This document shows positions 1 through 41,197 of a DNA stretch of 41,197 nt, one piece after another. Source of the DNA: Acidobacteriota bacterium (GTDB taxonomy: Bacteria > Acidobacteriota > Blastocatellia > UBA7656). The stretch covers positions 1-41,197 of the forward strand of contig JBBPIG010000036.1 of assembly GCA_038040445.1 (NCBI GenBank), read 5' to 3'. The position numbers and the translations under genes were made by a program. A model generated the notes under the pieces. That model was not told the DNA's origin, did not search any database, and was given only the letters and a program-made list of their open reading frames with translations. Each line of letters opens with the position of its first letter. Within the stretch, counting starts at the first letter, position 1.

Positions 1-157
1 AAGGCGCACTAACATTACCCTTCACATCCGTAGGAACGGGCACGACCTTCGAGCCAGAGACCGGCGACAGGCCCGATACCAGAAACGCCATCAAAGCGAT
101 AGCACACAGAATTAGAGTAATGTAGTTGCGGGTGGCAAAAGTACGGAGCAGTTTCAT
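1..157 (-). CDS. exported protein of unknown function, 5' end only
   Basis: The first 52 codons of a leftward gene are visible; the rest lies outside the window. The ATG (155-157) has a clear ribosome binding site AGGAGAA a few bases upstream (161-170 read on the minus strand). The translation begins with a basic stretch (MKLLRTFATR) followed by a hydrophobic run (ITLILCAIALMAFLVSG) and a small-residue region, which is a typical Sec signal peptide or single N-terminal membrane anchor. No mature-domain sequence is available, so no function can be given. Confidence 0.7.
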   Translation of the reverse strand, partial: MKLLRTFATRNYITLILCAIALMAFLVSGLSPVSGSKVVPVPTDVKGNVSAP

Positions 158-765
158 TTTTTATTCTCCTAAACGATGCCCGTGAGATGGGCAGAATTCA
201 ATTCGAAAAGTTCGTAGCCTGCTGCGGCTCTAACAACCAACTAGGACACCAGGGCCGAACTCGCTTTCTGAGGAGTTCAATACAACCTGAGAATTTCACT
301 CTGAAACCGCGGAGCCTACATTCCAAGCAATCAGTGAGGTCTCGTTGTAACAAAGGTCCCGCGCGGGAGCCGCCATTCTATGACGGGCGTAACCCGAGAG
401 TCAATAGGACGCGGGCCCCAAAACGTGAGATTTTTTACTTGGCAAGCGTTTTTGAACCACCCGGCTACCCCGGCGAATTCTTCTTCGCGCGCCGCCTTTG
501 TCATTCCGCGGAGACAGGCACGGCCCGCGGCAGTAGAGCTCGAGGAGTTGGACAGAAAGTTTAAGCAATTACTCACTGCTAGAAAGGCCGGTGAAAGAAC
601 CGATGAGATATTCACAATACAGCCGGTCAGTAAATTCAATTCACTGATTTGGAAATAGACCTCCACCGGAATGAACCGGTGGAGACCGAAGCATCTGGAA
701 GCACGCAAGGGTTTAATCCCGTGGCGCGCAGACATCTCAAACCTCGCTCCAAGCGAATTCCGAGT
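158..765. other. gene-free stretch with one hairpin
   Basis: About 600 bases lie between the start of the left-edge gene and the end of the third tail-collar gene. Open frames exist on both strands (for example 380-658 plus) but none has a good ribosome binding site, family resemblance or codon pattern that I would trust. The only clear structure is the hairpin at 661-684. The promoter of the left-edge gene must lie here, but I could not fix its boxes. Confidence 0.4.
661..684 (-). terminator. hairpin downstream of the tail-collar operon, possible terminator
   Basis: CTCCACCGG and CCGGTGGAG form a perfect 9-bp stem with a 6-base loop, about 80 bases beyond the stop codon of the last tail-collar gene. 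The T-run expected of an intrinsic terminator is weak on the minus strand (GTCTATTT), so termination is inferred from position and stem only. Confidence 0.4.
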
Positions 766-1293
766 TCATCCTCGTGGCGGGAAAACGCCTTGCAACGCGA
801 TGCAGAAGTAAAACGTGAGATACGGCATCATATTGTCGTGCGGCTGATCGCCGCCGGCCGGAGTCAGCGCGACGGGGTTCATGCTAACAAGATTGGCATT
901 GGTAGTGGTTTGGTACAATGTCCCGCCTACGGACTTTGCCAACGCCACATTAAGAGTCAACGAACCCTGTACACCATCTTCCGTTGATGCCTGCAGCGTG
1001 TGACTGTGAGCAGGTATCTCGGATTCGAGCAGGGTGACGGTCGGCGACCCCCCCGTTTCACCGAGGTCGTGCAGCGACAGCCCAGGCCCCTGACCCGGAT
1101 GCATAGGCGCGCGACCCTGCAAATCGGGCAGCGCGAAGTTCGACTTGCCGTCGCCCCCGTAGGTCGTGCCTAGCAGGGAAAATAGGGCGGTGTTTTGCGA
1201 AAGCGGCATCAATTGACCGTCACACCATGCCCAGCCTTTCGGGGCGAAGTTAAAAGGAAAGATTCTGATTTCAGCGACAAAAGGATCTGCCAT
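766..1293 (-). CDS. microcystin-dependent / phage tail collar domain protein, copy 3
   Basis: A 175-aa protein of the tail-collar (MdpB-like) family. The N-terminal half has the family signature: FAPKGWAWCDGQL near residue 15, then LLGTTYGGDG and FALPDLQGRAPMHPG. The C-terminal half ends in the family's hydrophobic PYLTFYFCIALQGVFP motif. A longer frame runs upstream to 1425, but the ATG at 1291-1293 has a GGAG ribosome binding site about 8 bases away, and the protein then starts MADPFVAEIRIF like its neighbours. It is the last of three co-directional paralogues. Family members resemble phage tail-fibre collar domains; their role in bacterial chromosomes is not settled, and a secreted or contractile-device tip protein is only a guess. 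Confidence 0.85.
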   Translation of the reverse strand: MADPFVAEIRIFPFNFAPKGWAWCDGQLMPLSQNTALFSLLGTTYGGDGKSNFALPDLQGRAPMHPGQGPGLSLHDLGETGGSPTVTLLESEIPAHSHTLQASTEDGVQGSLTLNVALAKSVGGTLYQTTTNANLVSMNPVALTPAGGDQPHDNMMPYLTFYFCIALQGVFPPRG

Positions 1294-1378
1294 GTTTAGT
1301 CTCCTCAAGCTCAGCAAAGCAAAAAACCAAAAATCCCGCAACATCAGCCTTGCGCAAGAATAACTTCCCAAACAGATT

Positions 1379-1882
1379 TCAAGTTGGGCTTGGGAAAATC
1401 CCGAAGAGCGAAATGATGAAGTCAACGCACAAGTACGGCTGAAAATTGGTATGAGGCTGGCTTCCTCCCACCGGCGATATGGCTGATGCCGCCATGGGCG
1501 AAAGGGCCGTCTCCGGCGCGTAAGGTGTTATCACTGTCGAGTTGCCCAGAAGGTTGCCTGCCGGGGCAGCCTGTGCCCCGTTGGTCGCGGAACCCAGCAA
1601 TGGATGGCTGTGCGAAGGTATTTGATTGACCGTAAGGGTAACCTCCTCGGCCCCGCCGGTCTCAGCCAGGATGAAGCCGTTACCTTGATGCAACGGCAAA
1701 CGACCGCGCAGGTCCGGCAACGCAAACGTGCTCTGTCCATCGCCCCCGTAGGTCGTGCCGATCAGTTGAAACAGCGTCTCATTCTCGGAGATAGGAAGCA
1801 ACTGCCCTTCGCAAAACATCCAGCCTGCGGGGGCGAAGTTGCCCGCGAACATTCGGATTTCTCCAACATACGGTTGTGCCAT
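1379..1882 (-). CDS. microcystin-dependent / phage tail collar domain protein, copy 2
   Basis: A 167-aa protein starting MAQPYVGEIRMF, with FAPAGWMFCEGQLLPI, GTTYGGDGQSTFALPDLRGR and a C-terminal hydrophobic strand ending FISLFGIFPSPT. A strong AGGAG ribosome binding site precedes the ATG. It lies 10 bases after copy 1 and 85 bases before copy 3, so the three are probably one transcript. It is clearly homologous to both neighbours but diverged, which indicates old tandem duplication rather than a recent copy. The role is unknown beyond the tail-collar fold. Confidence 0.88.
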   Translation of the reverse strand: MAQPYVGEIRMFAGNFAPAGWMFCEGQLLPISENETLFQLIGTTYGGDGQSTFALPDLRGRLPLHQGNGFILAETGGAEEVTLTVNQIPSHSHPLLGSATNGAQAAPAGNLLGNSTVITPYAPETALSPMAASAISPVGGSQPHTNFQPYLCVDFIISLFGIFPSPT

Positions 1883-1892
1883 ATTGATCTCC

Positions 1893-2408
1893 TTAGTTAG
1901 GTGACGGGAAGATGCCTTGCAACGCGATGCAGAAGCTTAGCGTCAAGTAGGGCTGCATGTTAAGGTGCGCCTGGCTGCCACCGACATTAGTTACAGAAGT
2001 CGGGTACAGGGGCGTTAGGTTGCTTGTGGAATTCGTATATGCGTTGCCTGGCTCCTGGGCCAGGATATTGCCTGCCGCCGCGGATCTTGGAGCAACTGAA
2101 TTCCCTACAGAACTCGACCCATTCAGTACATGCGTGTGTTGTGGTAACTGAGCGATTGAAAGCGTGACCGCTTGTTCGCCACCGCGCCCACCAAGCGTGT
2201 TGCCGTCGCCCACGTGAACCGGTACGCGACCTCGGAGGTCGGGTAGCGCGAAATTCACTCGCCCGTCGCCGCCGAAGGTCGTCCCCAACAGCGAAAACAG
2301 CGCCTGATTCTGATTGATGGGCAGAAGTTGCCCATTGCAAAGCGCCCAGCCTTTTGGCGCAAATACAAAGCTCATGATTCTGATTTCAGACAGAAACGGT
2401 TCAGCCAT
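1893..2408 (-). CDS. microcystin-dependent / phage tail collar domain protein, copy 1
   Basis: A 171-aa protein starting MAEPFLSEIRIM, the first gene of the tail-collar trio. The motifs are FAPKGWALCNGQLLPI, GTTFGGDGRVNFALPDLRGRVPVH and a terminal YLTLSFCIALQGIFPSPN. The ribosome binding site (TAGGAGG, 5 bases before the ATG) is strong. The middle region is rich in Gly, Ser, Asn and Thr, as usual for the variable part of these proteins. The GNAT and DUF6916 genes just to the right are probably functionally linked by neighbourhood, but nothing in the sequence proves it. Confidence 0.88.
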   Translation of the reverse strand: MAEPFLSEIRIMSFVFAPKGWALCNGQLLPINQNQALFSLLGTTFGGDGRVNFALPDLRGRVPVHVGDGNTLGGRGGEQAVTLSIAQLPQHTHVLNGSSSVGNSVAPRSAAAGNILAQEPGNAYTNSTSNLTPLYPTSVTNVGGSQAHLNMQPYLTLSFCIALQGIFPSPN

Positions 2409-2744
2409 TTTTCCCTCCTAGGCTCTTATTGCCAGTAATCGACTCCTAGTGATCAATAGATAAAGAAACAACTGGGACATGCCCGATGTTCGCGCCTTGA
2501 TGAAACAACCTGTACCGCTTTGCTCGACTTCCTAAGGTTTTCCTTCCAACCCAAGAGCTGTTAATACTCCACTCAATGGGCGGGGATTGTATCACAAGTC
2601 CCCATCATGTCAATGCCCATTCTGGGTTAGTTTGTATTGAGCGCATAAACCTCACACCTTAGACTCGTAGCACGATGCTTTCACGGCATTGGCCCCCTCA
2701 CGCATGCCTCCACCGATCTGGCAAACCAACAACTGGAGAGAAAA
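2409..2744. promoter_or_regulatory. divergent intergenic region
   Basis: This 336-base gap separates the leftward tail-collar operon from the rightward DUF6916 gene, so it should hold two divergent promoters. It is more AT-rich than the coding sequence around it. I see no convincing -35/-10 pair, repeat or RNA gene. Confidence 0.4.
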
Positions 2745-3229
2745 ATGATCCTTTCACGACGCAGTTTTTTGCAGGCAGGGGGTAAGTTTGGTCTAGCCGG
2801 CTTCCTGGCCGGAGCAATCGGCCGAGGCGCGTACGGGCAGGAGAAGTCCTTACAAATGTTGGGCACGGGGATCGGCAATCCGGTCCCAAAGGAAATCCTC
2901 GGTGACCCCTCCACTACATCACCCGCGCGATGTTCACAGAAACCCTCAAGAGCAAGTTCACCTTTCGCCTTGGAGAGGTGGCACTGACTGATTTGACCCT
3001 GATCGAAGTGATTGACCTCAATCCGCCTTTCGCCAAGAGCGACGGGACAAGCACCAGGGACTGCTTTTCGTTAGTATTCAAGGGCCCACGCAATCTGCCG
3101 CTCGGACAGAACACATACACGGTCGAGCACGGGAAGCTGGGAAAATTCGAACTATTCGTAGTGCCGGGGGATACCAACGGCCGGCCGGGGATTCGATACG
3201 GGGCAATCATCAATCGCATCTATCCCTGA
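2745..3229 (+). pseudogene. Tat-exported DUF6916 protein, frameshifted
   Basis: The ATG at 2745 follows GGAGAG and starts a twin-arginine signal (SRRSFLQAGGKFGLAGFLAG) and linker. Its frame then runs into unrelated codons near 2906. From there the frame starting at 2906 continues with LHYITRAMFTETLKSKFTFRL and ends at the stop 3227-3229. This second part matches the intact DUF6916 protein at 3896-4195: both have a LT/IETF-like start, a FSLVF-GP segment, a HGKLG/HDKLG segment and a Y-AI-NR-- end. Restoring one frame needs a -1 shift (or one inserted base) at the run ACCCCT around 2906-2910. This could be a real inactivating mutation, a sequencing error in the C-run, or less likely programmed slippage. 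Confidence 0.65.
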
Positions 3230-3245
3230 GCATCAGCACGCTGAC

Positions 3246-3330
3246 AGCAGAAGGCAGTAGGCAGAAGGCGGAAGGCAGAACCAATAGGCTTCTGCCCGCT
3301 GCCTTTTGCCTTCTGCCTTTTGCCTTATGG
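3246..3330. repeat. heptamer repeat, two inverted arms (GGCAGAA family)
   Basis: Five heptamers of the GGCAGAA/GGCAGTA type (3246-3280) are followed, after a short spacer, by inverted heptamers of the CTTCTGC/CTTTTGC type (3289-3330). The arms can fold into an imperfect hairpin. The right arm abuts the stop codon of the leftward GNAT gene at 3325. The same unit family forms the array at the window's right end. Confidence 0.85.
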
Positions 3331-3828
3331 GCGCCATTCCAGAAGGTAGCTATAGCCTTGCTCGCCTGATTTCACGAAGCCCAATCGCTCGAACAGCCCA
3401 CGCGACCGATTGTAGCTCTCAACATAGACACTGAGGGGCTTGCCCAGCGCGGCCGCTTCAGCCATCAGTTCTCTGACGATGGGCGTTCCTATTCCGGCGC
3501 TTCGATGTCGTGGAAGAACGGTTATGTCAAGGATCCTTATCTCTTCTTCGTTGTTTGATACATACAGCCGGCCCACCGGCTCGCCGTCAACGAGAATGAT
3601 CAGGTGCTCGCCTTCAGGATAATACTGGCGATAGTGAGCTGACTGAGCGGTGAATTGCATCGTGAGGAAAGCATCTCGCTGCGCCTCGCCCCATTCAGTC
3701 AATGCCAGTTCTTCCAGTCGCGTGCTCCCATAAACCCTGACCAGAAAAGCCTCATCGTCCGGGCCTCCTTTTCTAAAGGTCGCCACCCGCAACTGGTCGA
3801 GCGAGATTTGTTTGGACCCTATTTCCAT
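3325..3828 (-). CDS. GNAT family N-acetyltransferase
   Basis: A 167-aa GNAT protein: after a start MEIGSKQISL it has the N-terminal segment (RKGGPDDEAFLVRVYGSTR) and the acetyl-CoA loop region HRSAGIGTPIVRELMAEA, ending with NRSRGLFERLGF. A frame runs upstream to a GTG at 3885, but that extension would be translated through a 10-bp tandem repeat; the ATG at 3826-3828 aligns with the start of the paralogue at 4198-4704, so I chose it, although its ribosome binding site (GAAGAA) is poor. It is third in a GNAT-DUF6916-GNAT operon. The substrate is unknown. The stop codon sits at the edge of a heptamer repeat. Confidence 0.82.
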   Translation of the reverse strand: MEIGSKQISLDQLRVATFRKGGPDDEAFLVRVYGSTRLEELALTEWGEAQRDAFLTMQFTAQSAHYRQYYPEGEHLIILVDGEPVGRLYVSNNEEEIRILDITVLPRHRSAGIGTPIVRELMAEAAALGKPLSVYVESYNRSRGLFERLGFVKSGEQGYSYLLEWRP

Positions 3829-3840
3829 TTCTTCAATCGG

Positions 3841-3873
3841 GCGTTCCGCTGCGTTCCGCTGCGTTCCGCTGCG
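3841..3873. repeat. 10-bp tandem repeat, 3.3 copies
   Basis: GCGTTCCGCT is repeated exactly three times, followed by GCG. It lies between the DUF6916 stop and the chosen GNAT start, so it is probably untranslated leader. If the GTG at 3885 is used instead, it would encode a short Ser/Arg/Asn/Ala/Glu-rich tract. Confidence 0.9.
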
Positions 3874-3895
3874 ATTAGACAACACCTTCGGCGAA

Positions 3896-4195
3896 TTATT
3901 CGAGGAAACGGTTGAAGATCGCTTCGTAGCTCAAACCATCATTGTTCCGGGCGATCGGAACGAGAAACAGATCGAGCGAGCCCAGTTTATCGTGCTCAAG
4001 CCGAAAAATGCCCTGCGCTGCCGGCCCGTTGAGCGGTCCGAGAAAAACCAGCGAGAACTGGCTCTGCATGTTTGACGACCCAACATCGGTGGCGCTGAGC
4101 AGCTCGAGATCGGCGGTCTGCGAATCGCCATAGTGAATCAGAAACTTCGTGCCTACATGCCCCGAGAATGTTTCTATCGTGAATACGTCTGTCAT
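3896..4195 (-). CDS. DUF6916 family protein
   Basis: A 99-aa cytoplasmic protein starting MTDVFTIETFSGHVGTKFLI. The ATG at 4193-4195 has a perfect AGGAGG 6 bases upstream, which decides it over the longer open frame. Sequence similarity to the broken gene at 2745-3229 (FSLVFLGP, LEHDKLGSLDLFLVP, YEAIFNRFL) places both in the same family; here there is no signal peptide. The start codon is two bases after the upstream GNAT stop, so it is co-transcribed and probably coupled. The family has no established function; it is often short and beta-rich. Confidence 0.82.
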   Translation of the reverse strand: MTDVFTIETFSGHVGTKFLIHYGDSQTADLELLSATDVGSSNMQSQFSLVFLGPLNGPAAQGIFRLEHDKLGSLDLFLVPIARNNDGLSYEAIFNRFLE

Positions 4196-4197
4196 CC

Positions 4198-4704
4198 TCA
4201 ACCTCCTGATGTAGCTCGCTCGATCTGCCACGCCATCTTGTAGTCCGTCGCCAAGTCGGCAGTTATCGAAAACCCGAGTCGCCTATAGAGCCCGGCAGCC
4301 CGATTGACTTTAGCAACGTGGAGGGTCACCGGCTTGTCCTCGGCTCGCGCCTCTTCAATCAGCGCCGAGACCAACGCGCCTCCAATACCGCGCCCGCGTT
4401 CGTCGGGCAGAAGCGACACATCGACGAGCCGGATCTCTCGTTCCGAGCGGAACACCAGGATACGGCCGGCACGCCGATCCTTGCAGAGAATAATCTGGTG
4501 ATCGGCCCCCGGAAACGCGATCTCGTAGTGTCGCCGCTGGGCTGTGAACTGCAATCTCAGGAACATCTCCTGCTGAGACGGATGCCATCCCCAGGCGGCG
4601 ATCTCCTCGGTTCGCGTGCTGCAATACAATTCATAGAGAAAAGCTTCGTCGTCAGGAACAGCAGGCCGCAGAGTGATTGGCGCGGGCTTTCGATCCTGAG
4701 TCAT
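4198..4704 (-). CDS. GNAT family N-acetyltransferase
   Basis: A 168-aa acetyltransferase and first gene of the GNAT-DUF6916-GNAT operon. The N-terminus (ITLRPAVPDDEAFLYELYCS) and core (DVSLLPDERGRGIGGALV) give a standard acetyl-CoA P-loop of the RGRGIGG type, followed by NRAAGLYRRLGF. It is homologous along its length to the protein at 3325-3828 (shared PDDEAFL, LQFTAQ--HY, and the C-terminal RRLGF/ERLGF), so the two flank DUF6916 as paralogues. The substrate is not predictable. The ribosome binding site is weak. Confidence 0.87.
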   Translation of the reverse strand: MTQDRKPAPITLRPAVPDDEAFLYELYCSTRTEEIAAWGWHPSQQEMFLRLQFTAQRRHYEIAFPGADHQIILCKDRRAGRILVFRSEREIRLVDVSLLPDERGRGIGGALVSALIEEARAEDKPVTLHVAKVNRAAGLYRRLGFSITADLATDYKMAWQIERATSGG

Positions 4705-4810
4705 ACATCACCGTCGGAGGGACATCATTCTAACCGTCAGGCCGACTCGGCGCAAAGTAAAACCCTTGAAAATCTGTGTTACGGGTTGGGGAGACGGTGG
4801 CGCGATTCTC

Positions 4811-7552
4811 TTAAGGCTTCGCTTCCATCCAGTTGCGGCCCACTCCGACATCAACCACAAGCGGCACCGCCAGAGGAAAGACCGACTCCATCTCGGCTCG
4901 AACGACCTCGGTCGCGCGATCGATTTCAATCTCGGGAACTTCAAGCAACAACTCGTCGTGAACCTGAAGGATCATTCGAGCCCCGAGCTTCTCGCGGCGA
5001 AGCCGTTCGTATACACGGATCATCGCGACCTTCACCAGATCGGCGGCCGTGCCTTGAATCGGCGCGTTGATGGCTTCGCGTTCCGCCCTCGCGCGCAATG
5101 CGTGACTGCGATTGTTGATGTCGGGTATCGGGCGAATTCGGCCGAAGATCGTTCGCACTACCCCACTCTCGCGCACCTGTTTGGGCGTCTCCTCCATGTA
5201 GTGTCGAACACCCGTGTAGGTCTGATAGTAGTCTTCAATGACTTTCTTCGCCTGAGCGCGCGTCAAGCCGGTGCGCTGCGCAAGACCGAACGGACCGATG
5301 ACGTACGGGATGGCGAAGTTGACTATCTTCGCAAGCCTGCGCGCGTCTGACTCTTCCTGTTTCGTGGTTGCGCCGAACACATCGCGGGCAGTGCGAGCAT
5401 GAATGTCTTCGCCGCGCTTGAAGGCTTCGGTCATAACCGGGTCGCTTGTTACGTGCGCGAACACTCGGAGCTCGATCTGCGAGTAGTCGGCCGACATCAA
5501 CTGATATCCGGGCGACGCGACGAACGCGGCGCGAATTCGGCGGCCAAGCTCGGACCTGATCGGAATGTTCTGAAGGTTCGGATTGGTCGACGACAATCTT
5601 CCGGTGGCCGATACTGCTTGATTCAAGGTCGTATGCACGCGCCCGGAGTGTGCATCGATCAGCTTCGGAAGCGCATCGACGTAGGTATTCTTGAGCTTGG
5701 CGATCTCTCGGTAGTCGATGATCTTTTGCGGCAACTCGTACTTGAGAGCCAGCTCTTCCAGCACATCCACCGAGGTCGATATCTTCCCGGTCTTCGTCTT
5801 GCGGCCAACTTCAAAGTTGAGCTTCTCGAAAATGTCGCCAAGCTGCGCGGGAGAATTGATATTGAACTCCTGTCCCGCGAGCTTGTAGATCTCTTCCGTC
5901 AGCCGCGCGAGTTCCTTCTCCATCTCGCCGCCTGCTTTCTCGAGCGCCGCAAGATCGATGCGCACGCCTATCCGCTCCATGTCGAAGAGAATCTCCACCA
6001 GCGGCAGCTCGATCTCGCGATAGACCTTGTCCAGCCCCATCTCTTTAATCTTGTCGCCCAAAACGCTCGTCAGTTGCAGCGTCAGATCCGCGGTCTGAAG
6101 CGCGCGCGCGGCGTCCTCGTCCCAGCCTTCGATGGCGGCGGCCATCTCCAGCCCGAGGAATTCGCGCGCGAGGTCCTGCGGCCGGTAGTTGGCTCGATTA
6201 GGATCCAGCAGGTAGGCGGCGATTAGAGTGTCGTCTTCAACGCCGTCGATGCGAATCGCCGGAATGAAATCCCGAATCCCGCCGTCGCATTCGTTTGCGA
6301 ACGCCATCAACGGAGCATCGCTCATTTCTCGCCGGCGGACGCAGCGGTCAAGCAAGGTTAGCGCGCCCTTCCAATCGTGAATCGCTTTCCTAATGAGACC
6401 ATTCTCGAGCACCTCCTTCAGCTTAAGAAGCGGGTCATGTTTCGCGTCGAACTTGACGTCGAACCTATCAAGGTCGATGTATGAGGCTTTCATTTCCTCG
6501 GGCGCGATCGCGACGCCGCACACCGCACCGTTGCGCTCGGCGATCGACAGCCCGAACCGGTCTTTCGTCCAAAGCGATTCAATAAAGCGATCCAGCTCCG
6601 CTGGTGTGCTGATGCGTGAGTAGCTTGCCTTTCCCGACTCGCGCACGGCGACGGTCGCCGCGGCTTTCCCATTTTCCGCGGCGTCAGAGAATTCCTTGCT
6701 GAGTTGGGCGAACTCGAGCTCGGAGAACAACTGGTAAGCGGCTCGCCGATCGGGGGACTCGTAGATCAATGAATTCAGATCCAGCTCGATCGGCATTTCG
6801 CAGGCGATTCTCACAAGCTCTCGCGACTGGCGTATCAAATCGACGTTGTTCTTAAGGCTCTCGCGATAAGTCTTTCGCGAAATCTCATCCGCGTGAGCGA
6901 TGGCGTTTTCGATGGCGCCGTATTGTTGGATGATTTGCTTCGCGCCTTTTTCGCCGATGCCCGGCGCGCCCGGGATGTTGTCTATCGTATCGCCCCACAA
7001 GCCCAGCAGCTCGACTACCTGATGCGGAGGCACGCCCATCTTTTCCTCGACTCCCGCGGCGTCCACCATTTTCATTTCACCGGTCCGCTCGGTGCGTAGA
7101 ATCTTCACGTGATCGGTGACCAACTGGTTCATGTCCTTATCGTTGGTGACAATGACCACGTCGAGGCCGGCGCGTTCTGCTTGAGCCGCGAGCGTGCCGA
7201 TGATGTCGTCCGCTTCGTAGCCGGACTCGCGAACGATCGGGACGCGCAATGCTTCGGACAGCCGCGCGATGTATGGAATCTGCAGGGTCAGGTCGTCGGG
7301 CATCTTGGTTCGAGTCGCCTTGTAGGATTCATACGCGTCGTGACGAAACGTGCGCTCGGGCGAATCGAAAGCGACGCCGAGGTAGTCAGGTTTCTCGGAT
7401 GTGATGAGTTTGCGCAGCATCATCGTAAAGCCGTAGACCGCATTCGTCGGAAGGCCGCGCGAATTTGAGAGGCTTGGGAGCGCGTAATAGGCGCGATAGA
7501 TCTGCGACATCCCGTCTACCAGGAACAGCCGCTTCGTTTGGGACTGGGGCAT
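4811..7552 (-). CDS. polA: DNA polymerase I
   Basis: A full-length 913-aa family A polymerase for gap filling and primer removal. The 5'-nuclease domain (about 1-290) keeps its acidic sites: LVDGMSQIYRAYYAL, ESGYEADDIIG, VTNDKDMNQLV and GDTIDNIPGAPGIGEKGA. The middle 3'-5' exonuclease-like domain (about 310-500) lacks the first DxE metal site (RFGLSIAERNG occupies it) although a later DDT remains, so proofreading is probably lost, as in Taq-like enzymes. The polymerase domain has SADYSQIELRVFAH, the O-helix segment RRLAKIVNFAIPYVIGPFGL and QVHDELLLEVP. The O helix keeps the Arg-Lys, Phe and Tyr positions but has Ala and Val where most homologues have Gly (NFG, YG). It is transcribed alone. 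Confidence 0.97.
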   Translation of the reverse strand: MPQSQTKRLFLVDGMSQIYRAYYALPSLSNSRGLPTNAVYGFTMMLRKLITSEKPDYLGVAFDSPERTFRHDAYESYKATRTKMPDDLTLQIPYIARLSEALRVPIVRESGYEADDIIGTLAAQAERAGLDVVIVTNDKDMNQLVTDHVKILRTERTGEMKMVDAAGVEEKMGVPPHQVVELLGLWGDTIDNIPGAPGIGEKGAKQIIQQYGAIENAIAHADEISRKTYRESLKNNVDLIRQSRELVRIACEMPIELDLNSLIYESPDRRAAYQLFSELEFAQLSKEFSDAAENGKAAATVAVRESGKASYSRISTPAELDRFIESLWTKDRFGLSIAERNGAVCGVAIAPEEMKASYIDLDRFDVKFDAKHDPLLKLKEVLENGLIRKAIHDWKGALTLLDRCVRRREMSDAPLMAFANECDGGIRDFIPAIRIDGVEDDTLIAAYLLDPNRANYRPQDLAREFLGLEMAAAIEGWDEDAARALQTADLTLQLTSVLGDKIKEMGLDKVYREIELPLVEILFDMERIGVRIDLAALEKAGGEMEKELARLTEEIYKLAGQEFNINSPAQLGDIFEKLNFEVGRKTKTGKISTSVDVLEELALKYELPQKIIDYREIAKLKNTYVDALPKLIDAHSGRVHTTLNQAVSATGRLSSTNPNLQNIPIRSELGRRIRAAFVASPGYQLMSADYSQIELRVFAHVTSDPVMTEAFKRGEDIHARTARDVFGATTKQEESDARRLAKIVNFAIPYVIGPFGLAQRTGLTRAQAKKVIEDYYQTYTGVRHYMEETPKQVRESGVVRTIFGRIRPIPDINNRSHALRARAEREAINAPIQGTAADLVKVAMIRVYERLRREKLGARMILQVHDELLLEVPEIEIDRATEVVRAEMESVFPLAVPLVVDVGVGRNWMEAKP

Positions 7553-7636
7553 AAGCGCATCCTACGGCCCGCGATTTTGGGGTGTCAAGAAACCAGCCTG
7601 GATGGTAGTGTCCTAACTTCAAATTCTCAGCGCCGT

Positions 7637-7660
7637 CTCTGCGTGCTCTGCGCCTCTGCG
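7637..7660. repeat. CTCTGCG short repeat
   Basis: CTCTGCG occurs three times at 8-9 base spacing between polA and mscL. It is small, but similar in style to the other short intergenic repeats of this window. Confidence 0.6.
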
Positions 7661-7727
7661 GTGGGTGATTCTCGGCGTTGGGATTCTCCGCAGAAGTTAG
7701 CCGGACATTCTCAGAGGAGGAAAACGA

Positions 7728-8171
7728 ATGTTAAAGGAGTTCAAAGAGTTTGGCATGCGCGGCAACGTGTTGGACCTGGCGATCGGCATCATCATCGGCG
7801 TCGCGTTTGGAAAAATCATCTCGTCGTTTGTAATCGACGTATTGATGCCGCCGATAGGGTTGTTGCTGGGCAAGGTGGATTTCAGCAATCTGTACATAAA
7901 CCTGTCGGGTGCCCACTACGATACGCTGGCGGCGGCAAAGGAAGCGGGCGCGGCGACGATCAACTACGGCCTCTTTCTTGGAGCCGTGATTGATTTTTTG
8001 ATCGTCGCCTTTGTGATCTTCCTCCTGGTTAAGCAGATCAACAGGATGAAACGCAAGCAGGTCGAGGAACCGCCGGCGGCCAGGGAATGCGCATTCTGCC
8101 TTTCCAGCATTCCGATCAAGGCCACGCGATGCCCGCACTGCACGTCTGACCTGAAGACAGCCTCGGCATGA
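7728..8171 (+). CDS. mscL: large-conductance mechanosensitive channel with C-terminal zinc ribbon
   Basis: A 147-aa MscL, the pressure-release channel of the inner membrane. The first transmembrane helix (about 15-45) carries the pore signature [18 protein letters not shown] and is followed by the periplasmic loop with NYG; the second helix is about 82-102, ending in the basic cluster NRMKRKQ. After the normal end of the family the protein continues with a Cys4 zinc ribbon (CAFC at 121-124 and CPHC at 135-138) in place of the usual amphipathic C-terminal bundle. A strong AGAGGAGG precedes the ATG. It stands alone, divergent from polA. Confidence 0.95.
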
Positions 8172-8270
8172 ATCGACGAGCCGGTTTGCGCGTTGCATTT
8201 TAGGTTCAACGGTGTCAGCCTTCTCGTCTGGCAGCGAGTGGACCCAACAACTAGATCGCAGGGAGGGAAC

Positions 8271-9353
8271 ATGAGAATAGCAGGACGTTGGAGTAACTAC
8301 GCACCCTTTGCTCTGGTGGCCGTTTTGCTGGTCGCAGGGCTCGCGCCGGCTTTAGCGTCGCCGTCGCAGAAACGCGCGCCCGCGAAAAAGGCTCCGGCGC
8401 CGCCAAAGCAGCCGCAGACGCCTTTCAGCCAGGGTTATCAAAAGGGGTATGACGAAGGCTTCCCGCAGGGCGAGACCGATTGGAGCAATAGTTCGCGGCG
8501 CGACTTTCGCCGCTCAGACAGATTTCAGCAACGTGATCCAGGGTCGTCCGAGGAATACGGCAAAGGCTATGAGCTCGGCTTCGAGCTTGGTTACTCAGAC
8601 GGCTACTACGGCCGGGCTCGCAATGCCGTAGTGCCTCGCAACGGGGAAGTACTCGCCAAGGCGGCGGCGCTTGCCGATCAGCAGCGAATGCGGCGCGAGC
8701 GTGCGGATCGTGACCGTGCGGATAATGACCGCGGCCAGCGGGAAACGTCTCGGCCAAGTGAAGACACTCGGCCAAGCGAAATAGATCGGCCAAGCGAAAT
8801 AGATCGGCGCAGACCCAGCGCTCCACTCAACATTCCCAACGGCACCGAGCTTCGCATAAGACTCAGCACTCCCATAAGCACAAAGACCGGCCGAGTGGGC
8901 GACACTTTCACCGCGACTGTTGTTCAACCTTCGACCTATGAGTCGGCTACCGTTCAGGGCCACATAGCGACGCTCAACAAGTCCGGCCGCGTGAGCGGAA
9001 AGACTGAGGTCGCGCTGGCGTTTGATACTCTGACGCTTCCCGACGGGCGGCAGACGAGAATCGACGGGGACCTGGTGCGGGTCTATGAATCCGAAAACGT
9101 CAAGAAGGTCGACGAAGAAGGCCGCATCGAAACAGGTAGCCGCACACGAGACTCAGAGGTTCGAGGCGGCATCGGCGCTGCGGCCGGCGCGATCATTGGC
9201 GGCATCATCGGTGGAGGCAAAGGCGCTGTCATCGGATTGCTCCTTGGCGGAGCCGCGGGCGTCGGGACCGTCTACGTCGAAGGCAACAAAGATTTGATTC
9301 TCGATCCGGGCACTGAAATGGTGATTCGCACAGCAGGCCCGAAGGATCGCTGA
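8271..9353 (+). CDS. exported protein with YG-rich repeats and a glycine-zipper C-terminus
   Basis: A 360-aa secreted or periplasmic protein. The ATG at 8271 follows GGGAGGG, and residues 1-30 form a signal peptide (basic start, hydrophobic VAVLLVAGLAPALA). A Lys/Pro/Ala linker leads to aromatic-Gly repeats (GYQKGYDEGFPQG, GYELGFELGYSDGYYG). An Arg/Asp/Ser-rich segment includes the duplicated RPSEIDRPSEIDR. A beta-rich domain (about 185-295) begins NGTELRIRLSTPISTKTGRVGD, resembling a VirB10/TrbI-like fold seen in many acidobacterial exported proteins. A glycine zipper (GAIIGGIIGGGKGAVIG) follows near the end and may associate with the outer membrane. The exact role is unknown. Confidence 0.85.
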   Translation: MRIAGRWSNYAPFALVAVLLVAGLAPALASPSQKRAPAKKAPAPPKQPQTPFSQGYQKGYDEGFPQGETDWSNSSRRDFRRSDRFQQRDPGSSEEYGKGYELGFELGYSDGYYGRARNAVVPRNGEVLAKAAALADQQRMRRERADRDRADNDRGQRETSRPSEDTRPSEIDRPSEIDRRRPSAPLNIPNGTELRIRLSTPISTKTGRVGDTFTATVVQPSTYESATVQGHIATLNKSGRVSGKTEVALAFDTLTLPDGRQTRIDGDLVRVYESENVKKVDEEGRIETGSRTRDSEVRGGIGAAAGAIIGGIIGGGKGAVIGLLLGGAAGVGTVYVEGNKDLILDPGTEMVIRTAGPKDR

Positions 9354-9380
9354 ACTCTCACTCTGAACTTCTCGGAACCG

Positions 9381-9416
9381 AAGGCGGCGCTGACCATCTC
9401 CAGGTCGCGCCGCCTT
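9381..9416 (+). terminator. GC-rich hairpin after the glycine-zipper gene
   Basis: AAGGCGGCGC pairs perfectly with GCGCCGCCTT across a 16-base loop, 27 bases after the stop codon. Only a short T-run follows (TTT), so it may be a weak intrinsic terminator or a stabilising 3' hairpin. Confidence 0.5.
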
Positions 9417-9518
9417 TCCGCGTTTGGCACAAATGTGCCGCGCCGGGTGGCCGGCAGAGGCCAAACGCACGCTTCTAAAATGGTCGCGCCGTGCTGGACA
9501 AATTGGGAGGTGGTTCCG

Positions 9519-9944
9519 ATGCGCGCGTCTACGATTCGTGGTCCAACGGCTGTTATGCATTGCGAAACATCATTAAATAGCAGTCCTCTTGAGTCACACG
9601 GACTTGACGTCAGTTCGGCAATCGCGTTCGATGATATCAAAGCGAACGACAAAGTCTTGATAAGGACAAGGAACAGCGAGTACCGATTCTCGGTGATCGA
9701 TCCGGTGAACCACAAGGGAATGCTGACCGGCGGTCCGCTTGGAGAGGAGCCTCGCGAAGCCTTCCTGATCGAATCGATCGGCAAGGGCGAAAACGGCGCG
9801 CTTCGCGATTTCCGTGGACTGCAGACCGGGGCGCGGGCGCTGTTCTATCTTTCATCGGGTCCGAAAGTCGAACGTGTGACCACTTCCAAAATATCCGGCC
9901 TCACTCTCGTAAAAGCTGAGGACCGGAGTTCTCTTATTTCCTAG
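9519..9944 (+). CDS. conserved-looking protein of unknown function
   Basis: A 141-aa protein that I cannot assign to a named family. The ATG at 9519 has GGGAGGT 6-7 bases upstream, which favours it over the longer frame from 9435. The body looks like a small beta-barrel: DKVLIRTRNSEYRFSVIDP, then LLTGGPLG-like MLTGGPLGEEPREAFLIES and GARALFYLSSGPKVERVTTSKISGLTL. There is no signal peptide or membrane segment. It stands alone between the glycine-zipper gene and the histidine kinase. Confidence 0.7.
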   Translation: MRASTIRGPTAVMHCETSLNSSPLESHGLDVSSAIAFDDIKANDKVLIRTRNSEYRFSVIDPVNHKGMLTGGPLGEEPREAFLIESIGKGENGALRDFRGLQTGARALFYLSSGPKVERVTTSKISGLTLVKAEDRSSLIS

Positions 9945-10063
9945 CTCACCACCACCCTTAGCCGAGCTTATCTTGTTCGGCTTCCGCCGTCGTGTTTAGA
10001 ATACCGTTGCTTTAGTGTCTGGCACGAGTGCGACGCGGGCATTATCGTCTAAGGTTCACTGGT

Positions 10064-13000
10064 ATGAAACAAGACAGGCAGGCCGATCTGGAGTTGCGCG
10101 AAGCGAGCCAGCTCCAGCAGGCAATCCTCGACGCCGCCAACTACACGATCATATCGACGTCGCCCGATGGGGTGATCCGCACGTTGAACGCCGCGGCCGA
10201 ACGCTGGCTGGGTTATTCCGCGGAAGAGGTAGCCGGCAAAACAACGCCGGCCATCTTCCACGAGCCCGAAGAAATTGAGCGGCGGGCGCGAGAACTCTCC
10301 GAGGAGCTTGGCGTTGCAATCGAGCCCGGCTTCGAGGTCTTCGTCGCCAAGGCTCGGCTCGGAATTCCTGATGAAAACGAATGGACGTATGTGAGGAAGG
10401 ACGGCAGCCGCTTTCCGGTGCGGTTGTCGGTGACCGCGCTGCTGGATGCCGAGGGAAAGATCACGGGATTTCTCGGAATCGGTCGCGACATCACGGCGCG
10501 CAAACGGGCTGAGCAGGCGTTGCGCGACAGCGAGAAGCGCTATCGCGACCTGGTGGAGAACTCTCTGGGCTTGATCGGCGCTCACGACATGGAAGGCCGC
10601 TTTCTGATGAGCAACCCGGCTGTTGCGAGATCACTCGGATACCAGCCGTCGGAGATGGCCGGCAGGCACATGACCGACTTTCTCGCGTCGTCCGTGCGCA
10701 GATTTTTCGGCGACTACCTCGACCGCATCCGCCAGAATGGAACCGATAGCGGGCTCCTCAAGATGCTGACCAGAGACGGCGAGGAGCGCATATGGGAGTA
10801 CCGGAACGTTCGATACGATGAACCGGGAAAACCCTCTTACGTTCTGGCCCATGCTCACGACATAACCGACCGCAAACGGGCAGAGCGCCGCCTGGCCGTG
10901 CAGTATGCCGCGTCGCGAATACTGGCCGAGTCGACGACGTTCCGTGAAGCTGCGCCGAAGATACTCCAGGATATCTGCGAGAGCCTTGGTTGGGGAACGG
11001 GCGCGCTCTGGATAGTTGATCGAGGCGCAAATGTGCTGCGCTACGTCGAAGGCTGGGAAGCGCCTTCGGTAAACGTCGAAGAGTTCAGATCGATAAGCCG
11101 GCAAACCGTCTTTCAACCTGGCGTAGGGCTGCCGGGACGCGTATGGGCGAGCGGCCAACCACATTGGATCGCCGACGTCACCACGGACGACAACTTTCCT
11201 CGCTGGCCCATCGCCGCTAAAGAGGGGCTGCACGCGGCGCTCGGTTTCCCAATCGTCCTGAGGGGCGAAGTTCTCGGCGTCATGGAATTCTTCAGCCAGT
11301 GGATCCAAAAGCCCGACAAGGATCTGCTCGAGATGATGTCGAGTATCGGCAGCCAGATCGGCCAATTCGCCGAACGCAAGCAAGCCGAGAAGGAACTGAG
11401 AGAGAGCGAGGCGCAGCTTCAAGCGATACTGGACAACTCTACCGCGGTCATCTATCTCAAGGACGTGCAAGGCCGCTACGTCTTGATCAATCGGAGATTC
11501 GAGACGTTGTTTCACGTCACCAAGCGAGAGGTCGCCGGGAAAACCGACTACGACATCTTCCCGCGCGAGATGGCCGAGGCATTCCGAGCGAATGATCTCG
11601 CAGTGCTCGAAGCCGGGGCTCCGCTTGAATCGGAAGAGATAGCCCCGCACGAAGACGGTCCGCACACCTACCTTTCAATCAAAGTCCCGCTGCGAGATTC
11701 CGCTGGAGTTCCCTACGCGATCTGCGGCATCTCGACTGACATCACTGAGCGCAAGGGCATGGAAGCCGATGTGGCTAAGGCTCGTGACGTCGCGCTGGAG
11801 TCAGCGCGTTTGAAAGCAGAGTTCCTGGCCAATATGAGCCATGAAATCCGCACCCCGATGAATGCTGTCATCGGAATGACCGGACTGCTGCTTGACACGA
11901 ACCTGACTGCCGGGCAGCGCGAGTACGCTGAAACTGTCCGGTCGAGCGCCGAGGCTTTGCTCACACTCATAAACGACATCCTCGACTTCTCGAAGATCGA
12001 GGCGGGAAAACTGACCTTCGAGAAGATGGATTTTGATCTGCGCAACGCGGTCGAAGGCGCGGTTGATCTAGTGGCAGAAGCAGCGCAAGCAAAAGGCGTC
12101 GAGCTTTTCTCGCTGGTCTACAGCGACGTGCCGACTCAGCTTCGCGGCGATCCCGGCCGGCTTCGCCAGGTGCTGACAAACCTGCTGAGCAACGCGATCA
12201 AGTTCACCGAGCAAGGCGAAGTCATCGTGCGCGCGACCAAAGAGAGCGAAATCGGATCGAGCATCGTTCTGCGCTTTGCCGTCAGCGACAGCGGCATTGG
12301 CATCCCTGAAGAAGCGCAGCGAAGAATCTTCGAGGCTTTCTCGCAAGCTGACGGCTCCACCACGCGCAGGTATGGCGGCACCGGTCTGGGGCTTGCAATT
12401 TCCAGGCAGCTTGTCGAGATGATGGGCGGGCAGATTGACGTCGAGAGCGCCCCGGGCAAAGGCTCGACATTCTGGTTCACCGCAAGGTTTGAAAGGCAAC
12501 CCGAAGACAGCGCACGGCCCCAGCCTCCGAGAGCGAATCTGGAAGCAGTGCGAGTGCTGGTGGTCGACGACAACGCGACTAATCGAAAGCTGGTTCATGA
12601 ACAGATTACTTCGTGGGGAATGCGCAATGGCACTGCGGAAAACGGCGAGCAAGCGCTTGCCGTCTTGCGAGATGAGGCTGCCGCCGGAGACCCTTACTTT
12701 ATCGCCATCCTGGACATGCAGATGCCCGAGATGGACGGTCTGATGCTGAGCCGGGCGATCAAATCGGATCCCGCCATAGCCGGAACGCGGCTCCTGATGA
12801 TGACATCGCTGGGACGCCGCGACGATGCAGCGATTCGCGAAGCAGGCGTCGAACTCTGTCTCACCAAACCGGTCAAACAGTCGCATTTGTTCGACTGTCT
12901 CGCCACGCTGGTTGGCGATCGCGTTTTCCAAGAGCCGCCTCGTCAGGGACTCCCCGCTCAGATCTCACACGAGGGGCGTGAGCCGCTTCGCATACTTGTC

Positions 13001-13744
13001 GCCGAAGACAACATCGTCAACCAGAAGGTGGCGCTGCGTCAGCTTCAGCGGCTGGGCTACGCCGCCGACGGCGTAGCGAATGGCCTGGAAGTCCTCGACG
13101 CGCTCGAGCGGATTCACTACGACGTCGTGTTGATGGATTGCCAGATGCCTGAGATGGATGGCTATGAGGCCACCAGACAGATACGCCGGCGCGAAGGCGA
13201 TTTGCGGCATACGACCGTCATTGCGATGACCGCAAACGCGCTGGAAAGCGATCGCCAGAAGTGCCTCGCCGCTGGGATGGACGACTACATCAGCAAGCCC
13301 GTCAAACAGGATGTACTCTCGGCAATGCTTGAACGCTGGACTCGCGGTCTGCCGCAACCATCGGGGCCTGAAGAGTCCGACTTAAGCGAATCCGCCAGAG
13401 TAATCGACTCGAGAGTGATCGCCGAGCTGCGCGCGATTCCTGCCCCGGCAGACTCTGACTTCTTCGGAAACCTGATTGATCTGTTCATCGAGGAATCGCC
13501 GAAGCGTCTGGCGGCAATGCGCGCGGCGCTCGGGCGAGAAAGCGCGACACAACTCGCGCGCGAGGCTCACGCACTGAAGGGAAGCAGCGCGAATCTCGGT
13601 GCTACGCGGATGACCGCGCTGTGCGAGCTTCTCGAAGAGCAAGGCCGCGGCGGGTCGACCGGCGGAGCGCCCGCGCTGCTGTCGGTGTTGGAGGAAGAAT
13701 TCGACCGCGTCCGGAAGGCTCTCGAGTCGGAAAAGACATCCTAG
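10064..13744 (+). CDS. cytoplasmic hybrid histidine kinase (PAS-PAS-GAF-PAS-HisKA-HATPase-REC-REC-Hpt)
   Basis: A 1226-aa multi-step phosphorelay sensor with no transmembrane segment, so it senses a cytoplasmic signal. Order by approximate residue: PAS 8-140, PAS 145-265, GAF 275-420, PAS 430-560, HisKA 583-650 with the phospho-acceptor His593 in [11 protein letters not shown], HATPase 690-805 ([27 protein letters not shown]), REC1 with Asp884 ([11 protein letters not shown]), REC2 with Asp1025 ([14 protein letters not shown]), and a C-terminal Hpt domain with His1169 ([12 protein letters not shown]). All relay residues are present. A GTG at 10028 could add 12 residues; I chose the ATG at 10064. 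The sigma/anti-sigma pair follows but the output partner is not evident. Confidence 0.95.
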
Positions 13745-13855
13745 CGCGGCCGCCTTCGTTCATTGCGCAAAGGCGCGCCGTTTGTGCTAGCATGGCCTCA
13801 CCTCGAAATTGATTCGGTGCCCAGCGTTGATCTCGAAGAGCGCTCAGGAACAGCA

Positions 13856-14836
13856 ATGACTGTTGATGAGTTTCAGCACGCGTTTGAAAGCGAGATCGAA
13901 GGTCTTCTTGCGCGCATCGAACGCCGGTACTCGGTCACCGACGCGGAGGTGACCTGCGCGGTGCATGCGTCCGCCAGGAAGTATCTCGCAGACGCTCTGG
14001 ATAAAACGTCGAGCAATCCAGGGCCGAGCGAAGAGTCGCGTAAAGCGGCCGCCGAGTTTCTGGCCTCGCTCAACGCCGATGACCTTTGCCTGGCGACAGC
14101 ATGCGCCAAAGGGGATGACGCTGCGTGGGAAGATTTCTTTCGCGAGTATCGCAGCTATCTGGTCAGCATCGCGCGAACAATGACCCAGGACGCGGGCGCC
14201 GCGGAACAACTCGCCGATTCGACCTTCGCCGAGTTGTACGGACTTCGCGAATCGGCCGGCGCCAGGATCAGCAAGTTTTCGTTTTACTCAGGTCGAGGAT
14301 CGTTGCGCGGCTGGCTTCGCGCGGTGGTTTTTCAGTTGTCCGCCGATCATCATCGGCAGTCCAGCCGGCTGGTCCAGACCGAAGAGCCTGAGGACATGGA
14401 TCGCCTGGCTCACGCAGCCGAGAAGCTGGAGCGCCGGCCTGCGCCGACCCTTGAATACGTGCGCGAACGCTATCGTGATGCGGTCGCCCAATCGCTTCGC
14501 CGCGCGATGGCCGATCTCGAACCACGCGAAAGGCTGCTGCTGGCCTACTACTATTACGACGAGATGACGCTTCGGCAGATCGGGAATCTGTTCGACGTTC
14601 ACGAGGCGACAATCAGCCGCTGGCTGACGAAGGTGCAAAAGCGCGTGCGCAAGCTCGTCGAAAAGGGGCTGGCGCGGGACCATCGCTTCAATCGGCGCGA
14701 GGTCGCCGAAGCCATCGAGCTTGCGGCCGAGCAGATGGACATAACTGTCGGCGACTACCTTCTGGAATCCGTTTCCGCGGACCGCAAACGCGAGCGCCCC
14801 GCCGAGACCGCTGGTGGCGCAATCGCCCAGAGATGA
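13856..14836 (+). CDS. RNA polymerase sigma-70 factor, ECF-like
   Basis: A 326-aa sigma factor, longer than a minimal ECF because of about 80 extra N-terminal residues and a C-terminal tail. Region 2 lies in WEDFFREYRSYLVSIARTMTQD through GRGSLRGWLRAVVFQ; region 4 lies in LEPRERLLLAYYYYDEMTL followed by a helix-turn-helix (IGNLFDVHEATISRWL). The ATG at 13856 follows AGGA; the longer frame from 13763 has no such site. The next gene, 63 bases on, is its likely membrane anti-sigma factor, so activity is probably controlled by an envelope signal. It lies 111 bases after the hybrid kinase. Confidence 0.9.
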   Translation: MTVDEFQHAFESEIEGLLARIERRYSVTDAEVTCAVHASARKYLADALDKTSSNPGPSEESRKAAAEFLASLNADDLCLATACAKGDDAAWEDFFREYRSYLVSIARTMTQDAGAAEQLADSTFAELYGLRESAGARISKFSFYSGRGSLRGWLRAVVFQLSADHHRQSSRLVQTEEPEDMDRLAHAAEKLERRPAPTLEYVRERYRDAVAQSLRRAMADLEPRERLLLAYYYYDEMTLRQIGNLFDVHEATISRWLTKVQKRVRKLVEKGLARDHRFNRREVAEAIELAAEQMDITVGDYLLESVSADRKRERPAETAGGAIAQR

Positions 14837-14899
14837 TTGAAGAAAACCACGCAAGTGTATTGGGCTTAGACGTTCTAACTTAGGAGATGAAGCTGAAGG

Positions 14900-16132
14900 A
14901 TGAAGCCTTTTGGGAAAACTAACGATGGGGTGATCGACAATCTGCTGCGAGCTTATGTCTCGCGGCCCTCCAACCCTCAGCAGGCGTGCCCTGAATTCGA
15001 CCCCGATCTGGCAAACGCTTACATCGAACGGAGCCTGACGCCAGGTCTGCGGCTGCACTACGAAGAACATCTGTCCGAATGTGTGGCGTGCCGAAAAAAC
15101 GTCGCCGCGCTGGTGCGATTGGCCGACCCAACTGTCGCCGTAGCTTCCGTCTCTCCGGGCGACAAGAGTCGAGCGGCGTCGGCCTCCGCTGTCGGGCGAG
15201 TTTTCGGGGCGTTGTCGCGACCGCAGTGGGCGATGGCTACGGCGGCGGTCATAGTACTTGCCATAAGCATACCGGTGCTTATGTCGCGCAACGAGTCTCG
15301 CCTCGATAAACAAGTATCGGAGCGTTCCGATGCCGCAGCGCCGCCAGCCGAGAACGCTCAAAGCCGAGACCAACGTTCCGAAGCAGCTCCGGCCGCAAGC
15401 GCCAAACCCTCGACCGATGATTCTTCGACTTCCGGAGGAGCGAATTCGAAACAGCGCGAGAAGCGAGAGGCTGAAACAGCCGCGCTAAACCCTCCCGCAC
15501 GCAACGCAGGCATGCCGGGCGGAACCGGGGCCGCAGCCGAGCCCCCGAAGACCGACGCTAAGGGCGCACCCCAATCAGTCGGCGAGACGCGGACGGCAGA
15601 GGGCCAGGCAGCCACCAAACAACCGTCGCAAGCCGCAGCGGCGCCCGAATCTCAATTGGCGAAGAACGATTCGGAGAAGCCCCGCCAGCAACAGGGAAAA
15701 GACTCGGCTCAACAGTCAGGCGAGGCTAAGCAGGACCGCGCAGACGAACCACGCGACAAAGAGAAAGCGGCGAGAGCCGAAGAGGCAGCCCCGCCGCCAC
15801 CCTCGACTTCGACTTCTGAAGTGGCGCGCGCGCGCGGAGGGTTAAAACGAGCGCGGGCAAAGCTCTCGTTGCGCGACAGCACCGGAGAGGCAGTTCGGCC
15901 GAGTGAACGAAAGATCTCCAGCAAGAAGTTTTTGTTTAGAGACAATACATGGACGGACAAGGACTTCGACCCCAATAAGGACTTGCCGGTCGTCACGATC
16001 ATCCGCGATAGCAACGTATATAAAGAAGTACTCGCCAAACGCGCAGGCTTGAGGCCTTACCTGACGGCCTTCGAGACCGAACGCGCGATTATCGTCTACA
16101 AGGGCACGGTCTACAAGCTCATTCCGCAGTAG
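14900..16132 (+). CDS. zinc-finger anti-sigma factor, membrane-anchored
   Basis: A 410-aa protein. The N-terminal zf-HC2 (ZAS-type) domain has the ligand set Cys30, His57, Cys61, Cys64 (HLSECVAC), which is known to clamp ECF sigma factors. One transmembrane helix is at about 110-130 (WAMATAAVIVLAISIPVLM). The extracytoplasmic part is a long low-complexity Ala/Pro/Gln/Lys/Glu linker (about 140-320) ending in a compact C-terminal domain of about 75 residues (KKFLFRDNTWTDKDFDP, then YKEVLAKRAGLRPYL). It lies 63 bases after the sigma gene. The linker suggests a sensor that spans the cell wall. Confidence 0.88.
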   Translation: MKPFGKTNDGVIDNLLRAYVSRPSNPQQACPEFDPDLANAYIERSLTPGLRLHYEEHLSECVACRKNVAALVRLADPTVAVASVSPGDKSRAASASAVGRVFGALSRPQWAMATAAVIVLAISIPVLMSRNESRLDKQVSERSDAAAPPAENAQSRDQRSEAAPAASAKPSTDDSSTSGGANSKQREKREAETAALNPPARNAGMPGGTGAAAEPPKTDAKGAPQSVGETRTAEGQAATKQPSQAAAAPESQLAKNDSEKPRQQQGKDSAQQSGEAKQDRADEPRDKEKAARAEEAAPPPPSTSTSEVARARGGLKRARAKLSLRDSTGEAVRPSERKISSKKFLFRDNTWTDKDFDPNKDLPVVTIIRDSNVYKEVLAKRAGLRPYLTAFETERAIIVYKGTVYKLIPQ

Positions 16133-16252
16133 GCGATAAGTGATACTCCAAATTCCTTGCTCGTGAACCGGGAATATGTCACTATGCGACTATCATCCTG
16201 GGTTCGGCTCGCACAACGAGCCGGGAGATTTTTGAGAGAGCGAGAGAATCAA

Positions 16253-16627
16253 ATGAACAGCGACGATCTTACTCAACCCATGCCCAATGACGATGAACGT
16301 GATAACACGACACAGCCGACTATGACGGCGGTGTTTAGACTCCTCCGTGAAGTCAAGCAAGACTTGGAAAACCACAGTGCCCGCTTTGATGCGCTCGATG
16401 CGCGTCTTGATGCGTTCGATAGCCGCTTTGATGCGATCGATGCTCGCTTTGATGCGCTAGAAGTGCGGATCGCCCGCGATTTCGAAGGCCTGAATAGCCG
16501 CATGGTCGAAGGGTTCAGGGACGTTTCAGATAAGTTGGAAGCGCTAAATCGAAGCCGACTCCAAACCGAAGGTGATTACTTCGGTCTGCGTCAGCGCGTC
16601 AGCGAGTTAGAATCCAAAGCCTCGTGA
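16253..16627 (+). CDS. small coiled-coil protein with a 7-residue repeat
   Basis: A 124-aa protein of unknown function. The ATG at 16253 has GAGAG nearby and gives MNSDDLTQPMPNDDERD; the longer frame from 16157 is not supported. Residues about 36-80 form a heptad repeat (RFDALDARLDAFDSRFDAID), encoded by four degenerate 21-bp DNA repeats at about 16382-16465. The rest is also predicted to be alpha-helical. Such proteins usually multimerise; DUF-type coiled-coil proteins of this kind occur as phage-tail or membrane-associated helpers, but nothing here shows which. Confidence 0.7.
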   Translation: MNSDDLTQPMPNDDERDNTTQPTMTAVFRLLREVKQDLENHSARFDALDARLDAFDSRFDAIDARFDALEVRIARDFEGLNSRMVEGFRDVSDKLEALNRSRLQTEGDYFGLRQRVSELESKAS

Positions 16628-16777
16628 TCGGATCGCGGCAAGGTTAGTCTTTTCCGTCAGCAGCAATCCCGAATCATCTTCAATTTCCATCCTCCGCCAG
16701 GGCTGGTTAGGATATCTATGTGCACGGCTCTGAAAGCAAGCGTGCAGTCGTACTTGTCCTCGAAAGGATCGCTGGCG

Positions 16778-19456
16778 ATGAGTGACTACCCGGCTCGTTA
16801 TGAATCCGACATCCTATTGCGCGATGGCTCAACCCTCCACCTCCGCCCCATCAAGCCCGACGATGCGCATGCGTTAATTGAACTTCACTCGAGGCTCTCG
16901 CCCCAAAGCGTCTACTTTCGCTTCTTCAGCCCGCTCCCGGAGTTGGGCGAGGAGCGAGCAACAGCGTTCGCCAATGTCGATTACAACAACACATTCGCTC
17001 TCGTAGGCGAGCTTGGCGGGAGGCTCGTCGGAGTAGCTCGCTATTACCGCGATGAAAAAGCCCACCACCGCGCTGAAGTTGCATTTCTGATTGAAGACGC
17101 ATTGCAGGGACGCGGCATCGCCACCCGTATGCTGGAGCGATTGGCCGAGATCGCGCGGGAAAAGGAAATCACCACATTCGATGCGTATGTGCTTGGCGAC
17201 AATCGCAAGATGATGGACGTGTTCATGCACACCGGCTTCGAGGTCGAACGCAGGCTTGACGGCGGCGTCTTTCAGGTGACGTTCCCGATTGCTCCTACTC
17301 CGGAGTTTGAGGAGAAGGCAGCGCTTCGGTCTCAGATGGCGGCGCGCGCTTCAATGAAAGCCTTCTTCGAGCCACGTTCGGTCGCGGTCGTCGGCGCGGG
17401 ACGCAAACGCGGAGCAATCGGCGCGGAGATTTTTCACAACCTCATGTCCGCCGGCTTTCAAGGGGTCCTTTATCCGGTGAACCAAAACGCACGCGTCGTC
17501 GGATCGGTGACCGCTTATCCGCGAGTCACTGATATTCCCGGCGAAGTCGATCTCGCTATCGTCGTCGTGCCGGCCGAACACGCAGCCGGCGTTGTCGACG
17601 ACTGCATACAAAAAGGCGTGCGTGCAATCGTGATCATTAGCGCCGGCTTCGCGGAGACTGGAACCGAAGGCCGCGCGCGCGAGGCAGCCTTGGTCGAAAA
17701 AGTGAGAAACGCCGGCGTGCGCATGATCGGCCCGAATTGCATGGGCATCATCAACACCGATCCTGCCGTAGCTTTGAACGGCACGTTCTCGCCGGTCTAT
17801 CCGCCCGAAGGCCGCGTTGCCATGTCGACTCAGAGCGGCGCGTTGGGGCTTGCGATACTCGACTACGCGCGAAAGCTGAATCTCGGCATCTCGACTTTCG
17901 TTTCGGTGGGCAATAAAGCGGATGTATCGAGCAACGACCTGATCCAGTACTGGGCTGAAGACCCGCGCACCGGCGTCATCCTGCTTTATCTGGAGAGCTT
18001 CGGCAATCCGAGGAAGTTTGGCCGCATTGCGAAACGAATCGCGGCGAGCAAACCGATCGTCGTCGTCAAGTCCGGCCGTTCACGGGCAGGAGCTCGAGCA
18101 GCTTCGTCACACACTGGCGCGCTCGCCTCGACTGATGCGGTAGCCGGCGCGTTGTTCCGTCAGGCGGGAATCATCCGCACCGACACGCTCGAAGAGCTTT
18201 TCGACGTAGCCAACCTGCTTGCGCATCAACCCGTCCCCCGAGGAAGCCGCGTCGCGATACTGACGAACGCCGGAGGCCCGGGAATTCTGGCTGCCGATGC
18301 CTGCGAAGCTCAGGGTCTCGAGCTGCCAATGCTGGCCGATGCGACCGTCGCGGAACTCAGATCGTTCCTCCCCGCGACTGCCAGCGTAGCTAACCCGGTG
18401 GACATGATAGCGTCGGCGACTCCGGATCATTTCCTCAAGGCTACGCGGGCATTGCTCGCCGATGAACACGTCGATTCGCTTGTTGTGATATTCATCCCGC
18501 CGTTGGTCACCGATCCCGAAGCGGTCGCGGCCGCGATTGTGGAAGGCGCCAGGAAAGCCAATGGGAAGCCGGTGCTCGCAAACTTCATGAGTGCGAAAGG
18601 CGCGCCCGAGATTCTGCGGAACATCCCGAGCTATGGGTTTCCCGAGGCTGCTGCTTCAGCGCTTGCGAAGGTGACTGCCTATGGCGAATGGCGCGGGAAA
18701 CCTCAAGGAACCGTGCCGAGATTCGATGACATCCGCGCCGACGATGCCAAAGCAATTGTCGAGCGAGCCCTCGCGCGCGGCGGCGGATGGCTCAGCCCGG
18801 TCGAGATCGACGAGCTGCTCGGCGCTGCGGGCATTCCGGTTGTGAAGTCGCTATTGGCGTCGACGCCTGATGACGCGATCACGGCGGCTATGAAGATTGG
18901 CTTACCTGTCGCTCTAAAAGCAACAGGACCGGCGATCATTCACAAGACCGAAGTCGGCGGCGTCGCTCTGGACCTGGCCGGCGAAACCGCGGTTCGAAGC
19001 GCCTACGACGATATGGCCAACCGGCTTGGTGCGGATCTCACCGGCGTGATTGTTCAGCAGATGGTTCCGGGCGGAGTCGAGGTAGTGGTCGGCGCTACGC
19101 TCGATCCGACATTTGGACCGCTGGTCTTATACGGCAGCGGCGGAATCCTGGTCGAGTTGCTGAACGACGTAGCCTTTCGCATACATCCGCTGACCGACAC
19201 CGACGCGCGGGAAATGATAAATGAAGTAAGAGGCACGGCGCTGCTGAGAGGGTATCGCGGATCGAAGCCAGCGGACGAAGGCGCGCTGGCTGACATAATC
19301 TTGCGCGTCTCCTCGTTGCTGGAGATCTGCCCGCAGATCCATGAGATGGACGCGAACCCGGTGAAGGTCCTCGAGAAGGGCGCGATAGTCGTAGACGCCC
19401 GCGTGCGAGTAGATCGTTTGGTCGAGCCGGCGCCAACCCGCCGCATAGCATATTGA
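16778..19456 (+). CDS. GNAT / NDP-forming acyl-CoA synthetase fusion (protein acetyltransferase type)
   Basis: An 892-aa fusion. A GNAT domain comes first (about 10-180; IEDALQGRGIATRML), then a CoA-binding Rossmann domain (about 195-300; FFEPRSVAVVGAGRKRGAIG), succinyl-CoA-ligase-like domains with the phospho-His region SSHTGALAS, and a C-terminal ATP-grasp domain (about 660-880; VALKATGPAIIHKTEVGGV). Fusions of this type include Pat/PatZ lysine acetyltransferases and bifunctional acyl-CoA ligases; Pat of enterobacteria has GNAT last, here it is first. It probably acetylates acyl-CoA synthetases or works as an ADP-forming ligase. The ATG at 16718 with its own AGGA could add 20 residues; I prefer MSDYPARYES. 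Transcribed alone. Confidence 0.9.
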   Translation: MSDYPARYESDILLRDGSTLHLRPIKPDDAHALIELHSRLSPQSVYFRFFSPLPELGEERATAFANVDYNNTFALVGELGGRLVGVARYYRDEKAHHRAEVAFLIEDALQGRGIATRMLERLAEIAREKEITTFDAYVLGDNRKMMDVFMHTGFEVERRLDGGVFQVTFPIAPTPEFEEKAALRSQMAARASMKAFFEPRSVAVVGAGRKRGAIGAEIFHNLMSAGFQGVLYPVNQNARVVGSVTAYPRVTDIPGEVDLAIVVVPAEHAAGVVDDCIQKGVRAIVIISAGFAETGTEGRAREAALVEKVRNAGVRMIGPNCMGIINTDPAVALNGTFSPVYPPEGRVAMSTQSGALGLAILDYARKLNLGISTFVSVGNKADVSSNDLIQYWAEDPRTGVILLYLESFGNPRKFGRIAKRIAASKPIVVVKSGRSRAGARAASSHTGALASTDAVAGALFRQAGIIRTDTLEELFDVANLLAHQPVPRGSRVAILTNAGGPGILAADACEAQGLELPMLADATVAELRSFLPATASVANPVDMIASATPDHFLKATRALLADEHVDSLVVIFIPPLVTDPEAVAAAIVEGARKANGKPVLANFMSAKGAPEILRNIPSYGFPEAAASALAKVTAYGEWRGKPQGTVPRFDDIRADDAKAIVERALARGGGWLSPVEIDELLGAAGIPVVKSLLASTPDDAITAAMKIGLPVALKATGPAIIHKTEVGGVALDLAGETAVRSAYDDMANRLGADLTGVIVQQMVPGGVEVVVGATLDPTFGPLVLYGSGGILVELLNDVAFRIHPLTDTDAREMINEVRGTALLRGYRGSKPADEGALADIILRVSSLLEICPQIHEMDANPVKVLEKGAIVVDARVRVDRLVEPAPTRRIAY

Positions 19457-19474
19457 GACCCAGCACAAACTCAA

Positions 19475-19549
19475 GTTTAGAGCACCGCCTTAAGGAAGGC
19501 GGGCCGGTCTGTTCGCTCCAACATTCCGGCTAAAGCCCGGACTCTAAAC
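19475..19549. repeat. paired-palindrome repeat bounded by GTTTAGAG/CTCTAAAC
   Basis: A 75-base element between convergent genes. The outer inverted repeat GTTTAGAG and CTCTAAAC encloses two hairpins, CCGCCTT/AAGGCGG and a CCGGCTAAAGCCCGG palindrome. It could act as a bidirectional terminator for the flanking convergent genes. The architecture resembles the elements at 23763-23848 and 28424-28473. Confidence 0.75.
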
Positions 19550-19550
19550 G

Positions 19551-19949
19551 TCACCCCATTTGCGAAGTGTGTTCCGGCTTGATCTTGTAAATAACGCGCT
19601 TCTCGGTGGGTTGGCGATAAGGGTACTTATCAACACCCATGTACTTCTTTGCCATTTTGTCGATGTGCTCGTCGGCGCCATCCTCGGTTATCTCTTCGAC
19701 GCGGCCGCGCACTTCAAGGTAGCGGTAGGGATTGTCCGGGTCTTGTATTGAAAGCGCCACTGCCGGGTTGCGCTCGATGTTTTTATCCTTACGCCGGCCG
19801 CGCGCCGAGTTAACCAGTATGTGCGTCCCGTCGTAGTCAAACCAGACTGGCGTAACCTGTGGAGTGCCGTTGGGCATCAGCGTCGCAAGGTTTGCGAATG
19901 CCTTCTTTTCAAAAAGATCCTTGTACTTCTCGGGAATCACTTCAGTCAT
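19551..19949 (-). CDS. PPOX-class split-barrel flavin/F420-dependent oxidoreductase
   Basis: A 132-aa protein of the pyridoxamine-phosphate-oxidase-like split barrel. The family pattern is present: FANLATLMPNGTPQVTPVWFDYDGTHILVN, then RRKDKNIERNPAVALSIQDPDNPYRYLEVRGRVEEI. A strong AAGGAGG precedes the ATG at 19947-19949. Members bind FMN or F420; which is used here cannot be read off the sequence. It is shorter than PdxH and stands alone. The neighbour at 20143-20481 shares the fold and orientation, so the two may be related in function. Confidence 0.85.
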   Translation of the reverse strand: MTEVIPEKYKDLFEKKAFANLATLMPNGTPQVTPVWFDYDGTHILVNSARGRRKDKNIERNPAVALSIQDPDNPYRYLEVRGRVEEITEDGADEHIDKMAKKYMGVDKYPYRQPTEKRVIYKIKPEHTSQMG

Positions 19950-20054
19950 TTCTTCCTCCTTGATCGTGACTCACTATCAGGCCCGCTCAGGCGCGAGCGG
20001 AAATAGCGTCCTTTGAGATTCTGACCGATGCGTTTCGATTTGTGAAGCGGGGCG

Positions 20055-20154
20055 CGAGATTCGTGATGCGTGAAACGTGATTCGTGGTTCGTGATGCGTG
20101 ACGCGTGATAGCTGAGCACCTCATCCGGTCACGCATCACCCATCACGCAGCACG
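20055..20154. repeat. heptamer repeat, two inverted arms (CGTGATG family)
   Basis: Eight heptamers of the CGTGANN type (20055-20110) are followed by an inverted arm of CATCACG/CATCACC units (20129-20154). The inverted arm overlaps the end of the leftward gene at 20143 and supplies its stop codon and last codons. Confidence 0.85.
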
Positions 20155-20481
20155 AGTTATTTCTACCGGCAGCCCTTCGCCCCAACCATATTTCTCACGC
20201 GAAAGGCGTTGAGCAGTTTGCCACGCATCACGATCGATCTGTTCATCGAGCGCCCGCGCTGTCGCCTCAAACTCTCGATTGCCCACTCGCACGCGTACTC
20301 GTGGATTGCGCTCGATGTTCTTGACCCACTGCGTCTGATAGAAGTGCTCGGCCAAAACATAGAACTTGCCGTTCGATTCCACGAACCATATCTCAATCTC
20401 TCGAGGCGCTCCGGTGACGCGCCCGATCGTCGTGAGATAGATATACTGGAGAGTCGAAACAGTCTCTAAGCTGAGGTTCAC
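20143..20481 (-). CDS. deazaflavin/flavin-dependent oxidoreductase, split-barrel fold
   Basis: A 112-aa protein with the pattern of the nitroreductase-like deazaflavin-dependent family: YLTTIGRVTGAPREIEIWF, then GKFYVLAEH, VKNIERNPRVRVRVG and FEATARAL. I start it at the GTG 20479-20481, which has GAAGGA 6 bases upstream; a GTG at 20502 is possible but less well placed. The last three residues and the stop codon come from a heptamer repeat, so the C-terminus was probably altered by repeat insertion. The substrate is unknown. It is divergent from bshB1. Confidence 0.8.
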   Translation of the reverse strand: MNLSLETVSTLQYIYLTTIGRVTGAPREIEIWFVESNGKFYVLAEHFYQTQWVKNIERNPRVRVRVGNREFEATARALDEQIDRDAWQTAQRLSREKYGWGEGLPVEITRAA

Positions 20482-20674
20482 AACTGGTCCTTCATTAAGC
20501 ACGCGGGGGCCAGCCCTCCTTCCCGACCGCGACCTTGAGCAGGTTGCTGATCACGTCGACTTAACCTGTATATTGTAGACGCCCGATGGTGAAGCCTCCA
20601 GATATGATCCACTACCACGGCGTGGTTGACGACCGGCGTGCTCGCCCGTAACCTGACCACAGAGGACCGAGAGT

Positions 20675-21418
20675 ATGACCGACGACCTGCGGCTTGATGC
20701 CCTTGCAATAGGCGCACATCCCGACGACGTGGAGTTGTCTTGCGGCGGCACCTTGTTGAAGCTTGCTTCTCTGGGCTACCGGGTCGGCGTCATGGACATG
20801 GCTCGCGGAGAAATGGGGACGCGCGGCTCAGGCGAGATTCGCGCTCGTGAAGCCGAGGCCGCCTGCCTCGAGTTGAAGCTTACGGTGCGAGACAATCTGG
20901 ACCTTCCCGACGGCCACATCTGGCTGACTGAAGAGTCTCGCGTCAAGATGGTGCGCAAGATTCGACTCTACCGCCCGCGAGTCATCTTCACGCACTACTG
21001 GGAGGACCCGCATCCGGATCACGTTCACACCAGCCAGATAGTGCGAGAAGCGGCCCACGTTGCCGGTCTGGCGAAATACGACGGCGAAGCGGGCCAGGAG
21101 AGGTTCCGCCCTCAGACCGTTGCGCACTTCATGTTCCCGCGCACAGCCGCACCCACGTTCGTGGTCGACATCAGTGAGTTCGCCGAACAAAAGCATCGAG
21201 CGATTCAGTGCTATAGATCGCAGCTCTTCGATCCCAACAGCAAGGAGCTCGAAACAAACCTCAGCTCCGAAGCTTTCCTGCGAAGGATCGAAGCCCGGCA
21301 ACGTTTCTTCGGTTCGCTGATAGCTGTCGAGCACGCCGAAGGCTTCATCGTCCGCGAAGCCTTGAATGTCCACGACCCGATCGCGCTTCTTTCGCGAAAC
21401 ATGAATATGTACTCCTGA
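20675..21418 (+). CDS. bshB1: bacillithiol biosynthesis deacetylase BshB1
   Basis: A 247-aa LmbE/PIG-L family zinc deacetylase. It removes the acetyl group from N-acetylglucosaminyl-malate in bacillithiol synthesis. The zinc-site motifs are intact: GAHPDDVE at about 13-20 and the HPDHVHTS segment around 112-119. The motif ARGEMGTRG after the first strand and the C-terminal DPIALL match the BshB1 branch. The ATG follows AGAGGA. bshA lies 90 bases downstream in the same direction, which supports the pathway assignment. BshC is not in this window. Confidence 0.93.
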   Translation: MTDDLRLDALAIGAHPDDVELSCGGTLLKLASLGYRVGVMDMARGEMGTRGSGEIRAREAEAACLELKLTVRDNLDLPDGHIWLTEESRVKMVRKIRLYRPRVIFTHYWEDPHPDHVHTSQIVREAAHVAGLAKYDGEAGQERFRPQTVAHFMFPRTAAPTFVVDISEFAEQKHRAIQCYRSQLFDPNSKELETNLSSEAFLRRIEARQRFFGSLIAVEHAEGFIVREALNVHDPIALLSRNMNMYS

Positions 21419-21420
21419 AC

Positions 21421-21506
21421 AGTCCGTAGTAGGTAGTTCAGTCAGTAGTCCGTAGCTACGGACCACGGACCACGGACTACGGACTGACGACGGACTACTG
21501 GCTACT
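21421..21506. repeat. heptamer repeat, two inverted arms (AGTCCGT/ACGGACT family)
   Basis: Heptamers of the AGTCCGT type run into an inverted arm of CTACGGA/CCACGGA units, with the turn at TAGCTA near 21455. It fills almost the whole bshB1-bshA gap and ends 2 bases before the bshA start codon. Confidence 0.88.
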
Positions 21507-21508
21507 CG

Positions 21509-22663
21509 ATGAACATAGGTATCACTTGCTATCCCTCATACGGCGGGAGCGGCGTCGTCGGCGCCGAGTTGGGATTGGAGCTTGCCAAGCGCGGGCATTC
21601 GATTCATTTCGTAAGCTACGCGCCTCCGATGCGGCTGGACGCCGGGCGCGCTCAAGAGCGCATTCATTTTCACGCCGTCGACATGTTGAGCTATCCGCTG
21701 TTCGAATACCCACCTTACACGGATGCTCTCGCGTCGAAGCTCTTTCAGGTGGCGGCGGCTGAGCAGCTCGATCTGCTTCACGTGCACTACGCAATTCCGC
21801 ACGCGGTGAGCGCCTACCTCGCGCGCGAGATGCTCAAGCCGATTCGCCCTCTGCCGGTAGTGACGACGCTTCACGGGACCGACATAACACTCGTGGGCCG
21901 CGACCCATCGTTCTTGCCCATCACCAGGTTCGGCATCGAGCAGTCCGATGCAGTGACTGCGATATCTCGCTATTTGCGCGAAGCCACGCACAAGACCTTT
22001 TGCCCTGATTGCGACATCGAGGTCATCTACAACTTCATCGACGCGGACTATTATCGTCGCGAACCGAACGAAGAGGTTCGTCGAGTTCTTGCTCCTAATG
22101 CCGAGCGAATCATCCTGCACGTTTCGACCTTCAGGCCCATCAAACGAATCACCGACTGCATCGAGGTGGTAGCACGAATGAAGCAGCTCGAGTCCGCCTC
22201 CGGCAGCCGGCAGCCCGTGAGGCTGGTGATGTGCGGAGACGGGCCGGAGCGCGCCGATGCCGAAGCTCTTGTCGCGCGATTGGGCGTTGCCGGCTCGGTC
22301 GAATTCGTCGGCAAGCAGCCCCAGTCGCGGGTTCGCGGGTATTTGTCGGTCGCCGATTTGTTGTTATTGCCCAGCCAATCTGAATCCTTCGGCTTGACTG
22401 CGCTTGAAGCGATGGCCTGTGAAGTGCCCGTGATTGCAACCCGCGTCGGAGGCATTCCCGAAGTAGTCGAGGACGGCGGCTGCGGGTACTTATTCGAGAT
22501 CGGCGATGTAGATGGGATGGCTAAAGCAGCGCTGCAAGTGCTCGGCGACGATCGAGAGCGCGAACGTCTTGGAAGCAGGGGCCGCGAGATAGCCGTCTCG
22601 CAGTTTGCTGCCGAAAAGATAATCCCGCAGTATGAAGAACTCTATCGAAGAGTGATAGGCTAA
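21509..22663 (+). CDS. bshA: N-acetyl-alpha-D-glucosaminyl L-malate synthase BshA
   Basis: A 384-aa GT4-type glycosyltransferase, the first enzyme of bacillithiol synthesis, joining UDP-GlcNAc and L-malate. The N-terminal motif [20 protein letters not shown] and [16 protein letters not shown] are characteristic of BshA. The C-terminal nucleotide-sugar site has [13 protein letters not shown] and [19 protein letters not shown]. The upstream spacer is a heptamer repeat ending 2 bases before the ATG, and I see no Shine-Dalgarno sequence, so translation may be weak or depend on another signal. The stop overlaps that of murB by 3 bases, tail to tail. Confidence 0.95.
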
Positions 22664-23748
22664 CTCTCAAGCCCGACGAAGAGCGGCTCGGGGACGAGCC
22701 CGACGCCGAACTGCTCTAACACGCGTCGTTGAATCGTCTCTTTAAACTCCATAACCTCTCGAGCCGTTCCGCCCCCGCGATTGATGATCGCAAGCGCATG
22801 CTTCGTCGAAGTTCCGACGTTGCCGTGCACGTAGCCGCGCTTGATACCCGCGCGCTCGATCAACCACGCGGCGGAAAGCTTCACCTTGCCATCGGCAGAG
22901 GGAAATGCCGGCATTGCTTCCGCGCCGCTGATCAAGCTGCTTGCGCCATGCTTTATTCGTTCACACTCTTCGGGCGTGACCGTGGGGTTGACGAAGAACG
23001 AGCCAACGCTCCGCGAGTCGACGTCGTTTGGATCAAGCACCATTGCTTTTCGGCGACGAATCGTCAGCACAGCTTCGCGCACATCCGCAAGCGCCGGATC
23101 GTTCAGGGCTCGCTCCGCAAGATAACGCTGAAGCTCCGCGTAGCGCACGGCCGGTTTGCCGCCGACAGCCAATCGATAGGTCACTCGAGTGATGACGAAG
23201 CGCTCGCGGTCGCGAGTCTTGAATCTGCTGCTGCGGTAGCCGAATTGGCATTCGCCGGCAGTCAGCTCAACCAGCTTTTTGTGTGTGAGGTCGAGTGCCT
23301 CAACCGATGTGAGCGTCTCGCCGGTCTCCTGACCATATGCTCCGACGTTTTGAATTGGCGTCGCCCCTACGCGGCCGGGGATGCCTGAGAGACATTCGAA
23401 ACCGGCCCAGTTGTTGGCGACGCAACGAGCGACCAGCGGGTCCCACTCCTCGCCGGCGCCGGCCGTTACAGCAACGTGATCGTCATCGACTCGCGTGTCA
23501 ACACCACGGATGCTCACCCGCAGCACCAAACCTGGAAAGCCGCTGTCGGCTACGACGATGTTGCTGCCGCCGCCGAGGAAAAAGAGCGGAAGGGATCGCG
23601 AGCGGGCCCACTCGACGCCGGCGATTAAGGCTGCCGTCGTCGTGAGCTCGGCGAAGTAGCGAGCCGGCCCGCCGATATCAAGCGTAGTCATTGGCGCGAG
23701 CGGCACGTTCTCGCTTAATGATTCTTCGAACACTTGTTGGCTTGTCAC
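22660..23748 (-). CDS. murB: UDP-N-acetylenolpyruvoylglucosamine reductase
   Basis: A 362-aa FAD enzyme for the second step of peptidoglycan precursor synthesis. The FAD domain has [10 protein letters not shown] and [11 protein letters not shown]; the catalytic region has [20 protein letters not shown], then [11 protein letters not shown] (catalytic Ser) and a final EPLFVG (catalytic Glu). The YGQE motif and length fit the type I (E. coli-like) branch. An open frame reaches 23805, but those codons lie in a palindromic repeat, so I chose the GTG at 23746-23748 (weak ribosome binding site). Start placement is uncertain; the function is not. Confidence 0.93.
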
Positions 23749-23762
23749 AGAATATCCGTTCT

Positions 23763-23848
23763 GAAGTAGCACAGACTTTAGTCTGTACCGCGTTCTCGAA
23801 GGCATTAGTCACTTCCGAAACTACACAGACTAGAGTCTATGCTACTTC
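23763..23848. repeat. paired-palindrome repeat bounded by GAAGTAGC/GCTACTTC
   Basis: Outer inverted repeat GAAGTAGC and GCTACTTC, each followed inward by a palindrome: ACAGACTTTAGTCTGT at 23771-23786 and ACAGACTAGAGTCTAT at 23825-23840. The element lies in the divergent gap between murB and the DinB-like gene and overlaps the upstream extension of the murB frame. Confidence 0.85.
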
Positions 23849-23919
23849 CGCGGCTCAAACCGTACATTGCCGCGCCGCACTGAGTCCAGTATCATCACTC
23901 GACAGACAGGAGGACCATC

Positions 23920-24552
23920 ATGAAACAGACAGTTGCTATTCTCGTTTGCACGACTCTGCTTGCGATCTTTGCGCAGGCGCACACGCCACCGGCCGGGGAC
24001 GGAAAATTGACCCCCGAAGAGAGAGCCAAAGCGATTAAGATGTTGAACGACTCCCACAATGAGTTGCTTTCCTACATCGAAAAGCTGAGCGACGCCCAGT
24101 GGAATTTCAGACCGTCTCCAATCAAGTGGACAGTCGGAGAAACAGCCGAGCACGTCGCGCTTGCCGAAGGGCTTTTGTTCGGGGCGATGGAACGGGCGCT
24201 CGCCGCGCCGATCAACCCGGACTGGGAAACAAAGAGCGCCGGTAAAGAAGCCATACTCGACAACCTGCTTGCAGCTCGAAAAGGGAAGGCGCAAGCGCCC
24301 GAACCGATTCAGCCGCTCAGGCGAAAGATGTCACGCGCCGACATCATGACGCTTTTAAAAGAGGGCCGCGCAAAGTCGATGAGGTTCATCGAGACGACTG
24401 AGCTGCCCTTAAAGGCCCACACTCTCGATCATCCGTTCCCGGTATTCGGCACGTTGAACGCGTATCAGTGGTTTGTGTACATTCCAGCGCACAATCTGCG
24501 GCACAACAAACAGGTTGTAGAAATCATGGGCAGCCCGGGGTTCCCGAAATAG
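23920..24552 (+). CDS. exported DinB-like protein
   Basis: A 210-aa protein with a DinB four-helix fold after an N-terminal signal peptide (VAILVCTTLLAIFAQAHT). The metal-binding histidine pattern of DinB/YfiT proteins is suggested by the His in ETAEHVALAEG and the HNLRHNKQV segment near the end. A good GGAGG ribosome binding site precedes the ATG. Family members with known roles are thiol transferases or hydrolases; the bacillithiol genes nearby make a bacillithiol-dependent S-transferase possible, but an exported copy argues against that. The function is not resolved. Confidence 0.8.
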   Translation: MKQTVAILVCTTLLAIFAQAHTPPAGDGKLTPEERAKAIKMLNDSHNELLSYIEKLSDAQWNFRPSPIKWTVGETAEHVALAEGLLFGAMERALAAPINPDWETKSAGKEAILDNLLAARKGKAQAPEPIQPLRRKMSRADIMTLLKEGRAKSMRFIETTELPLKAHTLDHPFPVFGTLNAYQWFVYIPAHNLRHNKQVVEIMGSPGFPK

Positions 24553-24563
24553 TTGTCGAGAGC

Positions 24564-25238
24564 ATGCCCGAACAGATTCGAATCGACATCAACGAATATC
24601 AAAGCGTTTCGGGGATCGTTTATCCCGCGGCACCGAAAGGCCGCGCGGGCATCACCTTGATTCTGGGGCATGGAGCGGGAGCCGGTCAGACGAGCGGTTT
24701 CATGGTGAGTTACGCAACGGAGCTGGCGGCGCGCGGTATCGACGCGGTCACTTTCAACTTTTTCTACAGCGAACACGGCCGCGGAGCGCCGGACAAGAAC
24801 GACAAATTGGAAGCCTGTTACCGCGCGGTGATTGAATCGGTTCGCGGTCACAAGAAGCTTCGCGGGAACAAGCTCGCTATTGGCGGCAAGTCGATGGGCG
24901 GGCGAATCGCTTCCCAGGTAGCAGCCTCGGGCGTAGGTGATCTTGCAGGGTTGGTCTTTCTCGGTTACCCGTTGCATCCGCCCGGCAACCCGGAAAAGCT
25001 TCGCGACAAGCATCTGCCGGTCATCAAAGCGCCGATGTTGTTCGTTCAAGGCTCGCGCGACGCATTCGGCACGCCTGACGAGTTGCAGCATGTCGTAAAG
25101 AAGCTCAACGCGGCCGCAACCCTCTACGTAGTTGACCGCGGCGATCACTCATTCAAAGTTCCGAAGAGTGCAGGCCCTCAAGAAGAAGTTCACCGGGCGG
25201 TGCTGGACGAGATAGCCGCCTGGCTGAAATCGAAATGA
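24564..25238 (+). CDS. alpha/beta hydrolase, KANL3/Tex30-like
   Basis: A 224-aa serine hydrolase fold. The oxyanion-hole region is LILGHGAGAGQTSGFM, the nucleophile elbow GGKSMGG has Ser110, the acid is in QGSRDAFG and the His in VDRGDHSFKVP, so the triad is complete. The longer frame from 24468 overlaps the DinB-like gene; the ATG at 24564 is 11 bases after that gene's stop and gives a normal family start. The pair is probably co-transcribed. The substrate is unknown. Confidence 0.87.
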   Translation: MPEQIRIDINEYQSVSGIVYPAAPKGRAGITLILGHGAGAGQTSGFMVSYATELAARGIDAVTFNFFYSEHGRGAPDKNDKLEACYRAVIESVRGHKKLRGNKLAIGGKSMGGRIASQVAASGVGDLAGLVFLGYPLHPPGNPEKLRDKHLPVIKAPMLFVQGSRDAFGTPDELQHVVKKLNAAATLYVVDRGDHSFKVPKSAGPQEEVHRAVLDEIAAWLKSK

Positions 25239-25286
25239 AACCGAAAAAGTGAACTGGAAAGTTCTCGGCGACGAAATGCAGCTCAA

Positions 25287-25332
25287 GCGCCGCCAAACAG
25301 ACACCGGTAAGCACTGCTCTAATCGGCGGCGC
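25287..25332. terminator. possible bidirectional hairpin between convergent genes
   Basis: GCGCCGCC pairs with GGCGGCGC over a 30-base loop between the hydrolase and the VOC gene, which converge. The stem is perfect but the loop is long and there is no strong T-run. Confidence 0.3.
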
Positions 25333-25371
25333 ACTCACAAATAAGTTGGCTGGTGAGGCTGCTGGCTGGAA

Positions 25372-25728
25372 CTACTTCTGGAGTTCAATCAAATTGCCGT
25401 CCGGATCTCGAACGAAAATCGAACCGCGACCGGAGCTGCTCGATCTGAATTGCAACCCCGCTTCTTCAAGCGTTCGCTTGGCGCCTTCCAGATCATCAAC
25501 CTGAAACGCGACGTGGTAATCACGCCGCGGTCGTTTGTCGGCTGGCGGAAGTGGATCAGGCGTTGCCATCAAATGTAGTTCGCATTCGCCGAGGTCATAC
25601 CACGCGCCGGGAAAATCGAACTCGGGCCGTGCCTTTTCCTTCAGACCAAGCACGTTCCCGTAAAACCGCTTAGCACGGTCCAGATCAGTCACTAAGAATG
25701 CTGCATGAATTAGTCTGCGAACGCGCAT
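25372..25728 (-). CDS. VOC (glyoxalase/bleomycin resistance) family protein
   Basis: A 118-aa single vicinal-oxygen-chelate unit with the two beta-alpha-beta-beta-beta modules: HAAFLVTDLDRAKRFYGNVLGL, LGECELHLM, then HVAFQVDDLEGAKRTLEEAGL and DPDGNLIEL. The metal ligands expected (two His and a Glu) are present at His8, His72 and the final IEL Glu. It is a stand-alone gene. Substrate class (dioxygenase, lyase or resistance protein) cannot be decided. Confidence 0.85.
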   Translation of the reverse strand: MRVRRLIHAAFLVTDLDRAKRFYGNVLGLKEKARPEFDFPGAWYDLGECELHLMATPDPLPPADKRPRRDYHVAFQVDDLEGAKRTLEEAGLQFRSSSSGRGSIFVRDPDGNLIELQK

Positions 25729-25790
25729 TACAACCTATTTGTCCATACAGCCCGACTGAGCGCGCAAATGCCGCGATTCCGATGCAACGT

Positions 25791-26702
25791 TCACTTCTCT
25801 TTTTCTAATGATCGATGTAGCGCCTCAGCCATTTGCTCGTTCAGATCCTTGAGAATCATGTATTCATTCAAGGCCGACTGTTTGTCTCCAATCTTGATGT
25901 AGGTCATGCCGAGCTGGTAATGCGCTAACGGCGAATCGGGTCTGGCCGTAACGGCTTGTTTGAATGCTTGCAAAGCGTCCTCGTTGCGGTCTTGTTTCAA
26001 ATACGCTTCGCCGAGGCGCATATTGATCATCTCCGCGAAACCGGGAAGCGAATTCAGAGGCAAGCCGCGTTTGTAGACTTCGATGGCCTCGCCGAAGCGT
26101 CCGGCCGTCTGGTAGGCCTCGCCGAGCCCGAAAAAGACTTGCGCGGAATCTCCTCCGAGACTTAGCGCCTGGTTGTATTCTTCGATAGCCTTCTCGTGCT
26201 GCCTGTCTGCATTGAATAGATCGCCGAGCTTCTGATGCAGTTGTGCCGAATTGGGTTCCGCGGCTAGCTGCTGCTTGACCATTTCAATGTCCTTCGAGTA
26301 ATCGAGGTTGAAATTGAACGTGATTGTGCCGATGACTTTGACCGGAACACCCGTAAGCATCGTTGGCGCAAACCTCCAGCCTTTTGCCGCCTCCACAGCG
26401 GCATCCTTGAGCAGAGGGTGACCCGAGATCGCTCGCGCCGAAATGACGTTACCTTCTTCATCCGCGGTTACCTCGACGACGACCGAACCGCTCACTCGCG
26501 CCGCCTTAGCGAGCGGCGGATATGCAGGTTCGACGCGCCTCGTAGCCGAGCCTTGAAATACGCCGCCGGACTTACGGATTATCTTAGGAGGCTGGGGCAC
26601 ATCGCGTTGAGCGTCTTGGGCCAGTGTCGTTGATACGAGACATAGGGTGAGAGCGAGCGAACCAATGATCAGGTTCGAACAAGAGTGTTTTGCGTATGGC
26701 AT
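25791..26702 (-). CDS. exported TonB_C domain and TPR protein
   Basis: A 303-aa protein with a signal peptide (SLALTLCLVSTTLAQ), a TonB C-terminal-like domain at about 50-130 (AYPPLAKAARVSGSVVVEV, then EAAKGWRFAPT), and about four tetratricopeptide repeats (about 135-290, for example AEAYQ-type GLGEAYQTAGRFGEAIEVY). TonB_C plus TPR is a common exported architecture in acidobacteria; it is not a classical TonB energy transducer, since it lacks the Pro-rich spacer. A perfect AGGAGG precedes the ATG. The gene upstream (26724-27206) ends 21 bases before, so both form an operon. Confidence 0.88.
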   Translation of the reverse strand: MPYAKHSCSNLIIGSLALTLCLVSTTLAQDAQRDVPQPPKIIRKSGGVFQGSATRRVEPAYPPLAKAARVSGSVVVEVTADEEGNVISARAISGHPLLKDAAVEAAKGWRFAPTMLTGVPVKVIGTITFNFNLDYSKDIEMVKQQLAAEPNSAQLHQKLGDLFNADRQHEKAIEEYNQALSLGGDSAQVFFGLGEAYQTAGRFGEAIEVYKRGLPLNSLPGFAEMINMRLGEAYLKQDRNEDALQAFKQAVTARPDSPLAHYQLGMTYIKIGDKQSALNEYMILKDLNEQMAEALHRSLEKEK

Positions 26703-26723
26703 GATTAACCTCCTGACCGGCGG

Positions 26724-27206
26724 CTATTTCGCGCCGGCTACGAACTGCTTTATCTGCGGATACGTTTCATCGGCCGCGTTGGCTATCTGCTCGACCAGGT
26801 ACTTCAATTCCTGATTGTCCAGCAGTCTAAGGTGCGTGTCCATCCTCAAGTAAAGCATGTCTTCAGACAACGCGAGCTTAATCGAATCGAATTTGTGATT
26901 AAGCTCGAGCAGCTTCGTCATAAGCGCCGGCTGCAGCTTTAGATCTTTGCGATCTGCGAGCTTGACCATCACAAGCAGTATGTCGTCGGCAAGCGCAAGT
27001 CTGATCCCAAACTCCTTCAAGTTCTTGCCGGTGCCGGGCACCTCCCACACGCCGTCGCTCACCTTTGTGTAGCTGTAGCCCGACTTCTCGAGAAGCGCGA
27101 CGATCTGGGCGCCGCCCTTCGATTTGTCCTGGGCGTAAGCCGAACCGATAACCGATGTGAGTAACCCAACGAGCGCGAGTGCGATGATAGCTCTATGATT
27201 TAGCAA
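26724..27206 (-). CDS. exported YbjN / secretion-chaperone-fold-like protein
   Basis: A 160-aa secreted protein. I start it at the TTG 27204-27206, because GGGAGGA lies 6 bases upstream and the resulting N-terminus (LNHRAIIALALVGLLTSVIGSAYAQ) is a clean signal peptide; longer frames lack a site. The body, LLEKSGYSYTKVSDGVWEV, then the long LNHKFDSIKLALSEDMLYLR region, resembles the YbjN/type III chaperone-like fold. No catalytic residues are visible. It heads the operon with the TonB_C-TPR protein, so the two may form a periplasmic complex. Confidence 0.8.
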   Translation of the reverse strand: MLNHRAIIALALVGLLTSVIGSAYAQDKSKGGAQIVALLEKSGYSYTKVSDGVWEVPGTGKNLKEFGIRLALADDILLVMVKLADRKDLKLQPALMTKLLELNHKFDSIKLALSEDMLYLRMDTHLRLLDNQELKYLVEQIANAADETYPQIKQFVAGAK

Positions 27207-27307
27207 TAGCGTCCTCCCGATGAAAATTTCGCCGTGGTGACCACGGCGCGCCGCGGCGAGTCCTATCACCCTGTCCCGAATTCAGGGTCCGCCGAGTACT
27301 GATGATC

Positions 27308-28285
27308 CTACCAATGCAAAACGATCTTCCCAACTGCCTTGCGCGAAGCAAGAAACTCCATCGCGTCGGCTACCTGCTCCATATGAAAGCGCCCTCCGAT
27401 CACCGGCTTTAACATTCCCGTCTTATAGAGCTCGAGCAACTCGTTCCAACCCTGCTCGATCTTCGCAGGATTGTTGTGGCGATACGCTCCCCAGTGAAGA
27501 CCTACCACGCTGTAGTTTTTCACCAGCACGTGATTCGAGACAAAGGTCGAGAACTTGCCGCCGGTGAAGCCCACGATTACCAACCGCCCTTCGAAAGCGA
27601 TGCACTTGGTGCTGCGTTCGCCGATCTCGCCTCCAACCGGATCGTAAATCACATCGGCGCCGCGACCGTTCGTTTCCCGCTTGACCACCTCGACGAAGTC
27701 TTCAGTTTGATAGTTGAGCACAACGTCGGCTCCGTTTTCTCGAACGAGAGCGAGCTTATCATCCGCGCCGGCCGTTCCGATTATCTTTCCGGCGCCAAGC
27801 GCGCGAGCGATCTGAACTGCCGAGAGTCCTACGCCACCCGCGGCGGAATGGATCAGCACAGTCTCGCCCTTCTGCAGCGCTCCTCGATAAGCCAGCCCGA
27901 AGTAAGCGGTCTGATAGACGAGCGGGAACGCCGCGCCCTCGTCATCACTCATCGAGTCTGGCAACGCGTGCGTGGAAGCTTCATCGGCGATGGCATATTC
28001 AGCGAACCCGCCCACCGCAACTTGAGCAAGCACGCGCTGGCCCTCGGAGAATTTGCTGACACCGGGTCCGAGCTTCTCAACGGTCCCGGCGATTTCAAAG
28101 CCGGGTGAAAAGGGCAGCGCGGGTTTGAACTGATACTTACCGGTGATGATCAACAGATCGGGGAAGTTCAACCCGGCGACGTTGACTCGCACCAGGATCT
28201 GGCCGTCACCTGGGCGGGGCTGCTCGATTTCGTCGATCGTGAGATCGCGCGGGCCGCACCATTCGTGCGCGCGGATTGCTTTCAT
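27308..28285 (-). CDS. NADPH:quinone oxidoreductase, MDR superfamily
   Basis: A 325-aa zinc-independent medium-chain reductase. The ATG at 28283-28285 has AAGGAG about 8 bases upstream, giving MKAIRAHEWCGPRDL. The catalytic-domain segment VAGLNFPDLLIITGKYQ and the NADPH-binding AAGGVGLSAVQIARALGA are typical of QOR-like enzymes. Zinc-binding Cys/His residues are absent, as expected. It probably reduces quinones or enoyl substrates for detoxification. The gene stands alone and is divergent from the second hybrid kinase. Confidence 0.9.
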   Translation of the reverse strand: MKAIRAHEWCGPRDLTIDEIEQPRPGDGQILVRVNVAGLNFPDLLIITGKYQFKPALPFSPGFEIAGTVEKLGPGVSKFSEGQRVLAQVAVGGFAEYAIADEASTHALPDSMSDDEGAAFPLVYQTAYFGLAYRGALQKGETVLIHSAAGGVGLSAVQIARALGAGKIIGTAGADDKLALVRENGADVVLNYQTEDFVEVVKRETNGRGADVIYDPVGGEIGERSTKCIAFEGRLVIVGFTGGKFSTFVSNHVLVKNYSVVGLHWGAYRHNNPAKIEQGWNELLELYKTGMLKPVIGGRFHMEQVADAMEFLASRKAVGKIVLHW

Positions 28286-28745
28286 TGACAAAGCTCCTTA
28301 TCGAAGTCGTCGCTGGTGAAAACGGACCTCATACTAACGAAGAGGCTGAGCGCGGTCAAACAACGCCGCCGGTTGATCGGCGCGACTGCTTCCTCGAATC
28401 CCACCCACGGCAGAGACCGCGTCAAAACCCCCAACTTCAGTTGGGGGAACCCCCAACTGAAGTTGGGGGTTTTCCACAATCACCGAGCTGGTGGTGTTCG
28501 TGTTCAGCCTACGAGTATGATTTGTCGCGCTCACTTCTCGAGGTGGGATCTTGATGCGGGTTTGTTGAAACCGCCGGGGTTAGTTTGCTAATCTCTGGAG
28601 CGTAGGGTGCCTGCCCCCTAGCTTGGGCATCGAGCCCGTGGGCTCGATCTACTGGACGATCTGATGGACGGGGAGTGATTCACTTTCCCATCATTGCGAT
28701 GACTGGACCCGCAAACGTACTGCTGCGCCGCTGAACGGCTAAGCT
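28286..28745. promoter_or_regulatory. divergent intergenic region with palindromes
   Basis: A 460-base gap between the quinone reductase and the histidine kinase. Besides the 50-bp inverted repeat at 28424-28473 it holds the palindrome ATCGAGCCC-GT-GGGCTCGAT at 28629-28648. No gene is convincing here: the open frames run through the palindromes. Confidence 0.55.
28424..28473. repeat. 50-bp perfect inverted repeat
   Basis: Two 24-base arms, exact reverse complements, flank a 2-base AA centre. Each arm is itself a palindrome built on CCCCCAACTTCAGTTGGGGG, so the whole is two hairpins in inverted order. It lies between divergent genes, so it is not a simple terminator of convergent genes. Confidence 0.95.
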
Positions 28746-31700
28746 ATGCCGACCAAGTCTCGTTTCGGACTATCTCCCGGACTTCTGCGCTACGGAGGCG
28801 CGGTGCTCGCTGTTGGGCTGGCGACGGCATTGCGGCTTCTGTTAGATAGCGCCCTCGGTCCGAGTATTCCGTTCGCCGCATATTTCCTGGCGGCCATTGT
28901 CGTGGCGGCTTACGGCGGCCTTGGACCCGGGCTGCTCAGCGTAGGCCTCGGCGCGCTGCTTGGGGATTACCTGTTTATCCCACCGCGGAATTCACTCGAG
29001 GTGGCCGATGCGTCCGGGATTCTCCAACTCTCCTCTTATTGTGTCCTCAGCGCGAGCGTTTGCCTTTTCATCAAGGTTATCCAGGACGCTCGCAAGCGTG
29101 CAGAACAGAATGCGCAGGCGCTCGTCGAGAGCCGCGAGCGATTGGCAACCATCCTGTCGAGCATCAGCGACGCCGTAATCGCGACCGACGTTGAAGGCCG
29201 CGTGACTTTCATGAACGGCGTAGCCCAGTCGCTTATCGGGTGGAATCAACAAGACGCAAGCGGAAAACCCATTGAGGACCTGTTCACCATCATAGATGAA
29301 ACCACCGGGGAGGCGGCCGAGAACCCCGTGGCGGCCGTGTTGCGAGAAGCTGCGACCCGTCCCCTGAACCATGCTCTGCTTCTGGCGAAGGACGGGAGGT
29401 CGACGCCGGTCGAAGAAAAGAGCTCTCTGGTAAAGAACAATGCCGGAACGGCTAGCGGCGTAGTGCTTGTCTTACGAGACATCACTCAGCGGCGACTGGC
29501 CGAACAGGAGTTGCGCGAGAAGGAAGGACGCTTCCGGACGCTGGCCGATACGACGCCGGTTATGCTGTGGCTGTCAGGTCCAGACGGCCTTCGCACCTTC
29601 TTCAATCAGCCGTGGCTCGACTTCACCGGCCGGACGATGGAGCAAGAAGTGGGCTACGGTTGGGCTGATAACATTCACCCGGATGATCTGCGGCATTGCC
29701 TGGATACCTACACGTCGTCGCTGAAGGCTCGCGAAGGCTTCAACATGGAGTGCCGCTTGAAGCGCGCTGACGGAGAGTATCGGTGGGTAGCGGTCAACGG
29801 AGTCCCGCGCTACACGAAGGAAGGCGGCTTCATTGGCTTTGCCGGCTCGTGCATTGACATAGCCGATCGAAAGCAGGCCGAAGCCGCGGCTCAATTCCTC
29901 GCTTCGATCGTAGCGTCATCCCAGGACGCGATAATTGGAAAGACCCTTGACGGCGCCATCCTCAGCTGGAATGCCGCGGCCGAGCGCATCTACGGCTACG
30001 GGGCCGGCGAAGTGAAGGGAAAGCACATAAGCATTCTGTCGCCCCCCGAGCGTCTCGACGAACTGTCCCATGTCTTCCAGACCCTGAGGGAAGGCCGGTC
30101 CATACCTCACCTGGAAACTGTACGCCGAACGAAGGACGGCCGGCTGATCGACGTCGCCCTGACCATCTCTCCCATTCGCGACGAAGCAGGACACATCACC
30201 GGCGCCTCAACGATCGGACGGGATATCACAGACCGCAAGCACATCGAGCAAGAGCGCAGCTTGCTGGCGGCGCAAATCGAGACTGAGCGCCAGCGTCTGG
30301 ATAACGTCGTCGCAAATGTGCCTGGGGTTGTATGGGAAGCATGGGGCCAGCCCGACGAGGCTTCGCAGCGTATCAACTTTGTCAGCGAGCACGTTGAGAA
30401 GCTGCTCGGCTACGCCGTGGATGAATGGCTCTCTACTCAGAACTTCTGGCTATCCATCGTTCACCCCGACGACAGGGAGCGCGCCGCCCAGGAAGCCGCC
30501 GCAATCTTCGGCAGTCGCAGAGGAGGCACAAGCCGCTTTCGCTGGGTGGCCAGGGACGGCCGTGTGGTCTGGGTCGAGGCGCAGTCGGTTGTGGTGTGCG
30601 ACGATGCTGAGAATCCCATCGGCATGCGCGGCGTCACCATGGACATCACCGAGCGCAAACGCGCCGAAGACGCGCAGCGCTTTCTGGCGGAAGCGAGCGG
30701 GCTGCTTGCCAGCTCGCTCGATTACCAGACGACGCTTGCGAGTGTAGCGAAACTCGCGGTGCCGAAACTCGCCGACTGGTGCATGGTCCACATCGTCACG
30801 GACAATGGCAAGCTTCGCCAACTCGCGGTCGCGCACACCGATCCTGCCAAGATAGAAGCGGCCCACGAGCTCCGGCGAAGGTATCCGCTCGATTTGGATT
30901 CGCCCATCGGTGTTCCTAACGTGTTTCGGACCGGGAGAGCGGAGTTCTATCCGCGGATCGATCAACAGAAGTTGGAGCTGGCCGCAGGAAACCCGGATTT
31001 GGCGAAGATCCTCCGCGCGGCAGGCCTGCAGTCCTGCATGATAGTGCCTTTGGTGGCGCGAAATCGCACGCTTGGTACGATCACACTTTTGACCGCGGAA
31101 TCGGATCGCCACTACGATCAGACCGACCTCGCGCTTGCCGAAGATCTGGCTCACCGGATCGCACTCGCAGTCGACAATGCGCGACTGTACCGGGAAGCTC
31201 AGGAGGCAGTAACCGCGCGCGAAGAGGCGCTGCGGCTCCACAATGAATTGCTGGACCGCGAGCACACCGCGCGCGAAGAGGCCGAAACAGCAAACCGCGC
31301 CAAGGATGAATTTCTCGCCACCGTGTCACACGAATTGCGGACACCGCTCAATGCGATACTCGGGTGGGCTCACATGCTTCGCGCGAACAAGCTGGATCAA
31401 ACTACCGAGGATCGAGCGCTGGAAACGATCGAGCGCAATGCGAAGTCACAGGCGCAATTGATCGAGGACATCCTGGACGTCTCTCGCATCGTCACCGGCA
31501 AGCTCAGGCTCGACGTGCGACCGGTCGAGCTCGTTCCAGTGGTCGAAGCCGCGCTTGACTCGGTGCGCCCGGCTGCTGATGCCAAAGATATTCGAGTCGA
31601 GGCCATCTTAGACCCGCGAGCCGGACCCATCTTAGGTGATCCCGATCGATTGCAGCAGATCGTTTGGAACCTGGCAGCGAACGCCGTCAAGTTCACCCCT

Positions 31701-32456
31701 AAAGGCGGTCGGGTTGAGGTATCTCTCACCCGGGTGAACTCTCAGGTTGAAATCGTGGTGAGCGACACCGGGCAGGGAATCAGCGCCGAGTTCGTTCCAT
31801 ACGTCTTTGATCGCTTCCGTCAGGCGGATGCTACCAGCACACGCAGGTACGGCGGTTTGGGCCTCGGGTTGGCGATCGTCCGGCACCTTACCGAGATGCA
31901 CGGCGGAACCGTCCGCGCGGAAAGCGACGGCGAAGGGATGGGGGCAACCTTCACGGTGACGCTGCCGGTGATGGCGGCGCACGTGGACGAACGAGACGCG
32001 GAGCGGGTGCACCCCGCATCCGGCGGGAGCACGTCGTTGGAGTCGCCACCGAGACTCGACGGCGTGAGGGTGCTGGTGGTCGACGACGAACGCGATACGC
32101 GCGAGATGTTGACGGTGATGATCGGGCAGCTTGGCGCGGAGGTTAAAACATGCGCCTCAAGTGACGAGGCTATCAGTCTATTGAGCGAGTGGAGCCCGGA
32201 CGTTATCGTGAGCGACATAGAAATGCCGGACGAAGACGGCTACGATCTGATGCGCAGGCTGCGCCGGTCGGAAGCAAACAATGGCAGCAGACAAGTGCCG
32301 GCAGTTGCGCTAACGGCCTATGCGAGGATCGAAGATCGATTGCGCGCGCTGGCCGCCGGATACCAGATGCACATCGCGAAGCCCGCCGAACCCGCGGAGC
32401 TTGCGGCAGTGATTGCGAGTCTGGTAGGGAGCCTCGGCAAGAGCAAGACCTTCTAA
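28746..32456 (+). CDS. membrane hybrid histidine kinase (DUF4118-PASx4-GAF-HisKA-HATPase-REC)
   Basis: A 1236-aa sensor. Residues about 10-115 form a DUF4118/KdpD-like membrane domain (ALGPSIPFAAYFLAAIVVAA, then FFIPP-type YLFIPPRNSLEV). Then come four PAS domains at about 130-255, 260-385, 385-510 and 515-645, a GAF domain (about 655-815), HisKA with His862 (TVSHELRTPLNAILG), HATPase (about 965-1080; NLAANAVKFTP, GGLGLGLAIV), and one C-terminal receiver with Asp1157 (VSDIEMPDEDGYD). There is no Hpt domain, unlike the first hybrid kinase, so the phosphate must leave through another partner. No partner regulator is adjacent. The gene ends 277 bases before the island. Confidence 0.95.
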   Translation: MPTKSRFGLSPGLLRYGGAVLAVGLATALRLLLDSALGPSIPFAAYFLAAIVVAAYGGLGPGLLSVGLGALLGDYLFIPPRNSLEVADASGILQLSSYCVLSASVCLFIKVIQDARKRAEQNAQALVESRERLATILSSISDAVIATDVEGRVTFMNGVAQSLIGWNQQDASGKPIEDLFTIIDETTGEAAENPVAAVLREAATRPLNHALLLAKDGRSTPVEEKSSLVKNNAGTASGVVLVLRDITQRRLAEQELREKEGRFRTLADTTPVMLWLSGPDGLRTFFNQPWLDFTGRTMEQEVGYGWADNIHPDDLRHCLDTYTSSLKAREGFNMECRLKRADGEYRWVAVNGVPRYTKEGGFIGFAGSCIDIADRKQAEAAAQFLASIVASSQDAIIGKTLDGAILSWNAAAERIYGYGAGEVKGKHISILSPPERLDELSHVFQTLREGRSIPHLETVRRTKDGRLIDVALTISPIRDEAGHITGASTIGRDITDRKHIEQERSLLAAQIETERQRLDNVVANVPGVVWEAWGQPDEASQRINFVSEHVEKLLGYAVDEWLSTQNFWLSIVHPDDRERAAQEAAAIFGSRRGGTSRFRWVARDGRVVWVEAQSVVVCDDAENPIGMRGVTMDITERKRAEDAQRFLAEASGLLASSLDYQTTLASVAKLAVPKLADWCMVHIVTDNGKLRQLAVAHTDPAKIEAAHELRRRYPLDLDSPIGVPNVFRTGRAEFYPRIDQQKLELAAGNPDLAKILRAAGLQSCMIVPLVARNRTLGTITLLTAESDRHYDQTDLALAEDLAHRIALAVDNARLYREAQEAVTAREEALRLHNELLDREHTAREEAETANRAKDEFLATVSHELRTPLNAILGWAHMLRANKLDQTTEDRALETIERNAKSQAQLIEDILDVSRIVTGKLRLDVRPVELVPVVEAALDSVRPAADAKDIRVEAILDPRAGPILGDPDRLQQIVWNLAANAVKFTPKGGRVEVSLTRVNSQVEIVVSDTGQGISAEFVPYVFDRFRQADATSTRRYGGLGLGLAIVRHLTEMHGGTVRAESDGEGMGATFTVTLPVMAAHVDERDAERVHPASGGSTSLESPPRLDGVRVLVVDDERDTREMLTVMIGQLGAEVKTCASSDEAISLLSEWSPDVIVSDIEMPDEDGYDLMRRLRRSEANNGSRQVPAVALTAYARIEDRLRALAAGYQMHIAKPAEPAELAAVIASLVGSLGKSKTF

Positions 32457-32733
32457 CTAGCTCCGCGCGGTTCCGCTGAATGTTGAGCGCAGCGCCGGTT
32501 CGCAACACCAGGCTATGTTCCGACCAAGGCGTGCCAGCGTCTTCGTATGCGGTCCTGGCTGCATCGGCATCCTGCACGCAAGAAAATCGAAAAAGCTTCC
32601 TTGTCGAATCGCGGCCAGGGGTATGATAGACCGCTATGAATTTGATTGTTCTTCGCCAGTACTCATGTTCGACCTCCGAGTAGCGCGAAGACGAGAGGAA
32701 ACAGAACTGGAGTCAACCTACAGGTTTCTTTGA

Positions 32734-32775
<42 letters not shown>

Positions 32776-32898
32776 ACAGATTTGAGCAAATAGCCAAAAC
32801 CGCTTGATTCTATTTGCAATATCGGCCTTTTATATTCTAGCAGTTACGTTGAAGCTTATAGAAGTCTGTAGAAAGCTGTTGATCTTGGAGGCTTTGAC

Positions 32899-32919
32899 CA
32901 TCTACAAAATTATCTACAG
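32899..32919 (+). repeat. 21-bp island-end direct repeat, left copy
   Basis: The unit contains TCTACA twice, 12 bases apart, separated by AAATTA. The right copy is at 40692-40712 in the same orientation and identical over 21 bases. A TGTAGA (reverse complement) lies nearby at 32867. Candidate arm-type recombinase sites. Confidence 0.75.
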
Positions 32920-33001
32920 CGGATCTTTATCGTCGTTCATATATCAGTCTCCTTTCATCATCGTTCTCGTTTTGTGTACGTTCATAATAATGATTCAGTC
33001 A

Positions 33002-33040
33002 GAACAAAAGGTCTCTCCACCACCGGCCGGTTAAGAGACC
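33002..33040 (-). terminator. intrinsic terminator of the ubiquitin-like operon
   Basis: Read on the minus strand, GGTCTCT and AGAGACC form a 7-bp stem around a loop that itself contains CCGGCCGG, and TTTTGTT follows directly. It lies 64 bases after the stop of the 73-aa gene, so it should end the leftward operon. Confidence 0.75.
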
Positions 33041-33103
33041 AAGCCAACGGAATGAGGAAAAGACTCCTGCAAGCGGAGTTTGTAATATGAGAGTCGGTTT
33101 GAC

Positions 33104-33325
33104 TTACTTTTTTAGCTTCTCCACAAGCTCGTGCAGGGAGACTACCTTGTGACGATCGAGCGCGGTGTCCAGGTGCGCATCGCCTCGCATGCCGATGTCT
33201 ATGTTGTATTGCTCCTCGATGGTATCCACTCTTGTATCGCCACGTTTCTCCCGGAGCTCGCCTGTCTTGTTTCTTGAACGTTGGCCTCTCATACCTGGCG
33301 CATCATGTAAAACCTTCTTTGACAT
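33104..33325 (-). CDS. 73-aa basic protein, last gene of the ubiquitin-like operon
   Basis: The ATG follows an excellent GGAGGTG site. The protein starts MSKKVLHDAPGMRGQRSRN, then has the pattern TGELREKRGDTRVDTIEEQY, a middle GMRGDAHLDTAL, and a C-terminal helix VSLHELVEKLKK. I recognise this layout (R-RN--G-x-R-KRGDT, then a D--L-T-L, then SL--L) from many short unannotated bacterial proteins, but no function is known to me. It lies 29 bases after DUF6527 and before the operon's terminator. It could be an accessory factor, a regulator or even a conjugation target. Confidence 0.75.
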   Translation of the reverse strand: MSKKVLHDAPGMRGQRSRNKTGELREKRGDTRVDTIEEQYNIDIGMRGDAHLDTALDRHKVVSLHELVEKLKK

Positions 33326-33354
33326 TTAAACCACCTCCTCAATCTCAAACTGAA

Positions 33355-33717
33355 TTACACCCAGTCTATCCGATTCTTTCGAATCCAAAAATGACTTCCG
33401 CACGATGTGGCTACAATCGAGGGTGGCACACTCAAGGATTGCCCTGCGCCCATCGTAACACTCCAGTGTGGCCGGAAACTCTGCATCAGATTAAGTGCAA
33501 TGACCTCGCCGCAACGACAGGGACATTTGAAGCGCAACCATTTGAACCTCTCGGGGGAACCGATCAGGACGAGCTTGCGCTCGGTCAGAGCCTTACTTGG
33601 ATCTACGTCGGCCTCGCAAATTGTCACACCCTGAAAGGAGTGAAAGCGCCGTAGTCGCTTCCACCAGTCCCGAACTGAAGTAATGAGACGCCCAATTTGT
33701 AGTTTGACGTTTATCAT
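33355..33717 (-). CDS. DUF6527 family zinc-binding protein
   Basis: A 120-aa protein. The ATG overlaps the stop of the E1-JAB gene in an ATGA, so translation is coupled; a longer frame to 33816 is therefore not used. The signature is present: CPCRCGEVIALNL (Cys65, Cys67, Cys69), an aromatic HWSVTMG, and PPSIVATSCGSHFWI with Cys106 and His109, a plausible zinc site. DUF6527 proteins occur beside bacterial ubiquitin-like conjugation genes and have been proposed as accessory or E3-like components; this is from memory of the family and not proven here. Confidence 0.8.
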   Translation of the reverse strand: MINVKLQIGRLITSVRDWWKRLRRFHSFQGVTICEADVDPSKALTERKLVLIGSPERFKWLRFKCPCRCGEVIALNLMQSFRPHWSVTMGAGQSLSVPPSIVATSCGSHFWIRKNRIDWV

Positions 33718-35111
33718 TCTTTCGAAACGAGGGTTACATCGCCGATTTGATCTGGCCAAGTCAAACCAAGAAAATCTCTTCGATCCCCCACACCCCAAAG
33801 TTCTGTCTTTGCACAAATGCAGTCTGGTTTTGGAGCCGTCCGATTAGTCCTGATCGCAGTCTCGTGAAAGAACATTAGTACTTCCGAGGATTGCCGCCCT
33901 TCGCCCATAAATCCGGTAAGTCGGTGGAGAAACTCAGAGACAGCCTGCGCGGCCACGGCAGTGGTGAAGGTAATAACGGCTGGGTTCTGTGTCTCAAGCT
34001 GCGGCGCATAGTGCTCATCGACCAAAAGCTGTCGTTCTTCCGGTGAAAGCGATTCGAGTCTAATTGCATCAGACGAAATCCTCTCGCGGCAAAAAAGGCA
34101 AGCCTCGCCTGGGAGCAACGTTGTGACACGGCCGTTGATTCCACGAATGATTTGCTCCGGCGCATCAATCTTGACCCCTAGGTCAAAGACAGGAATCATG
34201 TACTGCAAAGCAACTTGAACCAAGATTCCTCGTGGTGCCTGCTTATCCGTGGTGCCAAAGATAATGTCGCAGACACGTAACTGCTTGGCGGTTTCTTCCT
34301 CGGTAATGTTACGCGGGTACGTTCGCACAACCGTCCCGAGACCAATGCTCGAAGCGTGCGCGAAGGAGATTTCCGCCTTGTTCTTCCCCTCGTCCGAGAT
34401 GCTTGATCCGTAAACCCTGGTGACATTGGAGCTCTCGAACTGTTCGCCATCAAAAATGGAAATTTTACCGACACCGAGCCGGATAAGTTGTTCCACAACG
34501 GGAGAACCGGTGCCACCGAGTCCAACGACTCCAACATGAAGTCGTTGGAGCAGGCGTTGGATTTCCGGTCCGAAGGCACGCACGTGACGGTCGAAGAAAT
34601 CCGGGAGGGGCGTCTCATCCGCGATAAAGGTCTGAAAACGGAATCTCTGACCGATCGTTCGAATTCGGGCAACTTGCCCCCAGCCATTCCCGGACCAAAT
34701 GCGGCAATTCGCCAGAGTACCGGGTGTAAGGACTAATGAACCATGCGGAACACCAGGGACTCGAGCCGAGAAAAATTCGACCAGCTTGGGTTCTTCGCGA
34801 TCATCCTGCTCAGAAAAATCCGGCGGTCCGAAAGGGTGCCCGTGAGCAAAAATGATCGATGCGCCGATCGCGCGAGCGCGCTTGGCGACCGATGCGTAGG
34901 AGGCAGAATCAATCGAGAGTCGATAAGGCTCTCTACGCAGGTAGTGCGTCTCTGCAACAGGAACTATTTCCCGCACTAGCAATCGCGTTTCGTCTTCTGT
35001 GACGCTGCGTCCACAGAGCAAGTACGCCGCCCCCTCGAGTCCTTGCCGGGAGAAAACGGCTTCTTCAAGCCGGAAGCGAGCGCCTTCTAATAAGGTTAAT
35101 GAATACTGCAT
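33714..35111 (-). CDS. fused JAMM protease - ThiF/E1 activating enzyme
   Basis: A 465-aa fusion. The N-terminal JAB/JAMM domain (about 1-150) has the zinc motif HGHP with His90 and His92, then Ser100 and Asp103 in PDFSEQD, plus a likely Glu26. The ThiF/E1 domain (about 180-420) has the nucleotide motif VVGLGGTGSPVVEQL (197-202), IFDGEQFESSNVTR, CDIIFGTTDKQAPR, and a zinc site of CLFC (338-341) and CIC (431-433). Thus one protein can both adenylate a Ubl C-terminus and cleave or trim Ubl linkages. It lies 6 bases after E2. Known relatives are in the polyUbl/E2/E1-JAB operons described by comparative genomics. Confidence 0.93.
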   Translation of the reverse strand: MQYSLTLLEGARFRLEEAVFSRQGLEGAAYLLCGRSVTEDETRLLVREIVPVAETHYLRREPYRLSIDSASYASVAKRARAIGASIIFAHGHPFGPPDFSEQDDREEPKLVEFFSARVPGVPHGSLVLTPGTLANCRIWSGNGWGQVARIRTIGQRFRFQTFIADETPLPDFFDRHVRAFGPEIQRLLQRLHVGVVGLGGTGSPVVEQLIRLGVGKISIFDGEQFESSNVTRVYGSSISDEGKNKAEISFAHASSIGLGTVVRTYPRNITEEETAKQLRVCDIIFGTTDKQAPRGILVQVALQYMIPVFDLGVKIDAPEQIIRGINGRVTTLLPGEACLFCRERISSDAIRLESLSPEERQLLVDEHYAPQLETQNPAVITFTTAVAAQAVSEFLHRLTGFMGEGRQSSEVLMFFHETAIRTNRTAPKPDCICAKTELWGVGDRRDFLGLTWPDQIGDVTLVSKE

Positions 35112-35117
35112 CAGACT

Positions 35118-35501
35118 TTAGCCTTTCGCCTGAAGCTCTTTTTGTATGAGGGCCAAAAACATCGGCAGGCCATCGACTCCGGCCCGCCAAGGCGTTGTAG
35201 TGAGGTGCCGTGAAAAGCGTTGCCAACGCTGGCCGCAATGATCTTCGAAAGTGCTGGCCGCCTCAGGATACTCGCCCGTACTTCTTAGTTTGATCTCTGG
35301 GGCCACATAGAACATATCCAGCCCAGCAATGTTGTACTGCGCTGGGATCCGAATCATCAGTTCTGTCTGGGCGGAATCAAACAAGGCCGTCGAAACGGCA
35401 AAGTTCGAAATCACGAGGCACGCACCGTTTCCGTCAGAAAGCAGTCGCCACGCGTATCCCTTACTATTGAGATATGTCTCGTCATCTTCCGGAAGCTGCA
35501 T
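35118..35501 (-). CDS. E2-like ubiquitin-conjugating protein (prokaryotic E2 family E type)
   Basis: A 127-aa protein. The ATG at 35499-35501 has GGGAGG 8 bases upstream; the longer frame from 35567 would overlap the Ubl gene much more and is not used. After an N-terminal helix and strands (GYAWRLLSDGNGACLVISN) comes the core MIRIPAQYNIAGLDMFYVAPEI, then FEDHCGQRWQRFSRHL, and a C-terminal helix after WRAGVDG. This pattern fits the prokaryotic E2 family E, which lacks the classical HPN motif. The candidate catalytic cysteine is Cys89 in the EDHCGQ segment; Cys28 is the alternative. It would accept Ubl from the neighbouring E1. Confidence 0.82.
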   Translation of the reverse strand: MQLPEDDETYLNSKGYAWRLLSDGNGACLVISNFAVSTALFDSAQTELMIRIPAQYNIAGLDMFYVAPEIKLRSTGEYPEAASTFEDHCGQRWQRFSRHLTTTPWRAGVDGLPMFLALIQKELQAKG

Positions 35502-35763
35502 TAGCTTGGCCTCCCGGATTGATTTGCTTCGGGGCGCTGTAGAAGTGCATCCCTGGTTCGAGGGCAACCGAATCGTTGTCCTCTACCTTCACATCATCTC
35601 CGGGTCCTGGCACCACTCGAAAAAGATCCCGGTCGGCGCCGATCGGTGGCTCCGCAAGTGCTCGGAGTTCGGCACCGGTCATTGGAGTCTTGGGCGCCTT
35701 GTACGGCTTGTGGTCGATCTGAATAGGAATAAACTTCTTGTCCTCATCATGTGGTTTGTCCAT
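35482..35763 (-). CDS. ubiquitin-like modifier (multiubiquitin-type domain)
   Basis: A 93-aa single-domain protein and first gene of the leftward operon. A beta-grasp pattern is visible: FIPIQIDHKPYKAPKTPMTG, ELRALAEPPIG, DLFRVVPGPGDD, then a strand ending GMHFYSAP. This matches the multiubiquitin (polyUbl) domain, here as one copy. Residues 84-85 are Gly-Gly, followed by an 8-residue tail (QANAASGR), so maturation would be needed to expose GG. The stop lies inside the E2 gene (20-bp overlap), and the GG codons form part of the E2 ribosome binding site. AGGAG precedes the ATG. Confidence 0.85.
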   Translation of the reverse strand: MDKPHDEDKKFIPIQIDHKPYKAPKTPMTGAELRALAEPPIGADRDLFRVVPGPGDDVKVEDNDSVALEPGMHFYSAPKQINPGGQANAASGR

Positions 35764-35914
35764 TTTGGCAGTCTCCTGGTTAGAATCGTCTTAGCGTCCT
35801 TGACACACCAACAGGAAGTTCCTATGCTGTATCAGGACAAGCTCATAGTAGCAGGAAACAAAAATATCTGTCAACACTGACAGGATATCTCCATCCTTAA
35901 ACAGGAATACATCA
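35764..35914. promoter_or_regulatory. divergent promoter/operator of the island
   Basis: The 151-base gap between the Ubl operon and the XRE operon. CAGGA occurs five times in the plus orientation at 35812, 35833, 35852, 35881 and 35902, with spacings of 21, 19, 29 and 21 bases, about two helical turns. A palindrome CTGTCA-ACAC-TGACAG lies at 35868-35883, and AGGAAGTTCCT at 35813-35823. These are good candidate operators for the adjacent XRE repressor, controlling both operons together. Confidence 0.65.
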
Positions 35915-36271
35915 ATGGGTGACCTATACTCCTTTATTGGAGCGAAGATTCGAGAACTACGTCGAAGCTATGGCGGCACGGGTATCAGCCAGGAGGGGCT
36001 CGCGATTGCTATGAAGAAGACGCCCAACACAATCTCTCGTTGGGAAACGGCTTCATACAAGCCAACGATTAGGGACCTGCATAAGCTGGCTCAGTTCTTT
36101 GGGGTAAGCATCTCCGTGTTTTTCCCCACGGCTGAAAACTCGAGACTCCAAGCCTTAATGAGCGCGACGGGTGACCTCGACGACGAGGACCTAGACGAGC
36201 TGACGCGCTATGCCCAATTTCGTAAGGCTCGGAAGGCTCTCAACGAATCGAGTAAACGAAAGAAGCGGTGA
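35915..36271 (+). CDS. XRE family transcriptional regulator
   Basis: A 118-aa repressor-like protein. The helix-turn-helix is at about 6-62 (IGAKIRELRRSYGGTGIS, then LAIAMKKTPNTISRWETASYKP). A C-terminal helical tail (about 75-118) is rich in Asp/Glu then Lys/Arg. It is the first gene of the rightward operon and is followed after 4 bases by the ImmA/IrrE-type gene. This pairing is typical of systems where the protease cleaves the repressor on a cue, as with ImmR/ImmA or DdrO/IrrE. It probably controls the divergent Ubl operon. Confidence 0.9.
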   Translation: MGDLYSFIGAKIRELRRSYGGTGISQEGLAIAMKKTPNTISRWETASYKPTIRDLHKLAQFFGVSISVFFPTAENSRLQALMSATGDLDDEDLDELTRYAQFRKARKALNESSKRKKR

Positions 36272-36275
36272 TCCG

Positions 36276-36929
36276 ATGAGTCGTTCGATATACTACGCCG
36301 AGATGCGCTCTCTCGCTCAAGCAAAGCGAGCGCAATACAATGTTGAGACAGCGGCGCTCAATCTGCGTTTTGTGCAAGGTATCTACAGAAACGAAGGTAT
36401 CAAGATCGACTATTGGGATACGAAGCGTAGAAAGATCCGTGCCGCATATTTCTGCGACGACGGCGACTTCTCAGTAATGATCAACAAGAGTCTGCCGCGT
36501 GAGCCAAAACTCTTCGCGCTTGTTCACGAACTAAAGCACCACTACAAGGACCAACTGCTAATTCAAGCTGGCGAGATAAGGTGCGGTGACTATAATGCTG
36601 GCGAGCTCATCGAGAAAGGAGCCGAGGTCTTTGCGGCAGAGTTCATCTACCCAGAAGCAGAAATGCAACTGTTACTGGAGGAGTTAGCTATAACCACCGA
36701 AAATTGCTCGCCCGAGAGCTTAGTGGAGGTTAAGAGAACCTGCGGCGCAGTGGTGAGTTACACTTTCTTGGTAAAGCGTTTCGAGTGGCTTGATCTTATT
36801 GAGCGCGGTGAATACTCCAAAGTACAATTCACGAAGCTAGAAGAATCCATCTACGGACCCGCTTTTTACAAGCAAGACTGGTTTAAGCAAAGTCGAGCGC
36901 GCAAGACCGGCCGACGGGTAACTCCTTAG
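36276..36929 (+). CDS. ImmA/IrrE-type metalloprotease
   Basis: A 217-aa zinc protease. The ATG at 36276 is 4 bases after the XRE stop; the longer frame from 36210 would overlap XRE. The HExxH site is HELKH (His84, Glu85, His88) in LVHELKHHYKD, and a further acidic segment EKGAEVFAAEFIYP supplies the third ligand, as in IrrE/ImmA. The C-terminal part (about 130-217) is helical and basic at its end. Known relatives cleave the cognate XRE repressor, so the likely substrate is the upstream protein. Confidence 0.9.
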   Translation: MSRSIYYAEMRSLAQAKRAQYNVETAALNLRFVQGIYRNEGIKIDYWDTKRRKIRAAYFCDDGDFSVMINKSLPREPKLFALVHELKHHYKDQLLIQAGEIRCGDYNAGELIEKGAEVFAAEFIYPEAEMQLLLEELAITTENCSPESLVEVKRTCGAVVSYTFLVKRFEWLDLIERGEYSKVQFTKLEESIYGPAFYKQDWFKQSRARKTGRRVTP

Positions 36930-37023
36930 AATCACTGAGTCCAGCAAAATCAAACTCCTGCTGCCGGCGGAGTAACGCCAGCTTGGTGGTGCGATTCGCT
37001 GTTGGGATATGAGTTGATCCAAT

Positions 37024-38253
37024 ATGACAAATTGGTTAATGGCAGCTTCCATTCACAGCACTGACATACAACCAATGTACATCGGCAAGCCCTGGCCCTA
37101 TCGAGTGGCACCAAACGACAGACTCGTAGCGGGCGACGTAGTTTATCTCTTTGCGGGACAATCAGGACTGTATGGTTGGGGTTATGTAACGAAAATTGAG
37201 CGGTATCAAGACTCGGACTTAAGAAGGGAAATGCTGAAAGTCGGTGTGTCCCGTCCAGTTATCCAGGAAGGTCTTGTCACCCTTGCGGAAATAAACCAAG
37301 TGGGCGTTCTGGCAGGTATTGTGGAGCGACTCGACGGCAACTTTGCGGAGTTGTATCCCAAGGAAGTTAACGCGTTCAATTCGCTCCTGCAGTCAAAAGG
37401 TACTGAAACTCCGCCTGGCATGGCTGAGATTCAAGACCACTTCGACCGACTCGGCATTCGAGATGACTCCTCTTTTGCGCCTAAACTAGCACTTGCAATC
37501 GAGCGGTACAATCAAGCTTCGATCCTATATGCCGACCTGGACAAGTTCAAGACGGTCGATGACACATATGGTCACGAAGTCGGGGATAAGGTTATCGTCG
37601 CCGCTTTCCGGGTTGTACAAAGTGTTATTCAAGACATTGGAGAGGACTTTCGTCCTCACACTGCCGGCGACGAGATTATTCTCCTCCTTCCAAACGTCAT
37701 TGACCCTGATGCTATGGAGATTGCCGAGCGCATAAGAACAGCGATAGAGCAACATGACTTTCCCGTCATTGGTCGAGGTCGCGTGACCATAACGATCGGA
37801 GTAGCAACATACCCAGATACTTGCGCGGATTGGCAACAATTAAGAACAACTGCCGACGTGACCGCCGGACAAGCAAAGAAGGTACGTCGGAATAGAGTCG
37901 TAAGCTGCGCAGAAAAGCGCGATGCACCGCCGCATGTTACGGATCGAGACTTAGCTGATCTACAGTTAGAGCTCCAAAAGCTAGATGCAATGACTATGGG
38001 CCGTCCGACTAACGGATCGGAAATGGCCAAGATCAAGCTCCAAAAAATCTTTACAATAGAGAGAGTGGTTAAACGTCTCCAGGCCGAAGGCCGTCCGGCA
38101 ATGGCGTGGAAGCTGCAGAGGCAGATTCACGCAATTAAGATGGACGGGCGCGTAGCAACAGATTCTCAGCGCCAGATGGATAGATTGATAGATATTGAGG
38201 CTGAGAGAAATGCGCTTAGGGAAGAGGAAGAGCGAAAGAAGGACGACAGATAA
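37024..38253 (+). CDS. GGDEF-like nucleotidyl cyclase with a novel N-terminal domain
   Basis: A 409-aa protein, third in the rightward operon. Residues about 18-120 form a beta-rich domain (RLVAGDVVYLFAGQSGLYGW, GYVTKIERYQD) that is reminiscent of PUA/EVE-like folds; I am not sure. The GGDEF-like domain (about 150-290) keeps metal and substrate residues: YADLDKFKTVDDTYG with Asp171, and the signature loop AGDEI (214-218) in place of GGDEF. A Lys/Arg-rich helical C-terminus (about 300-409) ends in EEEERKKDDR. Ala at the first Gly may change product or activity. It is not a standard multi-sensor diguanylate cyclase; a conflict-system signal synthase is possible. Confidence 0.8.
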   Translation: MTNWLMAASIHSTDIQPMYIGKPWPYRVAPNDRLVAGDVVYLFAGQSGLYGWGYVTKIERYQDSDLRREMLKVGVSRPVIQEGLVTLAEINQVGVLAGIVERLDGNFAELYPKEVNAFNSLLQSKGTETPPGMAEIQDHFDRLGIRDDSSFAPKLALAIERYNQASILYADLDKFKTVDDTYGHEVGDKVIVAAFRVVQSVIQDIGEDFRPHTAGDEIILLLPNVIDPDAMEIAERIRTAIEQHDFPVIGRGRVTITIGVATYPDTCADWQQLRTTADVTAGQAKKVRRNRVVSCAEKRDAPPHVTDRDLADLQLELQKLDAMTMGRPTNGSEMAKIKLQKIFTIERVVKRLQAEGRPAMAWKLQRQIHAIKMDGRVATDSQRQMDRLIDIEAERNALREEEERKKDDR

Positions 38254-38357
38254 AAGGGATGGTGCGTCAAACAGATGATTCAGAAATTAAGATCTAAGGC
38301 AGTTACCTTGATAGCGAAGGTCCTCCGGGTTCTTTGCAAGGCTTAACCTCCCTGATC

Positions 38358-39098
38358 TCACGGCTTCGTGCCAAAGAGACCCTCAACATCAATGAACGGT
38401 ATTATGTCTATATAGTCTTCATCATCCTTTCGGTTATGGTACATAGCCATCCACCGGTACTTTTCGAGTACGTGTGGTAGTTTCGCGAATCTCCGCGCAC
38501 CCTCTTCGACGACCTCCCGGTGTCGTTCAGGAAATCTTACAGCATCTACCCGCGATGCGGGTCCGTCGGTAATGTAGCGAAAGTAATCGAGAAAGAGCAC
38601 CCCGTCCTCATCTTCTAAGATTAGGTCATCGGGAGGTGGATATGGAAAACTCCGACCTTGCTGTTGTGCTAGCTTCGCGATGGAAGGCTCCACGACCACC
38701 CTTGGGTATTTCGCGACTCTCTGCTCTAGGAGATAGCTATTGACAACACCCTCGCTAAAGACGAGTTGCTCACTTTGATAGTGCTTGCCCTGTGTGATCG
38801 CACCGCGTAGCAGCAGCCCGTATTCAACAAACATCGCTTGAGTCACGATACAGCGCCAGAACACCCAGTTCAATCCGGCAAGAGTTGGCGACCCACTCAT
38901 TATTACGGAGTCTGAGAACATCTTCGTCTGACCTTGGAAGTCCCCGCTCGGTTTATTATCCGCCCCCACATACGTCAGGGCTTTTTCCAGCGCTTCGATA
39001 ATAGGTGTTGCGTTGTCATCCCTCGCCGCTCTATCTATTAGGTCTTTGAATCCCAACACGTCAAGAAAGGCTACAATCCTCGGTTCAAACGTTCCCAT
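38358..39098 (-). CDS. class III nucleotide-cyclase-like protein
   Basis: A 246-aa protein. The start ATG at 39096-39098 follows a GGGGGGAG run; the longer frame to 39137 is not used. The N-terminus IVAFLDVLGFKDLI (Asp13) and FSDSVIM (Asp63) match the two metal-binding Asp of class III adenylate/guanylate cyclases. The segment LLLRGAITQGKHYQSEQLVFSEGVVNSYLLEQRVAKYPRVVV corresponds in layout to the cyclase core beta-strand and helix. Relatives of this compact form include uridylate/cytidylate cyclases of Pycsar defence, but I cannot show this one is of that type. It follows the TIR-like gene, 194 bases away. Confidence 0.72.
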   Translation of the reverse strand: MGTFEPRIVAFLDVLGFKDLIDRAARDDNATPIIEALEKALTYVGADNKPSGDFQGQTKMFSDSVIMSGSPTLAGLNWVFWRCIVTQAMFVEYGLLLRGAITQGKHYQSEQLVFSEGVVNSYLLEQRVAKYPRVVVEPSIAKLAQQQGRSFPYPPPDDLILEDEDGVLFLDYFRYITDGPASRVDAVRFPERHREVVEEGARRFAKLPHVLEKYRWMAMYHNRKDDEDYIDIIPFIDVEGLFGTKP

Positions 39099-39292
39099 AG
39101 CTCCCCCCAGAAACGAGACATCCGACCGCCAATACATTGAGCGACGCTCATCGGCCTCGTAACAACTTAGAGGCTGCGCCCTCGTTTGATTTCACGCCGC
39201 GACCGGAAATCTTCCTTAATAAACGCCGGCCTTTGCGGGGCCAATATCAATACCGAAGTTCCCTTTATTATCGTCGCGTCGGGATAACCACG

Positions 39293-40207
39293 TTATGTAT
39301 GATCGCTGACTCGATGTTGAATAGTATCCTTCTCGTGGACTGCCCATTCAACCAGATCATATATGATATTCGCTTCGACGAAGTTACGCGCAAAACCCGT
39401 TTCTACGAGCAAAGTGACAGCAACCGCGTCTTTGCCTGTTCTTACGCTATAAATAGTTTCCGCTAAGAGGCTCAATGGAAATTTTTCGCCTAGCTTAGCC
39501 AGGCGTTCCTTGACACTCTCAACAAGTTCGGTGGGTGCGTATGTCTCAAGCTCGCGTTGCCAGAATAGATGACTAAAGAGGTGGTTCTTTTGCTTTTCGG
39601 TCAACGATTTCCAGATATTTGCCGTAATCCGCTTCACATCTTTGTCTTGCACTTCATTTAGAGCATTCTTAATAAGGTCCAGTTCATCGGATTCAATTAA
39701 GCGTCCTCCCAAGGTATAGGCTATTTCTAGGCCTCTATTTGGAAGGACAAAGGCGGCTGGAAGCGCTCCAGAGGGATCTGCGACTGTTTCCTGAAGTGCG
39801 CGCGTCAGTTGACGCCGCATTTCTGCATTCTGCATGTCACGAGTGACGAGTACCCGTAAGCTTCTGAGGTCGAATGGGATTTCTTGAACATTGTCTGTTA
39901 TCAGTACCACTGGTTTTTGAATCCCATGCGCTAGTCCGAGTTCGTAGAACACGTTTACATTGCAGCCGGTCAGGTCTGCCAAGAGGACACCAGCCAGCTT
40001 GGTTAATCGCCAAACATCCTCCATGATCGGCGAGGGCTTGGACAGGCTGTCAGCTCTCAGTGGCTGAAGGCCCGCATCCCGAATCGCCGGCGCGTAGACA
40101 CGTCGATACCGATCATCGAAACCAGGCCCGAAAGGCATTATGACAAAGCAGAGCTTCTTAGAGTCTACGACGTGACGACGCTTGCTAGGTTGTATCCTTG
40201 AACTCAT
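39293..40207 (-). CDS. TIR/nucleoside deoxyribosyltransferase-like protein with a helical C-terminus
   Basis: A 304-aa protein. Residues 18-125 carry the pattern CFVIMPFG, PAIRDAGLQPLRAD, VLLADLTGCNVNVFYELGLAHG (Asp78, Glu89) and the segment PFDLRSLRVLV. This matches the TIR-like/nucleoside 2-deoxyribosyltransferase-like fold, with Glu89 in the position of the catalytic glutamate, so NAD or nucleoside glycosidase activity is plausible. The rest (about 170-304) is helical without clear motif; I do not see a cyclic-nucleotide-binding domain. The ribosome binding site is weak. It is upstream of the cyclase-like gene. Confidence 0.8.
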   Translation of the reverse strand: MSSRIQPSKRRHVVDSKKLCFVIMPFGPGFDDRYRRVYAPAIRDAGLQPLRADSLSKPSPIMEDVWRLTKLAGVLLADLTGCNVNVFYELGLAHGIQKPVVLITDNVQEIPFDLRSLRVLVTRDMQNAEMRRQLTRALQETVADPSGALPAAFVLPNRGLEIAYTLGGRLIESDELDLIKNALNEVQDKDVKRITANIWKSLTEKQKNHLFSHLFWQRELETYAPTELVESVKERLAKLGEKFPLSLLAETIYSVRTGKDAVAVTLLVETGFARNFVEANIIYDLVEWAVHEKDTIQHRVSDHT

Positions 40208-40762
40208 CTAGAGCGAGATATTAACTTTCTTTGTTGATATCCCCAAAGGGAGAATTAGAAGATTCGTTAATATTTGCTTTGAGGGAACACTTGAGCACCC
40301 ACTACCCTGTCGCCTTCCGTGTAAAAGCACGACATCAACCCCTACTGCTACGACAAACCCCAATGTTCCTAGGCTGTGGATAACCAGTATTGCGATAACT
40401 TGTCGTCAATGTTGACTACGACTGACATTCACCATACATTCGCTGTTACCGCTATCCTAAAACGGCTCTCACTGCCACATTCCCAACAACCAGGGCAATG
40501 GCGTTTGGCAGATTACGCGCATTACTATCAATATGCTGGTAAATCTCTTGCCGCCGCATACACCTCCACAAGTCGCAGACTATGCCTCAGCCACGAGATT
40601 TACCTTTTGAGAAAACATGGTTCTACTGCTGAGGAATATCAGGAGGAATTACCAACTTGAAATACATCGAAAAAAAACAGCGAGGCAAGATCATCTACAA
40701 AATTATCTACAGTGGGTTTTCAAGCGTGAAAAAAAGAGGCTGTATATTATTGAAAATAAAGG
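40208..40762. other. AT-rich right end of the island
   Basis: This stretch of 555 bases holds the promoter of the leftward TIR-like gene and the arm-like repeat at 40692-40712. The frame 40376-40660 has no supported start or family. A GGAGGAATT at about 40641 precedes a short frame, but the product is only an AT-rich fragment running into tRNA-Arg. I see no integrase. Confidence 0.5.
40692..40712 (+). repeat. 21-bp island-end direct repeat, right copy
   Basis: Identical over 21 bases to 32899-32919, ending 50 bases before the attachment core. See the left copy for the unit structure. Confidence 0.75.
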
Positions 40763-40836
<74 letters not shown>

Positions 40837-40845
40837 AAAAAGATA

Positions 40846-40912
40846 AGCCAAAAGTAAAAAGGCAAAAGTTTGACTGACTCACTTTTGCCTTTTGCCTTTT
40901 ACTTTTGCCTTC
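40846..40912. repeat. heptamer repeat, two inverted arms (CTTTTGC family)
   Basis: GCCAAAA/GGCAAAA-type heptamers (40846-40868) face an inverted arm of CTTTTGC, CTTTTGC, CTTTTAC units (40881-40912). It fills the gap between the two tRNA genes. Confidence 0.8.
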
Positions 40913-40918
40913 AAAGAG

Positions 40919-40992
<74 letters not shown>

Positions 40993-41050
40993 ATAAGCAG
41001 GACCAATTCTAAAGGAGCACAGAGCGCGGGTCAATGAGTCGAAAGTCAGA

Positions 41051-41197
<147 letters not shown>

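What the first reader, a model, noticed from the sequence alone, without database searches (positions are those of the whole stretch)
33002..35763. Ubiquitin-like conjugation operon: Ubl, E2, fused JAMM-E1, DUF6527, small protein
Seen: five leftward genes with overlaps or gaps under 30 bases, starting from one promoter and ending in an intrinsic terminator. They are a single-domain Ubl with an internal GG, an E2 of the family-E type, a JAMM domain fused to a ThiF/E1, DUF6527 and a 73-aa protein. Known: Ubl/E2/E1/JAB sets exist in bacteria (Bil system; polyUbl operons), and some Bil operons defend against phage. Inference: this is a complete conjugation-deconjugation cassette, with the JAMM-E1 fusion doing both activation and processing. 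The exact gene set, fused enzyme and repressor/protease control may be a little-studied variant.
Basis: partly seen in the sequence, partly recalled or inferred. Interest (0 to 1): 0.92.

Follow-up and report, generated by a model that had tools for sequence, protein, structure and literature searches.

The report
Bacterial ubiquitin-like (Bub) operon
This is a member of a recently described bacterial family of ubiquitin-like tagging operons (Bub), sitting on a small genome island beside a repressor-protease pair of a kind linked to DNA damage; it is of a known kind, with an E2 enzyme that carries no family-conserved cysteine but an invariant serine-histidine pair.

Summary
The five leftward genes exist as described. 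The set is a Bub (bacterial ubiquitination-like) operon: the JAMM-E1 fusion matches solved Citrobacter BubCD (6e-31) and the E2 matches Citrobacter BubB (1e-9). In 28 of 31 comparison loci all four core genes (Ubl, E2, JAMM-E1, DUF6527) occur together. The divergent HTH + M78 pair resembles CapH+CapP, a controller already reported beside Bub operons (PMC13373217). So the fusion and the repressor/protease control are typical, not new.

Two corrections. (1) The E2 has no conserved cysteine: the window's Cys89 is private, while Ser97 and His99 are invariant in 32 of 32 rows; serine (oxyester) chemistry is more likely than thioester. The window's E1 has Thr287 where 30 of 31 rows have Cys. (2) The 73-aa gene is not core: none of 31 comparison loci has it; some relatives sit beside TIR or Fic genes.

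The operon lies on an ~8-kb island bounded by 42-bp direct repeats of tRNA-Arg. Anti-phage function is unproven.

The parts
35482..35763 (-). Ubl (BubA-like), one Multi_ubiq domain, ends ...INPGGQANAASGR: Gly-Gly plus 8-residue tail
   Evidence: Pfam PF14452 6.3e-8; aligned with 10 relatives, 9 of which end within four residues of the last aligned Gly
35118..35501 (-). E2 (BubB-like), Prok-E2_E; Ser97-Arg-His99 motif, private Cys89
   Evidence: Pfam PF14462 3.2e-36; PDB 9eae/9eav Citrobacter BubB; column counts
33714..35111 (-). JAMM-E1 fusion (BubCD-like): JAMM E26,H90,H92,S100,D103; adenylation G-x-G-G-T-G-S, D221,N229,R232,K245,D289; Thr287 in place of a near-invariant Cys
   Evidence: ThiF 6.2e-32, Prok-JAB 1.9e-4; PDB 9ea4/9ea5/9eav Citrobacter BubCD; alignment A1, column counts
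33355..33717 (-). DUF6527 protein; invariant Cys65, Trp85, Pro99-Ser100, His109
   Evidence: Pfam PF20137 6.5e-19
33104..33325 (-). 73-aa accessory protein of a small uncharacterised family
   Evidence: no match in Pfam, PADLOC, NCBIfam or PHROGs; relatives L068, L090, L065, L091
33001..33040 (-). candidate intrinsic terminator (inverted repeat 33010-33040 plus T-rich tail)
   Evidence: tail read by eye
35845..35874 (-). candidate promoter TTGACA-18-TACTAT
   Evidence: not above shuffles by count
35868..35883 (.). dyad CTGTCA-GTGT-TGACAG overlapping the -35 box, candidate operator
   Evidence: listed there as a stem; no longer dyad found by script; role inferred
35915..36271 (+). HTH repressor, CapH-like
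   Evidence: HTH_3 3.5e-10; PADLOC capH 4.8e-7, but RmrA 7e-9
36276..36929 (+). M78 metallopeptidase with HExxH (HELKH), CapP-like (ORF open from 36210)
   Evidence: Peptidase_M78 3.1e-8; PADLOC capP 8.5e-7, but PDC-M69B 6.1e-9; motif read by eye
37024..38253 (+). island gene: GGDEF protein with an unassigned N-terminal region
   Evidence: PF00990 1.1e-24
38358..39137 (-). island gene: 259-aa protein of unknown function
   Evidence: no Pfam family; phrog_23933 3.4e-37, unknown function
39293..40207 (-). island gene: TIR / nucleoside-deoxyribosyltransferase-like protein
   Evidence: PADLOC 'Effector' TIR 2.6e-9; Pfam Nuc_deoxyrib_tr 0.022, below cut-off; Rcl N-hydrolase 0.003
32734..32775 (-). 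distal direct repeat: copy of the tRNA-Arg 3' part (att-like)
   Evidence: 42 of 42 identical
40763..40804 (-). proximal direct repeat inside tRNA-Arg(TCT) 40761-40836
32899..32919 (-). 21-bp inner direct repeat CTGTAGATAATTTTGTAGATG, copy 1
   Evidence: only two copies in the genome at up to 3 mismatches
40692..40712 (-). 21-bp inner direct repeat, copy 2

Best explanation
A Bub operon on an ~8-kb island integrated at a tRNA-Arg gene. SHOWN by sequence: gene content, order, homology to Citrobacter BubB and BubCD, complete JAMM and adenylation residues, invariant E2 Ser-x-His without a conserved Cys, a divergent HTH + M78 pair with CapH/CapP matches, 42-bp island repeats. INFERRED: the CapH-like protein represses the divergent promoter; DNA damage or phage activates the CapP-like protease, which removes the repressor. 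The JAMM half trims the 8-residue tail and exposes Gly-Gly; the E1 half adenylates it with ATP; the Ubl passes to E2 Ser97 as an oxyester (His99 assisting) and on to target proteins; the JAMM half, and perhaps DUF6527 (invariant Cys, Ser, His), remove it again. The target and the outcome for the cell are unknown; defence is the most likely role. The 73-aa protein is an optional accessory shared with other mobile or defence-type loci.
For: Pfam set; PDB BubCD 6e-31 and BubB 1.3e-9, profile 4e-21. 28 of 31 comparison loci carry all four core genes; the loci were fetched by E1 or E2 hits, so this is not an unbiased rate. DUF6527 without an E2-E gene lies beside a ThiF E1 in 7 of 10 loci examined. 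HTH + ImmA/IrrE pairs are annotated near 7 of the first 14 plasmid loci (L054-L060). E2 column 93 Ser 32/32, column 95 His 32/32, best Cys column 7 of 31. PADLOC capH/capP matches. Published Bub-CapHP link: PMC13373217 passages.
Against: No activity data and no structure model. CapH/CapP matches are weak (4.8e-7 and 8.5e-7); the HTH matches RmrA better (7e-9) and the peptidase matches PDC-M69B better (6.1e-9), and neither window protein found a relative by phmmer at 1e-3 among the other loci fetched. E1 Thr287 departs from 30 of 31 rows and E2 has Ser where 29 of 31 rows have Pro (column 35). Ser97 as nucleophile rests on conservation; its distance to the conserved Trp is 8 residues in the window but varies among relatives, and the Ser could be structural. 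Bub operons have not been shown to protect against phage (PMC13373217). The 73-aa gene is absent from the other Bub loci.
Confidence: 0.8

Rival explanations
1. Canonical thioester cascade: E2 Cys89 (and an E1 cysteine) carry the Ubl.
For: Window E2 has Cys89 a few residues before WQRFSRH.
Against: Cys89 occurs in no other of the 32 aligned rows; no E2 column has Cys in more than 7 rows; in the E1 no column between the CxxC and CxC pairs has Cys in 8 or more rows, and its one near-invariant Cys is Thr in the window.
Confidence: 0.1
2. A Bil-type anti-phage operon, as the first reader suggested by comparison.
For: Same four enzyme classes (Ubl, E2, E1, JAMM); PMC12687455 names both as complete sets (passage).
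Against: JAMM and E1 are one protein here and the closest solved proteins are BubCD and BubB. That Bil has separate JAMM and E1 genes is recalled, from no call; no Bil protein was compared here.
Confidence: 0.04
3. Sulfur-carrier biosynthesis (ThiS/MoaD-like) rather than protein conjugation.
For: E1 matches ThiF-type adenylyltransferases, best NCBIfam adenyl_thiF 6.7e-18.
Against: That score is far below its cut-off (64.8 against 275.25 bits); an E2 is present; no thiamine or molybdopterin family was matched by the island genes scanned.
Confidence: 0.03
4. A decaying, inactive copy.
For: E1 Thr287; no integrase recognised on the island.
Against: All five reading frames open with tight junctions and plausible ribosome-binding sites (by eye); the fully invariant residues of E1, E2 and DUF6527 are kept.
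Confidence: 0.08

Closest known systems
Bub operons (Citrobacter BubB, BubCD; PDB 9ea4, 9ea5, 9ea8, 9eae, 9eav)
   Same: E2-E family enzyme, fused JAMM-E1; in the Citrobacter freundii plasmid locus L069 also a multiubiquitin Ubl and DUF6527 in the same order; CapW or CapH+CapP control reported
   Different: Ubl has one domain and is a separate gene (three Ubl domains fused to E2 in L069); E1 24% identical to that of L069 and keeps CxxC...CxC cysteines that L069 lacks; Thr287; extra 73-aa gene
Bil (BilABCD) systems
   Same: Ubl + E2 + E1 + JAMM enzyme classes
   Different: Fused JAMM-E1 here; Bil details recalled, no Bil protein compared here
ThiF-DUF6527 operons without E2-E (L139, L140, L141, L143, L144, L146, L147)
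   Same: E1 adenylation domain beside DUF6527; Ubl recognised in 2 of the 7 (L140, L141)
   Different: No match to the E2 profile, and the E1 match covers only the adenylation part (columns about 169-325)
Type II CBASS Cap2/Cap3
   Same: E1/E2 and JAMM chemistry (recalled; the E1 shows weak PDB matches to Cap2); CapH+CapP was first named as CBASS-associated
   Different: No CBASS-type cyclase matched among the operon and island genes scanned

Membership tests
Bub | E2 homologous to BubB | tested here: met
   1.3e-9 single sequence, 4e-21 profile
Bub | JAMM fused to E1, homologous to BubCD | tested here: met
   6e-31 over residues 9-402
Bub | Ubl gene with Multi_ubiq domain in the operon | tested here: met
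   PF14452 6.3e-8, above cut-off
Bub | Associated controller (CapW, CapH+CapP or CapK+CapS), present in part of the family | tested here: inconclusive
   HTH + M78 pair in the right place, but PADLOC ranks other families above capH and capP; frequency from PMC13373217
Bub | Ubl conjugation activity and its chemistry | not testable with these tools
   Ye et al. 2026 not held; a serine/oxyester result is recalled, not read
Bil | JAMM and E1 as separate genes (recalled) | tested here: not met
   one 465-aa protein holds both
Type II CBASS | CD-NTase in the operon | tested here: not met
   no such match among the operon and island genes scanned
CapH+CapP controller | HTH repressor next to M78 peptidase with HExxH | tested here: met
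   HExxH by eye
CapH+CapP controller | ssDNA-activated cleavage of the repressor | not testable with these tools
   stated for CapH+CapP in PMC13373217
Canonical E2 | Conserved catalytic cysteine | tested here: not met
   best Cys column 7 of 31 rows; window Cys89 private

The most novel reading that the evidence does not exclude
A wholly cysteine-independent ubiquitin-like pathway (E2 Ser97 oxyester, E1 without its near-invariant Cys) in which DUF6527 is the esterase that reverses the tag, and the 73-aa protein, shared with TIR- and Fic-type loci, is the dedicated substrate or effector that the Ubl switches.
Probability: 0.08. Interest if true: 0.75.

Novelty: new member of a known kind. Interest (0 to 1): 0.38.

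Why it matters
It adds a Bub operon whose E1 is only 24% identical to that of the Citrobacter freundii plasmid locus yet keeps the invariant Ser-x-His of an E2 family without a conserved cysteine, and it is a compact test case (single Ubl, separate E2, clear tail to be trimmed). The natural Thr287 variant tests whether the E1's near-invariant cysteine matters. The island repeats and the TIR-like neighbour place the operon on mobile, defence-type DNA, which bears on the open question of what Bub does.

Tried and rejected
Bil membership (set aside: fused JAMM-E1, BubCD/BubB matches). Cysteine E2 (rejected on conservation). The 73-aa gene as a core component (rejected: in none of 31 comparison loci). 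DUF6527 by PDB sequence search: single sequence only hits at E 0.19 or worse, profile no hit. Ubl by PDB sequence: no hit. Phage collection: no match for the E1. IMG/VR: 3 loci for the E1 and 1 for the E2, which lies on the same contig as one of the three, not studied further; none for the 73-aa protein. The genome-contig scan gave 25 loci; only L003 (47%, residues 1-452) was carried on; L004 (28%, residues 49-432) and 23 partial matches, largely to the E1 domain, were left out. Of the 12 loci from other genomes those of G173, G251 and G205 were left out, and only G398 was added (G038 was already in); the E1-domain-only matches were left out. Of 14 DUF6527 places without an E2-E hit, ten were examined and those of G105, G157, G299 and G354 were not. 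Two of the three other hits (L066, L067) did not return with the profile and were taken as chance. A dyad scan of the divergent promoter by script returned nothing at its threshold. The empty integration site was not found: in the same-genus genome the DNA beside the tRNA has no blastn match to the island or the window flank. Papers: no held paper has both 'ubiquitin-like' and 'DUF6527' or the three terms with 'BubE'; none of the 15 papers listed mentions DUF6527; the two primary Bub papers are not held. Taxonomy of the window's organism was not established; its genome kin are unnamed.
Full report
OBSERVATION. Pfam recognises Multi_ubiq (6.3e-8), Prok-E2_E (3.2e-36), ThiF (6.2e-32) with Prok-JAB below its cut-off (1.9e-4), and DUF6527 (6.5e-19); the 73-aa protein matches nothing. 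The JAMM residues E26, H90, H92, S100, D103 are invariant across 12 aligned sequences, the window included, so the JAMM call stands in spite of the weak Pfam score. An inverted repeat with a T-rich tail follows the last gene, and a promoter-like pair of hexamers precedes the first (the count of such sites does not exceed shuffles).

WHAT IT IS. Sequence search of the Protein Data Bank gives Citrobacter BubCD as the best match of the JAMM-E1 (6e-31, residues 9-402) and Citrobacter BubB as the only match of the E2 up to E = 1 (1.3e-9; 4e-21 with a nine-sequence profile). Bub (bacterial ubiquitination-like) is described in PMC13373217, of which I saw passages: of 544 Bub operons, 219 are associated with CapW or CapH+CapP and 59 with CapK+CapS. 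A review passage (PMC12687455) also names Bub. The two primary Bub papers (Ye et al. 2026; Gong et al. 2025) are not held and I saw them only as references.

CO-OCCURRENCE. I collected 31 comparison loci: L003, 14 plasmid loci from E1 hits (14 of 153 records), six plasmid loci from E2 hits (six of 88 records) and ten unnamed-genome loci from E2 or E1 hits. Iterated profiles find all four core genes in 28 of 31; L073 and L084 lack a DUF6527 match and L082 lacks a Ubl match (the L084 contig is only 4,998 bases long, the L073 E1 matches only in part, and the E1 of L070 and L082 is split between two frames but was counted). Because the loci were found through E1 or E2 this is not an unbiased rate. 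Starting from DUF6527 instead: 22 of 392 genomes of the phylum have a match (21 over the cut-off; 1 of 14 control genomes) and 13 of 396 have Prok-E2_E (12 over the cut-off; 0 of 14 controls); nine genomes are in both lists. Of ten DUF6527 places without an E2-E hit that I examined, seven have a ThiF E1 match next door and two of these a recognisable Ubl; three have neither (one of the three lies at a contig end). So DUF6527 travels with Ubl-E1 sets more widely than with this E2. Among the first 14 annotated plasmid loci, seven (L054-L060) have an HTH plus ImmA/IrrE pair nearby; others have Fic, small DNA-binding proteins or nothing recognisable.

CATALYTIC RESIDUES. In 32 aligned E2 rows no column holds Cys in more than 7 rows, the window's Cys89 is found in no other row, and Ser97 and His99 (of WQRFSRH) are present in 32 of 32, as are Asp62, Trp105 and Asp110. 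In the window Ser97 lies eight residues before Trp105; from memory this is the spacing of catalytic Cys to Trp in ordinary E2s, but relatives differ (six in L055, nine in L003), so the spacing is only a hint. In the E1, the invariant adenylation residues are kept; the CxxC cysteines are present in 24 and 25 of 31 rows and those of the CxC pair in 15 of 29 (His in five more) and 26 of 30; between the pairs no column has Cys in eight or more rows. The near-invariant Cys of the FGCTD motif (30 of 31 rows) is Thr287 in the window alone. I recall that the primary Bub paper reports a non-canonical, serine-based mechanism, but could not read it. DUF6527 has Cys65, Trp85, Pro99-Ser100 and His109 in 30 of 30 rows, compatible with a hydrolase or a metal site; neither is shown.

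UBL TAIL. The window's Ubl ends PGGQANAASGR. Of ten aligned relatives nine end within four residues of the last aligned Gly; L063 also has an eight-residue tail (the L003 row was given short of its end). The tail overlaps the E2 start, so trimming by the JAMM half before activation is the natural reading; it is inferred.

CONTROL. The divergent genes 35915-36271 (HTH) and 36276-36929 (M78, HELKH) match PADLOC capH (4.8e-7) and capP (8.5e-7), though the HTH matches RmrA (7e-9) and the peptidase PDC-M69B (6.1e-9) more strongly, and neither has a phmmer match at 1e-3 in the other loci fetched. A short dyad overlaps the -35 box. CapP cleaving CapH on binding ssDNA is stated in PMC13373217.

THE 73-AA GENE. 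It is in none of the 31 comparison loci. Relatives: between a divergent HTH + ImmA/IrrE pair and a TIR protein on Bradyrhizobium plasmid pBBta01 (L068); a Mesorhizobium plasmid, no defence gene annotated next to it (L090); the C-terminal part of a protein beside TIR proteins on an Acidithiobacillus plasmid (L091, weak, 7e-6); beside Fic (L065); and two further genomes of the phylum without a clear context (L153, L154). In 392 genomes of the phylum only four, the window's included, have it. So it is a rare, optional accessory, in part of the cases beside defence-type genes.

ISLAND. A 42-base stretch of tRNA-Arg(TCT), from the anticodon loop to two bases short of the annotated 3' end, is repeated perfectly at 32734-32775, 8,029 bases away, and a 21-bp repeat lies inside each end and nowhere else in the genome at up to three mismatches. 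The island holds the Bub operon, the HTH/M78 pair, a GGDEF protein, a 259-aa unknown and a TIR-like protein. GC is 50.2% inside against 58.1% in the rest of the window. No integrase was recognised among the island genes scanned; the genome has nine Phage_integrase matches, none on this contig. The same-genus genome did not show the empty site.

VERDICT. A well-formed member of a known kind. Mechanistically the serine-x-histidine E2 and the E1 Thr287 are the points worth testing; a role in defence is likely from context but unproven.

Noticed in passing
32734-40804: ~8-kb tRNA-Arg island with 42-bp direct repeats and 21-bp inner repeats but no recognised integrase; how it moves is unexplained.
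   Followed up: partly
39293-40207: TIR / nucleoside-deoxyribosyltransferase-like protein on the island (PADLOC TIR effector 2.6e-9); 77 plasmid records hold a partial match.
   Followed up: partly
37024-38253: GGDEF protein with a 150-residue N-terminal region that no Pfam model recognises.
   Followed up: no
38358-39137: 259-aa protein of unknown function matching phrog_23933 at 3.4e-37.
   Followed up: no
L118:5142-6033: In a same-family genome the matching tRNA-Arg appears split: its 5' and 3' parts lie about 640 bases apart with a LAGLIDADG-like ORF (5280-5900, by eye) between them; Rfam found only the neighbouring tRNA.
   Followed up: partly
L050:6679-7578, L051, L052, L053: In four plasmid Bub loci a further gene follows DUF6527; the L050 copy, the only one scanned, matches an SDH-type ClpP-like serine protease (5.2e-17). 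Fic genes are annotated upstream in all four.
   Followed up: partly
L055:4100-4327; L063:6778-7023: DUF2188 genes directly beside Bub operons (Pfam for L055).
   Followed up: no
41000-41197: Dense repeats of CTGCCTACCGCCTT-like units at the right edge of the window, partly masked in the contig beyond it.
   Followed up: no
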